From contig CATAJQ010000046.1 of assembly GCA_949487135.1 (NCBI GenBank), positions 1 to 62,372 of the forward strand: 62,372 bases of DNA. The letters run 5' to 3'. Below, one piece after another: positions 1-62,372 of the stretch. The stretch's first letter is position 1, and each line of letters opens with the position of its first letter. A program made the translations under genes and the position numbers. The notes under the pieces are model-generated. The model saw only the letters and a list, made by a program, of their open reading frames with translations. It searched no databases and was not told the DNA's origin. This DNA comes from Cellvibrionales bacterium UBA7375. GTDB lineage: Bacteria; Pseudomonadota; Gammaproteobacteria; Pseudomonadales; Porticoccaceae.

Positions 1-2694
1 CGTACGCAATCTGACGGCGTCGTAGTCTTTTTGTATTTCGGCTACAAAGTCATCTCGACTGTCTTCGCTAATCAGTTTGCTGGCAACGCCTACAGCGCGC
101 GAGGCATCAGAGACATAGATTGCCTGATTGCCCTCGTAAGTCGGGGCAATTTTTACGGCGGTATGAGCTTTAGAGGTTGTAGCACCACCAATTAATAAGG
201 GCACAGAAAAGCCCTGACGTTGCATTTCCTTGCCTAGATGCACCATTTCATCTAGGGAGGGTGTAATCAGTCCAGATAAGCCGATAATATCAACCTGTTC
301 CTGTTTGGCTGTCTGCAATATTTTTTCCGCGGGCACCATCACGCCCAGGTCAATCACCTCATAGTTATTACATTGCAGCACTACACCCACAATATTTTTG
401 CCAATATCGTGAACATCGCCCTTAACAGTGGCCATCAGTATTTTGCCGTTGCGGCTGGCGGATTCGTCTTTTTCATCTTCGATATAGGGCTGTAAATAAG
501 CCACAGCCTGCTTCATGACGCGAGCTGATTTAACCACCTGTGGCAAAAACATTTTACCGGAACCAAATAGATCGCCGACAGTATTCATGCCGTCCATTAG
601 CGCGCCTTCAATCACATGCAGAGGGCGTTCGGCCTGTTGGCGTGCTTCTTCAGTATCCTCTTCGATATATGCCGTAATACCTTTTACAAGGGCATGCTCG
701 AGGCGACGATTTACATTTTCATCACGCCAGCTAAGGTCTTCTGTTTTCGCTTTAGCAGTGCCATCACCGCGATAATCATCGGCAATCGCTAATAAGCTTT
801 CAGTGGCTTCATCGTTGCGGTACAGGACGACATCTTCAACCGTATCGCGAAGGGCAGGAGGAAGTTCATCGTATACGGCTAATTGACCGGCATTAACGAT
901 ACCCATGGTCAAACCCTCGCGAATAGCATGGTATAAAAATACCGAGTGAATCGCTTCGCGCACCGGATTATTGCCTCTAAATGAAAAGGAGACATTGGAA
1001 ATACCACCGGAAACTAGCGCATGAGGCAAGTTTTGTTTTATCCAGCCCGTGGCCTCGATAAAGTCCAAACCATAGCCATTGTGTTCTTCAATACCGGTTG
1101 CAACCGCAAATACATTGGGGTCAAAGATAATATCTTCTGCGGGAAAGCCCACCTGATTGACCAAAATATCGTAGCTGCGCTGGCAAATCTCTTTGCGACG
1201 CTCAAGGGTATCCGCTTGACCCTGTTCATCAAACGCCATTACCACAATTGCGGCACCATGCTGCTTGCACAATGTGGCTCTCTGAATAAACTCTGGCTCG
1301 CCTTCTTTAAGGCTGATCGAGTTTACGACAGACTTACCCTGTATGCATTTTAGGCCCGCTTCGATCACATCCCATTTGGAGGAATCGACCATAATCGGCA
1401 CTCGAGAAATATCCGGCTCCGAGGCAATTAGGTTAAGGAATTTGACCATGGCAGGAATGGCTTCAAGCATTCCCTCATCCATATTGACATCAATAATCTG
1501 CGCGCCGTTTTCTACCTGTTGCAAAGCAACTTCTATAGCCTCATCATAATTTTCTTCAAGGATCAGCCGTTTGAACTTGGCCGATCCGGTAACATTACAT
1601 CGCTCACCCACATTCACAAATAAAGATTTAGTATCTATGGTGAATGGCTCTAAGCCAGAAAGTCGACAGGCAGGGGCAATATCTGGTATCTGACGCGGCT
1701 TAATATCAGCCACCGCAGTGGCAATCGCCTTAATATGCTCGGGGGTGGTACCACAACAGCCGCCGACTATGTTTAAAAGTCCTGACTGAGCAAATTCTGC
1801 AATGGTGTTGGCCATTGGTTTGGGGCCAAGATCATAGCCACCAAACTCATTAGGTAAGCCGGCATTGGGGTGAGCGGTAACCAAAGTATCAGCCACATTA
1901 GATATTTCTAATAGGTGAGGGCGCAACTCATCGGGCCCCAACGCGCAGTTAAGACCAATACTAATGGGTGTGCTGTGGCGCACCGAATTCCAAAATGCTT
2001 CTGGTGTTTGACCTGATAATGTTCGACCACTGGCATCAGTAATGGTGCCACTAATCATAATGGGTAACTCATAACCGATTTTCTCAAACACCTTCTGTAC
2101 GGCAAAAAGGCCTGCCTTGGCGTTCAGCGTATCAAAAACAGTTTCTACCATGATTAGATGGCAGCCACCCTCGATAAGTGCTTCAGTTGATTCGCAATAG
2201 TTCTCAACCAATTCATCATAGGTCACATTGCGCGCGCCGGGGTCATTAACATCCGGTGATAGTGACGCAGTGCGACTGGTGGGCCCTAGGACACCGGCGA
2301 CAAAGCGCGGGCGTTCGGGCGTAGAAAACTCATCAGCTGCTTGACGAGCAAGTTTGGCCGATTCACGGTTAATCTCCGCAGACAGTGACTGCATATTGTA
2401 GTCAGCCTGGGATACCTGAGTCGAGTTAAAGGTATTAGTCTCAATAATATCGGCGCCGGCCTCAAGGTAGGCGCGGTGAATATCAAGAATAATCTGCGGT
2501 TGAGTTAGGCTTAAAAGATCATTGTTGCCTTTAATCTCTGAGGGCCAATCGGCAAAACGCTGGCCGCGAAAATCCGCTTCCTCCAGACTGTGCTGTTGAA
2601 TCATGGTTCCCATGGCGCCGTCAATAATCAGAATGCGCTTTTCTGTAGCGGCTTTTAGGGATTTATGAATTTTGGATAAACCAGTCTCGTGCAT
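1..2694 (-). CDS. metH: Cobalamin-dependent methionine synthase (partial, C-terminus off the window)
   Basis: Transfers the methyl group of 5-methyltetrahydrofolate to homocysteine through a cobalamin cofactor, in the cytoplasm. The first 898 codons are present with no stop; the reactivation domain lies beyond position 1. Seen in order: the homocysteine domain with zinc ligands Cys250 (in [11 protein letters not shown]), Cys313 and Cys314 (in [10 protein letters not shown]), the folate domain, and the B12 domain with [12 protein letters not shown], whose His762 should be the lower cobalt ligand. The spacing matches E. coli MetH (247, 310, 311, 759) with an offset of three. The start is the ATG at 2692-2694, followed by [13 protein letters not shown]. 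It is divergent from nfuA across 154 bp; I see no cobalamin or SAM riboswitch in so short a leader. Confidence 0.96.
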
Positions 2695-2848
2695 ATAATG
2701 CTCTAGCGCCTTTATTCATTGCTTCATCAAAATATTTTGATGGATGCACATCATACCAGTATTTTTCAAAAAGAAAAGTTTTGTTTAGACCCTGCATAAC
2801 GTAAAATATATGGCTCTCTTACTCAGTTATTACCTTGGGATTTATTAA

Positions 2849-3430
2849 ATGGTTAATGTCACAATTACAGAGTCGGCTCAAGAATATCTGGCAGGTCTGC
2901 TTGAAAAGCAGAACTGCGAGGGTATAGGTATTCGAATGTTTATCTCTGATCCGGGAACGCCCAAAGCTGAAACCTGTATTGCCTACAGCCGTCCTGGTGA
3001 GCATAACGAAGAAGATGTGATTATTGAGTATGATAAATTTAATGCTTACTTTGAACAGCGAAGTATCCCATTCTTAGATGATGCCAAAGTAGATTTCGCC
3101 GAGGATAAATTTGGTGGTCAGCTTACTATTAGAGCGCCTAACTCTCGCGTGCCTAATGTAACAGACGATAGTCCGGTGGAAGATAGAATTAACTACTTAC
3201 TCCACAGTGAAATTAATCCGGGTCTCGCATCTCATGGTGGCAATGTGGCCCTTGCAGCCATCGATGATGGCTACGCAGTGCTTGAATTTGGTGGGGGCTG
3301 TCAGGGTTGTTCTGCAGTCAGTTTAACCCTCAAAGAGGGGGTGGAAAAAACCCTTTTAGAGAAAATTCCCGAATTAAAGGGTGTTAAGGATGCGACTGAC
3401 CATACAGATACATCCAATGCTTATATGTAG
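2849..3430 (+). CDS. nfuA: Fe/S biogenesis protein NfuA
   Basis: Carrier that binds a 4Fe-4S cluster and passes it to apo-enzymes such as aconitase and lipoate synthase. The 193-residue protein has the usual two parts: a degenerate A-type domain at residues 1-100 without the A-type cysteines, and a C-terminal Nfu domain with the C-x-x-C pair Cys151 and Cys154 in [11 protein letters not shown]. The length matches E. coli NfuA (191). It is divergent from metH and converges on acnB, sharing a terminator with it. The neighbour AcnB is itself a 4Fe-4S client, a suggestive but unproven pairing. Confidence 0.95.
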
Positions 3431-3452
3431 CGTTAAATACTGCGTTAGAGAT

Positions 3453-3481
3453 AAAAAACCCCGCTTTTGCGGGGTTTTTTT
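3453..3481. terminator. Bidirectional terminator between nfuA and acnB
   Basis: The stem CCCCGC (3459-3464) pairs with GCGGGG (3469-3474) around a TTTT loop. An A-run lies on the left and a T-run on the right, so it can end transcription from both convergent genes. Confidence 0.9.
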
Positions 3482-3498
3482 ATAACTTTCAATCGATC

Positions 3499-6114
3499 TT
3501 AACTGACTTCAACAATTTGCTCAGCGGCAATAGTCTTGCCTTGTTCCGCAGACTTCTGGAACGATTCAATCTGATCAAAGTTCATATAGCGATAGATTTC
3601 ATCGGCCATCGAGTCAATCTTACCCGCATACTGCATATATTCTTCAGGGGTAGGTAGTCGACCCAAAATACCGCCAACCGATGCTAGTTCGGCTGATGCT
3701 AGATAAACATTAGCGCCATCGCCCAAGCGGTTGGGGAAGTTTCGTGTAGAAGTAGAAAGCACCGTTGCGCCAGCTAATACCCGCGCTTGGTTGCCCATAC
3801 ATAGGGAGCATCCCGGCATTTCAGTCCGTGCGCCTACTTTGCCATAGATATTGTAATAGCCTTCTTCCATTAGGGTGTGAGCATCCATTCGAGTAGGTGG
3901 GCAGATCCAGAATCTGGAGTCGACTGATCCAGCTTCATCCAGTAATTTACCCGCGGCACGGAAGTGACCAATATTGGTCATACAAGAGCCGATAAAGATC
4001 TCATCAACCTTATCGCCAGCCACATCAGACAGAAGCTTGGCGTCATCTGGGTCATTCGGACAGCAAACAATAGGCTCTTTAATATCAGCGAGGTCGATCT
4101 CGATAACCGCAGCATATTCTGCATTAGCATCGGCTGACATTAGCGTTGGGTTTTCTAGCCAATCTTCCATTTGGCGCACACGACGCTCTAGGGTTCTTAC
4201 ATCACCGTAGCCTTCAGCAATCATCCAGCGCAACAGGGTAACGTTAGAGCGCAAGTATTCAGCCACTGAATCTTCGCTAAGCTTAATGGTGCAACCAGCG
4301 GCTGAACGCTCTGCTGAGGCGTCTGAAAGCTCAAATGCTTGCTCAACAGTGAGACTTTCAATCCCTTCACCTTCAATCTCTAGAATACGGCCTGAAAAGA
4401 AGTTCTTTTTGCCTTGCTTCTCAACCGTCAATAAGCCTTCTTTGATACCGTAGTAGGGAATAGCGTGAACCAAGTCGCGTAGGGTGATACCCGGCTGCAT
4501 TTCGCCTTTAAAGCGCACTAGAACCGATTCTGGCATATCGAGTGGCATTACGCCGGTTGCAGCTGCAAAAGCCACTAGGCCTGAGCCGCCGGGGAATGAA
4601 ATACCCATGGGGAATCTGGTGTGGGAATCACCACCAGTACCTACAGTATCTGGCAGAAGCATACGGTTTAACCAGCTGTGGATAATGCCATCACCGGGAC
4701 GAAGGGAAACACCGCCGCGGTTCATTATAAAGTCAGGCAGACTGTGTTGAGTGTCGATATCAACTGGCTTGGGATAGGCCGCTGTGTGACAGAATGATTG
4801 CATGACCAAATCAGCAGAGAAGCCAAGACAAGCAAGATCTTTAAGCTCGTCACGAGTCATTGGGCCGGTAGTATCCTGTGAGCCTACCGTAGTCATCTTG
4901 GGTTCACAGTAGGTGCCTGGGCGAACGCCGTCGACACCGCAAGCTTTACCGACCATTTTTTGTGCCAGGGAGAAGCCAGCTGTTGATGCTTCTGGTACCT
5001 CTGGCTTGCGGAATACATCTGATGCGGGAAGGCCGAGATGCTCTCTAGCTCTCTGAGTTAAGCCGCGACCCACAATTAGGTTGATTCGACCATCAGCTTG
5101 CACTTCATCGAGAATAACTTCTGATTTATGTTCAAATTCACAAATAATCTCGCCAGCTTCGTTAAGAATTTGTCCGTCGTAAGGGCGAATTTCAATCACA
5201 TCGCCATAGTGAATATCGTCTACCGGAGCTTCAAATACCAAGGCGCCTGCATCTTCCATAGTATTAAAGAAAATAGGGGCTACCTTACTGCCGATACAGA
5301 TACCGCCAGAACGCTTATTGGGTACGCCCGGCATATCTTCCCCAAAGAACCACAGTACTGAGTTAGTGGCTGATTTTCGTGAGGAGCCAGTACCAACAAC
5401 GTCGCCTACAAAGGCAACCGGTAAGCCTTTAGACTTAATGTCTTCAATCTGGCCCATAGGGCCGATAACGCCGTGTTCTTCTGGGTTTAAGCCGTCGCGA
5501 GTCATCTTATACATAGCTTTCGCGTGCAGTGGGATATCGGGTCGTGACCAAGCGTCCTGTGCGGGGGATAGATCATCAGTATTGGTTTCGCCAGTGGCTT
5601 TAAATACCACGGCTTTGATGCTTTCTGGTACAGCATCATTGGTTGTAAACCATTCGGCATCTGCCCAAGACTGCATAACCGACTGGGCAGAGGCATTGCC
5701 TGAATCAGCTTTTTCGGCAACATCGTGAAAAGCATCGAATACTAGGGTGGTCGCCTTAAGTTGATTGGCGACTAATTCATTAAGTTCGCTGTCGTCCAAA
5801 AGCTCAACTAAGGTTGCTACATTATAGCCACCATGCATATTGCCAAGAAGCTCAACCGCAGCGGGTCGATCAATCAAAGGGGAGGTGGTTTCACCTTTAA
5901 CAATGGCACTTAAAAAGCTCGCTTTGACGTAGGCTGACTCATCCACACCTGGAGGTACGCGATTGGCGATTAAATCGAGTAAAAACTCGGCTTCATTTGC
6001 CGGTGGATTCTTTAGTAATTCAACTAAAGCGGAGGTCCACTCCGGGGTTAATGGCTTAGGCGGGATACCTTCTAATTGACGTTCTGCAACATGGGCGCGA
6101 TAGGCTTCTAGCAC
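3499..6114 (-). CDS. acnB: Bifunctional aconitate hydratase 2 / 2-methylisocitrate dehydratase
   Basis: Interconverts citrate and isocitrate in the TCA cycle and usually also dehydrates 2-methylisocitrate. The 871-residue protein matches AcnB (865 in E. coli): N-terminal HEAT-like domain, swivel domain, then the catalytic domains. The 4Fe-4S ligands are Cys711 ([10 protein letters not shown]), Cys769 and Cys772 (GCSLCMGNQ). I place the start at a GTG (6112-6114) because a GAGGT ribosome-binding sequence lies five bases before it and the protein then begins [12 protein letters not shown], the normal AcnB N-terminus. An ATG four codons upstream (6124-6126) has no such site. The frame stays open to 6240, but that extension runs through the promoter and is not conserved. 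Confidence 0.96.
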
Positions 6115-6211
6115 GGAATACCTCATTAATAACAATAGGTTATAAGATTTAATTAAATTAAAACTTAGGTTTTTGGGTTGGTATGGGCTGATTGTACAAG
6201 AATTTGTAGTT

Positions 6212-6240
6212 TTTTTACAGAAAGATATGCCCGTTGTCAA
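6212..6240 (-). promoter_or_regulatory. Candidate sigma-70 promoter of acnB
   Basis: On the minus strand there is a consensus -35 TTGACA (6235-6240), a 17-bp spacer and a weak -10 TAAAAA (6212-6217), about 100 bp upstream of the chosen GTG start. The -35 box is convincing, the -10 box only moderately so. Confidence 0.5.
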
Positions 6241-6374
6241 AAGTTCCTTTGCCCTGCTGTAGCTTGGAACAGCTTGAAGGGAAAACTTTGACCATATAAT
6301 TTTTACTTATTTGGGCTGTTAGTCAGGTCTCGATAGTTTATAATTCACGCTTTAAAATTAAACCGCTAATCCCT

Positions 6375-6980
6375 ATGACAGTTCTACAAGAAATTGAAGA
6401 TTTCATACCCTGTAATACTCCGCAATTATGGGTAGAAAATGCCCTAGCTAATCCTGAATTATTATTAATTGATCATGCTAATTGCGAAAAAAAAGCGGCG
6501 AGCACAGCGTTAAATTTAATGTACCGCTATGTGGATAATTTTGATCTGCTTAACAAAATGTCGCGCTTAGCACGTGAAGAGTTGCGACATTTTGAGCAGG
6601 TTATCGCCATTATGAAGCGCCGAAATATAGAATATCGGCAAATAACGGCTTCTCGCTATGCCGTCAAACTTAGGGATGCTGTTAGGCCGAATGATCCCGA
6701 TAAACTTGTAGATATCCTAATTGTGGGTGCGATTATTGAAGCGCGTTCCTGTGAGCGATTTGCGCGAATAGCAACGTTTCTTGATGAGGAATTAGAAAAA
6801 TTCTATCTATCACTACTTAAATCAGAGGGCAGACACTTCAAAGATTATCTTGCACTTGCCGAGTCTATAGCTTCCCAGCAGGAAGTTAGTGATCGTTTAG
6901 CGATGTTTTTGGCGATCGAGAAAAAGTTAATTCTCTCTCCAGATAGCGAGTTTAGGTTCCATTCGGGACCCTGCGAGTGA
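6375..6980 (+). CDS. miaE: tRNA-(ms2io6A37) hydroxylase MiaE
   Basis: Hydroxylates the isopentenyl group of ms2i6A at position 37 of tRNAs that read U-starting codons. The 201-residue protein is a ferritin-like di-iron fold. The expected iron-ligand segments are visible as DHANCEKKAAS, REELRHFEQ, IIEARSCERF and EGRHFKDY. It is a single-gene unit: acnB diverges on its left, and the next gene on the right is an unrelated AT-rich one. A TATAAT-like -10 lies at 6339-6344 without a clear -35. The last codons and stop (GAG TGA) lie inside an 11-bp repeat that recurs at 8599-8609. Confidence 0.94.
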   Translation: MTVLQEIEDFIPCNTPQLWVENALANPELLLIDHANCEKKAASTALNLMYRYVDNFDLLNKMSRLAREELRHFEQVIAIMKRRNIEYRQITASRYAVKLRDAVRPNDPDKLVDILIVGAIIEARSCERFARIATFLDEELEKFYLSLLKSEGRHFKDYLALAESIASQQEVSDRLAMFLAIEKKLILSPDSEFRFHSGPCE

Positions 6981-6984
6981 TCAC
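6974..6984 (+). repeat. 11-bp direct repeat, left copy
   Basis: CGAGTGATCAC spans the miaE stop codon. An identical copy spans the stop codon of the next gene at 8599-8609. The core GTGATCAC is a palindrome. Confidence 0.7.
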
Positions 6985-7144
6985 AAGCTCGTTGCAAGCT
7001 TGCCCCATAGCCTGTTAGGTGTTTATTCAATCAGCATGAGAGACAGAAGGTTAGCATTACCTCTAATCACAAATAAGTAATACATAATGGGAATTGACCA
7101 AGTCGAAATAATATGGAGAATTTCGCTCGCAACGTCCTTGCGCT

Positions 7145-7160
7145 GTAATTATTTAATTAC
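7145..7160. promoter_or_regulatory. Inverted repeat upstream of the unknown exported protein
   Basis: GTAATTA and TAATTAC form perfect 7-bp arms around TT, ending 35 bp before the ATG at 7196. It could be an operator for a dimeric regulator, or chance in AT-rich DNA. A weaker CGCAA/TTGCG pair sits just upstream at 7128-7142. Confidence 0.35.
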
Positions 7161-7195
7161 GGTTTCTTACAACCTTGAATCCAAGGAGTGGATTT

Positions 7196-8605
7196 ATGTT
7201 ATTAACACAAGTTTTTTTTGGTTGTCTCAAAACAGCCGAAGAAAGTTATCGAACATCATTTTGCCATTTTATTCGTCATCATCAATCATCGAAATTTAGG
7301 CCATTTCTAATCTGTACTGCGTTATTATTTTCTGCCAACTCTTACGGTGATGAATATTACCAAGTTGAAAAAATACATGTAGATCATGAGCAGGATAGTG
7401 CCATTTTATCCTTTTCGGGTAGCCCCCCAGAAATCTTAGAAGGTTATGAAAACTATATAATTTACAACTTTAATTTAACCATAGGGAAAAAGGAGTATCG
7501 ACTCACAGAGCACGATAACTACTCCCATTTACTTAGTAAGATGAAACTAGGGGATTTGGACTATCCTGTAGATAATTTCCCAGAGTCAAGACTGGTTTTT
7601 TCTTTCTCATTATCATTCACTGATTTTATTATAGAGGCTCGTAAATGTGCTTCAAAGTACTCAAATTTTTTTTCATACCTTTGGGATATCTGGTTTGACG
7701 GTGATTTGGCAGCATGTAATAAAAACGCATGGGATGCCTATTGGAAAAAACAAAATTTCATCATAGATGTAACGCCTACTCTTAAAAGAGCTATTTCAAA
7801 AGAAATACAAAGCATGACTAAGGAAGTTTCTTTATCCACGTCACATTTTCCGATGCTTATAGTATCAAGTGATGAGTATGATTTTTTGCACACTTTCCCA
7901 TCGTGGGCTAATTATTCGAATAAAATGAAATCTGAATTTAATCAGTCTATCGTTGTTTATAATGCGGTAGCCAATAATTACTTCAATAGAGACTTTACTT
8001 CGCTTACAGATGCTTATGATCGGGTTATGTTGTTTAAGCATTATGGTAATGTTTATTATGACCATCATTATACGGAGCGGACATTGTTACTTATCCAAAT
8101 AATCAAGTCATTTGAATCGGATGAATGCAATGATAGGTTATTAAAAAGTCCTTTACTTGCTGTAAGTTCAGATCATTCGCGACATGATTTAATAGCTAAA
8201 GATTATGTTTCGTACCTGTGTCAATATGGTGAATTTTCGTTTAATAAGAGTGCAGTTCCCCCTCCGGAAAAGCCAAAAAAAGCTAAAAATATTAAAAGCT
8301 CAGGTGAGGCTTATTCAGACTTTAAGCCCTACATATACTGCAGGAAATACAGATGTGTCATACATACAAGCGAAACTTTATATTACAAGCTTGTTACTTA
8401 TGATTATTATGCTTATAAACACGATGTATTTGAGCACATAAATAGCCATTTGGTTAGAGGTCACACTGTGAGGGGAATTTGTAATGGTTATTGCGCCATT
8501 AGCGATGTTGATGGACTTGAGAAATATATCAATACATTAACAAGCGAACTTTCAAATAGATATAACGCTAATTATTCTTGGTTAATCATCAAATATGACG
8601 AGTGA
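7196..8605 (+). CDS. Unrecognised probable exported protein
   Basis: I do not recognise this 469-residue protein. The start is the ATG at 7196, preceded by a strong AAGGAG site seven bases away; a TTG seven codons upstream would run through that site. A hydrophobic segment at residues 36-46 followed by SANSYG/DEYY looks like a signal peptide with an unusually long N-region, so export is inferred. The body is rich in Tyr, Asp, Ser and Lys. A Pro/Lys-rich linker (VPPPEKPKKAK) precedes a C-terminal part with close cysteine pairs (CRKYRC, CNGYC) that could form disulfides. The DNA is much more AT-rich than its neighbours (16 G+C in the 60 bases 7921-7980). It stands alone between miaE and gltA, suggesting acquisition. 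Confidence 0.75.
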   Translation: MLLTQVFFGCLKTAEESYRTSFCHFIRHHQSSKFRPFLICTALLFSANSYGDEYYQVEKIHVDHEQDSAILSFSGSPPEILEGYENYIIYNFNLTIGKKEYRLTEHDNYSHLLSKMKLGDLDYPVDNFPESRLVFSFSLSFTDFIIEARKCASKYSNFFSYLWDIWFDGDLAACNKNAWDAYWKKQNFIIDVTPTLKRAISKEIQSMTKEVSLSTSHFPMLIVSSDEYDFLHTFPSWANYSNKMKSEFNQSIVVYNAVANNYFNRDFTSLTDAYDRVMLFKHYGNVYYDHHYTERTLLLIQIIKSFESDECNDRLLKSPLLAVSSDHSRHDLIAKDYVSYLCQYGEFSFNKSAVPPPEKPKKAKNIKSSGEAYSDFKPYIYCRKYRCVIHTSETLYYKLVTYDYYAYKHDVFEHINSHLVRGHTVRGICNGYCAISDVDGLEKYINTLTSELSNRYNANYSWLIIKYDE

Positions 8606-8609
8606 TCAC
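8599..8609 (+). repeat. 11-bp direct repeat, right copy
   Basis: CGAGTGATCAC is identical to 6974-6984 and, as there, holds the GAG TGA end of a coding sequence. The two copies are 1625 bp apart and bracket the AT-rich gene with its leader. Confidence 0.7.
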
Positions 8610-8651
8610 CTAATACAGCATGGGTTTAAAACGTTTTTAAAAGTTATGGGG

Positions 8652-8691
8652 CTAGAAGTATGTTTTCTGATGGCATGCTTCTGGTTTTATT
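8652..8691 (+). terminator. Probable terminator of the unknown exported protein gene
   Basis: An 11-bp stem with some G-T pairs (8652-8662 with 8674-8684) and an 11-base loop is followed by TTTTATT. Confidence 0.5.
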
Positions 8692-8736
8692 AGTAACTTC
8701 TATTAATAATTATTTCCAAAATTTCCAATAAAAATT

Positions 8737-8764
8737 AAAAAAGGCAGCCATTGGCTGCCTTTTT
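8737..8764. terminator. Bidirectional terminator before gltA 3' end
   Basis: GGCAGCC (8743-8749) pairs with GGCTGCC (8753-8759) around ATT. There is an A-run on the left and a T-run on the right, so it can serve gltA on the minus strand and the plus-strand gene. Confidence 0.88.
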
Positions 8765-8780
8765 ATATCTGTACTGCTTA

Positions 8781-10067
8781 TTATCTTTTGTTAAGCGGAA
8801 CATAGTCTCGGCTATCAGCGCCAGTATAAAGCTGGCGGGGGCGACCAATACGGTAGGGGTTAGTAATCATCTCATTCCAATGAGAGATCCAGCCTACAGT
8901 CCGGCCTGTAGCAAAAATAGCAGTAAACATTTCGATCGGTATACCAAGTGCTTTTAGAATGATTCCCGAGTAGAAATCAACATTTGGATAGAGTTTTTTA
9001 CTTACAAAATAATCGTCTTCAACCGCTATGGTTTCAAGTTTTTTAGCCAAGCGGAATAGTGGATCATTTTCTAGGCCTAAAACTTCGAGAACTTCGTTAC
9101 AGCTCTCACGCATCACTGTTGCTCTTGGGTCATAATTTTTATAAACCCGATGCCCGAAGCCCATAAGTCTAAATGGATCATTCTTGTCTTTGGCCTTGCG
9201 AATATATTCAGCAATATTATCTTCATGACCAATTTCATTTAACATAACTAGTACGGCTTCGTTAGCGCCGCCGTGAGCCGGTCCCCAAAGCGCTGCAATA
9301 CCAGCAGCAATGCAAGAGAATGGGTTGGCACCTGATGATCCAGCCAATCTTACTGTTGAAGTCGAAGCATTTTGCTCGTGATCAGCGTGAAGAAGGAAGA
9401 TGCGATCTATGGCTTTGGCAATTGCCGGCTCTATTTTGTAGCTTTCGCATGGTGTGCCGAACATCATATGTAAGAAATTCTCTGAATATGACAGAGAATT
9501 ATCTGGGTACATAAAGGGCTGACCCATAAAGTGTTTATGGCACATCGCCGCAATAGTCGGCATTTTAGCAATGAGGCGATGGGCAGAGATTTTGCGGTGA
9601 TTTTCATCAGTGATATCTAACGAATCATGGTAAAAAGATGACATGGCACCCACGATTCCACACATCATTGCCATTGGGTGTGCATCATGGCGGAAGCCGC
9701 TGATAAAGTTTTCAATCGAGCGATTCACCATGGTGTGATATTTGATATTGTTTTCGAAATCAGCTTTTTGGCTAGCGTCAGGAAGGTTTCCTTCAAGCAA
9801 CAAATAACAGGTTTCTAAATAGTCTGATTGTTCAGCTAGCTGCTCAATAGGGTATCCGCGATGCAGTAATACACCTTTGGCGCCATCAATATAGGTAATG
9901 TCCGATCTGCAGGCGGCTGTAGCAGAAAAGCCGGGGTCATAGGTAAAGTAGCCGTGGCTGCCAAGTGTGCCTATATCAATTACATCTTGTCCTTTGGTGC
10001 CTTCCAAAATTGGGAGGTCGACGTTTAAATCTCCATCGATAGACAGAGTTGCTTTACGATTGGTCAT
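8781..10067 (-). CDS. gltA: Citrate synthase
   Basis: Condenses acetyl-CoA and oxaloacetate to citrate, the entry step of the TCA cycle. At 428 residues it is the size of the hexameric type II enzyme of Gram-negative bacteria (427 in E. coli). Visible catalytic segments are [26 protein letters not shown] and [15 protein letters not shown], which hold the substrate-binding histidines; the catalytic Asp lies further on. It is transcribed away from sdhCDAB, the arrangement found in Pseudomonas and E. coli, with its own promoter at 10120-10147. Confidence 0.97.
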
Positions 10068-10119
10068 GCATGGTCCTCGAGAAATACTAATGATGTGACT
10101 GGCTTTAGCTGAGCCGAAT

Positions 10120-10147
10120 ACTATAAATACTCTGATAAAATTGTCAA
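10120..10147 (-). promoter_or_regulatory. Sigma-70 promoter of gltA
   Basis: On the minus strand there is a perfect -35 TTGACA (10142-10147), a 16-bp spacer and -10 TATAGT (10120-10125), 50-odd bp before the gltA start codon. Confidence 0.75.
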
Positions 10148-10203
10148 CTTGGGAAGCAAATTTACCCTTTTTTTCCTAATTTATCGGTTTCAATAGCAAC
10201 AGA

Positions 10204-10232
10204 TTGAATTAGCTGTATGAACTAACTATAAT
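10204..10232 (+). promoter_or_regulatory. Sigma-70 promoter of the sdh-suc operon
   Basis: -35 TTGAAT (10204-10209), a 17-bp spacer and a perfect -10 TATAAT (10227-10232). It would give a leader of about 110 bases before sdhC. The rest of this 279-bp divergent region shows no other clear element. Confidence 0.75.
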
Positions 10233-10346
10233 GCAACGCCGTAGTGAAAGAACGATCTTAACGACGAGATCAGTCTAATTTTCCAGCTCTAACCAGACGC
10301 CCTCTACTTCGCCTTTTTAGAGTTCTTATTTAAGAGTTAACCCACT

Positions 10347-10730
10347 GTGAAGACAAAAAGACCTGTTAATTTGGATATTGGTTCGATTAAGTTGCCAATA
10401 ACCTCATATGTTTCCATTTTGCACCGAGCTTCTGGTGTTGTTTTATTTTTTGCTGTTGCATTGCTGCTTTGCGTTTTTGATGCAAGTTTAGAGTCAGAGC
10501 AAAGCTTTGAGTCACTTAAAGATAGCTTGACTAGCCCTGTGGCACAATTTTTTATCTGGGCTGCGCTAGCGGCGTTGGCTTACCATTTTGTTGCTGGTAT
10601 TAGACACCTAATTATGGATTTTGGTATTGGTGAGGATAGCTTTGAGTCGGGCCGTAACAGTGCACGGGTGGTGGTGATTATCGCTATTATTCTTATTGCT
10701 TCTATTTCAGGGTGGATTTTCCTATGGTGA
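10347..10730 (+). CDS. sdhC: Succinate dehydrogenase cytochrome b556 subunit
   Basis: Membrane anchor subunit of succinate:quinone oxidoreductase (complex II) that binds haem b and helps form the quinone site. The 127-residue protein has three predicted membrane helices (about 25-45, 65-85, 105-125). It contains RPVNLD near the N-terminus, SILHRASGV, and AYHFVAGIRHLIMDFG, the segment that carries the haem-ligand histidine in the family. The start is GTG. Its last bases overlap sdhD by seven. Confidence 0.95.
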   Translation: MKTKRPVNLDIGSIKLPITSYVSILHRASGVVLFFAVALLLCVFDASLESEQSFESLKDSLTSPVAQFFIWAALAALAYHFVAGIRHLIMDFGIGEDSFESGRNSARVVVIIAIILIASISGWIFLW

Positions 10731-11095
10731 AATCAGTAACTAGTTTAGGTCGTAGCGGTCTGTCTGATTGGCTGTTGCAACGAGTTTCGGCGCTGATAAT
10801 GTCTGCCTACCTTTTATTTATGGTCGGGTTCTTTGTTTTAAATCCAAGTCCAAGTTACGAGCAGTGGTCAGGTCTTCACAGTTCGCTGGCTATGCGCATC
10901 TTCAGCCTTTTGACTATATTGTCTATCGCTGCCCATGCTTGGATCGGTATCTGGTGTGTCTTAACTGACTATATTACAGTTCGCTTAATTGGGCCGAAGG
11001 CCACGCCAATACGTATGTTTTTACAGTTGGCAATGATCGCAGTAATACTCTTTTATGTGGTTTGGACTTTAGATATCCTCTGGGGATTTAATTAG
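10724..11095 (+). CDS. sdhD: Succinate dehydrogenase membrane anchor subunit
   Basis: Second membrane anchor of complex II. The chosen ATG (10724) overlaps the end of sdhC (ATGGTGA) and gives 123 residues starting MVKSVTSLGRSG, matching the family N-terminus; an in-frame codon four residues upstream is not needed. Three helices are visible, with LLQRVSALIM and the conserved AHAWIGIWCVLTDY segment containing haem- and quinone-site residues. Its stop directly abuts the sdhA ATG, so translation is probably coupled. Confidence 0.94.
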   Translation: MVKSVTSLGRSGLSDWLLQRVSALIMSAYLLFMVGFFVLNPSPSYEQWSGLHSSLAMRIFSLLTILSIAAHAWIGIWCVLTDYITVRLIGPKATPIRMFLQLAMIAVILFYVVWTLDILWGFN

Positions 11096-12868
11096 ATGGC
11101 AAATATGAGAACAATGAGCTTTGATGCGGTTATCGTTGGTGGTGGCGGCTCAGGCATGCGAGCGGCGCTTCAGCTTGCTCAGTCAGGTTATAAGACAGCG
11201 GTAATTACCAAGGTTTTTCCCACAAGATCACATACTGTATCAGCTCAAGGCGGTATCACCTGTGCAATAGCTAGCGATGATCCAAATGATCAGTGGCAGT
11301 GGCATATGTATGACACCATTAAGGGTTCGGATTACATTGGTGACCAAGAAGCTATCGAATATATGTGTAAAACTGGGCCTGAGGCAGTATTCGAGTTAGA
11401 GCATATGGGTCTTCCTTTCTCTCGCAATGATAACGGTCGTATCTATCAGCGTCCTTTTGGTGGTCAGTCAAAAGATTTCGGTGAAGGTGGTCAGGCAGCA
11501 AGAACCTGTGCGGCAGCGGACCGAACTGGTCATGCTCTGTTGCATACCCTATATCAGGGCAATCTCAAAAATGAAACTGTATTTCTAAATGAATGGTTCG
11601 CCGTCGATTTAGTCAAAAATGCCGACAATGCTGTTGTAGGTGTTATCGCGATCAATATTGAGACTGGCGAAACCGTTTATGTAAAATCTAAGGCTACAGT
11701 ATTTGCAACCGGTGGAGCAGGGCGTATTTATGCTTCAACCACTAATGCGCATATCTGTACCGGTGATGGCATTGGCATGTCAATGCGTGCAGGTTTCCCA
11801 GTACAGGATATGGAGATGTGGCAATTCCATCCTACTGGTATCCATGGTGCCGGTACGCTGGTAACAGAAGGTTGCCGCGGTGAGGGCGGCTATTTGGTCA
11901 ATAAAGATGGTGAGCGCTTTATGGAGCGCTATGCACCCAATGCCAAGGATCTTGCAGGCAGGGATGTTGTTGCCCGCTCTATGGTGCAAGAGATTCTTGC
12001 CGGTCGTGGCTGTGGTGAAAATGGCGACCATGTGTTTTTAAAACTTGATCATCTGGGTGAAGAAACACTCAATGCCAAGTTACCCGGTATATTAGAGTTA
12101 TCTCGAACCTTTGCTCACGCCGATCCGGTTGTGGAGCCGATTCCAGTAGTTCCAACCTGTCACTATATGATGGGCGGAATTCCGACCAATGTCGACGGTC
12201 AAGCACTAACTCTTGATGACGCGGGTAATGAGCAGGTTGTTGAGGGTTTCTATGCCTGTGGTGAAGCTGCCTGTGTGTCTGTACATGGCGCCAATCGCTT
12301 GGGTGGAAATTCACTGCTTGATCTAGTTGTATTTGGTCGCGCTTCAGGTTTATTTATCGAGAAGCAATTGCGCGAAGGTGTTGATCTTAAAGATGCTACT
12401 GAAGATGATATCAACAGAGCAATGCAGGTCCTCAATCGTATTAATCAGTCTCAAGAGGGTGAGAAAGCCTCTGTATTGAGAGCTGAATTGCAAACAATCA
12501 TGCAGAACCATTTTGGAGTATTTCGTCGCGGTGACTTTATGAAGGAAGGGATTGAGAAATTAAAAGCCCTGCGTCCACGCATTGAGAATGTTCAGTTAAG
12601 CGATACCAGTAACGCCTTTAATACCGCTAGAATTGAAGCTCTCGAGCTGCAAAATCTTCTTGAGGTTGCTGAGGCGACGGCTGTAGCAGCTGAGTGGCGA
12701 ACTGAAAGCCGCGGTGCTCACGCCCGTGAAGACTTCCAAGAGCGTGATGATGAGAATTGGTTGTGTCACTCAATCTACTTGCCAGAAAGTCAGACTGTGG
12801 CAAAACGAGATGTGAATTTTACCCCTAAAACCCGAGAGGCCTTTGAGCCTAAAGTTCGGACTTACTAG
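11096..12868 (+). CDS. sdhA: Succinate dehydrogenase flavoprotein subunit
   Basis: Oxidises succinate to fumarate on a covalently bound FAD and passes electrons to SdhB. The 590-residue protein has the Rossmann motif [10 protein letters not shown] near residue 15 and the flavinylation histidine His46 in [11 protein letters not shown]. The catalytic region contains [11 protein letters not shown] and the conserved [15 protein letters not shown]. It ends with the usual [11 protein letters not shown] and KPRTY-like tail (KVRTY). It is the third gene of sdhCDAB. Confidence 0.98.
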
Positions 12869-12879
12869 GAGAGTCAGGC

Positions 12880-13590
12880 GTGTCGATGTTAGAAGTAAGT
12901 ATTTATCGTTATAACCCAGAGGTTGATTCTGAGCCCTATATGCAGGTGTTCTCATACGACACTCAGGGCAAAGACGTTATGGTGTTAGATGTTCTCGAAA
13001 AGCTTAAAGCAGAGGATCCTACGTTGGTTTTCAGGCGATCATGCCGTGAAGGTGTGTGCGGTTCAGATGGCGTTAATATATCTGGTAAGAATGGCTTAGC
13101 CTGTATTACGCCCCTATCTGAGGTGGTAAAAAATAATAAGTTGGTTATCCGTCCTCTTCCAGGTTTACCGGTGATACGCGACTTGGTTATCGATATGACC
13201 CAGTTCTATGCGCAGTATGAGAAAATTCAGCCCTATTTGATCAACAATACGCCCGCGCCAGCAATTGAACGCTTACAGTCCCCAGAAGATAGAGCCAAGC
13301 TCGACGGTTTGTATGAGTGCATTCTGTGCGCATGCTGTTCAACGGCTTGCCCATCCTTTTGGTGGAATCCCGATAAATTTATTGGGCCATCGGGCCTGCT
13401 TCAAGCATATCGATTCCTCGCTGATAGCAGAGATAGGGGTACGGAAGACCGTCTGGCGAACTTAGATGATCCATTTAGTGTGTTTCGCTGTCACGGTATT
13501 ATGAACTGTGTTCAAGTTTGTCCAAAGGGTCTAAACCCGACGAAGGCTATTGGTCATATTCGCAGCATGTTGTTGTCGAGTGCCACCTAA
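12880..13590 (+). CDS. sdhB: Succinate dehydrogenase iron-sulfur subunit
   Basis: Carries electrons from FAD to quinone through three iron-sulfur clusters. The 236-residue protein shows the 2Fe-2S ligands in RRSCREGVCGSDG and GLACIT, the 4Fe-4S set in CILCACCSTACPSFWW, and the 3Fe-4S set in FRCHGIMNCVQVCPKGLNP. I prefer the GTG at 12880 because an AGGAG site ends eight bases before it; an ATG two codons later would sit 14 bases away. A terminator follows, separating sdh from suc. Confidence 0.97.
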   Translation: MSMLEVSIYRYNPEVDSEPYMQVFSYDTQGKDVMVLDVLEKLKAEDPTLVFRRSCREGVCGSDGVNISGKNGLACITPLSEVVKNNKLVIRPLPGLPVIRDLVIDMTQFYAQYEKIQPYLINNTPAPAIERLQSPEDRAKLDGLYECILCACCSTACPSFWWNPDKFIGPSGLLQAYRFLADSRDRGTEDRLANLDDPFSVFRCHGIMNCVQVCPKGLNPTKAIGHIRSMLLSSAT

Positions 13591-13611
13591 GCAGGTGTCA
13601 GTATTGAATTT

Positions 13612-13638
13612 AAAAGGGGCTTTTTGGTCCCTTTTTTT
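13612..13638 (+). terminator. Terminator after sdhB
   Basis: AAAAGGGGC pairs with GTCCCTTTT around a T-rich loop and runs into seven T residues. The 220 bp from here to sucA hold no gene; a TATACT at 13775-13780 is the only -10-like sequence I noticed and it lacks a good -35. Confidence 0.75.
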
Positions 13639-13858
13639 ATGCTTGGTTTTTTGTCTTTTTTACTTTAAACCACTGTTAAATAGGGCGAATATACTGACTC
13701 TTTGCTGGGTTATTTCAAAAAGCAGCCAATAAACGCTTTTTATGGCTAATTTCGGTACATTATTCGTAAATTTATACTAGTTGTTTGTTCAATAAAGGTC
13801 TAAAATATGCGCCTTAAATTTACTGGATGCCGATGTAACCCTACGAGGAATTTTCGCG

Positions 13859-16693
13859 ATGGCAGAAGGCTTAATGGAGCGTTTTTTAAACTCCTCCCAC
13901 TTTTCTGGTGGAAATGCCGCTTACATAGAAGAACTCTACGAAACCTACTTGCACGAACCAAACAATGTGCCAGAGGAGTGGAGCCGCTTTTTTGACTCTT
14001 TGCCGCGCACAAATGGGTCGGTAACTCCAGATATCTCTCATGACACTGTGGTTAAGCATTTCGAATTGCTAGGCCGCAGGCAAGCTCGACCAACTCCTGC
14101 GCCTGGTTCAGGTGGTGTTCATATTGAACATGAACGCAAACAGGTTAAAGTTGTTCAGCTGATAAGTTCTTATCGTTTCCGTGGACATCAAAAAGCCAAT
14201 CTTGATCCTTTGGGGATTATGAAACGCGAGCATGTTCCCGATCTTGACTTGCATTTCCATGGTCTTACCAAGGCCGACCTCGATACAACATTCCAGTCAG
14301 GCCCTCTGTATATGGGCAAGGTTGAGGCAACTCTGAGAGAGATCGTAGAGACTCTTGAAGAGACCTACTGCCAAAGTCTGGGTGCGGAGTTTATGCACAT
14401 AACTTCATTTGCAGAAAAGCAGTGGTTGGCGCAGCGCTTTGAGAGTCATAGATCAAAGCCCAGTTATGACGATAGCGCACGTATTGATGTTCTCAGTCGT
14501 CTTACTGCTGCTGAGGGCTTAGAGAAGCATTTGGATTCTAAGTATCCTGGTACTAAACGATTTGGTCTTGAGGGTGGCGAGAGTCTTATTCCATTGCTTG
14601 ACTGTTTGGTTCATCGCTCTGGTGAATATGGTTGTAAAGAAATTGTTATGGCTATGGCCCACCGCGGCAGGCTAAATGTTCTAGTTAATGTGCTAGGCAA
14701 AAACCCTACCGAACTTTTTGAAGAGTTCGAGGGTAAGCGTATGGTTGACACATCGGGTGATGTTAAATATCACCAGGGTTTTTCATCCAATGTGATGACC
14801 CCCGGGGGTGAGCTTCATTTGGCACTGGGATTCAATCCATCCCACCTTGAGATTTCGTGTCCTGTAGTGATAGGTTCAGGTCGTGCTCGACAAGACCGTC
14901 GCAACGATGCTGAAGGTCAGCAGGTAGTGCCTATTCTGATTCACGGTGACGCAGCGTTTGCAGGTCAGGGTGTGGTAATGGAAACCTTCCAGTTATCCCA
15001 GACTCGTGCCTATAAAACGGGTGGCTCAATTCATATTGTAATTAACAACCAGATTGGTTTTACCACTAGCCGTCAGGATGATGCTCGTTCAACAGAATAC
15101 TGCACCGATATTGCGAAAATGGTTCAAGCACCAATTTTACATGTTAATGCCGACAATCCTGATGAAGTCATGTTTGCTGCCATGTTGGCTATGGACTATC
15201 GCTATGAGTTTGGTAAAGACGTGGTTATCGACTTGGTGTGTTACCGTCGTCGCGGACACAACGAGACTGATGAGCCATCAGCAACTCAGCCATTAATGTA
15301 CGATGTGATTCGCAAGCATCCAACCGTTCGCACGCTCTATGCTGAGAAGCTAGTAAAAGAAAATGTTGTAAGCCAAGCGCAAGCAGATCAAATGGCCAAT
15401 AATTATCGCGCTAGCTTGGATCGCGGAGAATATGTAGTGCACAACCTGGTCAGCGAGCCGGATACCAGTTTGTTTGTAAACTGGTCTCCGTACCTAGATC
15501 ACGGTTGGCGAACGCCGGCAAAAACCGGTGTTAAGCTTAAAAAGCTTCAGTCGGTAGCTAATAAAATTAGCCTTATTCCCGATGGGATTAAGGTACAGCG
15601 CCAAGTGGCTAAAATTTATGATGATCGTCATAAGATGGCCGGTGGTGCACTGCCTCTAAACTGGGGTATGGCAGAACTGTTAGCCTATGGCACCTTGCTT
15701 GAAGAAGGTTATCCCATTAGATTAACGGGTCAAGATGTGGGTCGAGGCACTTTCTCTCACCGACATGCAGTGATTAATAATCAAAAAGATGGAAAGACCC
15801 ATCTTCCGCTCAAAGCCTTATCTGAAGATCAGCCACGCTTTGATATATATGATTCGATCCTTTCAGAGGAAGCGGTGTTAGCCTTTGAATATGGCTACGC
15901 GACTACCGCACCTAAAGGACTAATTATTTGGGAGGCGCAGTTTGGTGACTTTGCCAATGGAGCTCAGGTCGTTATTGATCAATTTATTGCCAGTGGTGAG
16001 CACAAATGGGGTCGTTTATCGGGCTTAACTATGATGCTACCTCACGGTTTTGAAGGGCAGGGTCCAGAGCATTCGTCAGCGCGTTTAGAAAGGTTCTTGC
16101 AACTCTGTGCCCAGCACAATATGCAAATTTCAATACCCACAACGCCGGCTCAGGTTTTCCATCTGTTGCGTCGTCAGGCTATTAGACCTATGCGTCGACC
16201 TCTGATTATATTAAGTCCAAAATGGATTTTGCGTCATAAGTTAGCCACATCCTCACTTGAAGAGCTAGCTAATGGTGAATTCCAGAATGCTATTGGCGAT
16301 AATGTTAAGCCCAAGGGGGTCAAGCGCGTTATTCTTTGTTCCGGCAAGGTTTACTATCACTTGCTAGAAGAGCGAATGGCTCGTGGAATTGATAATATAG
16401 CCTTAGTTCGTATTGAGCAGCTGTACCCATTCCCCGATGACGAGTTAGAAGAAATTCTAGGTGCTTATACCAATATGGAATCTGTGGTTTGGTGTCAAGA
16501 AGAGCCAATTAATCAGGGCGCTTGGTATAGTAGTCAGCATCATATGAAACGTGTTATTCATTCCCTCAAGCCAGAGATTGTTCTCAGCTATGTAGGGCGC
16601 AAGAGTTTAGCGGCACCGGCTAGTGGCTATATGTCGGTGCACTTAGAAGAGCAGCATGCATTTATTGATGAAGCTCTAACTTTAGATAATTAA
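13859..16693 (+). CDS. sucA: 2-oxoglutarate dehydrogenase E1 component
   Basis: Thiamine diphosphate-dependent decarboxylase that starts the oxidation of 2-oxoglutarate to succinyl-CoA and loads the succinyl group on SucB. The 944-residue length is close to E. coli SucA (933). Conserved stretches include MAMAHRGRLNVLVNVLGK, GDAAFAGQGVVMET, INNQIGFTTS and the RRRGHNETDEPSATQP region of the cofactor domain. The N-terminus MERFLNSSHFSGGNA matches the family. GAGGA lies ten bases before the ATG. It opens the sucAB-lpd-sucCD cluster. Confidence 0.97.
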   Translation: MAEGLMERFLNSSHFSGGNAAYIEELYETYLHEPNNVPEEWSRFFDSLPRTNGSVTPDISHDTVVKHFELLGRRQARPTPAPGSGGVHIEHERKQVKVVQLISSYRFRGHQKANLDPLGIMKREHVPDLDLHFHGLTKADLDTTFQSGPLYMGKVEATLREIVETLEETYCQSLGAEFMHITSFAEKQWLAQRFESHRSKPSYDDSARIDVLSRLTAAEGLEKHLDSKYPGTKRFGLEGGESLIPLLDCLVHRSGEYGCKEIVMAMAHRGRLNVLVNVLGKNPTELFEEFEGKRMVDTSGDVKYHQGFSSNVMTPGGELHLALGFNPSHLEISCPVVIGSGRARQDRRNDAEGQQVVPILIHGDAAFAGQGVVMETFQLSQTRAYKTGGSIHIVINNQIGFTTSRQDDARSTEYCTDIAKMVQAPILHVNADNPDEVMFAAMLAMDYRYEFGKDVVIDLVCYRRRGHNETDEPSATQPLMYDVIRKHPTVRTLYAEKLVKENVVSQAQADQMANNYRASLDRGEYVVHNLVSEPDTSLFVNWSPYLDHGWRTPAKTGVKLKKLQSVANKISLIPDGIKVQRQVAKIYDDRHKMAGGALPLNWGMAELLAYGTLLEEGYPIRLTGQDVGRGTFSHRHAVINNQKDGKTHLPLKALSEDQPRFDIYDSILSEEAVLAFEYGYATTAPKGLIIWEAQFGDFANGAQVVIDQFIASGEHKWGRLSGLTMMLPHGFEGQGPEHSSARLERFLQLCAQHNMQISIPTTPAQVFHLLRRQAIRPMRRPLIILSPKWILRHKLATSSLEELANGEFQNAIGDNVKPKGVKRVILCSGKVYYHLLEERMARGIDNIALVRIEQLYPFPDDELEEILGAYTNMESVVWCQEEPINQGAWYSSQHHMKRVIHSLKPEIVLSYVGRKSLAAPASGYMSVHLEEQHAFIDEALTLDN

Positions 16694-16711
16694 AACATTA
16701 GGAATAGATCA

Positions 16712-17911
16712 ATGGCCATTGAAATTAAGGCACCAACTTACCCTGAATCAGTTCAAGAAGGCACTATTGCTACCTGGCACAAAAATGCTGGTGATGTTGT
16801 AGCTCGCGACGAGCTTGTGGTTGATATTGAGACCGATAAAGTGGTTCTTGAAGTGGTTGCTTCTGCTAGCGGTACACTGACAGAGGTGCTTAAAGCTGAA
16901 GGCGATATAGTGCTGAGTAATGAAGTTATTGCTCGTATCGAAGAGGGTGCTGTCGAGGCCTCGACTGCTACAGCGCCTGCCGCTGAAGCCCCAAAAGCAC
17001 AGGACTCATCAGAGTCAGAATCTCTAGTTAATCCGGCGGCCAAAAAGCTCGCGGAAGAGCGTGGCATCGATCTGGCTCAAGTGCAGGGTTCAGGCAAGGG
17101 TGGACGAATTACCAAAGAAGATGTGGTTAACTTCTCACCCGCAACTGCACCATCGACAGCTGCTAGTGCGCCACCGGTTCAAGCAGACGAAGTGATTGAG
17201 GTTGGTGAGAGAGTTGAGCGTCGAGTTGCTATGACTCGTATGCGTAGTAGAATTGCCGAACGCTTACTAGAAGTTACCCAAACCACGGCCTCCTTAACCA
17301 CCTTTAATGAAGTGGATATGTCGGCTGTAATGGGTCTGCGTAAAAGTTATCAAGATGAGTTTGTAAAAACCCACAATGGCACCCGCCTTGGATTTATGGG
17401 CTTTTTCGTAAAAGCGTCGGTTGAAGCACTTAAGCGTTTCCCATTAGTGAATGCCTCAATTGATGGCAATGATATTATTTATCACGGTTATCAGGATATT
17501 GGTGTTGCCGTATCTACAGAGCGCGGTCTAGTAGTACCGGTATTGCGCAATGCTGAAAATATGAGTATTGCTACCATTGAAAATTCAATTGGCGACTACG
17601 CCGGCAAGGCGCGCGATGGCAAGCTAACTATCGAAGAAATGACAGGTGGTACATTTACCATTACCAATGGTGGTGTTTATGGCTCGTTATTATCTACGCC
17701 AATTATTAATCCGCCGCAAACTGCTATTTTAGGCATGCATAGTATTCAACAGCGACCAGTGGTACTTGACGGTGAGATTGTTATTCGTCCAATCATGAAT
17801 TTAGCTCTGTCTTATGATCATCGACTAATCGATGGCAAAGACGCCGTACGATTCTTGGTGGCGATTAAGCAGTTAATCGAAGATCCAGCGAAAATTTTGT
17901 TAGAAATTTAA
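16712..17911 (+). CDS. sucB: Dihydrolipoamide succinyltransferase (2-oxoglutarate dehydrogenase E2)
   Basis: Core of the 2-oxoglutarate dehydrogenase complex; transfers the succinyl group from its lipoyl arm to CoA. The domains in its 399 residues are an N-terminal lipoyl domain with Lys43 in ETDKVVLEV as the lipoylation site, an Ala/Pro/Glu-rich linker, the peripheral subunit-binding domain ([15 protein letters not shown] to GRITKEDVV, about 108-142), a second linker, and the catalytic domain ending with [13 protein letters not shown], which holds the HxxxD motif. It lies 18 bp after sucA. Confidence 0.97.
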
Positions 17912-17918
17912 TTTTTAG

Positions 17919-19379
<1,461 letters not shown>

Positions 19380-19447
19380 ACACTATCCTTTGCGCCCTTG
19401 ACGACCTTCAGGGCGCCAATACATTAAACACGTTACAGGACTAAACT

Positions 19448-20614
19448 ATGAACCTGCATGAATATCAGGGTAAACAACTTTTTGCAGAATACGGACTACC
19501 TGTTTCTCAAGGTATAGCCGTTGCTACAGCACAAGAAGCAGTAGCAGCTGCCGATAAGATTGGCGGTGATAAATGGGTGGTAAAAGCTCAGGTACATGCC
19601 GGCGGTCGCGGTAAAGCGGGTGGTGTAAAGCTCGTTAGCTCAAAGTCTGAAATTGAAGATTTTGCCAACCATTGGTTAGGTAAAAACCTAGTTACCTATC
19701 AAACGGATGCCAATGGTCAGCCAGTCAGTAAAATTCTGGTAGAAACCTGTACTGATATCGCTCAAGAGCTGTATTTAGGTGCGGTGGTTGATCGTTCAAC
19801 TCGTCGCATCGTTTTTATGGCATCCACTGAGGGTGGCGTAGAGATTGAAAAAGTGGCTGAAGAAACGCCAGATAAAATTCTAAAGGCAGTTGTTGATCCA
19901 ATGACCGGTGCCCAGCCACATCAAGGGCGAGAATTAGCCTTTAAACTGGGTCTAGAAGGTGTGCAAATTAAACAATTTGTGCAAATTTTCCTAGGTCTGG
20001 CTAAATTATTTGAAGAGCGTGACCTAGCGTTGCTTGAGATTAACCCATTGGTAATTACCGATGAGGGTAACCTTCATTGTCTAGATGCAAAAATTGTTAT
20101 CGATAGTAATGCGATGTATCGACAGCCTGCACTTAAAGAAATGCATGACCCCTCACAAGAAGATGCAAGAGAAGCCCATGCGGCATCTTGGGATCTTAAC
20201 TATGTTGCACTCGATGGCAATATTGGTTGTATGGTTAATGGTGCTGGTCTAGCGATGGGCACTATGGATATCGTTCAACTGCACGGCGGGTCGCCAGCCA
20301 ATTTCCTGGATGTTGGTGGTGGTGCAACCAAAGAGCGGGTAGTTGAGGCATTCAAAATTATTCTTTCAGATGACAATGTCAAAGCAGTACTGATCAATAT
20401 TTTTGGTGGTATCGTTCGCTGTGATCTGATCGCAGATGGTGTGATCGGGGCAGTTGAAGAGGTCGGTGTAACTGTACCAGTGATTGTTCGCCTTGAGGGT
20501 AACAACGCTGAACTCGGTGCCAAAAAGCTGGCTGAATCTGGTCTATCAATTATCGCTGCCACCAGTTTGACGGATGCGGCAAAACAAGCAGTAGCTGCAG
20601 TGGAGGCTAAATAA
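19448..20614 (+). CDS. sucC: Succinyl-CoA synthetase beta subunit
   Basis: With SucD converts succinyl-CoA, ADP (or GDP) and phosphate to succinate, CoA and nucleoside triphosphate. The 388-residue protein starts [12 protein letters not shown] and has the ATP-grasp region [17 protein letters not shown] and the conserved LEINPLV and [11 protein letters not shown] segments. The length equals E. coli SucC. Its stop overlaps the sucD start by one base (TAATG), so the two are coupled. Confidence 0.98.
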
Positions 20615-21486
20615 TGTCTATCTTAATCAATAGCGATACTAAGGTTATCTGTCAGGGCTTCACCGGTGGTCAGGGTACTTTCCACTCAGAACAAGCCATC
20701 GATTATGGTACAAAAATGGTGGGTGGTGTAACGCCGGGTAAGGGCGGTACGGTTCACCTAGGTCTACCCGTATTTAATACAGTTGCTGAAGCTGTTGCGC
20801 AAACAGGTGCAGAAGCCTCTGTTATCTATGTTCCAGCGCCATTTTGTAAAGACTCAATTCTTGAAGCAGCCGATGCCGGCATCATGCTTATTGTATGTAT
20901 TACCGAGGGCATACCAACTCTTGATATGCTGCAGTGTAAAGTTAAATGTGATGAGTTAGGCGTGCGTCTTATTGGCCCTAACTGCCCAGGTGTTATCACC
21001 CCAGGTGAATGTAAGATCGGTATTATGCCCGGCCATATTCACTTGCCAGGTAGAGTAGGTATTGTATCTCGTTCAGGTACCCTTACTTATGAAGCCGTAA
21101 AACAAACTACAGACTACGGTTTTGGCCAATCTACTTGCGTAGGTATTGGTGGCGACCCAATTCCAGGCTCTAATTTTATCGATATCCTTGAGATGTTTGA
21201 AAAAGATCCAGCCACCGAAGCTATTGTGATGATCGGTGAAATTGGTGGTACTGCAGAGGAAGAAGCGGCGGCTTATATTAAAGCTAATGTCAGCAAGCCT
21301 GTGGTTTCCTACATTGCTGGTGTAACGGCTCCTCCGGGCAAGCGCATGGGTCATGCCGGCGCAATCATTTCTGGCGGCAAAGGGACGGCGGATGAAAAAT
21401 TTGCCGCTCTCCAAGATGCAGGGGTTAAAACTGTCCGCAGTCTAGCGGACATTGGTGAGGCTCTTAAAGAGCTAACCGGTTGGTAA
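20614..21486 (+). CDS. sucD: Succinyl-CoA synthetase alpha subunit
   Basis: Alpha subunit that binds CoA and carries the phosphohistidine intermediate. The 290-residue protein shows the CoA-binding [14 protein letters not shown] and GGVTPGKGG, then GPNCPGVI and [10 protein letters not shown], and the active histidine in [12 protein letters not shown]. It is the last gene of the TCA cluster and ends just before a strong bidirectional terminator. Confidence 0.98.
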
Positions 21487-21502
21487 GCTAGTGAGTAAGT
21501 AT

Positions 21503-21532
21503 AAAAAAAGCGACCCTAGGGTCGCTTTTTTT
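21503..21532. terminator. Perfect-palindrome bidirectional terminator between sucD and metY
   Basis: The whole 30-bp element is its own reverse complement: seven A, GCGACCC, a TA centre, GGGTCGC, seven T. It can stop both converging transcripts. Confidence 0.93.
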
Positions 21533-21552
21533 ATATCAGTGCAAACTGCGTT

Positions 21553-22821
21553 TTATTTTGCAGCATCTAATGCTTGATCAATATCAGCAATAATATCGGC
21601 AACATTTTCAATGCCCACTGAAATTCGAACAAGATCAGCACTGACACCCGCAGTTTTTAACTCATCTTCATTCAACTGACGGTGAGTGGTGCTCGCCGGG
21701 TGACAGGCCAGTGATTTTGCATCACCAATATTCACTAGGCGCTTAATCATTAGCAGGGCATCTATAAATTTAGCACCTGCTTCTTCACCGCCTTTGATGC
21801 CAAAACTAATAATAGACGATGGCTTTCCACCAGTCATGCGTTTAGCCATTTCATGATACTTATCCGATTCTAAGCCGGCATAATTGACCCAAGAAATTTG
21901 CGCATTATTTTTTAAGTGGTTAGCTACTGCCATCGCATTTTCAACGTGTCTATCCATGCGAAGAGCAAGCGTTTCAAGGCCCTGTAGAATCAAGAAAGCA
22001 TTGAATGGCGATAGCGCAGCACCCATATTACGTAATGGCACCACCCGTGCGCGACCAATAAATGGCGCCTCTAATGCTTCGGCATAAACCACACCATGGT
22101 AGGAGGGATCTGGGGTATTAAATTGTGGGAAACGCGGGTTATCTTTGAATGGGAATGTCCCTGAATCAACAATAATACCGCCAATGCTGGTTCCATGACC
22201 GCCAATATACTTAGTCAGCGAGTGAATAACGATATCTGCACCATGTTCAAACGGACGACATAGGTAAGGTGTTGCCACTGTATTGTCAACAACAACAGGA
22301 ATCTGATGCTTGTGCGCCATCTCTGACACTGCAGCGAGATCAATAATATTACCTGCTGGGTTGCCAATAGATTCACAGAAAATAGCTTTAGTGTTTTCAT
22401 CGATCAATGCTTCAAGCGCAGGGATATCATCACCAGATGCCATACGCACGTCAATTCCCTGTTGTGGGAATGTGTGAGCAAACAGATTGTAAGTGCCGCC
22501 ATAGAGTTGACTTACACTGACAAAGTTATCCCCAGCAGCACAAAGTGTTTGCATAGACGCTGTGATTGCCGCCATACCAGAGGCAACACATAAAGCCGCT
22601 GCTCCACCTTCCATTGCAGCGATGCGCTGCTCAAGGATATCGCAGGTAGGGTTCATTATTCTTGAATAAATATTCCCCACTTCGGCAAGGTTAAATAGAT
22701 CGGCACCATGTTGGGTGTCGCGAAAACTAAATGAAGTCGTTTGGTAAATCGGTGCGGCTACCGCTCTTGTTGTTGGATCGTCATCAAATCCGGCGTGAAT
22801 TGCCTGAGTTTCAATCTTCAT
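21553..22821 (-). CDS. metY: O-acetylhomoserine sulfhydrylase (aminocarboxypropyltransferase)
   Basis: PLP enzyme that makes homocysteine from O-acetylhomoserine and sulfide, feeding MetH. The 422-residue length and the long form of the Cys/Met-metabolism fold fit MetY rather than the shorter MetB or MetZ. The PLP lysine is Lys204 in HSLTKYIGGHGTSIGG, and ESIGNPAGN and VVVDNTVATPYL are present. It follows the glucosylglycerate genes on the same strand after a 91-bp gap, long enough for its own promoter. The exact sulfur donor cannot be read from sequence. Confidence 0.9.
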   Translation of the reverse strand: MKIETQAIHAGFDDDPTTRAVAAPIYQTTSFSFRDTQHGADLFNLAEVGNIYSRIMNPTCDILEQRIAAMEGGAAALCVASGMAAITASMQTLCAAGDNFVSVSQLYGGTYNLFAHTFPQQGIDVRMASGDDIPALEALIDENTKAIFCESIGNPAGNIIDLAAVSEMAHKHQIPVVVDNTVATPYLCRPFEHGADIVIHSLTKYIGGHGTSIGGIIVDSGTFPFKDNPRFPQFNTPDPSYHGVVYAEALEAPFIGRARVVPLRNMGAALSPFNAFLILQGLETLALRMDRHVENAMAVANHLKNNAQISWVNYAGLESDKYHEMAKRMTGGKPSSIISFGIKGGEEAGAKFIDALLMIKRLVNIGDAKSLACHPASTTHRQLNEDELKTAGVSADLVRISVGIENVADIIADIDQALDAAK

Positions 22822-22912
22822 TATTTAATCCTGTGTGATTATTTTGTAAAAACGGACGCATAGTCTCCTATAAGATCGACTGTATATCAATCTAAATGGA
22901 CAATTATACGTC

Positions 22913-24655
22913 TTATTGTGCTTGAAGATTAGTAATCCACACGGTTTGATAAGGGGCTAATTCGATAATTTGATGCTTTTCGTTAAATGTATCACCAGAA
23001 ATTAGGTCAAACCAATTCTCGGTATCGATTAGGTTTAAATCAGACATTTCTAATGTTTGCATCTGGTTACTGATATTGCTGACACAAAAAATACTCTGCT
23101 CTCGATCCATGCTTTGACGCCAAAAGCCAAATAATTGTGAACCAAGATGGAGTGTGAATTGGGTAGCATTAGGGTGAAAAGCCGATTGATTACTGCGAAT
23201 ATTAAATAGAGATTTTAAGCGGTTATAAACTTGGTGATGGGTGCTGGTTTCGTCATTTAATTCGCTCTGAAGCGTTTTATAATCCCATTGATGGCGGTTA
23301 ATTGCTCGATTATGCCCACTATTTTCAGCGCGCTGATAGTCATTTTTGGTACCAACCAAGCTGTGGATATAGATGCCGGGAATACCTTCAAGCGCCAGCA
23401 TAATCGCATGGGCGCATAAGAAACGCTGTAAGCCGTTTTCATCGGCACCATCTTTTGTTCCCTGCAGTGCATCAAATAGAGAGATATTGATCTCATAGGG
23501 TTTGCGAGTGACATTTTCCGCATTGCGCCAAGAAATTAAGCCGCCAAATTGCTGCATAGTGCTGACCAGTGAATCAATTTCCTGTTCATCTAACAGCCCC
23601 TCTGCGGGTCTGAGGCCAATACCGTCATGAGAGGCAATAAAGTTAAAGTATGCGGTGCCATTGCGAGCGGGCGGCATACTCATCATCCATTGCTTTAAGT
23701 GGTCGCAACTCCCGGTGACAAGGGTATTTACAAGTAGGGGAGGCAACGAGAAGTTATAGATGCAATGAGCTTCGTTAGCATTGCCAAAATAGGCTAAATT
23801 TTCACGGTTGGGTATATTGGTTTCTGTAATAATGATTGCATCAGGTCTGGCCTGTTCAATCAAAGACCTAAGTAGGCGAACAACCTCGTGGGTCTGCTCT
23901 AAATTTAGACAGTTGGTGCCAATTTCTTTCCATAGGAACGCCACAGCATCTAATCTAAAGATTCGCACACCATGATCAAGATACTGACGAATAATACTGA
24001 CAAACTGTTTAAGGACTTCAGGGTTTTTAAAGTTCAGATCCACCTGATCATGACTAAAGGTACACCACACATGTTGAGTCCCCTCGGCCGTTTCCACTTC
24101 ACGTAATAAATCATTTGTTCGCGGCCTAACCACTGCACTTAAATCATCTTCGGGGCTGGCGGTAAAAAAGAAATTGCGACCGGGGTCACGATTCTTTTTA
24201 AAATTATCAAACCACAGACTTCTAGCAGAACAGTGGTTGATCACCAAATCAGCCATTAGCGAGTAATTATCAGCAATGGCAACAATATCATCCCAATCAC
24301 CAAGACTTGGATTGACGGTAGAATAATCTAAAACAGAAAAGCCATCATCGGTGGTAAAAGGATAAAACGGCAGTATATGAACGCCGTCTATCATATCCTT
24401 GCTATAGCTATCTAAGAACGACTTTAAGCTGGCTAGCGGCTGTCGCTCAGGTTCTAGAATACTGTCACCATAGCAAATTAGAATACTGTCTTTCTCATTC
24501 CAGTGATTAATATAGCGATTTTTTATCGGCTCAATATTCTCCAGCCGCATCAGCTGAATAAGTTCAGCGGCAAGATTATCAGTGTTATCGACTTCAGTGT
24601 CTCGATAAATAAACTCAAGGTGATGTTCAATTTGTTGAGTGAGCGCGGATGACAT
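22913..24655 (-). CDS. GH13_18 glycoside phosphorylase, probably glucosylglycerate phosphorylase
   Basis: A 580-residue alpha-amylase-fold protein of the sucrose phosphorylase group. Catalytic residues visible are the nucleophile Asp236 (FRLDAVAF), the acid/base Glu278 (IITETNIPN) and the transition-state Asp344 ([10 protein letters not shown]). GH13_18 includes sucrose phosphorylase, sucrose-6-phosphate phosphorylase and glucosylglycerate phosphorylase (E. coli YcjM type). Its position 20 bp after gpgS and gpgP makes glucosylglycerate the likely substrate, cleaved by phosphate to glucose 1-phosphate and glycerate. No signal peptide is visible, so it acts in the cytoplasm. Sucrose specificity cannot be excluded from motifs alone. 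Confidence 0.8.
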
Positions 24656-24675
24656 AGATTAACTCTTTACCTAAA

Positions 24676-25902
24676 TTATTGGTTACTAAATTCTTTGTGA
24701 TCTTCTTCGACGGCATGAATTAATTCGTCAAAAATATCCGGTACGGCACTGACTACACGGTTCCAGCTGGGAATAAATGGTCGCTCCATAGGGCAAGTGA
24801 AAAACAATTCACCTGCTTTCATAATATTTTCGGCAAACATTTCTACTGCCTGCTCCTCTTGATGAACATCCAGTGTTAAACCATTCATAATAGCGTCGTT
24901 GTGACAGGTCTCAATAACATCCAGTGCCATGCGGTAATAGGTCGCCTTAAGCGATCTAAACGCCTCTTGGCTAAATACCTCCCCCTGAGTAGCTAACTTT
25001 CGATAAAGAGCCTTAGCGATATCGATGGACATCTTAGATAGCCCATCTGAGTCGTTATTTAAAGACAACTTCTGATGCTTGTGGTCATAGGTGTCCGCAA
25101 TATCCACTTGGCAAAGCCTGTTGTTGGCATAGTTGCGGTACATTTCTGAAAGAACACCAATTTCGAGCCCCCAGTCACTGGGAATACGGATATCGTTAAG
25201 CACATCGCGGCGGAAAGAAAACTCCCCCGCCAATGGATAACGGTAACTGTCCATGTAGTTTAAATAATCAGTGTGACCCACTGTTTTCTTAAGGGCGCGT
25301 AGTAAGGGAGAAACTAATAGGCGAGAAACGCGTCCATTAATTTTGCCGTCCGCTACCCGAGCGTAATAGCCTTTACAGAACTCATAGTTAAACAGTGGGT
25401 TGGCGACAGGGTAGATTAGCCTAGCGAGAAGTTCACGGTTGTAGGTGACAATATCACAGTCATGCAAAGCCACTGATTCAGCCTTATTAGATGCAAGAAT
25501 ATAGCCCATGCAGTACCAAACATTGCGACCCTTGCCCATCTCTTTAGGGGCTAGATCTAAATCTTGCAGTTTCTTGTCCAATGCACGCAATCTTGGGCCA
25601 TCATTCCACAGCACGCGAAAATCCTGCGGTAACCCAGAGAAGAACTTTAGCGCATCGCGATATTGGTTTTCATCGGCACGGTCTAAACCAATCACAATCT
25701 GATTTAAGTACGGCACCTTTTTAAGTTCTGAAATAATAAGCGGCATCGCCTCGCCTTCAAGTTCAGAGTAAAGTGAAGGCAAAATTAGACCCAGAGGTCT
25801 TTTCTTGGAGAATTCAACCAGTTCAGATTCCATATCCTCTAGTGGACGTTTAGATAAATTGTGCAATGTTGTAATAATGCCGTTTTGATGAAAATCACCC
25901 AT
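24676..25902 (-). CDS. gpgS: Glucosyl-3-phosphoglycerate synthase
   Basis: Transfers glucose from a nucleotide sugar to 3-phosphoglycerate, the first step to the compatible solute glucosylglycerate. The 408-residue GT-A type protein resembles the GT81/GpgS family. It has LPSLYSELEGEAMPLI near the N-terminus, RALDKKLQDL and MGKGRNVWYCMGY for donor binding, and the metal-binding HDCD (Asp148, Asp150). Its start overlaps the end of gpgP by eight bases. The order phosphatase-synthase-phosphorylase makes a dedicated operon. Confidence 0.88.
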   Translation of the reverse strand: MGDFHQNGIITTLHNLSKRPLEDMESELVEFSKKRPLGLILPSLYSELEGEAMPLIISELKKVPYLNQIVIGLDRADENQYRDALKFFSGLPQDFRVLWNDGPRLRALDKKLQDLDLAPKEMGKGRNVWYCMGYILASNKAESVALHDCDIVTYNRELLARLIYPVANPLFNYEFCKGYYARVADGKINGRVSRLLVSPLLRALKKTVGHTDYLNYMDSYRYPLAGEFSFRRDVLNDIRIPSDWGLEIGVLSEMYRNYANNRLCQVDIADTYDHKHQKLSLNNDSDGLSKMSIDIAKALYRKLATQGEVFSQEAFRSLKATYYRMALDVIETCHNDAIMNGLTLDVHQEEQAVEMFAENIMKAGELFFTCPMERPFIPSWNRVVSAVPDIFDELIHAVEEDHKEFSNQ

Positions 25903-26767
25903 AAATTTTACTACCTATTTCTAAAGAATTTTTAAGCCAAAAAGACACAGACTCAGCCCAGCCTTGGGGTCCGAAATCACTGCTAATTAACAGATTATTT
26001 TTCCGATTTAAGGTTGGTGGCATATGTGTTTTTGAGCGAATTATAATTGCGCTAGTCGCAGCTTCTAGCATACTTATGTCGTTGCCACTATCACCAATGG
26101 CTAGGCTATGGACTTCCTCAAGGGAGTTGAGTTGTTGATAGATTTTAACCAGTTGCAGTAGGGTGCTGCCCTTATTCACCTTGTCGCCAAGCGCTAGAAA
26201 TCGCCCACCTTGCAATAGTGTTCCACCTGCTGCCGATAGTTTGTCGATAAATTCTTGTTTACGCTGTGCACTGCCCAGCCAGTGAATGGGCTCACTATAT
26301 TTTCGCTTATTGCTTAACTCAGCTTGGTCTAAGCTCAACCCAGTAATATCTTGAATACCTTTTAGCCCCCTATCAGACACAATGCTAGCAAAGGTTTCAA
26401 ACTCACCTTCAAAGTCTTGGGCAAAGTCTTCTAGTAAGTTGTTCCAATGTTGACGAGGTTTACTATTGGCAACAATCCAAAAGCCAGACTCTTCAGCCCA
26501 GTGTTGGGGTATGGTTGGGAAATATTTAGTTGGTATGGCAATGGCTGCACCGTTTTCGACAATAAACGGATGACGGTTGTTTAATGTTATGCGCAGTTGT
26601 TCCACTTCAGCAAAGGTTTTACTGGTAATGGGTATTACTGGAATTGCTCTAGTTTCCAGCTCTTCTAATAATGGTTTAGCAGCATCGAAGCGGTAACTAT
26701 CATGATCCAATAAGCTTCCATCAAGATCAGTGAATACAAGCGCTTGTGTCGAAGAAATTACAGACAT
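25895..26767 (-). CDS. gpgP: Glucosyl-3-phosphoglycerate phosphatase (MPGP-like HAD phosphatase)
   Basis: Removes phosphate from glucosyl-3-phosphoglycerate to give glucosylglycerate. The protein has 290 residues from the ATG at 26765-26767. The HAD motifs are Asp14 and Asp16 in FTDLDGSLLD, PITSKTF, the lysine region SNKRKYSEPIHW, and AIGDSGNDISMLEA. It belongs to the mannosyl-3-phosphoglycerate phosphatase branch; the neighbouring gpgS points to the glucosyl substrate. An upstream in-frame ATG (26798-26800) would put coding sequence over the NtrC box, and an AGGGG site precedes the lower start, so I chose the latter. Confidence 0.87.
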   Translation of the reverse strand: MSVISSTQALVFTDLDGSLLDHDSYRFDAAKPLLEELETRAIPVIPITSKTFAEVEQLRITLNNRHPFIVENGAAIAIPTKYFPTIPQHWAEESGFWIVANSKPRQHWNNLLEDFAQDFEGEFETFASIVSDRGLKGIQDITGLSLDQAELSNKRKYSEPIHWLGSAQRKQEFIDKLSAAGGTLLQGGRFLALGDKVNKGSTLLQLVKIYQQLNSLEEVHSLAIGDSGNDISMLEAATSAIIIRSKTHMPPTLNRKNNLLISSDFGPQGWAESVSFWLKNSLEIGSKIYG

Positions 26768-26782
26768 GCAAAAACCCCTATT

Positions 26783-26799
26783 TGCACTATTTTGGTGCA
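26783..26799. promoter_or_regulatory. NtrC binding box upstream of the glucosylglycerate operon
   Basis: TGCACTATTTTGGTGCA matches the NtrC consensus TGCACC-N5-GGTGCA at 11 of 12 defined bases and closely resembles the known glnA enhancer sites. It lies 15 bp before the gpgP start codon and about 90 bp downstream of the start point predicted from the sigma-54 element. Confidence 0.75.
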
Positions 26800-26856
26800 T
26801 GTTATGGTTTGGCCTTCGAACCCGCGTGTGGCTGTTACTAACATCAATGTCCTATG

Positions 26857-26871
26857 CGCTGAATTTCAGCG
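26857..26871. promoter_or_regulatory. 15-bp inverted repeat in the gpgP leader
   Basis: CGCTGAA and TTCAGCG are perfect 7-bp arms around a single T. It lies about 90 bp before gpgP, in the predicted transcribed leader. It may be an operator or a small RNA hairpin; there is no T-run after it in the direction of transcription. Confidence 0.45.
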
Positions 26872-26899
26872 AAAAATTACATATATGTCAGGGTTTAAA

Positions 26900-26915
26900 G
26901 CAGTAATCGTGCCAA
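26900..26915 (-). promoter_or_regulatory. Sigma-54 (-24/-12) promoter of the glucosylglycerate operon
   Basis: Minus-strand TTGGCACGATTACTGC contains the -24 GG and -12 GC at the required 10-base spacing. It differs from the RpoN consensus TTGGCACG-N4-TTGC at one base. Transcription would start near 26888 and run toward gpgP. Confidence 0.75.
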
Positions 26916-26983
26916 TTTTTGCATAAAGATTTTGTTATTAAAAATACCAAGTAATAGAGCAAGAATAGGGAGAAAAAATTGGC

Positions 26984-27283
26984 TTAGACAAGGAGTGCGC
27001 CTAGTTTCATCGCAATGCCCATATCTCCGCTTACTTTTAAACGACCTGTCATAAAAGCAGACACACCATCCAGTGATCCCTCCGCCATGGCCATAAAGTC
27101 CTCGACACTAATTACCATCGTACAATCGGGGTCGGCGCCCTCAGTAGAGACAATATTAGGCACTTGCGAAGCATCTAAAATAACACTTCCCTCATCACCG
27201 AAATCAAACTTAACGACAGATCCAAGCCCGCAGTCCTCACCCACTTTTTCCTGTAGACCGTCAATAATAGTTTGTAGTGTCAC
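26984..27283 (-). CDS. SCP2 sterol-transfer family protein
   Basis: A small 99-residue protein of the SCP2 lipid-binding fold: ILDASQVPNIVS, the PDCTMVISVEDFMAMAEG segment and FMTGRLKVSGDMGIAMKL follow the family pattern almost end to end. Such proteins bind acyl chains or acyl-CoA. It lies 34 bp downstream of the thiolase on the same strand, so they are probably co-transcribed and a role in fatty acid breakdown is reasonable. The ligand is unknown. Confidence 0.85.
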   Translation of the reverse strand: MTLQTIIDGLQEKVGEDCGLGSVVKFDFGDEGSVILDASQVPNIVSTEGADPDCTMVISVEDFMAMAEGSLDGVSAFMTGRLKVSGDMGIAMKLGALLV

Positions 27284-27317
27284 AATTTCTCCTTGTTGAA
27301 TGTTTAATTAACAATAT

Positions 27318-28598
27318 TTAGGCTTCAACAACAGCGGTAACACCCTGACCGCCGGCGGCACAGATGGAAATCAAGCCGCGCCCACCACCATTTTGTTGAA
27401 GTATTTTTGCTAGTGTAGCTAGTATTCTAGCACCTGTAGCGGCGAAGGGGTGTCCTGTCGCTACACTGGATCCCTTTACATTTAGCTTACTGCGGTCAAT
27501 GCTACCCAGTGCTTGAGATAACCCCAGTTTGGATTGGCAAAACTCGTCACTTTCCCAAGCCTTAAGGGTACATAAAACCTGCGCCGCAAAGGCCTCATGT
27601 ATTTCGTAAAAATCAAAATCTTGCAGGGTTACACCGGCTTTTTCAAGTAAGCGAGGGACGGCATAGGCCGGTGCCATTAATAGACCTTCGCTATTCTCAC
27701 CCTGAGAGTGAAAATCTACCGCGGCAACTTCACTGTGAGTTAAGTAGGCGTGAACCGGAATATTGCGTTTATCGGCCCATGCTTCACTGGCTAACAGAAC
27801 GGAGGCGGCGCCATCAGTTAGGGTAGTTGAATTAGCTGCGGTAAGAGTGCCTGATTTACGATCAAAAGCGGGTCGTAATTGGGCAAGTTTTTCCATGGGG
27901 GTATTGCGCATAATCCCGTCGCGGTTAACACCATTAAAAGGGGACATAAGATCGTTAAAAAAACCATCTTCATAGGCGGCTATAAGATTTTGATGGCTGC
28001 TAAAGGTGAGTTCATCTTGCTCTTGACGGCTAATATCCCACTGTTTAGCCATTATTTCACAATGTTGCCCCATAGACAGCCCAGTGCGAGGTTCAACGTT
28101 AGCCGTGATTTCTGGCAGAATAAAACTCGGTCTAAAACGGGTTAGTATCTTAAGTCTTTGTCCTAGCGTCTTAGCTCTGTTGAGATCTAACAGCATTTGC
28201 CTGTAGCCTTCGTTAACCCCAATAGGAACATCACTGGCGGTATCGGTACCACCAGCAATGGCGCAATCGATTTGTCCCAAAGCAATCTTATTGGCGACTA
28301 AGATGGCTGCTTCTAATCCTGTGCCGCAGGCCTGTTGGACATCATAGGCTGGTGTTCCTGGCGATAATTTTGAGCTGAGAGTGGCCTCGCGAGCCAGATT
28401 GAAATCCTTTGCGTGCTTCATAACAGCTCCAGCGGCTACTTCGCCAAGGCGTTCCCCCTCCAGATCAAAGCGTTTAACGAGACCTGTGATTGAGGAGGTT
28501 AGCATCTCGAGATTAGATGCGTTTTTGTAAGCGGTATTACTGCGTACAAAAGGAATTCTGTTGCCGCCTAAAATTGCTACTCTGCTTGTGCTGTCCAT
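27318..28598 (-). CDS. Acetyl-CoA acyltransferase (FadI-like thiolase)
   Basis: Thiolase that cleaves 3-ketoacyl-CoA with CoA. From the ATG at 28598 (GGGA six bases before it) it has 426 residues; another ATG five codons upstream (28613) is possible. The active residues are Cys91 in QQACGTGLEA, the histidine in EIHEAFAAQ, and the C-terminal GHPFAATGAR and CAAGGQG. Size and sequence fit the FadI type of long-chain beta-oxidation rather than short biosynthetic thiolases. It is divergent from the FabG-like gene with palindromes between them. Confidence 0.87.
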   Translation of the reverse strand: MDSTSRVAILGGNRIPFVRSNTAYKNASNLEMLTSSITGLVKRFDLEGERLGEVAAGAVMKHAKDFNLAREATLSSKLSPGTPAYDVQQACGTGLEAAILVANKIALGQIDCAIAGGTDTASDVPIGVNEGYRQMLLDLNRAKTLGQRLKILTRFRPSFILPEITANVEPRTGLSMGQHCEIMAKQWDISRQEQDELTFSSHQNLIAAYEDGFFNDLMSPFNGVNRDGIMRNTPMEKLAQLRPAFDRKSGTLTAANSTTLTDGAASVLLASEAWADKRNIPVHAYLTHSEVAAVDFHSQGENSEGLLMAPAYAVPRLLEKAGVTLQDFDFYEIHEAFAAQVLCTLKAWESDEFCQSKLGLSQALGSIDRSKLNVKGSSVATGHPFAATGARILATLAKILQQNGGGRGLISICAAGGQGVTAVVEA

Positions 28599-28667
28599 AA
28601 GGGTTCCCATCATTACATTGAGTTACAAACACGTCTATTATTCTTACAGCTTAACATTAGATAAATA

Positions 28668-28679
28668 AAATGATCATTT
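28668..28679. promoter_or_regulatory. Perfect 12-bp palindrome between the thiolase and fabG-like genes
   Basis: AAATGATCATTT lies 70 bp from the thiolase start and 112 bp from the fabG-like start, a likely place for a shared operator. Confidence 0.45.
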
Positions 28680-28718
28680 CATTGGTAAATTCAAAATTTA
28701 AAGTGGCATTTGGGTCAA

Positions 28719-28732
28719 TTCGATTTATCGAA
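28719..28732. promoter_or_regulatory. Inverted repeat upstream of the fabG-like gene
   Basis: TTCGAT and ATCGAA arms around TT, 59 bp before the fabG-like ATG. Possible operator overlapping the promoter. Confidence 0.4.
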
Positions 28733-28791
28733 ACTTTGATAGAGTAGAGTGTTAATAATAAGGCCCTAATTGCCAAAATAAGGAGAACTGA

Positions 28792-30132
28792 ATGAGTGAC
28801 AAATATTTGCAATTCGCTAATTCCAAGATCGGCAAATCAATCCTGTCTATGCTGGGTCTGCCGAAGCCACCTAGGTTAATTAGGGAAAATGAAAATCACC
28901 CTCATCAGTTATCGTCTAATTTATTGTGTGGAACTACTACTGCCGCGCTCTATGGTACGCAAATAAAACAATCACTTGAGGCGACAGAATTAGTTTTGGT
29001 GAGTGAAGATGCACAGTCATGTAATCTAGTCTTTGATGCCAGTGGTGTAAGAAGCACAGAGCAGGCCGCTGAGCTATACCAATTCTTCCACAAAAACCTA
29101 TCCAAATTGCCGCGCTGTGGGCGAGTGGTGATTATTGGGCAGCAACCAAATCATATTGACAGTATAGAGCATGCCATAGCACAGCGTGGCTTAGTTGGCT
29201 TTATGAAATCCGTAGCCAAAGAAATAGGTCGCAAAGGCGCAACCGCTAACTTGATCTATTTAAATGGCTTTGGGCATAAGGGTTTGGCTGCACCATTACG
29301 ATTTTTGTTATCCGCTGGCTGTGCCTACACCAATGGGCAGGTCATCAATTTAACGACGCCAGTGACAGAGTTATCATCACAGCATAATTGGCAGCTTCCT
29401 CTGAAGGGTAAATCAATTGTGGTAACTGGTGCCGCAAGGGGGATAGGTTTGGCTATGAGTCAGGTGTTGGCACGAGATGGTGCTGTGGTTATAGGGGTAG
29501 ATGTACCACAGGCGCAAGAGCAGCTTGAAAAGGCAATGTCAGATATCGGCGGTGTAGCTTTAGCGTTGGATATTACTGCTGAAGATGCACCGCAGAAGCT
29601 AATAGATTGCTGTGGCAAACAGAATGAAAAGTTGCAGGGTATTGTGCATAACGCCGGAATAACCCGCGACAAAATGTTATCGCGTATGTCTGATCAACAG
29701 TGGCAGTTATTAGTTGATATCAATATAGGCAGTGTTCAAAGAATCAATCAGGCTATTTTAGCGACAGATATGTTAGATCAAGGAGGTCGTATTGTCGGTG
29801 TTGCTTCTATTAGTGGTATTGCGGGTAATCTAGGGCAGAGTAATTATGCCTATTCAAAATCTGCCGTTATTGGCATGGTGGAAAGTATGAAGTCAGACTG
29901 TGCTGAGCGAGGAATTACCATCAATGCAGTGGCCCCGGGTTTTATCGAAACCAAAATGACGGCGGCAATCCCATTTGCTACTAGACAATTTGGTCGTCGT
30001 TTGTGTTCGCTGAGTCAGGGTGGGTTACCACAGGATGTGGCAGAGGTTGTGGGCTTCTTCTTAAGCCCGGAGGCGTCGGGTATTAACGGTAATACAGTCA
30101 GGGTCTGTGGTCAGAATCTAATGGGCGCTTAA
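28792..30132 (+). CDS. Long FabG-type 3-oxoacyl-[acyl carrier protein/CoA] reductase
   Basis: A 446-residue short-chain dehydrogenase, about 200 residues longer than ordinary FabG. The C-terminal half (from about 205) is a complete SDR: TGAARGIGLA for nucleotide binding, VHNAGITRD, and the catalytic Ser-Tyr-Lys in ASISGIAGNLGQSNYAYSKS. The N-terminal half looks like a degenerate Rossmann domain (VVIIGQQPN, GFMKSVAKEIGRKG), as in the high-molecular-weight FabG4 type that reduces 3-oxoacyl-CoA. AAGGAG lies six bases before the ATG. Its pairing with a divergent thiolase suggests acyl-CoA rather than bulk fatty acid synthesis, but this is inference. Confidence 0.85.
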   Translation: MSDKYLQFANSKIGKSILSMLGLPKPPRLIRENENHPHQLSSNLLCGTTTAALYGTQIKQSLEATELVLVSEDAQSCNLVFDASGVRSTEQAAELYQFFHKNLSKLPRCGRVVIIGQQPNHIDSIEHAIAQRGLVGFMKSVAKEIGRKGATANLIYLNGFGHKGLAAPLRFLLSAGCAYTNGQVINLTTPVTELSSQHNWQLPLKGKSIVVTGAARGIGLAMSQVLARDGAVVIGVDVPQAQEQLEKAMSDIGGVALALDITAEDAPQKLIDCCGKQNEKLQGIVHNAGITRDKMLSRMSDQQWQLLVDINIGSVQRINQAILATDMLDQGGRIVGVASISGIAGNLGQSNYAYSKSAVIGMVESMKSDCAERGITINAVAPGFIETKMTAAIPFATRQFGRRLCSLSQGGLPQDVAEVVGFFLSPEASGINGNTVRVCGQNLMGA

Positions 30133-30146
30133 ATTGCGCCCATTAG
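30118..30146. terminator. Strong hairpin between the convergent fabG-like and dapD genes
   Basis: CTAATGGGCGC (30118-30128) and GCGCCCATTAG (30136-30146) are perfect 11-bp arms; the fabG-like stop codon is in the loop. There is no T-run on either side, so it may terminate weakly or protect 3' ends. Confidence 0.5.
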
Positions 30147-30156
30147 TACCAAAATA

Positions 30157-31182
30157 TTAGTTTGAAGCGTGAAGTTCGTGATTGAGTTCAACTGCAGATT
30201 TATTGGTTAGGCATTCAACGGTGCCAGTCACTGAGTTACGTCTAAATAGCAGATCGCTTTTACCCGCTAAATCACGCGCCTTTACTTTACCCGTAGCCTG
30301 CTTGCTGTCGTCTAGCATGGTTACAATAGTCCCCGCAGTAATATAGAGACCTGCTTCTAAGGTGCAGCGATCACCTAGTGGAATACCTAGACCTGAGTTG
30401 GCTCCCAGCAAGCATTTTTCACCCATAGCAATTACCATATTGCCACCACCTGATAGGGTACCCATAATCGAAGCACCGCCACCTACATCGGAGCCTGCGC
30501 CACAGAAAACACCTGCAGAGACTCGACCCTCAATCATATTTGGGCCCTCGGTGCCGGCATTAAAGTTTATAAAGCCCTCATGCATCACGGTAGTGCCTTC
30601 GCCTACATAGGCGCCAAGACGCACTCGCGAGGTATCGGCAATCCGCACGCCCGATGGGACAACGTAGTCGACTAATTTAGGAAACTTATCGACACAGTCA
30701 ACACTGAGTGGACGGCCGACTGCGCGGGCTTCGAGCATTCTTGCTGGAAGATCGTCAATATCGATAGCACCTTCGTTAGTCCATGCCACATTCTTCAGAG
30801 CGCCAAAAATACCCGTTAAGTCAGTGCCATGAGGTTTAACGAGACGATGACTTAGCAAATGAAGTTTTAAATAGCCCTGAGGAACCGAGGTAGGGACACT
30901 GTCCTGTTTTAAGATCACCACAGCCAAGGGGCGGTCGCCACTTTTTAGGGTATTTACTGATGTTGCCAAATCGCTGTAGCCATTTTCTTCCAGTGCAGTT
31001 TGCAGAGATGCTAGCTGATCGCTAGTGGGCTCAACATCTGAAGTTTCACCGAATACGCCAGTGACTAAATTACTCAGTGTTGGCTCTGGATTAAGTACTG
31101 GATTAGGGTAAAAAACTTCTAGCCATTCACCACGGCTATTTTTGGTGCCTGCGCCAATGGCGAAGCTGTAAAGGTTGCTCAT
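30157..31182 (-). CDS. dapD: 2,3,4,5-tetrahydropyridine-2,6-dicarboxylate N-succinyltransferase
   Basis: Succinylates tetrahydrodipicolinate on the way to diaminopimelate and lysine. The 341-residue protein is the longer Pseudomonas-type DapD, not the 274-residue E. coli type. Left-handed beta-helix hexapeptides are evident around GVRIADTSRVRLGAYVGEG and GPNMIEGRVSAGVFCGAGSD, followed by GGGNMVIAMGEKC. It starts MSNLYSFAIGAGTKN. It is followed upstream on the same strand by the YffB-like gene, nth and dapC, so dapC and dapD are probably in one transcription unit. Confidence 0.96.
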   Translation of the reverse strand: MSNLYSFAIGAGTKNSRGEWLEVFYPNPVLNPEPTLSNLVTGVFGETSDVEPTSDQLASLQTALEENGYSDLATSVNTLKSGDRPLAVVILKQDSVPTSVPQGYLKLHLLSHRLVKPHGTDLTGIFGALKNVAWTNEGAIDIDDLPARMLEARAVGRPLSVDCVDKFPKLVDYVVPSGVRIADTSRVRLGAYVGEGTTVMHEGFINFNAGTEGPNMIEGRVSAGVFCGAGSDVGGGASIMGTLSGGGNMVIAMGEKCLLGANSGLGIPLGDRCTLEAGLYITAGTIVTMLDDSKQATGKVKARDLAGKSDLLFRRNSVTGTVECLTNKSAVELNHELHASN

Positions 31183-31209
31183 AATGTGACTCTTTATCTG
31201 AAATATGTC

Positions 31210-31551
31210 TTAGTTAAAGATACCCTGATAGGTATCCGAATTAAATCCAACGGTTATTATATCATTTACATCCATCACCGGTCGCTTTATCAGTGTAGGG
31301 TTTTCTATCAGTAAATCGACCACATTAGTTGCGTTGATAGCCTGTTGAGTAGAGGCGTCTAAATTGCGCCAGCTAGTGCTGCGTTTGTTTAAAATTTTAT
31401 CCCAGGCAACAGTGTTTAACCAAACGTTAATGATGTCTTTATTGATGCCATCTTTGCGGAAATCATGAAATTGATAATCAATATTATGACTATCGAGCCA
31501 GTTTTTAGCTTTTTTAACTGTATCGCAATTGCTAATACCGTAAATAATCAT
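31210..31551 (-). CDS. ArsC/Spx-family protein, YffB-like
   Basis: A 113-residue thioredoxin-fold protein starting MIIYGISNCDTVKKAKNWL. The single N-terminal Cys9 sits where ArsC has its active cysteine, and FHDFRKDGI and IENPTLIKRPVM follow the family. YffB-type members are often annotated as arsenate reductase, but arsenate activity is doubtful and the real substrate is unknown. It lies between nth and dapD on the same strand; I see no functional link beyond shared transcription. Confidence 0.88.
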   Translation of the reverse strand: MIIYGISNCDTVKKAKNWLDSHNIDYQFHDFRKDGINKDIINVWLNTVAWDKILNKRSTSWRNLDASTQQAINATNVVDLLIENPTLIKRPVMDVNDIITVGFNSDTYQGIFN

Positions 31552-31578
31552 TAATAGTCCTTGTTTTAGTCTGAGTTT

Positions 31579-32232
31579 TTAAGGTTTTTTTGCTATAAAA
31601 GGTTTTTTTCGGTTGGGATAACAGCTAGTGCAGATGTCGCAAACCCGTCCATCACAGCCCCGAGCGGAACAAAACTCTCGCCCATAAAAAATGATTTGTA
31701 AGTGTAGGCTATTCCAAGACTCTTTGGGGAACAGTTTTTTTAAATCACGCTCTGTCTGGGTAACGCTTTTGCCTTTGGTCAGCCCCCAGCGCTGGGCCAA
31801 GCGGTGTATATGGGTATCCACTGGAAAAGCTGGATGACCAAAGCCTTGTGACATAACTACGCTGGCTGTTTTATGACCAACCCCAGGCAGTGTTTCTAGT
31901 GCCGCCATATCCTCTGGAACCTCACCGTTGTAATTTTCTACTAAAATTATTGAAAGGTTTGAGATGGCTTTAGACTTTTGCGGTGCCAGTCCACAGGGGC
32001 GCACAATATGATAGATATCATCGACCGCTACATGTTGCATAGCATTAGCACTGTTGCCTAGTTTAAAAAGCGCAGGAGTAACCTGATTAACTCGCTCATC
32101 GGTGCACTGTGCGCTTAGTAATACAGCCACAAGCAGTTCAAAATGATTGCTGTGATTTAAGGGGACTGGTGTCTCGGGGTAGAGTTCAGTTAGTCGATCC
32201 AATACCAGTTGTGCGCGCTGTTTTTTTAGCAT
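31579..32232 (-). CDS. nth: Endonuclease III (DNA glycosylase/AP lyase) with unusual Fe-S cysteine spacing
   Basis: Removes oxidised pyrimidines from DNA and nicks the abasic site. The 217-residue protein has the helix-hairpin-helix LPGVGHKTASVV with catalytic Lys121 and the acidic Asp139 in FPVDTHIHRLAQRWG. The C-terminal cysteine cluster is Cys188, 193, 198, 201 and 204 (FCSARGCDGRVCDICTSC), unlike the C-x6-C-x2-C-x5-C of E. coli Nth. It therefore belongs to a variant subgroup, but a 4Fe-4S cluster is still likely. It is 13 bp downstream of dapC. Confidence 0.92.
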   Translation of the reverse strand: MLKKQRAQLVLDRLTELYPETPVPLNHSNHFELLVAVLLSAQCTDERVNQVTPALFKLGNSANAMQHVAVDDIYHIVRPCGLAPQKSKAISNLSIILVENYNGEVPEDMAALETLPGVGHKTASVVMSQGFGHPAFPVDTHIHRLAQRWGLTKGKSVTQTERDLKKLFPKESWNSLHLQIIFYGREFCSARGCDGRVCDICTSCYPNRKKPFIAKKP

Positions 32233-32245
32233 CTAAAAAGACTCT

Positions 32246-33451
32246 TTATTTTAAGTTTTTCGTGAAGCGAACAATTCGCTCAGCCGCCTCAATGCAGTTA
32301 CTTAGGCTGGGGACTAGAGCGAGCCTAATGCGAGATTCGCCAGGGTTGCCATCTGCTGTTTTGCGCGATAAAAAGCTACCGGGCAGTACCGTCAGATTTT
32401 CTTGAAAATACAAATCTTTGGCAAAGGTGACATCATCTATTGGCGTCTTTGGCCATAGATAAAAACCAGCAGAGGGTACATTAAACGCTAGAACGCCATT
32501 TAAAATTTCGCTAACGGCGGTGAATTTTTCTCTGTATAAGTCGCGGTTTTTTAGCACATGACTTTCATCGCTCCATGCCGCAATCGAAGCCTGTTGAACA
32601 GGCAGTGACAGAGCACAGCCATGATAGGTTCGATAGCGAAAAAAGCAGTTGATTAGTTCACTGTCGCCAGCGACAAAACCAGAGCGCAAGCCCGGTAAAT
32701 TTGAGCGCTTAGAGAGACTGTGAAACACCATGCAACGTTCAAATTTATCACGCCCTAATTGTTGGCAGGCGTCTAATAACCCAAGGGGTGGATTGTTTTC
32801 ATCTCGATAAAGCTCGGAATAGCACTCATCATTTGAAACGATAAAATCATATTGATCAGCTAGTTCCAAGGCTCTTTTATAGTAGGCTAATGACAGGGTT
32901 GCCCCAGTTGGATTGCCCGGTGCACAAAGTTGGAGTAATTGGCAACGTTGCCAAACCGCTTCGGGAACTGCTTCTAGGTCAGGATTAAAATCATCTTCAG
33001 TATTGCAGTTTAAGTAGTGGGTTTCTGCGCCAGCAAGGAGTGCGGCACCCTCATAGATCTGGTAGCAGGGGTTAGGGCACACCACTAGGGGTTTAAGGCC
33101 GTTAGAGCTATCCACAATAGCTTGGGTAAAAGCAAATAATGCTTCTCTGGTACCCGCAACTGGAAGCACATTGGTTTCTGCATCTAGAGATGATGTGGCT
33201 AAATTGAAACGCTTTGTTGCCCAGTTAGCGATGGTTTCTCTAAGGGCTGTAAGACCCTTTGTTGAGGGATAATTGGCAAGGCCATCAATAGCATTACACA
33301 GAGTCTGTTTAACAAACTCAGGCGCAGCGTGTTTGGGTTCGCCGACAGATAACATAATCGGCTCAAGATCAGGGTTTGTTGTTATCCCAGCTTTTAAATC
33401 TTTTAGCTTTTCGAAGGGATAAGACTGCAGATCTTTAAAATACGGATTCAT
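32246..33451 (-). CDS. dapC: Succinyldiaminopimelate transaminase
   Basis: PLP aminotransferase of lysine and peptidoglycan precursor synthesis, acting right after DapD. The 401-residue class I aminotransferase starts MNPYFKDLQSYPFEKLKDL, a typical DapC beginning. It contains the CAPGNPTGATLSL and SNDECYSELY cofactor segments and the PLP lysine in HSLSKRSNLPGLRSGF. It follows glnD with only two bases between, and dapD is two genes further down. It could be mistaken for ArgD, but the N-terminus and class I fold argue for DapC. Confidence 0.93.
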   Translation of the reverse strand: MNPYFKDLQSYPFEKLKDLKAGITTNPDLEPIMLSVGEPKHAAPEFVKQTLCNAIDGLANYPSTKGLTALRETIANWATKRFNLATSSLDAETNVLPVAGTREALFAFTQAIVDSSNGLKPLVVCPNPCYQIYEGAALLAGAETHYLNCNTEDDFNPDLEAVPEAVWQRCQLLQLCAPGNPTGATLSLAYYKRALELADQYDFIVSNDECYSELYRDENNPPLGLLDACQQLGRDKFERCMVFHSLSKRSNLPGLRSGFVAGDSELINCFFRYRTYHGCALSLPVQQASIAAWSDESHVLKNRDLYREKFTAVSEILNGVLAFNVPSAGFYLWPKTPIDDVTFAKDLYFQENLTVLPGSFLSRKTADGNPGESRIRLALVPSLSNCIEAAERIVRFTKNLK

Positions 33452-33453
33452 AA

Positions 33454-36189
33454 TTATCGCCCAATTTTGATCGATTGAAATATTGACTCTTGTTCAGATT
33501 CCTTAATACGAGAGTCTAGTTCATTGCGGATGGTTTGCTTAAGCTCTTCGCCTAATTCGTCATTATCAATCGGCTGATTATCATGGGTCCTTAGGTAAAA
33601 AGTGTCCTCAACGCGTTCACCGAGAGTGGAAATTTTTGCATTGTAAAGTACAAGATCATAGCGCTCGAAGATATTGCCAATTTTAGCCAGTAGTCCCGGG
33701 CGGTCAGGGGTAATAACCTGCAATATGCTTGTATCTGTCTCGCTATCATTGCGCAGAGATACTTTTGTCTTCATGGTGAAGTTTTTCAACTGTCTTGAAG
33801 TGCGACGTGAAACATTCAGATTAATCTTTTCTGGCGATTGTATGGCTGTTTTTAAGCTGTCAGAAATATTCTTGCAAAGCTTTTTATTGCTACCGACGGG
33901 GAGATCATTTCCATCTAAAACATAAAACACATCAAAAGTTCGATCATCACTAGTGGTCTGTAACCTTGCATCTTGAATGGTTAAGCCAAGCTTATCTAGT
34001 GTCGCAGCAACAATAGCAAACAGATTTTTGGTGCTCTTGGTATGTAAAAATATCTGTGTAGCTACAGGAATCTCAACCCCAACGTCACGAATCTGAATAA
34101 CCGCTTGTTCATCACTGCTATCAATAATGCCCTTGGTGAAAAAGGCTATATCCTCAGCTCGTTCGCGTAAAAAGAATTGATCGTCAACATCGCCCCAAAG
34201 TTCATTCGCATCAGCCTCGTCGACTGATTGATGCTCAAGGATTTTTAGAACTGACTGCTTAGCATCGTTCACCCAGGCATCGCGATTTGCTGGCTCATCC
34301 AAGCCGGATTGAAGAACCTGCTTGGTTTCAAAGTAGAGGTTGCTCATAAGGGCACCTTTCCACTCTGTCCACAATCTAGGGTTGGTTGCATTGATATCGG
34401 CAACAGTTAATACCCATAGATGGTCTAGATGACGTTGATCACCCACATGCTTGGCAAATTTATAAATTACATCGGGATCGGATGTGTCCTCGCGCTGGGA
34501 GATAGTTGACATCAAAAGGTGATTTTCAATCAACCACTTTAATAATGAAATTTCCTGAGCTTGTAACCCGTGACGTTCACCAAATTCAGCGACATCCACG
34601 GCACCAAGAATCGAGTGATCACCACCGCGTCCCTTGGCAATATCGTGGTACAGCGCAGCAATAATAATAAGTTCAGGTTTGGGTAGATTCTTAAAAATAT
34701 GAGAAGAAACAGGAAACTTAGCGGCTTCCTCTGGCTGAACCAAGCGTCTAATATTAGTAATTAATTCAAGCGTGTGGACATCAACCGGGTATATATGAAA
34801 TAAATCATGTTGTGTCTGCCCAACAATTTTTCCAAATTCAGGTAGGTAGCTACCAAGAATGCCATAGCGGTTCATAAGTTTTAGATGAACAGAGAGCTTG
34901 TAGGGCGAGCGCAATAGACGCATAAATAACTGTCGGTTAATTGGGTCTTCTCTAAATTCTGAATTGATCATTTTTCTGTGCAGACGCAATTGACGTATAG
35001 CTGAAGCGCGAATACCTTTGAGGCTCTCAGTCTCACCTAGTACAACAAACAGCTCCAACAGGGCGGAGGGGTGCTTGGTAAATAGATCATCATCTATGGT
35101 ATCGAGATAATTGTCTCTAATTACAAAACGATCATTGATCTTTTTTACGACCCTAGTTTTATTTTTGCGATATATCGCTTCATCTAGATATTGAAGAAGT
35201 ACGTCCGTTAACTCGCGAATAGACAAAACCGTTTGATAATAACGCTGCATAAACTTCTCAACAGCTAATTTGCCGTTACCATCCTTATAGCCGAGCAGGG
35301 CGGCAAGTTGACGTTGATGATCAAATAACAGGCGCTCTTCTGGGCGTTCAGCTAGATAATGAAGACCGTATCGCACTTTCCACAAAAACTCCTCGTCTTT
35401 GTGCAGGGTTAAATACTCCTCCTCAGAGAGAAAACCACTATGTACCAACTCAGAGCGGCGATGGACATCAAAATGACGTTTAGCGGTCCAATTAATTAAC
35501 TGTATATCTCTAAGTCCGCCGGGCGCTTCTTTAACATTGGGTTCTAAATTATATTCAGTATCCTGATGTTTGTGATGCCGGGCACTTTGCTCGTCAATTT
35601 TACCTTTATAAAATTTCGATGAACGCCAGATTTTTTTTGGGCCAGTCTTCTTTAGCATGAGTTGCAAAAGATCACTATTGCCACAAACCAAACGCGTTTC
35701 CATTAAATTAGTAGCGACAGAGATATCAGCTTTGGCCTCGTCGACACATTGTGAAATTGAGCGAACACTGTGGCCAATTTTGAGCTGTATATCCCAAAGA
35801 AACGTAATAAACAATTCAATGCGCTCTCTGTATGCCTTAGAAAAATCCTTGCGCATTAAAATTAGAAGATCAATATCCGAGTGGGGGTGTAATTCACCTC
35901 GCCCGTAACCACCTACCGCAACAAGGCTGACGTTCTCATCCCATTCATATTGGTTCCAGGCATGCCACAGAAGAACATCGGCAAACTGCGATGCCTCATT
36001 GACCAGTGATCGAGCATCTTCACCCTCCAGAAAGCGATTATCAAAGTGATTTTTAGCTGCGCTTAAAGCATGCTTGAATACTTTGATTGGGTTTTCAGTT
36101 GCCAAATCGGCGACAAAACGCTTTTGGTCAAAAAAGATAGGTGCACGATTAGTGGGCAGTAATGGTTGGTCAGAACAAGTACTTGGCAT
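33454..36189 (-). CDS. glnD: [Protein-PII] uridylyltransferase / uridylyl-removing enzyme
   Basis: Main sensor of glutamine in enteric-type nitrogen control: it uridylylates PII when nitrogen is short, which raises NtrC activity and deadenylylates glutamine synthetase. The domains in its 911 residues are a nucleotidyltransferase with GGYGRGELHPHSDIDLL (93-109; Asp105, Asp107), the GlnD helical region, an HD hydrolase (LYHDIAKGRGGDHS, around 510-525), and two C-terminal ACT domains, the last beginning LQVITPDRPGLLAKIG. The order map-glnD next to rpsB is the E. coli order. It bears on the NtrC box at 26783-26799. Confidence 0.97.
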   Translation of the reverse strand: MPSTCSDQPLLPTNRAPIFFDQKRFVADLATENPIKVFKHALSAAKNHFDNRFLEGEDARSLVNEASQFADVLLWHAWNQYEWDENVSLVAVGGYGRGELHPHSDIDLLILMRKDFSKAYRERIELFITFLWDIQLKIGHSVRSISQCVDEAKADISVATNLMETRLVCGNSDLLQLMLKKTGPKKIWRSSKFYKGKIDEQSARHHKHQDTEYNLEPNVKEAPGGLRDIQLINWTAKRHFDVHRRSELVHSGFLSEEEYLTLHKDEEFLWKVRYGLHYLAERPEERLLFDHQRQLAALLGYKDGNGKLAVEKFMQRYYQTVLSIRELTDVLLQYLDEAIYRKNKTRVVKKINDRFVIRDNYLDTIDDDLFTKHPSALLELFVVLGETESLKGIRASAIRQLRLHRKMINSEFREDPINRQLFMRLLRSPYKLSVHLKLMNRYGILGSYLPEFGKIVGQTQHDLFHIYPVDVHTLELITNIRRLVQPEEAAKFPVSSHIFKNLPKPELIIIAALYHDIAKGRGGDHSILGAVDVAEFGERHGLQAQEISLLKWLIENHLLMSTISQREDTSDPDVIYKFAKHVGDQRHLDHLWVLTVADINATNPRLWTEWKGALMSNLYFETKQVLQSGLDEPANRDAWVNDAKQSVLKILEHQSVDEADANELWGDVDDQFFLRERAEDIAFFTKGIIDSSDEQAVIQIRDVGVEIPVATQIFLHTKSTKNLFAIVAATLDKLGLTIQDARLQTTSDDRTFDVFYVLDGNDLPVGSNKKLCKNISDSLKTAIQSPEKINLNVSRRTSRQLKNFTMKTKVSLRNDSETDTSILQVITPDRPGLLAKIGNIFERYDLVLYNAKISTLGERVEDTFYLRTHDNQPIDNDELGEELKQTIRNELDSRIKESEQESIFQSIKIGR

Positions 36190-36240
36190 AAAAAATCACA
36201 ATGGCTTCGCAGTTAGATTGCTTCGATTATCAATGATCAG

Positions 36241-37017
36241 CTAGGCTAGAAGTTTTTCTTCTTGTCTCGCTGTAAAGACCTCTACACCGTCATGGGTTAC
36301 CAACATTGTATGCTCCCACTGGGAGGATAGGCGCCCATCTTTGGTTTCAACAGTCCAACCGTCTCTTTTTAATTTAGTTTGATACCTACCAGCATTCACC
36401 ATAGGTTCGATTGTAAAGGTCATGCCTTCTTTGAGTTCCAGTCCGGTACCTGGTTTGCCGTAGTGGAGAATTTGCGGCTCCTGATGAAATTCATCGCCAA
36501 TACCATGGCCGCAGTAATCGCGAACTACCGAGTAATAGTGAGCTTCTGCATGGGTTTGAATGGCGTGGCCAATGTCACCCAGTCTAACCCCAGGTCTGAC
36601 CATTTCAATACCTTTGTACATGCATTCTTGGGATACTTTGATCAGCCTTCTAGCGTGCTCGGGGGCGTCGCCAACGATATACATTTTGCTGGTGTCGCCG
36701 TACCAACCATCCTTGATGACGGTAACATCAATATTGATGATATCGCCCTTTTTTAATATTTTTTTATCAGAGGGAATACCGTGACAGACTACTTGGTTAA
36801 CCGATGTGCATATAGATTTTGGAAATCCTCTATAGCCAAGGCAGGCTGGAATCGCTTTTTGGTTTTGTACGATATGATCGTGACATATACGATCCAATTC
36901 CTCGGTGGAGACTCCGGGAACTACATATTGTCCAATAAGCTCAAGCACTTCTGCGGCAAGCTTTCCGGCGACGCGCATTTTAGCGATTTGCTCAGGTGTT
37001 CTAAGATTTACAGACAT
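36241..37017 (-). CDS. map: Methionine aminopeptidase type I
   Basis: Removes the initiator methionine from new proteins. The 258-residue protein has the metal-binding set at the same residue numbers as E. coli Map: His79 in VVCHGIPS, Asp97 in INIDVTV and Asp108 in GWYGDTSKM, then GHGIGDEFHQEPQI and FTIEPM. It is divergent from rpsB across 345 bp and lies upstream of glnD, the classical gammaproteobacterial arrangement. Confidence 0.97.
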   Translation of the reverse strand: MSVNLRTPEQIAKMRVAGKLAAEVLELIGQYVVPGVSTEELDRICHDHIVQNQKAIPACLGYRGFPKSICTSVNQVVCHGIPSDKKILKKGDIINIDVTVIKDGWYGDTSKMYIVGDAPEHARRLIKVSQECMYKGIEMVRPGVRLGDIGHAIQTHAEAHYYSVVRDYCGHGIGDEFHQEPQILHYGKPGTGLELKEGMTFTIEPMVNAGRYQTKLKRDGWTVETKDGRLSSQWEHTMLVTHDGVEVFTARQEEKLLA

Positions 37018-37176
37018 TGCAATTCTCTCTTATTTTATCCTGCCTATTGTAACCAATCTAAAGGCAATTGCGGGAGTTCAAATTAAAAAATAATCGCAAG
37101 CTTTTACGTCAAAATTAATGATTTTCTTGTTTTTGTATTTTATGCGCCGTAAAACGCTAAATTTAGTGCTTTTTTC

Positions 37177-37205
37177 TTTATATAAAATAGTGGTTATGGT
37201 ATAAA
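37177..37205 (+). promoter_or_regulatory. Candidate growth-controlled promoter of rpsB-tsf
   Basis: A weak -35 TTTATA (37177-37182), 17-bp spacer and -10 TATAAA (37200-37205) is followed directly by GCGCGCC, the GC-rich discriminator typical of stringently controlled ribosomal promoters. It lies in the 345-bp gene-free map/rpsB region. Confidence 0.55.
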
Positions 37206-37362
37206 GCGCGCCGATACGTCAATAGCGTATCAAACTAACTAAATTAAGTAGTACTTAACGACACACACATGTCGACACAATAGTCTGGGTGCCCAACGGT
37301 TTTTTTACCCTGTGGGTTGGTTATTGGGATATGTGGAGGCTTAACCCCAAAAGGAAAATATT
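37206..37362 (+). promoter_or_regulatory. rpsB leader, probable S2 autoregulatory region
   Basis: The leader of about 150 bases can fold in two exclusive ways: CCAAC (37293-37297) with GTTGG (37316-37320), or GGGTT (37314-37318) with AACCC (37343-37347). The second places the AAGGA ribosome site right beside the helix. S2 is known to repress its own mRNA in gammaproteobacteria; that this leader does so is inferred. Confidence 0.45.
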
Positions 37363-38376
37363 ATGTCAAAAGTAAGCATGAGAGATATGTTACAAGCAGG
37401 TGTCCATTTCGGTCACCAAACCCGTTTTTGGAATCCAAAAATGAGCCAATTTATTTTCGGCTCACGCAATAAAGTCCACGTTATCAATCTTGAAAATACA
37501 GTACCTGCATTTAATGAAGCACTTGATGTCCTTCGCGCCGAAGCGGCAAAAGGCAATCAGGTTCTTTTTGTTGGCACCAAGCGAGCTGCTAGTAAGATAA
37601 TTAAAGAGCAAGCGGAGCGTTGTGGTATGCCCTATGTTAGCCATCGTTGGTTAGGTGGAATGCTAACAAACTACAAAACTATTAGAGCGTCAATTCGTCG
37701 TTACCGTGAGTTAGAAACTCAGCAGGGTGATGGAACCTTTGACAAAATCACCAAAAAGGAAGTTTTGATGCGCACCCGTATGAAAGAAAAATTAGAGAAT
37801 TCTATTGGTGGTATCAAAGATATGAACGGCTTGCCGGATATCTTATTCGTGGTTGATGTTGACCATGAACGTATCGCTATTAACGAAGCAAATAAACTTG
37901 GTATTCGTGTGGTTGGTATCGTCGATACTAACAGTGATCCCGATGGTGTTGATCATATTATCCCTGGTAATGATGATTCAATTCGTGCGATTAAGCTTTA
38001 TGCGGCATCGGTTGCGGACTCTATCCTGGAAGGAAAGGCTCAGGCTGCTACAGTCTCTAGTAAAGACGAGTTTATTGAGGTTGATGCTAAGTCAGCAGCT
38101 GAAGCTGAGCCTGTAGCTGAAGTGGCAGCAGTGCCTGAAGCAGCAGCGCCTGAAGCAGCAGCGCCTGAAGCAGCAGCGCCTGAAGTAGTTGCAGAACCAG
38201 TAGCTGAAGAAAAGCCAGCAGCTAAAAAAGCACCTGCTAAGAAGGCTGCGGCTAAAAAGCCAGCGGCAAAAAAAGCACCTGCTAAGAAAGCTCCAGCTAA
38301 AAAAGCGCCAGCAAAAAAAGCTGCAGCCAAAAAGCCGGCGGCTAAGAAGCCAGCGGCAAAAAAAGAAGCTGAGTAA
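37363..38376 (+). CDS. rpsB: 30S ribosomal protein S2 with a long repetitive C-terminal tail
   Basis: Small-subunit protein needed for S1 binding and initiation. Residues 1 to about 230 are a normal S2 ([48 protein letters not shown]). The protein then continues to residue 337, about 90 longer than usual. The first part of the tail is acidic with four 15-nt repeats coding Pro-Glu-Ala-Ala units (257-276). The second part (284-337) is ten AKKxx units such as [10 protein letters not shown] and AKKAA, as in histone H1 and AlgP-like tails. The frame is intact and the stop is followed by a terminator, so the tail looks genuine. Confidence 0.96.
38131..38190 (+). repeat. Four 15-bp tandem repeats inside rpsB
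   Basis: Four copies of the unit GCGCCTGAAGCAGCA, the middle ones identical and the outer ones varied, code the acidic half of the S2 tail. Copy number can be expected to differ between strains. Confidence 0.85.
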
Positions 38377-38417
38377 TTTCAATATCGGCCCATTGGGCGA
38401 TGATGTAACAAAATTAC

Positions 38418-38441
38418 GGGGGCCATTTGCCCCCTTTTTTT
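38418..38441 (+). terminator. Terminator or attenuator between rpsB and tsf
   Basis: GGGGGC (38418-38423) pairs with GCCCCC (38429-38434), followed by seven T residues. It lies 32 bp before tsf, so it probably sets the S2 to EF-Ts ratio by partial termination, as reported for E. coli. Confidence 0.85.
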
Positions 38442-38473
38442 CTAACTAATTATATGTTTGAGAGAGGAATAAA

Positions 38474-39337
38474 ATGTCACAGGTAACTGCGTCCCTAGTA
38501 AAAGAGCTACGAGATAGAACCGGTTTAGGAATGATCGAGTGCAAGCGTGCTCTAGCTCAATCTGAGGGCGATATTGATAAAGCAATTGAAGATTTACGTA
38601 AATCCAGCGGTATGAAAGCAGCTAAAAAAGCAGGTAGAACTGCTGCAGATGGTGTTGTTGCCTTTCGTGCAGAGGGTGGTTATGGTCTAGTATTAGAAGT
38701 TAACAGTGAGACTGATTTTGTAGCCAGAGACGAGGGTTTCCAAGGTTTTGTAAATACAGTTTTGGATGCGGGCTTCAGCGCTAAACAAACTGATGTAGCT
38801 GCTTTGATGGCTGGCGATCTTGAGACTAAGAGACAAGAGCTAGTGCAAAAAATTGGTGAAAATATTTCACCGCGCAGAGCGGATAGCGTCGAGGCGCCAG
38901 TGGTTGGTGGCTATGTTCACAGTAACAGCCGTATTGCCGTGCTAGTAGGCTTGAGCGGTGGTTCTGAAGAGTTGGCTAAGGATGTAGCTATGCACGTTGC
39001 TGCAGTAAACCCTGCAGTTGTTAATTCAGACGATATGCCTGCTGATTTGGTGGCGGCTGAAAAAGAAATTTTTGCTGCTCAGGCACGCGAAAGTGGCAAA
39101 CCTGAAGAAATTATTGAGAAAATGATTGTCGGACGCGTTGCTAAATTTTTAAAAGAAAGTAGTCTTGTAGATCAACCTTTTGTAAAAGACCCAGAAACCA
39201 CTGTTGGGAAGCTAGTTAAAGCAGAAGGAGCTGAAGTTCTATCTTTCGTTCGATTTGAAGTCGGTGAAGGAATTGAAGTAGAAGAAGTTGATTTTGCAGC
39301 TGAAGTAGCGGCGCAGGTACAGGGTGCAAGTAACTAA
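38474..39337 (+). CDS. tsf: Elongation factor Ts
   Basis: Nucleotide exchange factor that reloads EF-Tu with GTP. The 287-residue protein has the UBA-like N-terminus with [16 protein letters not shown] and the Tu-contact motif [13 protein letters not shown]. Length and layout are standard. It follows rpsB beyond a terminator-like hairpin and leads into pyrH by 15 bp. Confidence 0.98.
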
Positions 39338-39352
39338 TTTAGAGGAATAATT

Positions 39353-40084
39353 ATGGCGTCAACGGTCAAAGAGAAGCAATATAAGCGAATCTTACTCAAG
39401 CTCAGCGGTGAAGAGTTAATGGGAGAGGAGGGCTTTGGTATTGATCCTAAAGTTCTTGACCGAATGGCGCTAGAAATTGGCCAATTAGTTGGTATTGGTG
39501 TTCAGGTAGGCTTAGTTATTGGTGGCGGTAACCTTTTTCGTGGTGCCGCCCTTAATGCAGCAGGTATGGATCGGGTAACCGGAGACCATATGGGTATGCT
39601 AGCTACGGTTATGAATGCACTTGCAATGCGTGATGCGCTTGAGCGAACTAATATCTCAACTCATGTTATGTCATCTATTCCCATGAGTGGTGTTGTAGAA
39701 CACTACGATCGTCGAAAAGCTATTCGTTATCTGAAAGGTGGAGATGTGGTTATATTTGCCGCTGGTACAGGTAATCCATTCTTTACTACCGATTCAGCTG
39801 CCTGTCTTCGCGGCATTGAGATTAACGCTAATGTTGTTTTAAAGGCGACAAAAGTTGACGGCGTTTACTCTGCCGATCCGATGAAAGATGCCTCGGCAAC
39901 GCTATACCACAACCTGACCTATGACGAAGTGCTTAATAAGCAATTGGGTGTTATGGATATGACCGCAATCTGCTTATGTCGAGAACACAAGATGCCACTC
40001 AGAGTTTTCCGGATGTCAAAATCTGGTGCATTGCTTAATTTGATTGTGGGTGGTGATGAAGGCACCTTAATTGATGAACAATAA
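39353..40084 (+). CDS. pyrH: Uridylate kinase
   Basis: Phosphorylates UMP to UDP; hexameric amino-acid-kinase fold, unrelated to eukaryotic UMP kinases. The 243-residue protein has [15 protein letters not shown] at the ATP site, GGGNLFRG, and [16 protein letters not shown] in the nucleotide-binding region. A GAGGAATAA site precedes the ATG. It sits between tsf and frr as in E. coli. Confidence 0.97.
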
Positions 40085-40095
40085 AGAGGTTTCAA

Positions 40096-40653
40096 GTGAT
40101 AGAAGATTTTAAAAAAGATGCAGAACAACGCATGGCCAAGACGGTTGAAGCCCTTGGTCTTGCATTTAATAAGATTCGTACAGGCAGGGCACACCCCAGC
40201 CTTTTAAATGGTCTTACAGTTGATTACTACGGCGTTAATACCCCGCTTAGTCAAGCGGCATCTGTAACCATAGAAGACTCTCGTACACTGTCTGTTTCAC
40301 CCTATGAAAAATCTCTGGTGCCAGAAATAGAAAAAGCCATTATGAAATCTGAGCTCGGGCTTAACCCAAGTACTGCTGGGACTATAATTCGTATTCCATT
40401 ACCCGCACTGACAGAAGAAACTAGACGAAATTATGGCAAGCAGGCGCGACATGAGGCCGAAGGCTCGCGAATTGGTATAAGAAATATTCGTCGAGATGTG
40501 CTTTCCGATATCAAAGATCTGCTAAAAGAAAAAGAAATCAGTGAAGATGAGGAACGCAAAGCTCAGGATGATGTCCAAAAGATAACTGATCGATTTATTG
40601 CAAAAGTTGAAGAAGCTCTTGCCGCCAAAGAAAAAGACTTGCTAGAGATTTAG
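40096..40653 (+). CDS. frr: Ribosome recycling factor
   Basis: Splits post-termination ribosomes with EF-G. The protein has the standard 185 residues, with KIRTGRAHPSLL, the VSPYEKSLVPEIEKAI core and LPALTEETRRNYGKQA. Translation starts at GTG (40096) with AAAGAGG eight bases upstream; no ATG fits the conserved N-terminus. It is 11 bp after pyrH. Confidence 0.97.
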   Translation: MIEDFKKDAEQRMAKTVEALGLAFNKIRTGRAHPSLLNGLTVDYYGVNTPLSQAASVTIEDSRTLSVSPYEKSLVPEIEKAIMKSELGLNPSTAGTIIRIPLPALTEETRRNYGKQARHEAEGSRIGIRNIRRDVLSDIKDLLKEKEISEDEERKAQDDVQKITDRFIAKVEEALAAKEKDLLEI

Positions 40654-40669
40654 AATCTCAGGTTCAACA

Positions 40670-41416
40670 ATGAATAGCAAAGCACAGACTGCGTTACATC
40701 CGCTAAAGCATGTAGCTATTATTATGGACGGTAATAATCGCTGGGCAAAGCAGCGAGGTTTATCTGGTGTAGCGGGGCATAAGGCGGGTGCTGAACGAAT
40801 TCGGGATCTTCTGCCTACCGCGCGCAATCAAGGCATTGAAACCGTCAGTCTGTTTGCTTTTAGCAGCGAAAACTGGAATCGCCCCTCTCTAGAAGTAAGA
40901 GGCCTGATGTCTCTTTTTTCTACCTACCTTAAGCAAGAAGCAAAATTATTACGTGATGACAGTATTAGGCTGCGGGTGATCGGCAGTAGGGAGCGTTTTA
41001 GTGATCGCCTTAATCGTCAAATTGTTGATGCAGAGAAACTCACCCAGTCAGGAGTGCTTAATTTACACCTCTATGTAGACTATGGCGGCCGTTGGGAAAT
41101 TGCTCAGGCGGCTAAGAAAATGGCTGAAAATATAGAAGATGGCAGTCTAGAGTCAAAAGATATTTGTGCTGAAAGTATCGATAGTTATTTTTCAATTGAG
41201 GGCTTATCGGCACCCGATCTATGTATTCGAACTGCGGGGGAGCAGCGAATAAGTAATTTTATGTTATGGCAAATGGCCTATGCTGAACTTTACTTTACCG
41301 ACTGTTACTGGCCAGACTTTGATCAAAATGCATTTGAATCCGCGATTGAAGATTATTACTCTAGACAGAGAAGGTTTGGTGCTAGATCATCTGATCATCA
41401 ATCTAATAATAAATAA
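40670..41416 (+). CDS. uppS: Undecaprenyl diphosphate synthase
   Basis: Adds eight isopentenyl units in cis to farnesyl diphosphate, making the lipid carrier for peptidoglycan and O-antigen. The 248-residue protein has the catalytic Asp20 in IIMDGNNRWAKQRG, GHKAGAERIR, FAFSSENWNRP and the C-terminal RTAGEQRISNFMLWQ and ELYFTDCYWPDF. It follows frr by 16 bp. Confidence 0.97.
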   Translation: MNSKAQTALHPLKHVAIIMDGNNRWAKQRGLSGVAGHKAGAERIRDLLPTARNQGIETVSLFAFSSENWNRPSLEVRGLMSLFSTYLKQEAKLLRDDSIRLRVIGSRERFSDRLNRQIVDAEKLTQSGVLNLHLYVDYGGRWEIAQAAKKMAENIEDGSLESKDICAESIDSYFSIEGLSAPDLCIRTAGEQRISNFMLWQMAYAELYFTDCYWPDFDQNAFESAIEDYYSRQRRFGARSSDHQSNNK

Positions 41417-41442
41417 TCAATTGGGGCTGAATTAGAAAGTTT

Positions 41443-42270
41443 ATGTTTAAACAGCGTTTTGCAACAGCTTCCGTGTTGGCTCTTTTATTTATTTGTGCTT
41501 TGGTATTTTTTTCAACCTCCAATTTTGTCAGTTTTATTATGTTGGTGGCATTAATCGCTGGCTGGGAATGGTCTGATCTGGCAAAAATTAAGTCAACTAT
41601 AGGTAAACTATCCTTTGTTTTAGGCTTGTTGTTCTCTATGCTTCTGATAGCCAGTTATGCTGGTATTTATACTGAACATGTCTACGCATTAAGTTATCAA
41701 ATATGCTTTGCCTCGGTGGTTCTTTGGGCGGTAATTTTCCTCTGGCTTCAAGGTTATCCCTCGAGCGCTATTCTGTGGTCGTCAAAGCCCATTATGGTTG
41801 CTCTTGGCATTTTCTTACTAGCCTCTACTTGGCTTGCATTAAGTTCAATTATTTCACTTGAGAATGGCCGCTATCTGCTATTGCTAGCAGTCACTATAAT
41901 TGTTTTGGCCGATGTGGGCGGTTATATAGCTGGAAACTTATTCGGTCGTCATAAGTTGGCGCCGACTATTAGTCCAGGAAAAACCTGGGAAGGCCTGCTT
42001 GGTGGGCTTATTTTACAGGGCATTTTGATTGCTGTGTTGGTGCAATTATTACCCAATGTAAATTTACTTCACCTATGTTTGTTAGTCCTGCCTGTCGCTT
42101 TGTCCTCAGTAGTTGGTGATCTTTTTGAAAGTATGCTTAAGCGTTTTAGGGGGATCAAAGATAGTAGCAATCTCTTACCAGGCCACGGTGGCTTTTTAGA
42201 CCGCTTAGACGGTGTGATGGCTGCTTTACCGCTATTTTTTGTCATTCTAACTAAAGCCAATCCTTTCTAG
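41443..42270 (+). CDS. cdsA: Phosphatidate cytidylyltransferase
   Basis: Makes CDP-diacylglycerol from phosphatidate and CTP, the branch point of phospholipid synthesis, in the inner membrane. The 275-residue protein has about seven or eight hydrophobic helices and the C-terminal CDS signature SSVVGDLFESMLKRFRGIKD, preceded by the cytosolic SPGKTWEGLLGG. It lies between uppS and dxr, as usual. Confidence 0.95.
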   Translation: MFKQRFATASVLALLFICALVFFSTSNFVSFIMLVALIAGWEWSDLAKIKSTIGKLSFVLGLLFSMLLIASYAGIYTEHVYALSYQICFASVVLWAVIFLWLQGYPSSAILWSSKPIMVALGIFLLASTWLALSSIISLENGRYLLLLAVTIIVLADVGGYIAGNLFGRHKLAPTISPGKTWEGLLGGLILQGILIAVLVQLLPNVNLLHLCLLVLPVALSSVVGDLFESMLKRFRGIKDSSNLLPGHGGFLDRLDGVMAALPLFFVILTKANPF

Positions 42271-42273
42271 ATT

Positions 42274-43452
42274 ATGCACTTTGTCACTATATTAGGTTCA
42301 ACCGGATCCATAGGCGAAAGTACTCTAGATGTCATTTCGCAGCATCCTGAAAAGTACACAATTTATGCCTTAACCGGTTGTCGCCAGTTACAAAAACTCG
42401 CTCAGCAATCCGTTCAGTTTAAGGCAAAATATGCGGTGGTTACCGATGAGTCTTCAGCAAAGCAACTAACGAACTTGATTCAAGATTTAAAAGGTACCAC
42501 AGAGGTGATTTTTGGCGTAGACGCACTGTCAGAGGTTGCCGCTAATAGCCAAGTCGATATTGTAATGGCAGCAATTGTAGGTGCTGCAGGGCTATTGCCA
42601 ACACTGTCTGCGGTCAAAACAGGGAAAAAGGTACTCTTAGCCAATAAAGAATCTCTAGTTATGGCGGGTTCCATCTTTATGTCTGCGGTAAAACAATATG
42701 GTGCCACATTATTGCCTATTGATAGCGAGCACAATGCGATCTTCCAGTGTTTACCTCACAACTATAAAGATAGCCATCAGTCGGCTATTAGCAAACTTAT
42801 TTTGTCAGCCTCTGGCGGGCCCTTTAGAACATGGAATATAGAGAAAATTGCTGAGGCTACCCCAGCACAAGCATGCGCTCATCCAAATTGGAGTATGGGC
42901 AATAAAATATCTATCGATTCTGCATCTATGATGAATAAAGGCTTGGAGTGCATTGAAGCTAAGTGGTTGTTCGACACATCGATGGATAAAATTGAAGTCC
43001 TTATTCACCCACAAAGTATCGTCCATTCCCTTGTACAATATATTGATGGATCTGTGTTGGCTCAACTTGGTAATCCTGATATGCGCACGCCTATTGCTCA
43101 TGGACTAGCATGGCCGCAAAGACTGTCTTCGGGTGTGGCGGATTTGAATCTCAGTGAAATTGCGCAATTAACGTTTGAGCAGCCGGATTTAACTAAATTT
43201 CCCTGTTTACAGTTAGCCTACAATGCGGCTCAAGCAGGTGGCGATGCGCCGGCGGTATTAAATGCTGCTAACGAGGTTGCGGTACAGGCATTTCTTGATA
43301 CTAGAGTTGGTTTTACTGCTATCCCGCAAATTGTTGAAAAGACCCTAGAGTCCTTTAATTTTTATGAACCAGAATCACTTGCCGCTGTCCAAGAGTCTGA
43401 TAATCGCGCAAGAGTCACGGCTGAGTCTGTGATTAAACGGTCAGAGTCCTAA
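42274..43452 (+). CDS. dxr: 1-deoxy-D-xylulose 5-phosphate reductoisomerase
   Basis: Second enzyme of the MEP isoprenoid pathway, producing methylerythritol phosphate with NADPH. The 392-residue protein has the NADPH motif LGSTGSIGESTLDV at the very start, LLANKESLVMAG, the metal-binding PIDSEHNAIFQCL and the SASGGPFR and MNKGLECIEAKWLF active-site segments. It is three bases from cdsA. Supplies the isoprenoid units used by the neighbouring uppS product. Confidence 0.97.
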   Translation: MHFVTILGSTGSIGESTLDVISQHPEKYTIYALTGCRQLQKLAQQSVQFKAKYAVVTDESSAKQLTNLIQDLKGTTEVIFGVDALSEVAANSQVDIVMAAIVGAAGLLPTLSAVKTGKKVLLANKESLVMAGSIFMSAVKQYGATLLPIDSEHNAIFQCLPHNYKDSHQSAISKLILSASGGPFRTWNIEKIAEATPAQACAHPNWSMGNKISIDSASMMNKGLECIEAKWLFDTSMDKIEVLIHPQSIVHSLVQYIDGSVLAQLGNPDMRTPIAHGLAWPQRLSSGVADLNLSEIAQLTFEQPDLTKFPCLQLAYNAAQAGGDAPAVLNAANEVAVQAFLDTRVGFTAIPQIVEKTLESFNFYEPESLAAVQESDNRARVTAESVIKRSES

Positions 43453-43455
43453 TTT

Positions 43456-44832
43456 ATGGCATTAATTCAAACATTATTTTATACCTTTATTGCCTTTGGT
43501 GTGTTGGTTACTTTTCACGAATTTGGTCATTTTTGGGTGGCTCGTCGTTGCAATGTTCGGGTAGAAAAATTCTCTATAGGTTTTGGTAAAAAACTGTTCT
43601 CTTGGCGCGATAAGCACAACACAGAATTTATTTTGGCGGCACTGCCGTTGGGCGGCTATGTGAAGATGCTCGATGAAAGGGAAGGTGAAATAGCAGCTGA
43701 AGATCGACCCTATGCATTTACACAAAAAACTGTACTTCAGCGAATGGCAATTATTAGCGCTGGCCCCGTGGCCAACTTTATTTTAGCGATTGCTGCATAT
43801 TGGGTTCTTTTTTTGGGTGGTGAGCAGGGTCTAGCACCGGTGATAGGTGGGGTTAAAAATGAGTCATTGGCCGCCCAGTCGGGTCTCGAAATTGGCATGG
43901 AAATCACCGCAGTAGACCAAACCCAGACCAACACTTGGGGCTCGGTCAATCGCCAATTATTTGATTTTATTGGCACCACTGGGGATATCCCCTTAACTGT
44001 TCGCTACCCAGACTCTACATCGGAGTTCCAGCTGCTAATACCGGTAAGCGCATGGCTTAGAGATGAGGATAATCCATCGCCAATACGGGAGTTGGGGATA
44101 AATCCAGCCTTTGATTTCGAAGCCCTTGTATTGGGGCCTGTATCAGAAACTGGCTCAGGCTTTAAAGGTGGTTTGCGCGAGGGCGATATCTTGCTAGCAG
44201 TAAATGGCCTTGATATTAAAAGTGCTGATGGATTTATTCAGAAGATTTCTAGCAGTAGTAATCAATCACTAGTGATTGATCTTGAACGAGTAACTAAGGA
44301 TTCTGATAGCAGTCAATTTTTGTCGCTTGCAGTGACACCTAAAAAGATTCTTAAAAATGGCGAATATGTCGGTCAACTTGGGGTTCAGCTCGGCGTTAAG
44401 GGAAAGTATCCTGATAATCTAATTCGCCGGGTCGATCACAGTATACTTAGTGCCGCTACTCGTGCTGTTGATGAAACTATCACTAATGCTGGATTTATTT
44501 TGTCATCTTTAGGCAAATTAATCGTTGGCGATTTATCACCCAAGAATTTAAGTGGACCAATTACTATTGCAAAGATGGCTGGCGACACCGCGAAGGCAGG
44601 TACAGAGAATTTTATTCGCTTTGTAGCCATTCTAAGTATAATGCTCGGAGTTATGAATTTACTGCCAATTCCGGTGCTTGATGGGGGGCATCTGGTTTAT
44701 TGCGTAGTGGAATGGGTAAAAGGCTCGCCAGTATCGACTGAGGTCCAGTTAATTGGCTATAAAGTTGGTTTTTTCTTATTGGTTGGCTTGATGGTTTTTG
44801 CTACATTCAACGATCTAACTCGTCCGTTTTGA
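43456..44832 (+). CDS. rseP: Site-2 (regulated intramembrane) protease RseP
   Basis: Inner-membrane zinc protease that cuts RseA to free sigma-E when outer-membrane assembly fails. The 458-residue protein has HEFGH at residues 21-25 in the first helix, two PDZ domains in the periplasmic middle (about 120-310), and the second metal motif LPIPVLDGGHLVY in the third helix. It is immediately upstream of bamA, the factor whose failure triggers the same response. Confidence 0.96.
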   Translation: MALIQTLFYTFIAFGVLVTFHEFGHFWVARRCNVRVEKFSIGFGKKLFSWRDKHNTEFILAALPLGGYVKMLDEREGEIAAEDRPYAFTQKTVLQRMAIISAGPVANFILAIAAYWVLFLGGEQGLAPVIGGVKNESLAAQSGLEIGMEITAVDQTQTNTWGSVNRQLFDFIGTTGDIPLTVRYPDSTSEFQLLIPVSAWLRDEDNPSPIRELGINPAFDFEALVLGPVSETGSGFKGGLREGDILLAVNGLDIKSADGFIQKISSSSNQSLVIDLERVTKDSDSSQFLSLAVTPKKILKNGEYVGQLGVQLGVKGKYPDNLIRRVDHSILSAATRAVDETITNAGFILSSLGKLIVGDLSPKNLSGPITIAKMAGDTAKAGTENFIRFVAILSIMLGVMNLLPIPVLDGGHLVYCVVEWVKGSPVSTEVQLIGYKVGFFLLVGLMVFATFNDLTRPF

Positions 44833-44872
44833 TTGATCTATACAACAATATAAATAGGCAGATTTTTATTAC

Positions 44873-47221
44873 ATGAAACAACTCTTTATTGGGCTCTGCC
44901 TAACTATTCTTAGCTGTGCTTCAATGGCTTCGGCCGCACTATTTGAAGTCTCCGATATTCGAATTGAGGGGCTACAACGTGTTTCTGCCGGTACGGTTTT
45001 TTCTGCACTGCCAATTAATGTGGGCGATCAAGTCGATCAAGCGTCAATTAGAGATGCTTCAAGATCAATTTTTAGGACAGGTTTTTTTGCTGATGTTGCT
45101 ATGGCGCAAGAAAATGGTGTATTAGTTATCGTATTGACTGAAAGACCGGCTATTAGTGAGATTAATTTAGAGGGCAATAAAGCCATTCAATCTGAGCAGT
45201 TATTAGAGGCCCTTACCGATAATGGTCTCTCTGAAGGAGAAATCTTTCGCCAATCTATACTAGACGGAATGGCGCAAGAACTTCAGCGTCAATATGTTTC
45301 CCAAGGTCGCTATGGTGCAACCGTCGAAAGTAGCATTGAGAATCTACCGCGCAATCGTGTCGCGGTTAATATCGATATTGATGAGGGCAGTGTTGCCAAA
45401 ATTAGACATATAAATATTATTGGCAATAACAATTTTACTGAAAAAGAATTACGCGAAGATTTTGAGCTCAATGAAACTGGCTTATGGTCGTGGATAACAA
45501 GTAATGACAAGTATTCCCGTGAAAAACTTACAGGGGATATCGAAACTCTAGAGACTTGGTATTTGGATCGCGGTTATTTGGCATTTGAAATTAAGAACAC
45601 GCAGGTATCAGTAAGCCCTAACAAAGAGTCAGTGTATATCACTATCACCATTGATGAAGGGGATATCTATACGATTAGCGATATCGAGCTATCTGGTGAA
45701 TTAAAGTTACCTGAACTTGATATAAGAACAATGATATTAATGCGCAAGGGAATGACATTCTCCCAAGCATTAATGACTACATCCAGTGAATTAATTACAC
45801 GTCGATACGGTAATGAGGGATATACCTTTGCCAAAGTTGAGGGCTATCCTGAGTTAAACAAAGAAGATAATACCGCCAAGGTCACCTTTGTGCTGATGCC
45901 GGGAATGCGGGCCTATGTTCGTCGAATTGAATTTAGAGGCAATACCAAAACTCAGGATGAGGTTCTCCGTCGAGAGATGCGTCAAATGGAAGGTTCCTCA
46001 GCTAACAATTCTTTAATTGATCTATCAAAAGTCCGTCTTGAGCGATTAGGTTTCTTTAAAGGGGTTGAAGTTGAAACTATTCCTGTTCCTGATGTTAATG
46101 ATCAAATAGATGTTGTTTACACCGTAGAGGAGCAGCCCTCAGGTTCAGTAGGGGCAAGTATTGGTTATGCTCAGGGTTATGGTACAGTTTTAGGCGCGAA
46201 TCTCAGTGAAAATAATTTCTTAGGAACCGGAAAAAAAGTCACAGTCGCAGTGAATCGCAGCACTTACCAAGACTCGCTTAATCTAAGTTTCACCGAGCCA
46301 TATTTTACGGTAGACGGCGTGAGTGTTGGCTACAGTATTTTTTCTCGAGAGACGGATTATGATCAGATTAATGTCTCGAGCTTTTCGACCAATTCACAGG
46401 GAGCTAATGTCAATTGGGGTTATCCCATATCTGAAACCTCACGCATTGGCTTTGGTCTGGGTTTTGAGGGGCTGGATATTCAATCAGGTAACTATGCTTC
46501 TAGAGTAATTAGAAACTTTATAACTGAAAATGGTAATGAATTTGATGTATTTAATCTAAATTTAAATTGGTCTAAATCGACACTGAATCGCGGTATGTTT
46601 GCTACCCGTGGTCAATCGCAACGTTTAGCGATTAATTTTGCAATGCCCGGTTCCGATATGGAGTACTACAAGGCAACCTATAGAGGTCAGTACCTAACTG
46701 GACTTACTCGAACCCTTAGTCTCAAGCTAAGAGCAGATCTTGGGTTTGGCGAGAGTTATGGTGATACAACTAGACTTCCATTTTTTAAGAATTTCTATGG
46801 TGGTGGTTTTGGCTCTGTTAGAGGTTTTGAACGCAATAGTTTAGGTCCACAAGATGCTCCCTGTGTTGGCGATGATAATTCTTGTACGACGCCATCGGGT
46901 TATAGGCATGATCCTATTGGCGGCAATGTTCAGATCGAGTTTGGTGCGGAAGTGATTTTCCCAATGCCATTTATTAAAGATAAGCGCTCAGTACAGTCAG
47001 TATTTTTCCTCGATGCTGGCAATATATTTAATACCAAATGTACTGATCTCCAGATAAACTGCTTTAAACCGGATGCAGGTGAGTTAAGATACTCAATAGG
47101 ACTAGGAGCGACATGGTTAAGTGCTATGGGACCGCTGACATTTAGTTTTGCCAAGCCGTTGAATGCAAGTGAATATGATGAAAGAGAAGTTTTCCAGTTC
47201 TCGCTGGGAAATCAGTTCTAA
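44873..47221 (+). CDS. bamA: Outer membrane protein assembly factor BamA
   Basis: Core of the BAM complex that folds beta-barrel proteins into the outer membrane. The 782-residue protein has a signal peptide (1 to about 21, CASMASA/ALFEV), five POTRA domains (about 22-420) and a 16-strand barrel. Barrel hallmarks are GGGFGSVRGFERNSLGP in the loop-6 region (with the VRGF motif) and the terminal aromatic signal FSLGNQF. It lies between rseP and the chaperone gene skp. Confidence 0.97.
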   Translation: MKQLFIGLCLTILSCASMASAALFEVSDIRIEGLQRVSAGTVFSALPINVGDQVDQASIRDASRSIFRTGFFADVAMAQENGVLVIVLTERPAISEINLEGNKAIQSEQLLEALTDNGLSEGEIFRQSILDGMAQELQRQYVSQGRYGATVESSIENLPRNRVAVNIDIDEGSVAKIRHINIIGNNNFTEKELREDFELNETGLWSWITSNDKYSREKLTGDIETLETWYLDRGYLAFEIKNTQVSVSPNKESVYITITIDEGDIYTISDIELSGELKLPELDIRTMILMRKGMTFSQALMTTSSELITRRYGNEGYTFAKVEGYPELNKEDNTAKVTFVLMPGMRAYVRRIEFRGNTKTQDEVLRREMRQMEGSSANNSLIDLSKVRLERLGFFKGVEVETIPVPDVNDQIDVVYTVEEQPSGSVGASIGYAQGYGTVLGANLSENNFLGTGKKVTVAVNRSTYQDSLNLSFTEPYFTVDGVSVGYSIFSRETDYDQINVSSFSTNSQGANVNWGYPISETSRIGFGLGFEGLDIQSGNYASRVIRNFITENGNEFDVFNLNLNWSKSTLNRGMFATRGQSQRLAINFAMPGSDMEYYKATYRGQYLTGLTRTLSLKLRADLGFGESYGDTTRLPFFKNFYGGGFGSVRGFERNSLGPQDAPCVGDDNSCTTPSGYRHDPIGGNVQIEFGAEVIFPMPFIKDKRSVQSVFFLDAGNIFNTKCTDLQINCFKPDAGELRYSIGLGATWLSAMGPLTFSFAKPLNASEYDEREVFQFSLGNQF

Positions 47222-47244
47222 TTTTAAGATAAGGTAAAAATATT

Positions 47245-47796
47245 ATGAAGGGTAACAGATTTAATTTTTATGGGTTAATCGTAGCAATTGCATTAATTTC
47301 TTCTATCTCTCTAACTTCCGCTGCTGAATCGGTGTCAGAGAAAATTGCGGTAGTCGATGCAAGAATAGCTATCTTTAGCTCTAATGCGGCTCAAACTGCC
47401 CTAAAAGCGTTTGAAGAAAGTGCTGATTTTATGAGCCTAAAAGCAAAATATGAGAGCGCTTCAGCTGACTTTCAGACCATGGCCAAAGAAGCAGAGACCA
47501 AGCGCCTAACATGGTCGCCAGAAGAATTGGCCGAACATCAAAAGAAAATGAGTTATGTAAAAGCTGATGCCGAATTGGCAATCCAAAAAATCACATCAGA
47601 GCAAAAGCAACTAGAGCAAAGAGTTTTACAGGATTTAGCGCCTCTAGTAGAACAGGCTCTTCAAGAGATTGTAAAAGAAGAGGGCATTTCTGTTTTGTTA
47701 AGAGCAGAATCAGTTCTTTTAGCAAGCCCTGATACATCGATCACTGCAAAGGTAGCAGCTCGTATTGATGCTAAAATTAAGCCTACCGCTGAGTAG
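47245..47796 (+). CDS. skp: Periplasmic chaperone Skp (OmpH family)
   Basis: Holds unfolded outer-membrane proteins on their way to BamA. The 183-residue protein has a signal peptide ending near LTSA/AESV, then IAVVDARIAIFSSNAAQ and a long charged helical stretch (about 60-135) expected to form the coiled-coil arms. The family is weakly conserved; position directly after bamA and before lpxD supports the call. Confidence 0.92.
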   Translation: MKGNRFNFYGLIVAIALISSISLTSAAESVSEKIAVVDARIAIFSSNAAQTALKAFEESADFMSLKAKYESASADFQTMAKEAETKRLTWSPEELAEHQKKMSYVKADAELAIQKITSEQKQLEQRVLQDLAPLVEQALQEIVKEEGISVLLRAESVLLASPDTSITAKVAARIDAKIKPTAE

Positions 47797-47819
47797 CTTT
47801 CTCTTAATAGGATTATTTG

Positions 47820-48842
47820 ATGTCGTTCTCTTACAGCCTAAAACAAATAGCATTATTTCTCGATGCCGAGCTAAAGGGGGATGACACTACCGAAATTAAT
47901 GGTATAGCAACACTAGAGCTGGCTAATTCGAGTCAATTAACTTTTTTAAGTAATTCGAAATATGCAAAGCATTTAGAAAGCTGTCAGGCTGCGGCAGTAA
48001 TCTTGGAGGCTGAGCAAGCACAATCGTATAAGGGTAACTGTCTGATAGTCAGCGATGCCTATCTAAGCTATGCCAAAATTAGTGCCTGGTTTGATAAAAC
48101 CCCCAAAGTAGAAAAAACCATTCATGCCACTGCAGTGATAGATTCTACTGCCACTATTTGTGATGCAGTATCTATAGGGCCTAATGTTGTGGTTGAAGCG
48201 GACGTTTGTATTGGCTCAGGTTCAATTATCAAGGCAAATACGGTGATTGGGGCGCGGTCTGTCGTGGGTAATGACTGCTCCATAGCGGCTAATGTGTCAA
48301 TCTACCATGACGTTCAAATGGGTTGCCGCGTCACCGTGCATAGTGGTGCGGTCATTGGTGCTGATGGCTTTGGTTTTGCCCCAAATGGTAGTCAGGGGTG
48401 GCAAAAAATTAGCCAAATAGGTGGTGTAGTCATAGGTGATGATGTAGAAGTAGGTGCCTGCACTACAATTGATCGAGGCGCGATTAACGACACCAGGATT
48501 GGTAATAGCGTTATATTAGATAATCATGTGCAGATAGCCCACAATGCAGTGATTGGCGACAATACAGCAATGGCGGCCTATGCGGGTGTTGCAGGTAGTA
48601 CTATCGTAGGGAAAAATTGTGTACTTGCCGCCGGCGCCCATGTGGTTGGACACGCCAGTTTATGTGACAATGTACAGGTTATGGCACACAGCCTAGTATT
48701 TAAGGATATTAAGCAGCCAAACTCATATTCAAATGCTGTTATGCCATTAATGACCACGGCTGATTGGTCAAAAAATTCTGTGCGAATGGGGCAGTTAAAC
48801 CTAATTGCCCAGCGATTAAAAAAACTAGAACAAAAAGACTGA
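47820..48842 (+). CDS. lpxD: UDP-3-O-(3-hydroxyacyl)glucosamine N-acyltransferase
   Basis: Third step of lipid A synthesis: N-acylates UDP-3-O-acylglucosamine. The 340-residue protein has the N-terminal uridine-binding domain (LTFLSNSKYAKHL) and a hexapeptide-repeat helix (about 100-290) with GADGFGFAPN and the catalytic-region HVQIAHNAVIGDNTAMAAYAG. The ATG at 47820, with AGGA eight bases before, is preferred to a TTG one codon upstream. Confidence 0.96.
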   Translation: MSFSYSLKQIALFLDAELKGDDTTEINGIATLELANSSQLTFLSNSKYAKHLESCQAAAVILEAEQAQSYKGNCLIVSDAYLSYAKISAWFDKTPKVEKTIHATAVIDSTATICDAVSIGPNVVVEADVCIGSGSIIKANTVIGARSVVGNDCSIAANVSIYHDVQMGCRVTVHSGAVIGADGFGFAPNGSQGWQKISQIGGVVIGDDVEVGACTTIDRGAINDTRIGNSVILDNHVQIAHNAVIGDNTAMAAYAGVAGSTIVGKNCVLAAGAHVVGHASLCDNVQVMAHSLVFKDIKQPNSYSNAVMPLMTTADWSKNSVRMGQLNLIAQRLKKLEQKD

Positions 48843-48883
48843 ATGGTTAAAGATAGCAAACTCTTGAGTAAATGGATTGAGCG

Positions 48884-49330
48884 ATGAATGTAAATGAAAT
48901 AATGAAACTTCTGCCTCATAGATACCCGTTCTTGTTGGTTGATAGAGTAGAAGAAATTGAAGCCAATAAGCGTATTGTGGCCTATAAAAATATCACCTTT
49001 AACGAAGATGTTTTTAATGGTCACTTCCCGGGGGCACCCATTTTCCCTGGCGTAATGATTGTTGAGGCGATGGCTCAGGCATCGGGCATTCTTGGTTTTT
49101 ACTCCTCGGGACTTACGGCAGAAGACGGCAAGCTTTTCTTGTTTGCTGGAGTTGATAAAGCGCGCTTTAAAAACCCAGTAGTGCCGGGTGACAAGTTGGT
49201 TCTAACCTCAGAGGTTGATACGGTAAAGCGCAATATGTGGCGTTTTAATACCACCGCTTCAGTGGATGGAAAAGTGTGCTGTGAGGCCACCTTGCTATGC
49301 GCTTATCAGGATAGAGATAAAGTAGTGTGA
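48884..49330 (+). CDS. fabZ: 3-hydroxyacyl-[acyl-carrier-protein] dehydratase FabZ
   Basis: Dehydrates 3-hydroxyacyl-ACP in fatty acid elongation and competes with LpxA/LpxD for hydroxyacyl-ACP. The 148-residue hot-dog fold has LLPHRYPFLLVDRV, the catalytic His47 in FNGHFPGAPIFPG and Glu61 in IVEAMAQASG. It overlaps the lpxA start by four bases (GTGA), tying the two enzymes' synthesis together. Confidence 0.97.
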   Translation: MNVNEIMKLLPHRYPFLLVDRVEEIEANKRIVAYKNITFNEDVFNGHFPGAPIFPGVMIVEAMAQASGILGFYSSGLTAEDGKLFLFAGVDKARFKNPVVPGDKLVLTSEVDTVKRNMWRFNTTASVDGKVCCEATLLCAYQDRDKVV

Positions 49331-50094
49331 TTGATTCAAAAGCGATCATAGATCCAAAGGCTAAAATTGGTGAAAATGTCAAAATTGGTCCTTGGAGCAT
49401 AATAGGCCCAGATGTACAAATTGGTGACAATTGTGACATTGCTTCCCATGTGGTTTTTCGCGGCCCATCAATTATTGGCAAAAATAACAAGTTTTATCAA
49501 TTTTCGACCATTGGTGATGATACCCCCGATCTCAAGTACAAAGGTGAGCCAACCAAGCTAATTATTGGCGATAATAACGTTATCCGCGAGGGTGTCACCA
49601 TTCATCGAGGTACCATACAGGATAAGGGCGAAACCATTATTGGTAGCCATAACCTATTAATGGCCTATGCGCATGTTGGGCATGATTCAGTAATAGGTGA
49701 TCATGTGATTATGGTCAATAATTCAAGTCTTGCTGGTCATGTAAATGTTGGCGACTGGGCAATACTCTCCGGTTATGCGCTTATTCATCAATATGTTTCG
49801 GTTGGCGCCCATAGCTTTGTTGGACCAGCGGCATTTAGTTACCACGATGTACCGGCTTTTGTGACGGCATTTGGGAGTCCAGCAGAGCCCAGAACCATTA
49901 ATAAAGAAGGGCTAAAGCGTCGCGGATTTAGTGCCGATCAAATTGCCTTGGCTAATAAGGCCTATAAGTTGCTCTATCGTCGTGGTCACTCTTTAGACGA
50001 AGCCATAGAAGCAATTACTGAGCTCGGTGATGACGCTGTAATTTCAGTGCTTCTCGATTCATTAAAGTCTTCTACCCGCGGCATCATTCGCTAA
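49327..50094 (+). CDS. lpxA: UDP-N-acetylglucosamine acyltransferase
   Basis: First step of lipid A synthesis: 3-O-acylation of UDP-GlcNAc. The 255-residue left-handed beta-helix has hexapeptide repeats from residue 5 to about 185, with His116 and the probable catalytic His119 in AYAHVGHDSVIGDH, and a helical C-terminus (GLKRRGFSADQI). It starts at a GTG inside the fabZ end, and lpxB follows three bases after its stop. Confidence 0.97.
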   Translation: MIDSKAIIDPKAKIGENVKIGPWSIIGPDVQIGDNCDIASHVVFRGPSIIGKNNKFYQFSTIGDDTPDLKYKGEPTKLIIGDNNVIREGVTIHRGTIQDKGETIIGSHNLLMAYAHVGHDSVIGDHVIMVNNSSLAGHVNVGDWAILSGYALIHQYVSVGAHSFVGPAAFSYHDVPAFVTAFGSPAEPRTINKEGLKRRGFSADQIALANKAYKLLYRRGHSLDEAIEAITELGDDAVISVLLDSLKSSTRGIIR

Positions 50095-50097
50095 ATT

Positions 50098-51237
50098 ATG
50101 ACGCAAGCTCCTGTTTTTGCCATTGTCGCTGGTGAAACATCCGGTGATTTATTGGGTGCCGATCTGATTCAAGGGCTTAAAAAACAGTATCCTAATGCAA
50201 TATTTGAGGGTATTGGTGGGCCAAAAATGCAAGCTCAAGGGTTTAACTCTCTGTTCGATATGGAAAGGCTATCGGTTATGGGTTTATGGGAGCCACTTAA
50301 GCGACTGCCAGAGTTATTGTCTATTCGGCGTTCAATTATCAAGCGCTATTCCACGCGAAAACCGATAGTATTTATCGGTATAGATTCCCCTGATTTTAAT
50401 GCCAAGGTTGAGCAAAAGCTGCATGCTGTTGGCGTCAAAACCGTACATTACGTCAGCCCCTCAGTTTGGGCATGGCGTCAGGGTCGAATAAAAAATATCA
50501 AGCGTTCAGTAGACTTAATGCTTACCCTTTTGCCATTCGAGGCTAAATTTTATCACCAGCATCAGGTGCCAGTTTGCTATGTAGGACACCCCTTAGCCAA
50601 ACAGTTTCCACAACAGCCTAATACATCTAAAGCAAGGCAAGCATTAGGTCTAGAGCTCAATCAACCAACCTTGTGTATTATGTCAGGCAGTCGCAGTGCC
50701 GAGGTTGAACTAATGGCGGAGCTTTTGTTGGATGCAGCGGCTAAAGCCTCGCAAGATTTAGGGGTTAAATTACAGCTGATTGTGCCGGCGGCCAACCAGT
50801 CTAGATACGACCAATTAAAGAAGATTTTAGATGCCAGATCAGACAATATAACACTGCTTAAACAGCAGTCTCACCAAGCTATGGAAGCGGCAGATGCGGT
50901 GTTGCTGACATCGGGAACCACGGCTCTAGAGGCAATGTTACTTAAAAAGCCGATGGTGGTAAGTTATCGCATGAACCCATTATCCTTTAAATTGCTTTTC
51001 CCTCTGATTAAAACGCCCTTTATATCGCTGCCTAATCTACTGGCCAATCAGCTTTTGGTGCCAGAATTAATTCAAGATAAAGCTACCGTTGAAACTCTAG
51101 CGGCAGAGGTGGTAAATCTATACAAAGCAAACAGTACTGAATTAGTTGAACACTTCAATGAGCTACATCAACAGCTATTCTTAGATTCGGCCAGTTTGGC
51201 GACCGCTGCTATTTCAAAGCTTATAGCGAGTGAATAG
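50098..51237 (+). CDS. lpxB: Lipid A disaccharide synthase
   Basis: Joins UDP-2,3-diacylglucosamine and lipid X to the lipid A disaccharide. The 379-residue GT-B protein (GT19) has [16 protein letters not shown] at the N-terminus, [14 protein letters not shown], the [13 protein letters not shown] segment, and the donor-site region [20 protein letters not shown]. It lies three bases after lpxA and six before rnhB. Confidence 0.97.
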
Positions 51238-51242
51238 GGCAA

Positions 51243-51854
51243 ATGGAAAAGTGGAATGCACCCAAACATATAAAACAACTTGCCGGTGTTGATGAGGTTG
51301 GCAGAGGTCCACTAGCCGGTGATGTGGTCACCGCTGCAGTTATTTTACCTGCCAATCATGATATTCAAGGCTTAGCAGATTCCAAAGCGCTATCTGCACA
51401 TCAGCGCGAGGTGTTGTATAAAGAAATTACCGAGCAAGCGATATGCCTGTGTGTGGCGAGAGCTTCAGTGGCAGAAATAGATCAGTACAATATTTTACAG
51501 TCCACCATGATGGCAATGCGCAGGGCGGTAATAGGTTTATCCGTTCAACCCGATTTTGTCGCCGTAGATGGTAACCGCGTTCCTAAATGGGAATATCCGT
51601 CAGAAGCGGTAGTAAAAGGAGACGGTCGGGTCGAGGTAATTAGTGCCGCTTCGATTGTTGCCAAAGTTGTACGTGACAGAGAAATGGTAGAGTTTGAGGC
51701 TAAGTATCCCGGCTATGGATTTGCTCAAAATAAAGGCTATGGTACGGCGCAACATATGGAAGCTTTAAAACGTTTAGGTGCCACGCCAATTCATCGTCGG
51801 TCATTTGCACCGGTCAGTGAAAACTTGTTGCCACAGCAACAAACTTTATTATAA
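51243..51854 (+). CDS. rnhB: Ribonuclease HII
   Basis: Removes ribonucleotides from DNA and RNA from RNA-DNA hybrids. The 203-residue protein carries the acidic pair Asp17-Glu18 in [15 protein letters not shown], a further acidic residue in FVAVDGNR, and [12 protein letters not shown]. It follows lpxB and precedes dnaE; the 100 bp before dnaE contain only an imperfect hairpin (CTTTGGCT with AGCCGAAG). Confidence 0.97.
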
Positions 51855-51954
51855 AAATATAATTTTAAGCGCTTTGGCTTGAGTTAATTCAGCCGAAGCT
51901 ATACATTAAATTCTATGAATACTTTTTATTTAATTGGCATATTAAGAAAACATT

Positions 51955-54900
51955 ATGAGCTCTGAGTTTGTCCATCTTCGCTTGCACTCCGAGTACTCAT
52001 TGGTCGATGGGCTTGTACGTATTAAGCCGTTGGCAAAAAAAGTTGCCGAAATGGGTATGCCTGCGGTTGCATTGACAGATTTTAATAATTTCTTTGGTCT
52101 CATTAAGTTTTACAAGGCAGTTCAGGGGTCGGGTGTTAAACCTATTCTGGGGGCAGATGTCCTACTTGCTGATCAGGTTGAAGCTACACCAACCCAGTTG
52201 GTGTTAATAGCTTCTGATATCAAAGGCTATCGCAATCTAACTCAGCTTATTTCTCGCGCCTATCTTGATGGACAGCGCCAAGCGGTGCCGATTATCGATA
52301 AGTCGTGGCTGTCGTCACATAATGAGGGCTTAATCGCACTATCTGGCGGCCGCCAAGGTGAAGTTGGCGTAGCCCTAGTATCTGGCCGTTATGCCGAAGC
52401 AGAAGCCACTCTGCGTGACATGATGGGATTATTCCCTAATCGTTTCTATTTGGAGTTGCAGCGTACCAATCGCCCAGATGAAGAAGATTACATTCATACA
52501 GCGGTTACCCTGGCTGAACGCTGTGAATGTCCGGTAGTAGCAACCAATGATGTACGATTTATTGAATCCAGCGAATTCGAAGCTCATGAGGCCAGAGTCT
52601 GTATCTATGAGGGACGAGCATTAGATGACCCTCGTCGCGAGCGTCGCTATTCTGAGACCCAGTATCTAAAAAGCCCCAAAGAAATGGCAGAGCTTTTTAG
52701 CGATATTCCCGAAGCACTGCAAAATACCGTTGAAATTGCCAAACGCTGTAATGTCGATCTTAGTTTTGGTGAATATTTCCTCCCGGATTACCCGATTCCC
52801 GAGGGTATGACCATTGATGAATTTTTGATTCAGGTATCCGAAGAAGGGCTTGAGCAGCGCTTAGCAAGCCTGTTTGATATAACTACCGAAGACTATCCAG
52901 CCACCCGCGAAAGTTATTATCAGCGGCTTAAATTCGAGCTGGATATTATTATTCAGATGGGTTTCCCCGGTTATTTCTTAATCGTAATGGATTTTATTCG
53001 TTGGGCTAAAGACAACAAAATTCCGGTTGGCCCCGGCCGTGGTTCAGGTGCAGGTTCACTGGTGGCTTACTCGCTTAAAATTACTGATTTAGATCCGATC
53101 GAATATGACCTGCTGTTTGAGCGATTCCTTAATCCAGAGCGGGTTTCAATGCCTGATTTCGATATCGATTTCTGTATGGAAGGTCGCGATAAGGTAATCG
53201 CCTATGTTGCCGAGCGCTATGGTCGCAATGCTGTATCCCAGATTGTGACTTTCGGGACCATGGCGGCCAAGGCGGTGGTGCGAGATGTAGCGCGGGTTCA
53301 GGGTAAATCCTACGGTCTGGCAGACAAGCTGTCTAAGCTTATTCCGTTTGAAGTGGGGATGACCCTCGAGAAAGCGGTGGAAGAAGAGGAAGCACTTCAG
53401 GAGTTTTTAAAGCAAGATGATGAAGCCTCAGAAATTTGGTCTATGGCACTTCAACTTGAAGGTATTTCCCGAAACTGTGGTAAGCACGCCGGTGGTGTAG
53501 TAATTGCGCCTACAGAAATCACAGATTTCTCTCCAATTTACTGTGATGAAACAGGCTCTGGTGTTGTTACCCAGTTTGATAAGAACGATGTAGAAGAAGC
53601 AGGGTTAATTAAGTTCGATTTCCTTGGTTTGCGCACACTGACGATTATCGATTGGGCAGTACAGATGATTAATAAGGATCGTGCAGCCAATAGTGAAGAG
53701 TTGCTCGATATAGAGAAGATTCCGCTGGATGATCAAAAAACTTTCGAACTGATGCAGCGCGCCGAGACAACCGCAGTGTTCCAGTTGGAATCTCGCGGTA
53801 TGAAAGAGCTAATTAAAAAGTTGGGGCCAGACCGCTTTGAAGATATTGTGGCATTGGTTGCACTGTTTAGACCCGGGCCACTGCAGTCAGGCATGGTCGA
53901 TGACTTTATCAATCGAAAAAAAGGTCGAGCCGAGGTTAGTTACCCTCATTCGCTGTATCAGCATGAGAGCTTGAAGCCAGCATTAGAGCCGACCTATGGC
54001 ATTATTCTCTATCAAGAGCAGGTGATGCAGATTGCACAGGAGATGGGGGGCTATACCCTTGGTGGTGCAGATTTATTACGTCGGGCTATGGGTAAAAAGA
54101 AAGCCGAAGAAATGGCCAAACAACGGGAGCTATTTGTAAGTGGGGCGATTGAAAAGGGTCATAGTGAATCATTGGCATCTAATATCTTTGATTTGATGGA
54201 AAAGTTTGCTGGCTATGGTTTTAATAAATCCCACTCCGCTGCTTACGCGTTGGTTGCCTATCAAACTGGCTGGTTAAAAACCCATTATCCGGCTGAATTT
54301 ATGGCCGCTACTATGTCTTCCGATATGGATAAGACCGATAAGGTTGTCACCTTTATCGATGAATGCCGATCGATGGAGTTAGAGTTGTCGCCCCCCGATG
54401 TAAATCGAGGTCGATACCAATTTAGCGTGGGCGATCAGGGTCAGGTGATCTACGGATTAGGCGCAATCAAAGGGCTTGGTGAAGGGCCCATTGAAAATAT
54501 TATTCAATCTCGTGAGCAGGATGGCCCCTTTACCGATCTTATTAACTTTTGCGCCAGAGTAGACGGTAGAAAAGTTAATAAAAGGGCAATTGAAGCACTG
54601 ATACGAAGTGGGGCACTGGATGAAATAGGTCCAGGAGGTGAAATAGGCTATCGACGTGCAGTGATGCTTGCAGGCATGGATCAGGCTCTAAAAATGGCTG
54701 AACAACAGGCGCGTGATGTCAGCAGTGGTATGACGGACCTATTCGGTGGCGCCATGGTTGAAAGCACAGAGCAAAATCCCTATGAAAACTTTATATCTAC
54801 CAAGCCATTCACCGTTCGAGAGCGTTTAGGTGGAGAAAAAGACACCCTAGGTCTCTACCTTACAGGCCACCCCATTGATGAGTACGAAGATGAGCTAAAA

Positions 54901-55452
54901 CAAATGTTGCCTCAGCGTATTGTCGATCTTCGTTCTGATAAAGAAAAATCCACCGTGTATGGCATGGTAGTTGGTATGCGGGTGCTAAAAAATAAGCGTG
55001 GAGATAGTTTCGCCTTTATCACCCTAGATGATAAAAGTGGTCGCTTAGAATTGTCGGTATGGGCTGAGCAGTTTGATATGTACCGCAATATTCTCAATAA
55101 AGATGCACTGCTGGTAGTCAAGGGTTCGGTATCTGAGGATAACTATACCGGTGGGCTAAAAATGGTGGCTGAATCAATACAGTCTATTTATGAAGCCCGT
55201 TGTAGCAAGCTCGAAAAATTACGTATATCGGTTGCCAAAGCCGATATTGGCAACGGCTGGGTCAACGTTTTCCACAATTCGCTTAATGACTACAAAGATG
55301 GCTCATGCCCGGTGGTGTTAGACTATGCTCATCCAACAGCAGCAGGGCAGTTTACTCTCGGGGAGCAATGGCATGTTAAACCCAAAGATGAGCTAATTGC
55401 CCGCTTAAAAGAACAATTTGGCAGCGCTAATGTTAATTTGGACTATGGTTAA
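51955..55452 (+). CDS. dnaE: DNA polymerase III alpha subunit
   Basis: Catalytic subunit of the replicative polymerase. The 1165-residue protein (1160 in E. coli) has the PHP domain at the N-terminus (HLRLHSEYSLVDGLVRI), the polymerase region with GPGRGSGAGSLVAY and the catalytic aspartates Asp401 and Asp403 in MPDFDIDFC, NKSHSAAYALVAY, an HhH region, and a C-terminal OB fold (VYGMVVGMRVLKNKRGD). It has only a poor ribosome site, in line with low expression. Confidence 0.98.
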   Translation: MSSEFVHLRLHSEYSLVDGLVRIKPLAKKVAEMGMPAVALTDFNNFFGLIKFYKAVQGSGVKPILGADVLLADQVEATPTQLVLIASDIKGYRNLTQLISRAYLDGQRQAVPIIDKSWLSSHNEGLIALSGGRQGEVGVALVSGRYAEAEATLRDMMGLFPNRFYLELQRTNRPDEEDYIHTAVTLAERCECPVVATNDVRFIESSEFEAHEARVCIYEGRALDDPRRERRYSETQYLKSPKEMAELFSDIPEALQNTVEIAKRCNVDLSFGEYFLPDYPIPEGMTIDEFLIQVSEEGLEQRLASLFDITTEDYPATRESYYQRLKFELDIIIQMGFPGYFLIVMDFIRWAKDNKIPVGPGRGSGAGSLVAYSLKITDLDPIEYDLLFERFLNPERVSMPDFDIDFCMEGRDKVIAYVAERYGRNAVSQIVTFGTMAAKAVVRDVARVQGKSYGLADKLSKLIPFEVGMTLEKAVEEEEALQEFLKQDDEASEIWSMALQLEGISRNCGKHAGGVVIAPTEITDFSPIYCDETGSGVVTQFDKNDVEEAGLIKFDFLGLRTLTIIDWAVQMINKDRAANSEELLDIEKIPLDDQKTFELMQRAETTAVFQLESRGMKELIKKLGPDRFEDIVALVALFRPGPLQSGMVDDFINRKKGRAEVSYPHSLYQHESLKPALEPTYGIILYQEQVMQIAQEMGGYTLGGADLLRRAMGKKKAEEMAKQRELFVSGAIEKGHSESLASNIFDLMEKFAGYGFNKSHSAAYALVAYQTGWLKTHYPAEFMAATMSSDMDKTDKVVTFIDECRSMELELSPPDVNRGRYQFSVGDQGQVIYGLGAIKGLGEGPIENIIQSREQDGPFTDLINFCARVDGRKVNKRAIEALIRSGALDEIGPGGEIGYRRAVMLAGMDQALKMAEQQARDVSSGMTDLFGGAMVESTEQNPYENFISTKPFTVRERLGGEKDTLGLYLTGHPIDEYEDELKQMLPQRIVDLRSDKEKSTVYGMVVGMRVLKNKRGDSFAFITLDDKSGRLELSVWAEQFDMYRNILNKDALLVVKGSVSEDNYTGGLKMVAESIQSIYEARCSKLEKLRISVAKADIGNGWVNVFHNSLNDYKDGSCPVVLDYAHPTAAGQFTLGEQWHVKPKDELIARLKEQFGSANVNLDYG

Positions 55453-55570
55453 GTGCATTTTGTACCAATCGTATAAATATAGAAAACTGGGCTAGCGATA
55501 ATTGCACTAGACGTTTAAAATAGCGCATTGCAAAAATAACTGCCCAGAGCCAACAGAGACAGAGTACCGC

Positions 55571-56518
55571 ATGAATTTAAACTATTTATCTTTTGAACAG
55601 CCGATTGCTGACTTAGAAGGAAAAATTGAAGAACTACAGCTAGTTGGCAACGACAGTGATATCAATATTGCTGAAGAAATTTCAAAATTGCGAGAAAAAT
55701 CGCGCAAGCTAACCGAAAGCATCTACTCAAAGCTTACGCCATGGGATGTGGTTCAGGTAGCACGTCATCCGCAAAGACCCTATGCTCTAGACTATATACA
55801 GCGCATCTTTACCGATTGGGAAGAAATGCACGGAGACCGTCATTTTGGTGATGACAACGCGATTGTTGGCGGCGTTGCGCGTCTCAATGGCAAGCCAGTG
55901 ATGGTGATTGGCGAAGAAAAAGGTCGCGGTGTTAATGATAAAGTTATGCGTAACTTTGGTATGCCTAAGGCTGAGGGCTATCGTAAAGCTCTACGTTTAA
56001 TGGAGCTTGCTGAGCGATTTAATCTGCCGGTAATTACTCTAATTGATACGCCGGGAGCCTATCCTGGTATCGATTCTGAAGAGCGCAATATCTCAGAATC
56101 TATTGCACAAAACCTCGCAGTAATGTCACGTCTTAAAACGCCTATTATCTGTACCGTTATTGGTGAGGGTAGTTCTGGTGGTGCACTGGCTATTGGTGTG
56201 GGTGATAGACTGAATATGTTGCAGTACAGCACTTACTTTGTGATTTCACCTGAGGGCTGTGCCAATATTATTTGGAAAACCAGCGAAAAAGCGCCGCAGG
56301 CGGCGGAGGCCATGGGTGTAACTTCAGATAATCTTGAGCAATTAGGCATTGTGGATGAGACTATTCCAGAACCACTCGGTGGTGCCCATCGTGATATAGA
56401 TACCATGAGTGAAAACATCAAGCAGCATCTTGCGGGTCAGCTCGAAGAGTTGCAAAAAATACCAACAGAAGAACTGCTAGAGCAGCGCTATCAGCGAGTA
56501 ATGTCCTACGGTAACTAA
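55571..56518 (+). CDS. accA: Acetyl-CoA carboxylase carboxyltransferase alpha subunit
   Basis: With AccD transfers the carboxyl group from biotin to acetyl-CoA, making malonyl-CoA. The 315-residue protein matches E. coli AccA (319): it begins [19 protein letters not shown] and has [30 protein letters not shown] and [15 protein letters not shown], which forms the carboxybiotin site. It ends the long plus-strand run and converges on an unrecognised gene. Confidence 0.98.
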
Positions 56519-56532
56519 TTTATTTAGTTACC
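56510..56532. terminator. Hairpin holding both stop codons of accA and the converging gene
   Basis: GGTAACTAA (56510-56518) and TTAGTTACC (56524-56532) are perfect 9-bp arms. The accA TAA is in one arm and the minus-strand gene's TAA in the other. The T-run is weak, so termination strength is uncertain. Confidence 0.45.
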
Positions 56533-57223
56533 CATCTTTTAATAGCGATATCGCCGCCAATGCCTCTGGGTCATTAGACTTAAGCTTGTTGGCGATATGA
56601 TGTTGAAAGAAATAGTGAAAATCCTTGTTCTTATCCGCCGCATAAAGGCAATCATCGCCTGGCAATACTGGGGTACTTACCAATTTTTCCTCATCGGCAA
56701 TCATAGCTTCAATTGAGCCATTATTTAAAAGCCGCCAGCTAATCACTTCTTTTAATGTGATGCTAGAAAAACCATCGTTCGATAGAACTGCATGGGTGCC
56801 AATAGTATCCGGTACCTCTTGGATCACATCCTGTTCAGATTCACAATGGTAATCGTAATAATCAGCCGCAGTTTCAAGTTCAACCACCTTATGAAGGGGA
56901 GCGGTAAAAAATAACTCCTCAACACCCTGATCAAAATAACCCTTCCACTGGCCATTTAACGGATCATTTATTTCATCACAGGCGATAAGCTCATCTAGCC
57001 AAGGCACTAGACCGATAACTTCGCCATTGGTTCTAAGGCCCCAAGCTAAGACTCTAACAGAAAATAGTTTTTCAGGATTTTGAGCATTGCTGTAGAGCAT
57101 TTCTAAGCCGTCGAGTTCCGGCGCGATACGAATTATTTTATTGTCAGAAAGTTCAGAGATTGGCTTGCGAGTGAAAATATCAATTACATTGTCCATCGGG
57201 TGATCAATGGCGTGGTTAGGCAT
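56528..57223 (-). CDS. Unrecognised acidic cytoplasmic protein
   Basis: I do not recognise this 231-residue protein. The start at the ATG 57221-57223 is clear: AAGGAG sits eight bases upstream, although the frame stays open to 57301. It has no signal peptide or membrane segment and is acidic, with a C-terminus rich in charged and helical sequence (YFFQHHIANKLKSNDPEA). The middle repeats a pattern of short beta-like stretches with LGLVPWLDELIACDE-like and ISWRLLNNGSIEAMIADEE segments. It is convergent with accA and lies after a broken prepilin gene. Nothing in the sequence points to a function. Confidence 0.75.
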   Translation of the reverse strand: MPNHAIDHPMDNVIDIFTRKPISELSDNKIIRIAPELDGLEMLYSNAQNPEKLFSVRVLAWGLRTNGEVIGLVPWLDELIACDEINDPLNGQWKGYFDQGVEELFFTAPLHKVVELETAADYYDYHCESEQDVIQEVPDTIGTHAVLSNDGFSSITLKEVISWRLLNNGSIEAMIADEEKLVSTPVLPGDDCLYAADKNKDFHYFFQHHIANKLKSNDPEALAAISLLKDG

Positions 57224-57412
57224 GGATACATCTCCTTCTGGTAGTCGATGGTCGAAACAGCTAACACTACATAAGGTACTCCAGAATTGGATAAAGCACA
57301 ATAGTTTGTGCTTTATTAAATATACTTATTTGAAATTTTTTAAGAAAAAAAGTTTTGTTATAAAGTATTATAAATACGGGTAATTATATTCTGTTAGTAT
57401 AAGGATCGAATT

Positions 57413-57970
57413 TTAGTTCAAATAAATAAGCAGGTTATGCGCATCAGAGGAGCTGGCTCTGATATCAATCTCTCTGCAAGAACTTTCGTAAACCCCAATC
57501 ATGCTTCCACTGAATGTCATTTTCACTGACTCACAAGATGATTTATTTGGGAATGGACCATAAACTAAGTTCGCGTTGTTAGGTTGACTAAATCCACTCG
57601 AAAAGCCTTGGGTCGTCGAACCAGTTTGGGATACTGAGCTACTATTTGTTTTTGCAACGCCGCTGGTGAAACGAATGGTTCCACCTATACCATTTGTACC
57701 ACTCATGGAGGGGAGTGTGGGAGTGTTATTATCTATATTTATACTTGACGTAAGTGCATTCCAGTCATCAAATATTTCTGCCAATTCTCGTTTTGCGATA
57801 AGTTGACGACTTTTATCCGTTAAATCTGAACCCTGTTTTTAAAATGCAATCGAGGCAATCGCGCTAATGGTGAGGGCGATTATGACTGGAACCAGAGTAT
57901 TACCTTGCTGAGATACTGGGTAATACGTTAAGCGATTATCTTTTCTGCCATATTTGCCTGTATTATTCAT
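57413..57970 (-). pseudogene. Type IV prepilin-like gene broken by an in-frame TAA
   Basis: Reading from the ATG at 57968-57970 gives a 43-residue start with a prepilin-like signal: basic leader, then QQG/NTLVPVIIALTISAIASIAF, in which Gly23 would be the prepilin peptidase site. Codon 44 is TAA (57839-57841). The same frame then continues KQGSDLTDKSRQLIAKRELA and EIFDDWNAL to a stop at 57413, about 140 more residues, with two cysteines near the end (SSCESV, SSCREI) that could form the pilin disulfide. Frame is kept on both sides, so one base change (such as TTA to TAA) explains it. The first residue of the mature form is Asn and there is no Glu5, as in some minor pilins. Confidence 0.8.
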
Positions 57971-58188
57971 CCTTATAGCACCTCATAACAGATTTTTCTT
58001 GATGTCTACACTGTTAATAATAGCCTGATGTCCAATAAAAACTATTACCCATAAGTATTAACAATAAGGAATAAACTCAGTAGATGTTTAAGCTTCGACT
58101 CGTTCGCTGTTAATATATTTGTATGCTTACATTGAAGGATAATGTCTGTCTAACATAGCTTATTCCAGCACACACTTGATGATTAAAA

Positions 58189-58752
58189 ATGAATTCACCT
58201 GACCAACAACGATTGCAGTTAATTAACCAGTTATTTGATAGATTATTTCTTAAAGCTGAAAATACCCAATTAATGAGTGGTGCAGAAGAACCACTTTATA
58301 AGCCATCATTAACAGCCAATGAACCACATCAATTATTTTTTAGAGAAAATTTTGTATCCAGTGCTCTGCATGAAATAGCACATTGGTGTATTGCCGGTAA
58401 AGAACGGCGCTTACTGCAAGATTTTGGCTATTGGTATCAACCGGATGGCCGTACTTCCCGTCAGCAAGAGAAATTTGAATCGGTTGAGATTAAGCCACAG
58501 GCCTTAGAGTGGATTTTTTCCAATGCCTGCGGTCAAAAATTTACCCCAAGTGCTGATAATCTTAATGCCTTAGAAGGTTGTAGTAGCGATGATACGGCAT
58601 TTAAACAGGCATTGGTTAAGCAGGCACAAGACTGGTGTCAAACTCAAGTATTGCCATCTCGAGCGAAGATTTTTATCGATGCACTCGTTAAACAATTTGA
58701 TGCTGCTGATCCTTTTAATCTAGAGTATTATCAACTCAGTTATTTGGCCTAA
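58189..58752 (+). CDS. epmC: Elongation factor P hydroxylase
   Basis: Hydroxylates the beta-lysylated lysine of EF-P. The 187-residue protein (YfcM family) has the metal-binding HEIAHW at residues 61-66, followed by CIAGKERR, DFGYWYQPDGR and EIKPQALEW. No epmA or epmB lies in the window. The 218 bp upstream, back to the prepilin pseudogene, hold no gene I can see. It is followed by the xni-like gene after 10 bp. Confidence 0.92.
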   Translation: MNSPDQQRLQLINQLFDRLFLKAENTQLMSGAEEPLYKPSLTANEPHQLFFRENFVSSALHEIAHWCIAGKERRLLQDFGYWYQPDGRTSRQQEKFESVEIKPQALEWIFSNACGQKFTPSADNLNALEGCSSDDTAFKQALVKQAQDWCQTQVLPSRAKIFIDALVKQFDAADPFNLEYYQLSYLA

Positions 58753-58762
58753 GCAATTAATC

Positions 58763-59674
58763 ATGCAAGTGTTACTTATAGATTCATCGATTTATATCTT
58801 TAAGAGTTATTTTTCGCTACCCGAGAAATGGCATGCCGATGAAAACCAATACCCAACACAGGCGGTGTTCGGCTTTACTCACTTTTTACTAGAGTTACTT
58901 AAAAAACAGCAGCCACAATATATTTTCTGCGCCTTTGATGAAAGCTTACAAACAGGCTTTCGTCATCAGTTGTGTCCCAATTATAAAATCAACCGCGAAT
59001 TGCCAGACGAAGCCTTAGCGTTTCAACTCAATGCCTGTCGACAGCTGTGTCGCGTGTTGGGTATTTGCGAAATGGCATCGAATAAGTATGAGGCTGATGA
59101 TCTTTTGGGTGCTATGGCTAAACAGGTTAGAAAGGCAGGTATGCAACCAGTCATCGTCTCTCGCGATAAGGATTTGACGCAAATTATCCAACAGGGTGAT
59201 CTGTATTGGGATATAGGTAAGTCCCAGCCTAAAGATTACAAACAGTTAGAGTCTGACCTTGGGGTTGGCTGTCATCAAATGGCGGATTATTTGGCTTTAG
59301 TGGGAGACTCTAGCGATAGTATTGTCGGTGTGCCGGGGGTTGGTCCCAAAACTGCCCGTGAATTACTATCCTGGATGCCATCCATAGATCATATTATAGA
59401 AAACAGCGATCAGCTTGGGGATCTACCCATTCGCGGTGCAGCCAAACTAAGTGATAAGATAGTGCACAATAAAGATCAACTTTTGTTGTCGCGTAAACTA
59501 GCCACCATAGTGACGGATATAGAAGAAACCCCTAGTTGCGACAAAATACAGTGGCAGGGGATCTATCAGGATGCATTTACCCTATTTGCCGACGAGATGG
59601 GCTTTGGTGATGTGTTTAATCGCCGCACGGCTGATTTGAGACAAAGACAGTTTCAACACGTATCGGGTAGCTAA
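58763..59674 (+). CDS. Flap endonuclease Xni-like 5'-3' exonuclease
   Basis: Structure-specific nuclease related to the N-terminal domain of DNA polymerase I. The 303-residue protein has the metal-site residues in LLIDSSIYIFKSYFS, CAFDESLQTGFRHQ, NKYEADDLLGAMA and VSRDKDLTQII, and a helix-hairpin-helix GVPGVGPKTARELL near residue 195. It is longer than E. coli Xni (251), and standalone exonucleases of this family are also annotated under other names, so I leave the symbol blank. It lies between epmC and pdxB. Confidence 0.88.
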   Translation: MQVLLIDSSIYIFKSYFSLPEKWHADENQYPTQAVFGFTHFLLELLKKQQPQYIFCAFDESLQTGFRHQLCPNYKINRELPDEALAFQLNACRQLCRVLGICEMASNKYEADDLLGAMAKQVRKAGMQPVIVSRDKDLTQIIQQGDLYWDIGKSQPKDYKQLESDLGVGCHQMADYLALVGDSSDSIVGVPGVGPKTARELLSWMPSIDHIIENSDQLGDLPIRGAAKLSDKIVHNKDQLLLSRKLATIVTDIEETPSCDKIQWQGIYQDAFTLFADEMGFGDVFNRRTADLRQRQFQHVSGS

Positions 59675-59695
59675 ATAAATGATAAAAAGGTTCAA

Positions 59696-60802
59696 ATGAC
59701 CAGTCCACGCATCATTGCCGATCAAAATATGCCCCTTGTAGAGGACTACTTTGGCCAACTAGGTAAAGTAATGATGATGCCTGGTCGAGATATTAATCGT
59801 CAAAGCATTGAAGGTGCTGAAATCCTATTGGTGCGATCGGTGACTCAGGTTAATAAAAGCCTACTAGAAGGCAGTTCTGTGCGCTTTGTAGGCTCGGCAA
59901 CTGCCGGTACCGACCATATAGATCTTGATTATCTCAATAATAAGAGTATCCAATTTAGCCATGCACCGGGCTCTAATGCAGATGCAGTTGTGCAATATGT
60001 GCTTTCCGCCTTTAGTCACTTAAAACCTCAATGGCAACAGAGTAGGGTGGGTATTGTCGGCTGTGGTAATGTGGGTGGTCGTCTTTATCAAAAGCTAGTT
60101 AATTTGGGTATTGAGTGTCGCGTGTATGACCCGTTTCTAAACGCTAGTCAGATCCAAGATTTGGTGTCTTTTAACGAAGCTTTAGACTGCGATATTATTT
60201 CACTGCACACGCCGCTCACCACTGATGGTGAATTCCCAACCCATCATATGTTTAATCAGCAAGTGCTGGCGCAGCTCAAGCCAAATTGTTTGCTTATCAA
60301 TGCCGGCAGGGGTGCTGTCATCGATAACCTAGCCCTGATAGATAGACTTAGACAGTCCGACAATCTAAAGGTAGCCCTTGATGTCTGGGAGTCAGAGCCG
60401 CAGATTAATACTGAGCTATTAGACTTGGTGTCTATCGCCACACCCCATATAGCGGGCTATAGCACTGAGGGAAAAATACGCGGGACCAGTATGCTCTATG
60501 ATGCCTTATGTCGGTCATACTTAGACAGAGAGTTTATACAGCAACCCAGCATGTCGATGGAAGATAAAAAAGTACCCTTAGACGCTACAGGGAAGGTTTT
60601 AAGTCAACTATTACTTGAATGCTATAACATCGATGCCGATGATCAGCGTATGCGTGAGACATTAAAGCAGGGCGAGACAGGGCAGGGTTTTGATTATCTT
60701 CGTAAAACCTACCCACAGCGCAGAGAATATAGCCACTACAGGGTTGCTGCTGATACAGCACTTAACCGACAGTTAGACCTACTGGGATTTTCAATCGACT
60801 AA
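59696..60802 (+). CDS. pdxB: Erythronate-4-phosphate dehydrogenase
   Basis: Second step of the DXP-dependent pyridoxal phosphate pathway. The 368-residue D-2-hydroxyacid dehydrogenase has FVGSATAGTDHIDL, the NAD motif VGIVGCGNVGGRL, LINAGRGAVIDN with the substrate arginine, and the catalytic histidine in IATPHIAGYSTEGKIRGT. The extra C-terminal domain (from about 285) is characteristic of PdxB. It converges with alaA five bases away. Confidence 0.95.
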   Translation: MTSPRIIADQNMPLVEDYFGQLGKVMMMPGRDINRQSIEGAEILLVRSVTQVNKSLLEGSSVRFVGSATAGTDHIDLDYLNNKSIQFSHAPGSNADAVVQYVLSAFSHLKPQWQQSRVGIVGCGNVGGRLYQKLVNLGIECRVYDPFLNASQIQDLVSFNEALDCDIISLHTPLTTDGEFPTHHMFNQQVLAQLKPNCLLINAGRGAVIDNLALIDRLRQSDNLKVALDVWESEPQINTELLDLVSIATPHIAGYSTEGKIRGTSMLYDALCRSYLDREFIQQPSMSMEDKKVPLDATGKVLSQLLLECYNIDADDQRMRETLKQGETGQGFDYLRKTYPQRREYSHYRVAADTALNRQLDLLGFSID

Positions 60803-60807
60803 GGCGG

Positions 60808-62022
60808 TTATCGTCTTATGCTTTCCAAGAACGCTGCTAAACGGGTTAAAGATTCCACTAACTGAGCCTTATCGGGCAAGAACACAATACGCAAATGTTG
60901 AGTGTCATCTAAGTTAAAGGCCGAACCCTGAACCAAAAGCACCCGTTGCTGTTTTAGAAAGTCCAAAACAAGCTGTTCATCGTCGGCAATTGGATACATT
61001 TCTGGGTCCAATTTAGGGAAAAGATACATAGCAGATTTTGGCTTAACACAGCTAACGCCAGGAATACTGGTAAGCATATCGTAAGCCAAGTCTCGCTGTT
61101 CTAATAGTCGCCCACCGGGAAGAATTAAGTCTTCAATACTCTGCCTACCACCCAGTGCCGTTTGTACTGCCAACATGGCCGGCGCATTAGCACAGAGTCG
61201 CATAGAAGCCAGCATTTCTAAGCCTTCACAATAACTTTCTGCCTGTTTCTTAGTGCCAGTCATCATCATCCAGCCCGATCTAAATCCTGCCAATCGATAG
61301 GTTTTTGATAAGCCATTAAAGGTCAGGCACAGCGTGTTTTCTACTAGGCTAGCAAGGGGGATATGAACAGCATCATCATAGATAATACGGTCGTATATCT
61401 CATCGGCAAACACCACTAGATTATGTTTTTCTGCCAGAGAAACCAGTGCTTTAAGTGTTTGTTCTGAATACACTGCACCCGTTGGATTATTAGGGTTAAT
61501 AATCACAATACCCTTGGTTTTAGGGTTAATCTTAGATTCAATATCCTTTAAGTCGGGTTGCCAGTCGTCCTCTTCATTACAGCGATAGTGCACAGGAGTA
61601 CCACCTGAAATAGAGACAGCCGCAGTCCAAAGTGGGTAATCAGGGGCAGGAATAAGAATTCCATCATCGGTATTAAGTAATGCCTGCATCGCCATGACAA
61701 TTAGCTCACTGACGCCATTACCCATAATAATGTCATCTACGGTTATATCCTCAATACCCTGAGCCTGATAGCGTTGCATTACTGCCTTGCGCGCAGGGAA
61801 CAGTCCCTTGCTATGACAATAACCTTGGGCTTGTCGCAAATTCTGAACTACGTCTTGCATAATTTCATCGGGCGCATCAAAGCCAAAGGCACCCGGGTTG
61901 CCAATATTTAGCTTAATAATGCTCTGGCCCTGTTCTTCAAGCCAGTTAGCATGATCGAGTACGGGGCCGCGAATGTCGTAGCAAACGCCATTTAATTTGT
62001 CAGATTTTACAAAGTTAGTCAT
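60808..62022 (-). CDS. alaA: Alanine aminotransferase (glutamate-pyruvate)
   Basis: PLP enzyme making alanine from pyruvate and glutamate. The 404-residue class I aminotransferase has YDIRGPVLDHANWLEEQG, LNIGNPGAFGFDAPDE, NPNNPTGAVYS, FADEIYDRIIYDD and the PLP lysine in FNGLSKTYRLAGFRSGW, close to E. coli AlaA throughout. I start at the ATG 62020-62022 (MTNFVKSDKLN), which aligns with AlaA; an ATG 12 codons upstream (62058) also exists, and neither has a good ribosome site. Confidence 0.95.
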   Translation of the reverse strand: MTNFVKSDKLNGVCYDIRGPVLDHANWLEEQGQSIIKLNIGNPGAFGFDAPDEIMQDVVQNLRQAQGYCHSKGLFPARKAVMQRYQAQGIEDITVDDIIMGNGVSELIVMAMQALLNTDDGILIPAPDYPLWTAAVSISGGTPVHYRCNEEDDWQPDLKDIESKINPKTKGIVIINPNNPTGAVYSEQTLKALVSLAEKHNLVVFADEIYDRIIYDDAVHIPLASLVENTLCLTFNGLSKTYRLAGFRSGWMMMTGTKKQAESYCEGLEMLASMRLCANAPAMLAVQTALGGRQSIEDLILPGGRLLEQRDLAYDMLTSIPGVSCVKPKSAMYLFPKLDPEMYPIADDEQLVLDFLKQQRVLLVQGSAFNLDDTQHLRIVFLPDKAQLVESLTRLAAFLESIRR

Positions 62023-62203
62023 TGGGTATTGATGTCCATAAACAGGTAATACGCGCATTCTAGCAAAAAATAACCATAAAAATGGAAATAATAAAAATCA
62101 GCTAAAAAAACAATCACCAATATCTACAGACGGATTAGTTGTTACTAAAAATGAATCGATGGCAGAGCAAAAAGAAAAATATCGTAATAGGGCATATAAG
62201 CCC

Positions 62204-62232
62204 TTGACAGTATCGGTGCGGCTACTTAGAAT
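62204..62232 (+). promoter_or_regulatory. Sigma-70 promoter of the tRNA-Glu unit
   Basis: Perfect -35 TTGACA (62204-62209), 17-bp spacer, -10 TAGAAT (62227-62232), then GCCCGCC, a GC-rich discriminator typical of stringently controlled stable-RNA promoters. The rest of 62059-62203 shows nothing. Confidence 0.85.
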
Positions 62233-62253
62233 GCCCGCCTCTTAGCCAAACAC

Positions 62254-62329
62254 GTCCCGTTCGTCTAGAGGCCTAGGACACCGCCCTTTCACGGCGGGAA
62301 CAGGGGTTCGAACCCCCTACGGGACGCCA
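62254..62329 (+). tRNA. tRNA-Glu (anticodon TTC)
   Basis: The 76-base cloverleaf is almost identical to E. coli tRNA-Glu. The acceptor GTCCCGT pairs with ACGGGAC, the anticodon TTC is at 62288-62290 in CTTTCAC, the T-loop is GGTTCGAACC, and CCA is encoded at 62327-62329. Confidence 0.97.
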
Positions 62330-62358
62330 TTTGGTTATCGCAAGTCACTTCGGTGTAT

Positions 62359-62372
62359 GCGGGAATAGCTCA
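62359..62372 (+). tRNA. Start of a probable tRNA-Gly (cut by window end)
   Basis: GCGGGAATAGCTCA equals the first 14 bases of E. coli tRNA-Gly (GCC). It begins 29 bp after tRNA-Glu, as part of a likely tRNA operon that continues outside the window. Identity rests on the 5' end only. Confidence 0.65.

Follow-up and report, generated by a model that had tools for sequence, protein, structure and literature searches.

A predicted NtrC/sigma-54 promoter with its NtrC box in the transcribed leader of a glucosylglycerate operon in the SAR92 clade

Genes and promoter of the locus

The window (the whole stretch of DNA that was analysed, 62,372 nucleotides of contig CATAJQ010000046.1 from Cellvibrionales bacterium UBA7375) carries a compact row of three genes, gpgP-gpgS-ggaP, which is presumed to be one operon. 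The features used below, all on the minus strand, are:

22913–24655, minus strand: ggaP, GH13_18 glucosylglycerate phosphorylase (sucrose-phosphorylase family, TETN, loop-A Glu)
24676–25902, minus strand: gpgS, glucosyl-3-phosphoglycerate synthase (NF040724, solved GpgS structures)
25895–26767, minus strand: gpgP, glucosyl-3-phosphoglycerate phosphatase (mannosyl-3-phosphoglycerate phosphatase family, HAD-IIB; TIGR01486)
26775–26779, minus strand: probable Shine-Dalgarno sequence AGGGG of gpgP, read from the sequence
26799–26783, minus strand: predicted NtrC box TGCACCAAAATAGTGCA of the 5' leader (22.3 bits by the matrix built from glnA sites)
26888, minus strand: inferred transcription start (+1), 12 bases past the -12 C, deduced from the element only
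26914–26899, minus strand: sigma-54 element TGGCACGATTACTGCT (-24/-12), predicted promoter of gpgP-gpgS-ggaP
26984–27283, same strand as gpgP: SCP2-domain gene, the upstream neighbour
33454–36189, minus strand: glnD, PII uridylyltransferase (TIGR01693, 878 bits, cut-off 519)

The gpgP product passed the cut-off of TIGR01486 (195 bits, cut-off 165); the gene probably starts at the ATG at 26767, 7 bases after AGGGG, and the start at 26800 given by the ORF finder would place part of the NtrC box within the gene. The gpgS product matched NF040724 with 370 bits (E 1e-110), under the equivalog cut-off of 700, and solved GpgS structures with E 1e-5; a gpgP relative directly precedes gpgS in 58/59 loci (L001–L059). 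The ggaP product contains TETN and the stretch KPYEINIS, with Glu in place of the loop-A Gln of sucrose phosphorylase (loop A placed by eye). According to PMC7178133, in part, a (T/S)ETN motif and a loop-A Glu mark glucosylglycerate phosphorylase in GH13_18, and passages of PMC11009771 and PMC7178133 place the genes of this enzyme near the synthesis genes.

The sigma-54 element fitted the core TGGCACG-N4-TTGCW at 11/12 positions with GG and GC 10 apart, which confirmed the minus-strand -24/-12 element with GG-N10-GC spacing described in the earlier note. The window was scanned with the pattern TGGCACGNNNNYTGCW, which permits C or T at the sole position where the element deviates; the gpgP element was the only fit with 0 mismatches and the other 10 matches had 2 mismatches, the total of 11 matches with at most 2 mismatches being no excess over chance (16 expected). 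A scan of 26700–27100 for sigma-70-type promoters found none. With +1 at 26888, the NtrC box would cover about +90 to +106, with its centre near +98; about 70 bp of non-coding DNA lie between the promoter and the SCP2-domain gene. The leader also contains an inverted repeat, CGCTGAAATTCAGCG, at 26857–26871 (about +18 to +32); akin repeats, some of their changes paired, were seen in L065–L067 and none in L068/L069.

Genes for both regulators were found in the window's genome by profile match, as the earlier note had asked for rpoN and glnG: RpoN (TIGR02395, E 7.9e-141, over the cut-off) and NtrC (TIGR01818, 739.6 bits), the latter being, among the matches listed, the single one of 8 TIGR01818 matches over the NtrC cut-off. 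The NtrC translation keeps the GAFTGA and GESGTGKE motifs, by which it would be able to engage sigma-54. GlnD is encoded in the window, as had been claimed. The nearest named relatives by GpgS (95–99% identity) carry the label Pseudomonadales, Porticoccaceae or SAR92 clade, a widespread marine clade, and the operon is found in the genomes of the cultured SAR92 strains HTCC2207 and H231.

Scoring of the NtrC box

The 17-mer at 26783–26799 agreed with TGCACC-N5-GGTGCA at 11/12 bases, as previously noted. By itself the plain consensus count is weak evidence, because 2 matches with at most 2 mismatches were found in the window and 2.0 were expected. A matrix was built from the upstream regions of glnA in 30 congeneric genomes, the window's own included; its 67 training sites (at least 9/12) contain no gpgP site, and a few of the 67 are chance matches, the lowest training score being -1.8. 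Over the 62 kb this independent matrix gave the gpgP box 22.3 bits and the runner-up place 10.0, a gap of 12 bits, and in random sequence a score of 14 bits or more comes up about 0.007 times per kb.

The own genome (1.44 Mb, 92% complete) was also searched with the pattern GCACYN5RGTGC, which fitted 9 places, against 1 for the reversed control. Ranked by score, the top five of these lay at ntrB, gpgP, glnA and, twice, amtB; sixth place went to a match in a coding region (17.4 vs 18.5 for the fifth). The box preceding ntrB in this genome shares its inner 15-mer with the gpgP box. In a second congener the pattern fitted 16 places (control 2) and gpgP ranked 4th, after one ntrB and two glnA sites; in a third it fitted 12 places (control 3) and gpgP ranked 5th, after two glnA sites, amtB and ntrB. 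The labels glnA, ntrB and amtB of the congener sites were assigned by position beside profile matches. The gpgP leader of the window holds a single NtrC box, where two or more sites would be looked for, and the box sits downstream of the promoter instead of in the usual upstream position (UAS, ~100–150 bp).

Between the own glnA and ntrB (L267 1500, 1615) an NtrC box was seen 115 bases before a good sigma-54 element, which suggests that ntrBC in this genome may have a separate NtrC-driven promoter.

Conservation in congeneric genomes

The genus sample comprised 50 genomes including the window's own, 32 of them with gpgS; without G376, whose gene is divided between two contigs, there were 31 loci with 31 different leaders, to be read as related genomes and not as independent observations. 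All 31 gpgP loci had a sigma-54 element of at least 10/12, and all 31 had an NtrC box between the element and gpgP (12.7–24.3 bits); shuffled leaders predict 0.2 such loci at a threshold of 12.5 bits, chosen post hoc just below the weakest box. Both motifs are thus present in the close relatives, whose lack of them the earlier note had named as grounds for giving up its proposal. From element start to box start the distance was 104–195 bases, which puts the box centres at about +87 to +178; the odd position pointed out earlier, about 90–105 bp downstream of the predicted start, is that of the box in the window, and a placement downstream of the promoter is kept across the genus. In the 250 bp upstream of the promoter no NtrC site was found in any of the 31 loci, the best score being 5.1 bits (in L091, 133 of the 250 bases are N). 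A second downstream match of at least 7 bits was present in 7/31 loci, each weaker than the first.

The leaders were aligned in groups and inspected by eye. Element and box were kept while much of the flanking leader had diverged, and in L072, L075 and L077 an upstream block that the neighbouring genomes keep was absent and element and box were retained. No other conserved site shared by all alignment groups was seen. Several group-C genomes have a conserved block of their own above the promoter, which by inspection may be a sigma-70-like promoter that serves the divergent gene. In two other SAR92 genomes (L187 1374–2906, L192 1059–2585) the gene upstream of gpgP is divergent and acyl-CoA-synthetase-like by translation.

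In group B (L070–L079) half-sites TGGTGCG-N4-CGCACCA, or near variants, were seen just before gpgP, which suggests a pair of NtrC dimer sites at a spacing of 21 bp; by the matrix the second site was found with 16.1 bits in L076 and, as a weak match, with 7.5 bits in L073, and in the rest of the group it was placed by eye only. By eye, the right half-site seems to overlap the gpgP ribosome-binding site.

Comparison with glnA and amtB

For comparison, 30 loci each were taken for glnA and amtB, out of 50 and 49 genus genomes with a match. At glnA a pair of upstream sites was found in 30/30 loci, about 110–180 bases before the element and mostly near -120 and -150, a result that is partly circular because the matrix was trained on those sites; one of the 30 loci also had a weak downstream match. 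The gpgP locus resembles glnA (E. coli glnAp2 as well as glnA of the genus) in sigma factor, regulator, box and the proposed nitrogen-limitation signal, and differs in that glnA has paired upstream sites whereas the gpgP box lies downstream in 31/31 loci.

The second comparison gene, amtB, is a classic NtrC-activated gene. Its promoter was sought only at -245 to -225, a range picked after an earlier look, and was found in 29 loci and not in L137. In 29/29 of these an NtrC box lay downstream (d=101–104). Upstream sites of at least 10 bits were present as well in 21/29, and 8/29 had the downstream box only, defined as no upstream site of at least 10 bits (L124 and L125 have upstream scores of 9.3 and 9.8). 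At the own amtB (L164/L291) NtrC boxes flank the sigma-54 promoter on both sides, at about -63, -30, +63 and +103 from the element start. Genus amtB is thus like gpgP in combining a sigma-54 element with a downstream NtrC box, and unlike it in the upstream sites of 21/29 loci, where gpgP has none, and in the further site at +62 of many amtB loci. Downstream boxes at amtB mean that downstream NtrC boxes recur in the genus and are no accident of gpgP. Outside the genus amtB had downstream boxes in 6/29 loci (L295, L299, L301, L304, L308, L309), counted by eye, with no null computed.

Proposed mechanism and alternatives

Sigma-54 polymerase requires a bEBP activator, and the leader box is the sole recognisable activator site at gpgP. 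That the operon is under NtrC/sigma-54 control as such is highly probable from the motifs and their conservation, and phosphorylated NtrC probably activates gpgP-gpgS-ggaP from the downstream leader box. The promoter at 26914–26899 would transcribe gpgP-gpgS-ggaP; under nitrogen limitation phosphorylated NtrC would bind the DNA of the 5' leader at the box centred near +98 and loop back, and its AAA+ domain would open the sigma-54 polymerase complex. The cell would then produce the nitrogen-free solute glucosylglycerate, which the ggaP phosphorylase could turn back into glucose-1-phosphate and glycerate.

The earlier note had left open whether NtrC acts from the downstream position or represses. 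A repressing or capping role, with NtrC as a roadblock or 'governor' bound in the leader and another bEBP, or NtrC from solution, as activator, is unlikely. Low-affinity NtrC governor sites at E. coli glnA limit transcription at high NtrC~P (PMC3870243, in part), and in Caulobacter, with an unconventional NtrC, an operon that has an NtrC peak inside it, downstream of its promoter, is expressed more highly when ntrC is mutated, the directness of the effect being unclear in the portion of PMC10274813 used here. The gpgP box also lies close to the ribosome-binding site, which the right half-site of group B seems, by eye, to overlap. The E. coli governor sites, however, are of low affinity and subordinate to upstream enhancers, whereas the gpgP box is high-scoring and the only one seen, with no upstream NtrC site or enhancer found in the 31 loci, and no other upstream block is common to all groups (by eye). 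The same downstream box is carried by amtB, and shutting a nitrogen-sparing pathway during nitrogen shortage would make little sense. Downstream activation is favoured on these grounds, and roadblock or governor-like damping could coexist with it.

The remaining alternatives concern the box itself. If +1 is right the box is transcribed, and its inverted repeat can fold; a terminator-like fold was reported on the opposite strand, and the outermost pair alternates between T-A and C-G. An RNA hairpin in the leader in place of a DNA operator is nevertheless very improbable: the 31 loci have 26 distinct boxes, in which 34/156 cells over the six outer pairs were unpaired, the outermost in 10/26, and the hairpin is rejected because at pairs 4 and 6 the left base is constant, the right varies and no change restores the pairing. 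The glnA enhancer sites, which lie upstream of their promoter, moreover span a score range that includes the gpgP box, and the 3 Rfam matches in 26700–27100 were all under their gathering scores. Binding by a different regulator with an NtrC-like site would draw on the further bEBP-like proteins among the 8 TIGR01818 matches of the genome, and is just as improbable given that the inner 15-mer equals that of the ntrB box, that the matrix was trained on glnA alone and that one match among those listed (739.6 bits) is over the NtrC cut-off. An origin of the motifs by chance, or as neutral sequence passed on by descent, would agree with the plain consensus matches (at most 2 mismatches), which do not exceed expectation in the window; it is scarcely credible beside boxes in 31/31 loci against 0.2 expected, their retention where flanks diverged (by eye) and the high rank of the gpgP box in the pattern search of the genome.

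Activation from the leader box was compared with published geometry. In the sections of PMC7408454 used, NtrC sites at glnA need a minimum of ~70 bp from the start, bEBP sites occur as far as 1.5 kb downstream, and one two-site NtrC system depended on the face of the helix. The gpgP boxes of the genus (about +87 to +178) exceed the ~70 bp minimum and a box in Neptuniibacter (d=59) falls short of it. The bEBP sites reviewed in PMC7057263, as far as that text was covered, lie 100–150 bp upstream, contrary to the gpgP arrangement. Box distances cluster suggestively near multiples of about 11 bp: with 9 collapsed distances p was 0.12 at a period of 10.5 bp and 0.0095 if the period ranges over 10.2–11.3. 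A p of 0.0002 obtained from 15 near-duplicate distances was discarded as overstated, the collapse to 9 weakening it.

Relation to known systems

Binding sites for bEBPs inside the transcribed region are known from flagellar genes, with Caulobacter FlbD/ftr and Vibrio FlrC as examples. Such flagellar downstream enhancers share with gpgP the location of bEBP sites for sigma-54 promoters in the transcribed region, and differ in having other regulators, other genes and no nitrogen signal. FlbD and ftr are treated in a review (PMC3930126, in part), in which the term 'downstream' does not occur. For NtrC itself, the open-access papers searched gave no account of a downstream enhancer beyond a synthetic circuit, judged by title.

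Glucosylglycerate rises with salinity, nitrogen starvation and low-nitrogen media in certain organisms and is linked to mycobacterial recovery from nitrogen starvation (PMC11009771, in part). These reports share solute and trigger with the proposal made here and come without known NtrC/sigma-54 control. The earlier note knew of no described NtrC-controlled gpgS operon, and none was found in the open-access papers searched either, a search that leaves most subscription papers outside and absence unproven. The genome comparison lends good support to a predicted new target of the known regulator NtrC and to an unusual position of its putative enhancer. If the proposal holds, the choice between nitrogen-free glucosylglycerate and nitrogen-containing compatible solutes would be tied directly to the NtrB/NtrC cascade, and the genus would offer a natural case, genus-wide, of a promoter whose one recognisable NtrC site is located downstream of the start, an arrangement that the description 'upstream activating sequence' does not cover.

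More tentatively, and with the balance of likelihood against it, SAR92 and some relatives may possess a distinct class of nitrogen-responsive sigma-54 promoters whose sole strong NtrC enhancer lies in the leader, as at gpgP and, in some of the genomes, at amtB. Each launched polymerase would then have to pass bound NtrC, a built-in self-limitation, and such promoters would suit compact genomes because they take up hardly any room upstream.

Occurrence outside the genus

Loci outside the genus were searched before gpgP for a pair of a sigma-54 match of at least 9/12 and an NtrC match of at least 12 bits, 20–260 bp apart. Besides the genus, 47 genomes of the order had gpgS, and 45 of them entered the order set (G358 is cut at a contig end and G272 was counted under the class); for the class, 38/274 genomes had gpgS including the window's own, and 29 others were taken as loci, 28 of them with gpgP. 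From 80 loci of named genomes 12 genus members were removed, together with L213 (no gpgP sequence) and the repeats L200 (an order locus), L240 and L241 (both equal to L234), which left 64.

The pair was found in 8/45 order loci (shuffles 0.04), one of them in coding sequence (L036) and one weak (L035), in 0/28 class loci (shuffles 0.08) and in 5/64 named-genome loci (shuffles 0.08). All loci read from the SAR92 genus have the pair; beyond the genus it is patchy, and the majority of the gpgP-gpgS loci examined there are without it. By eye, NtrC-like matches before gpgP in L036, L043, L046 and L052 resemble conserved coding sequence of the upstream gene and were not taken as operators, although L036 is included in the 8/45. 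The five named genomes with the pair are SAR92-cluster AG-896-F13, Halioglobus NAT121, Reinekea forsetii, Neptuniibacter and Pseudomaricurvus, and among the pairs outside the genus both upstream and downstream placements of the box occur.
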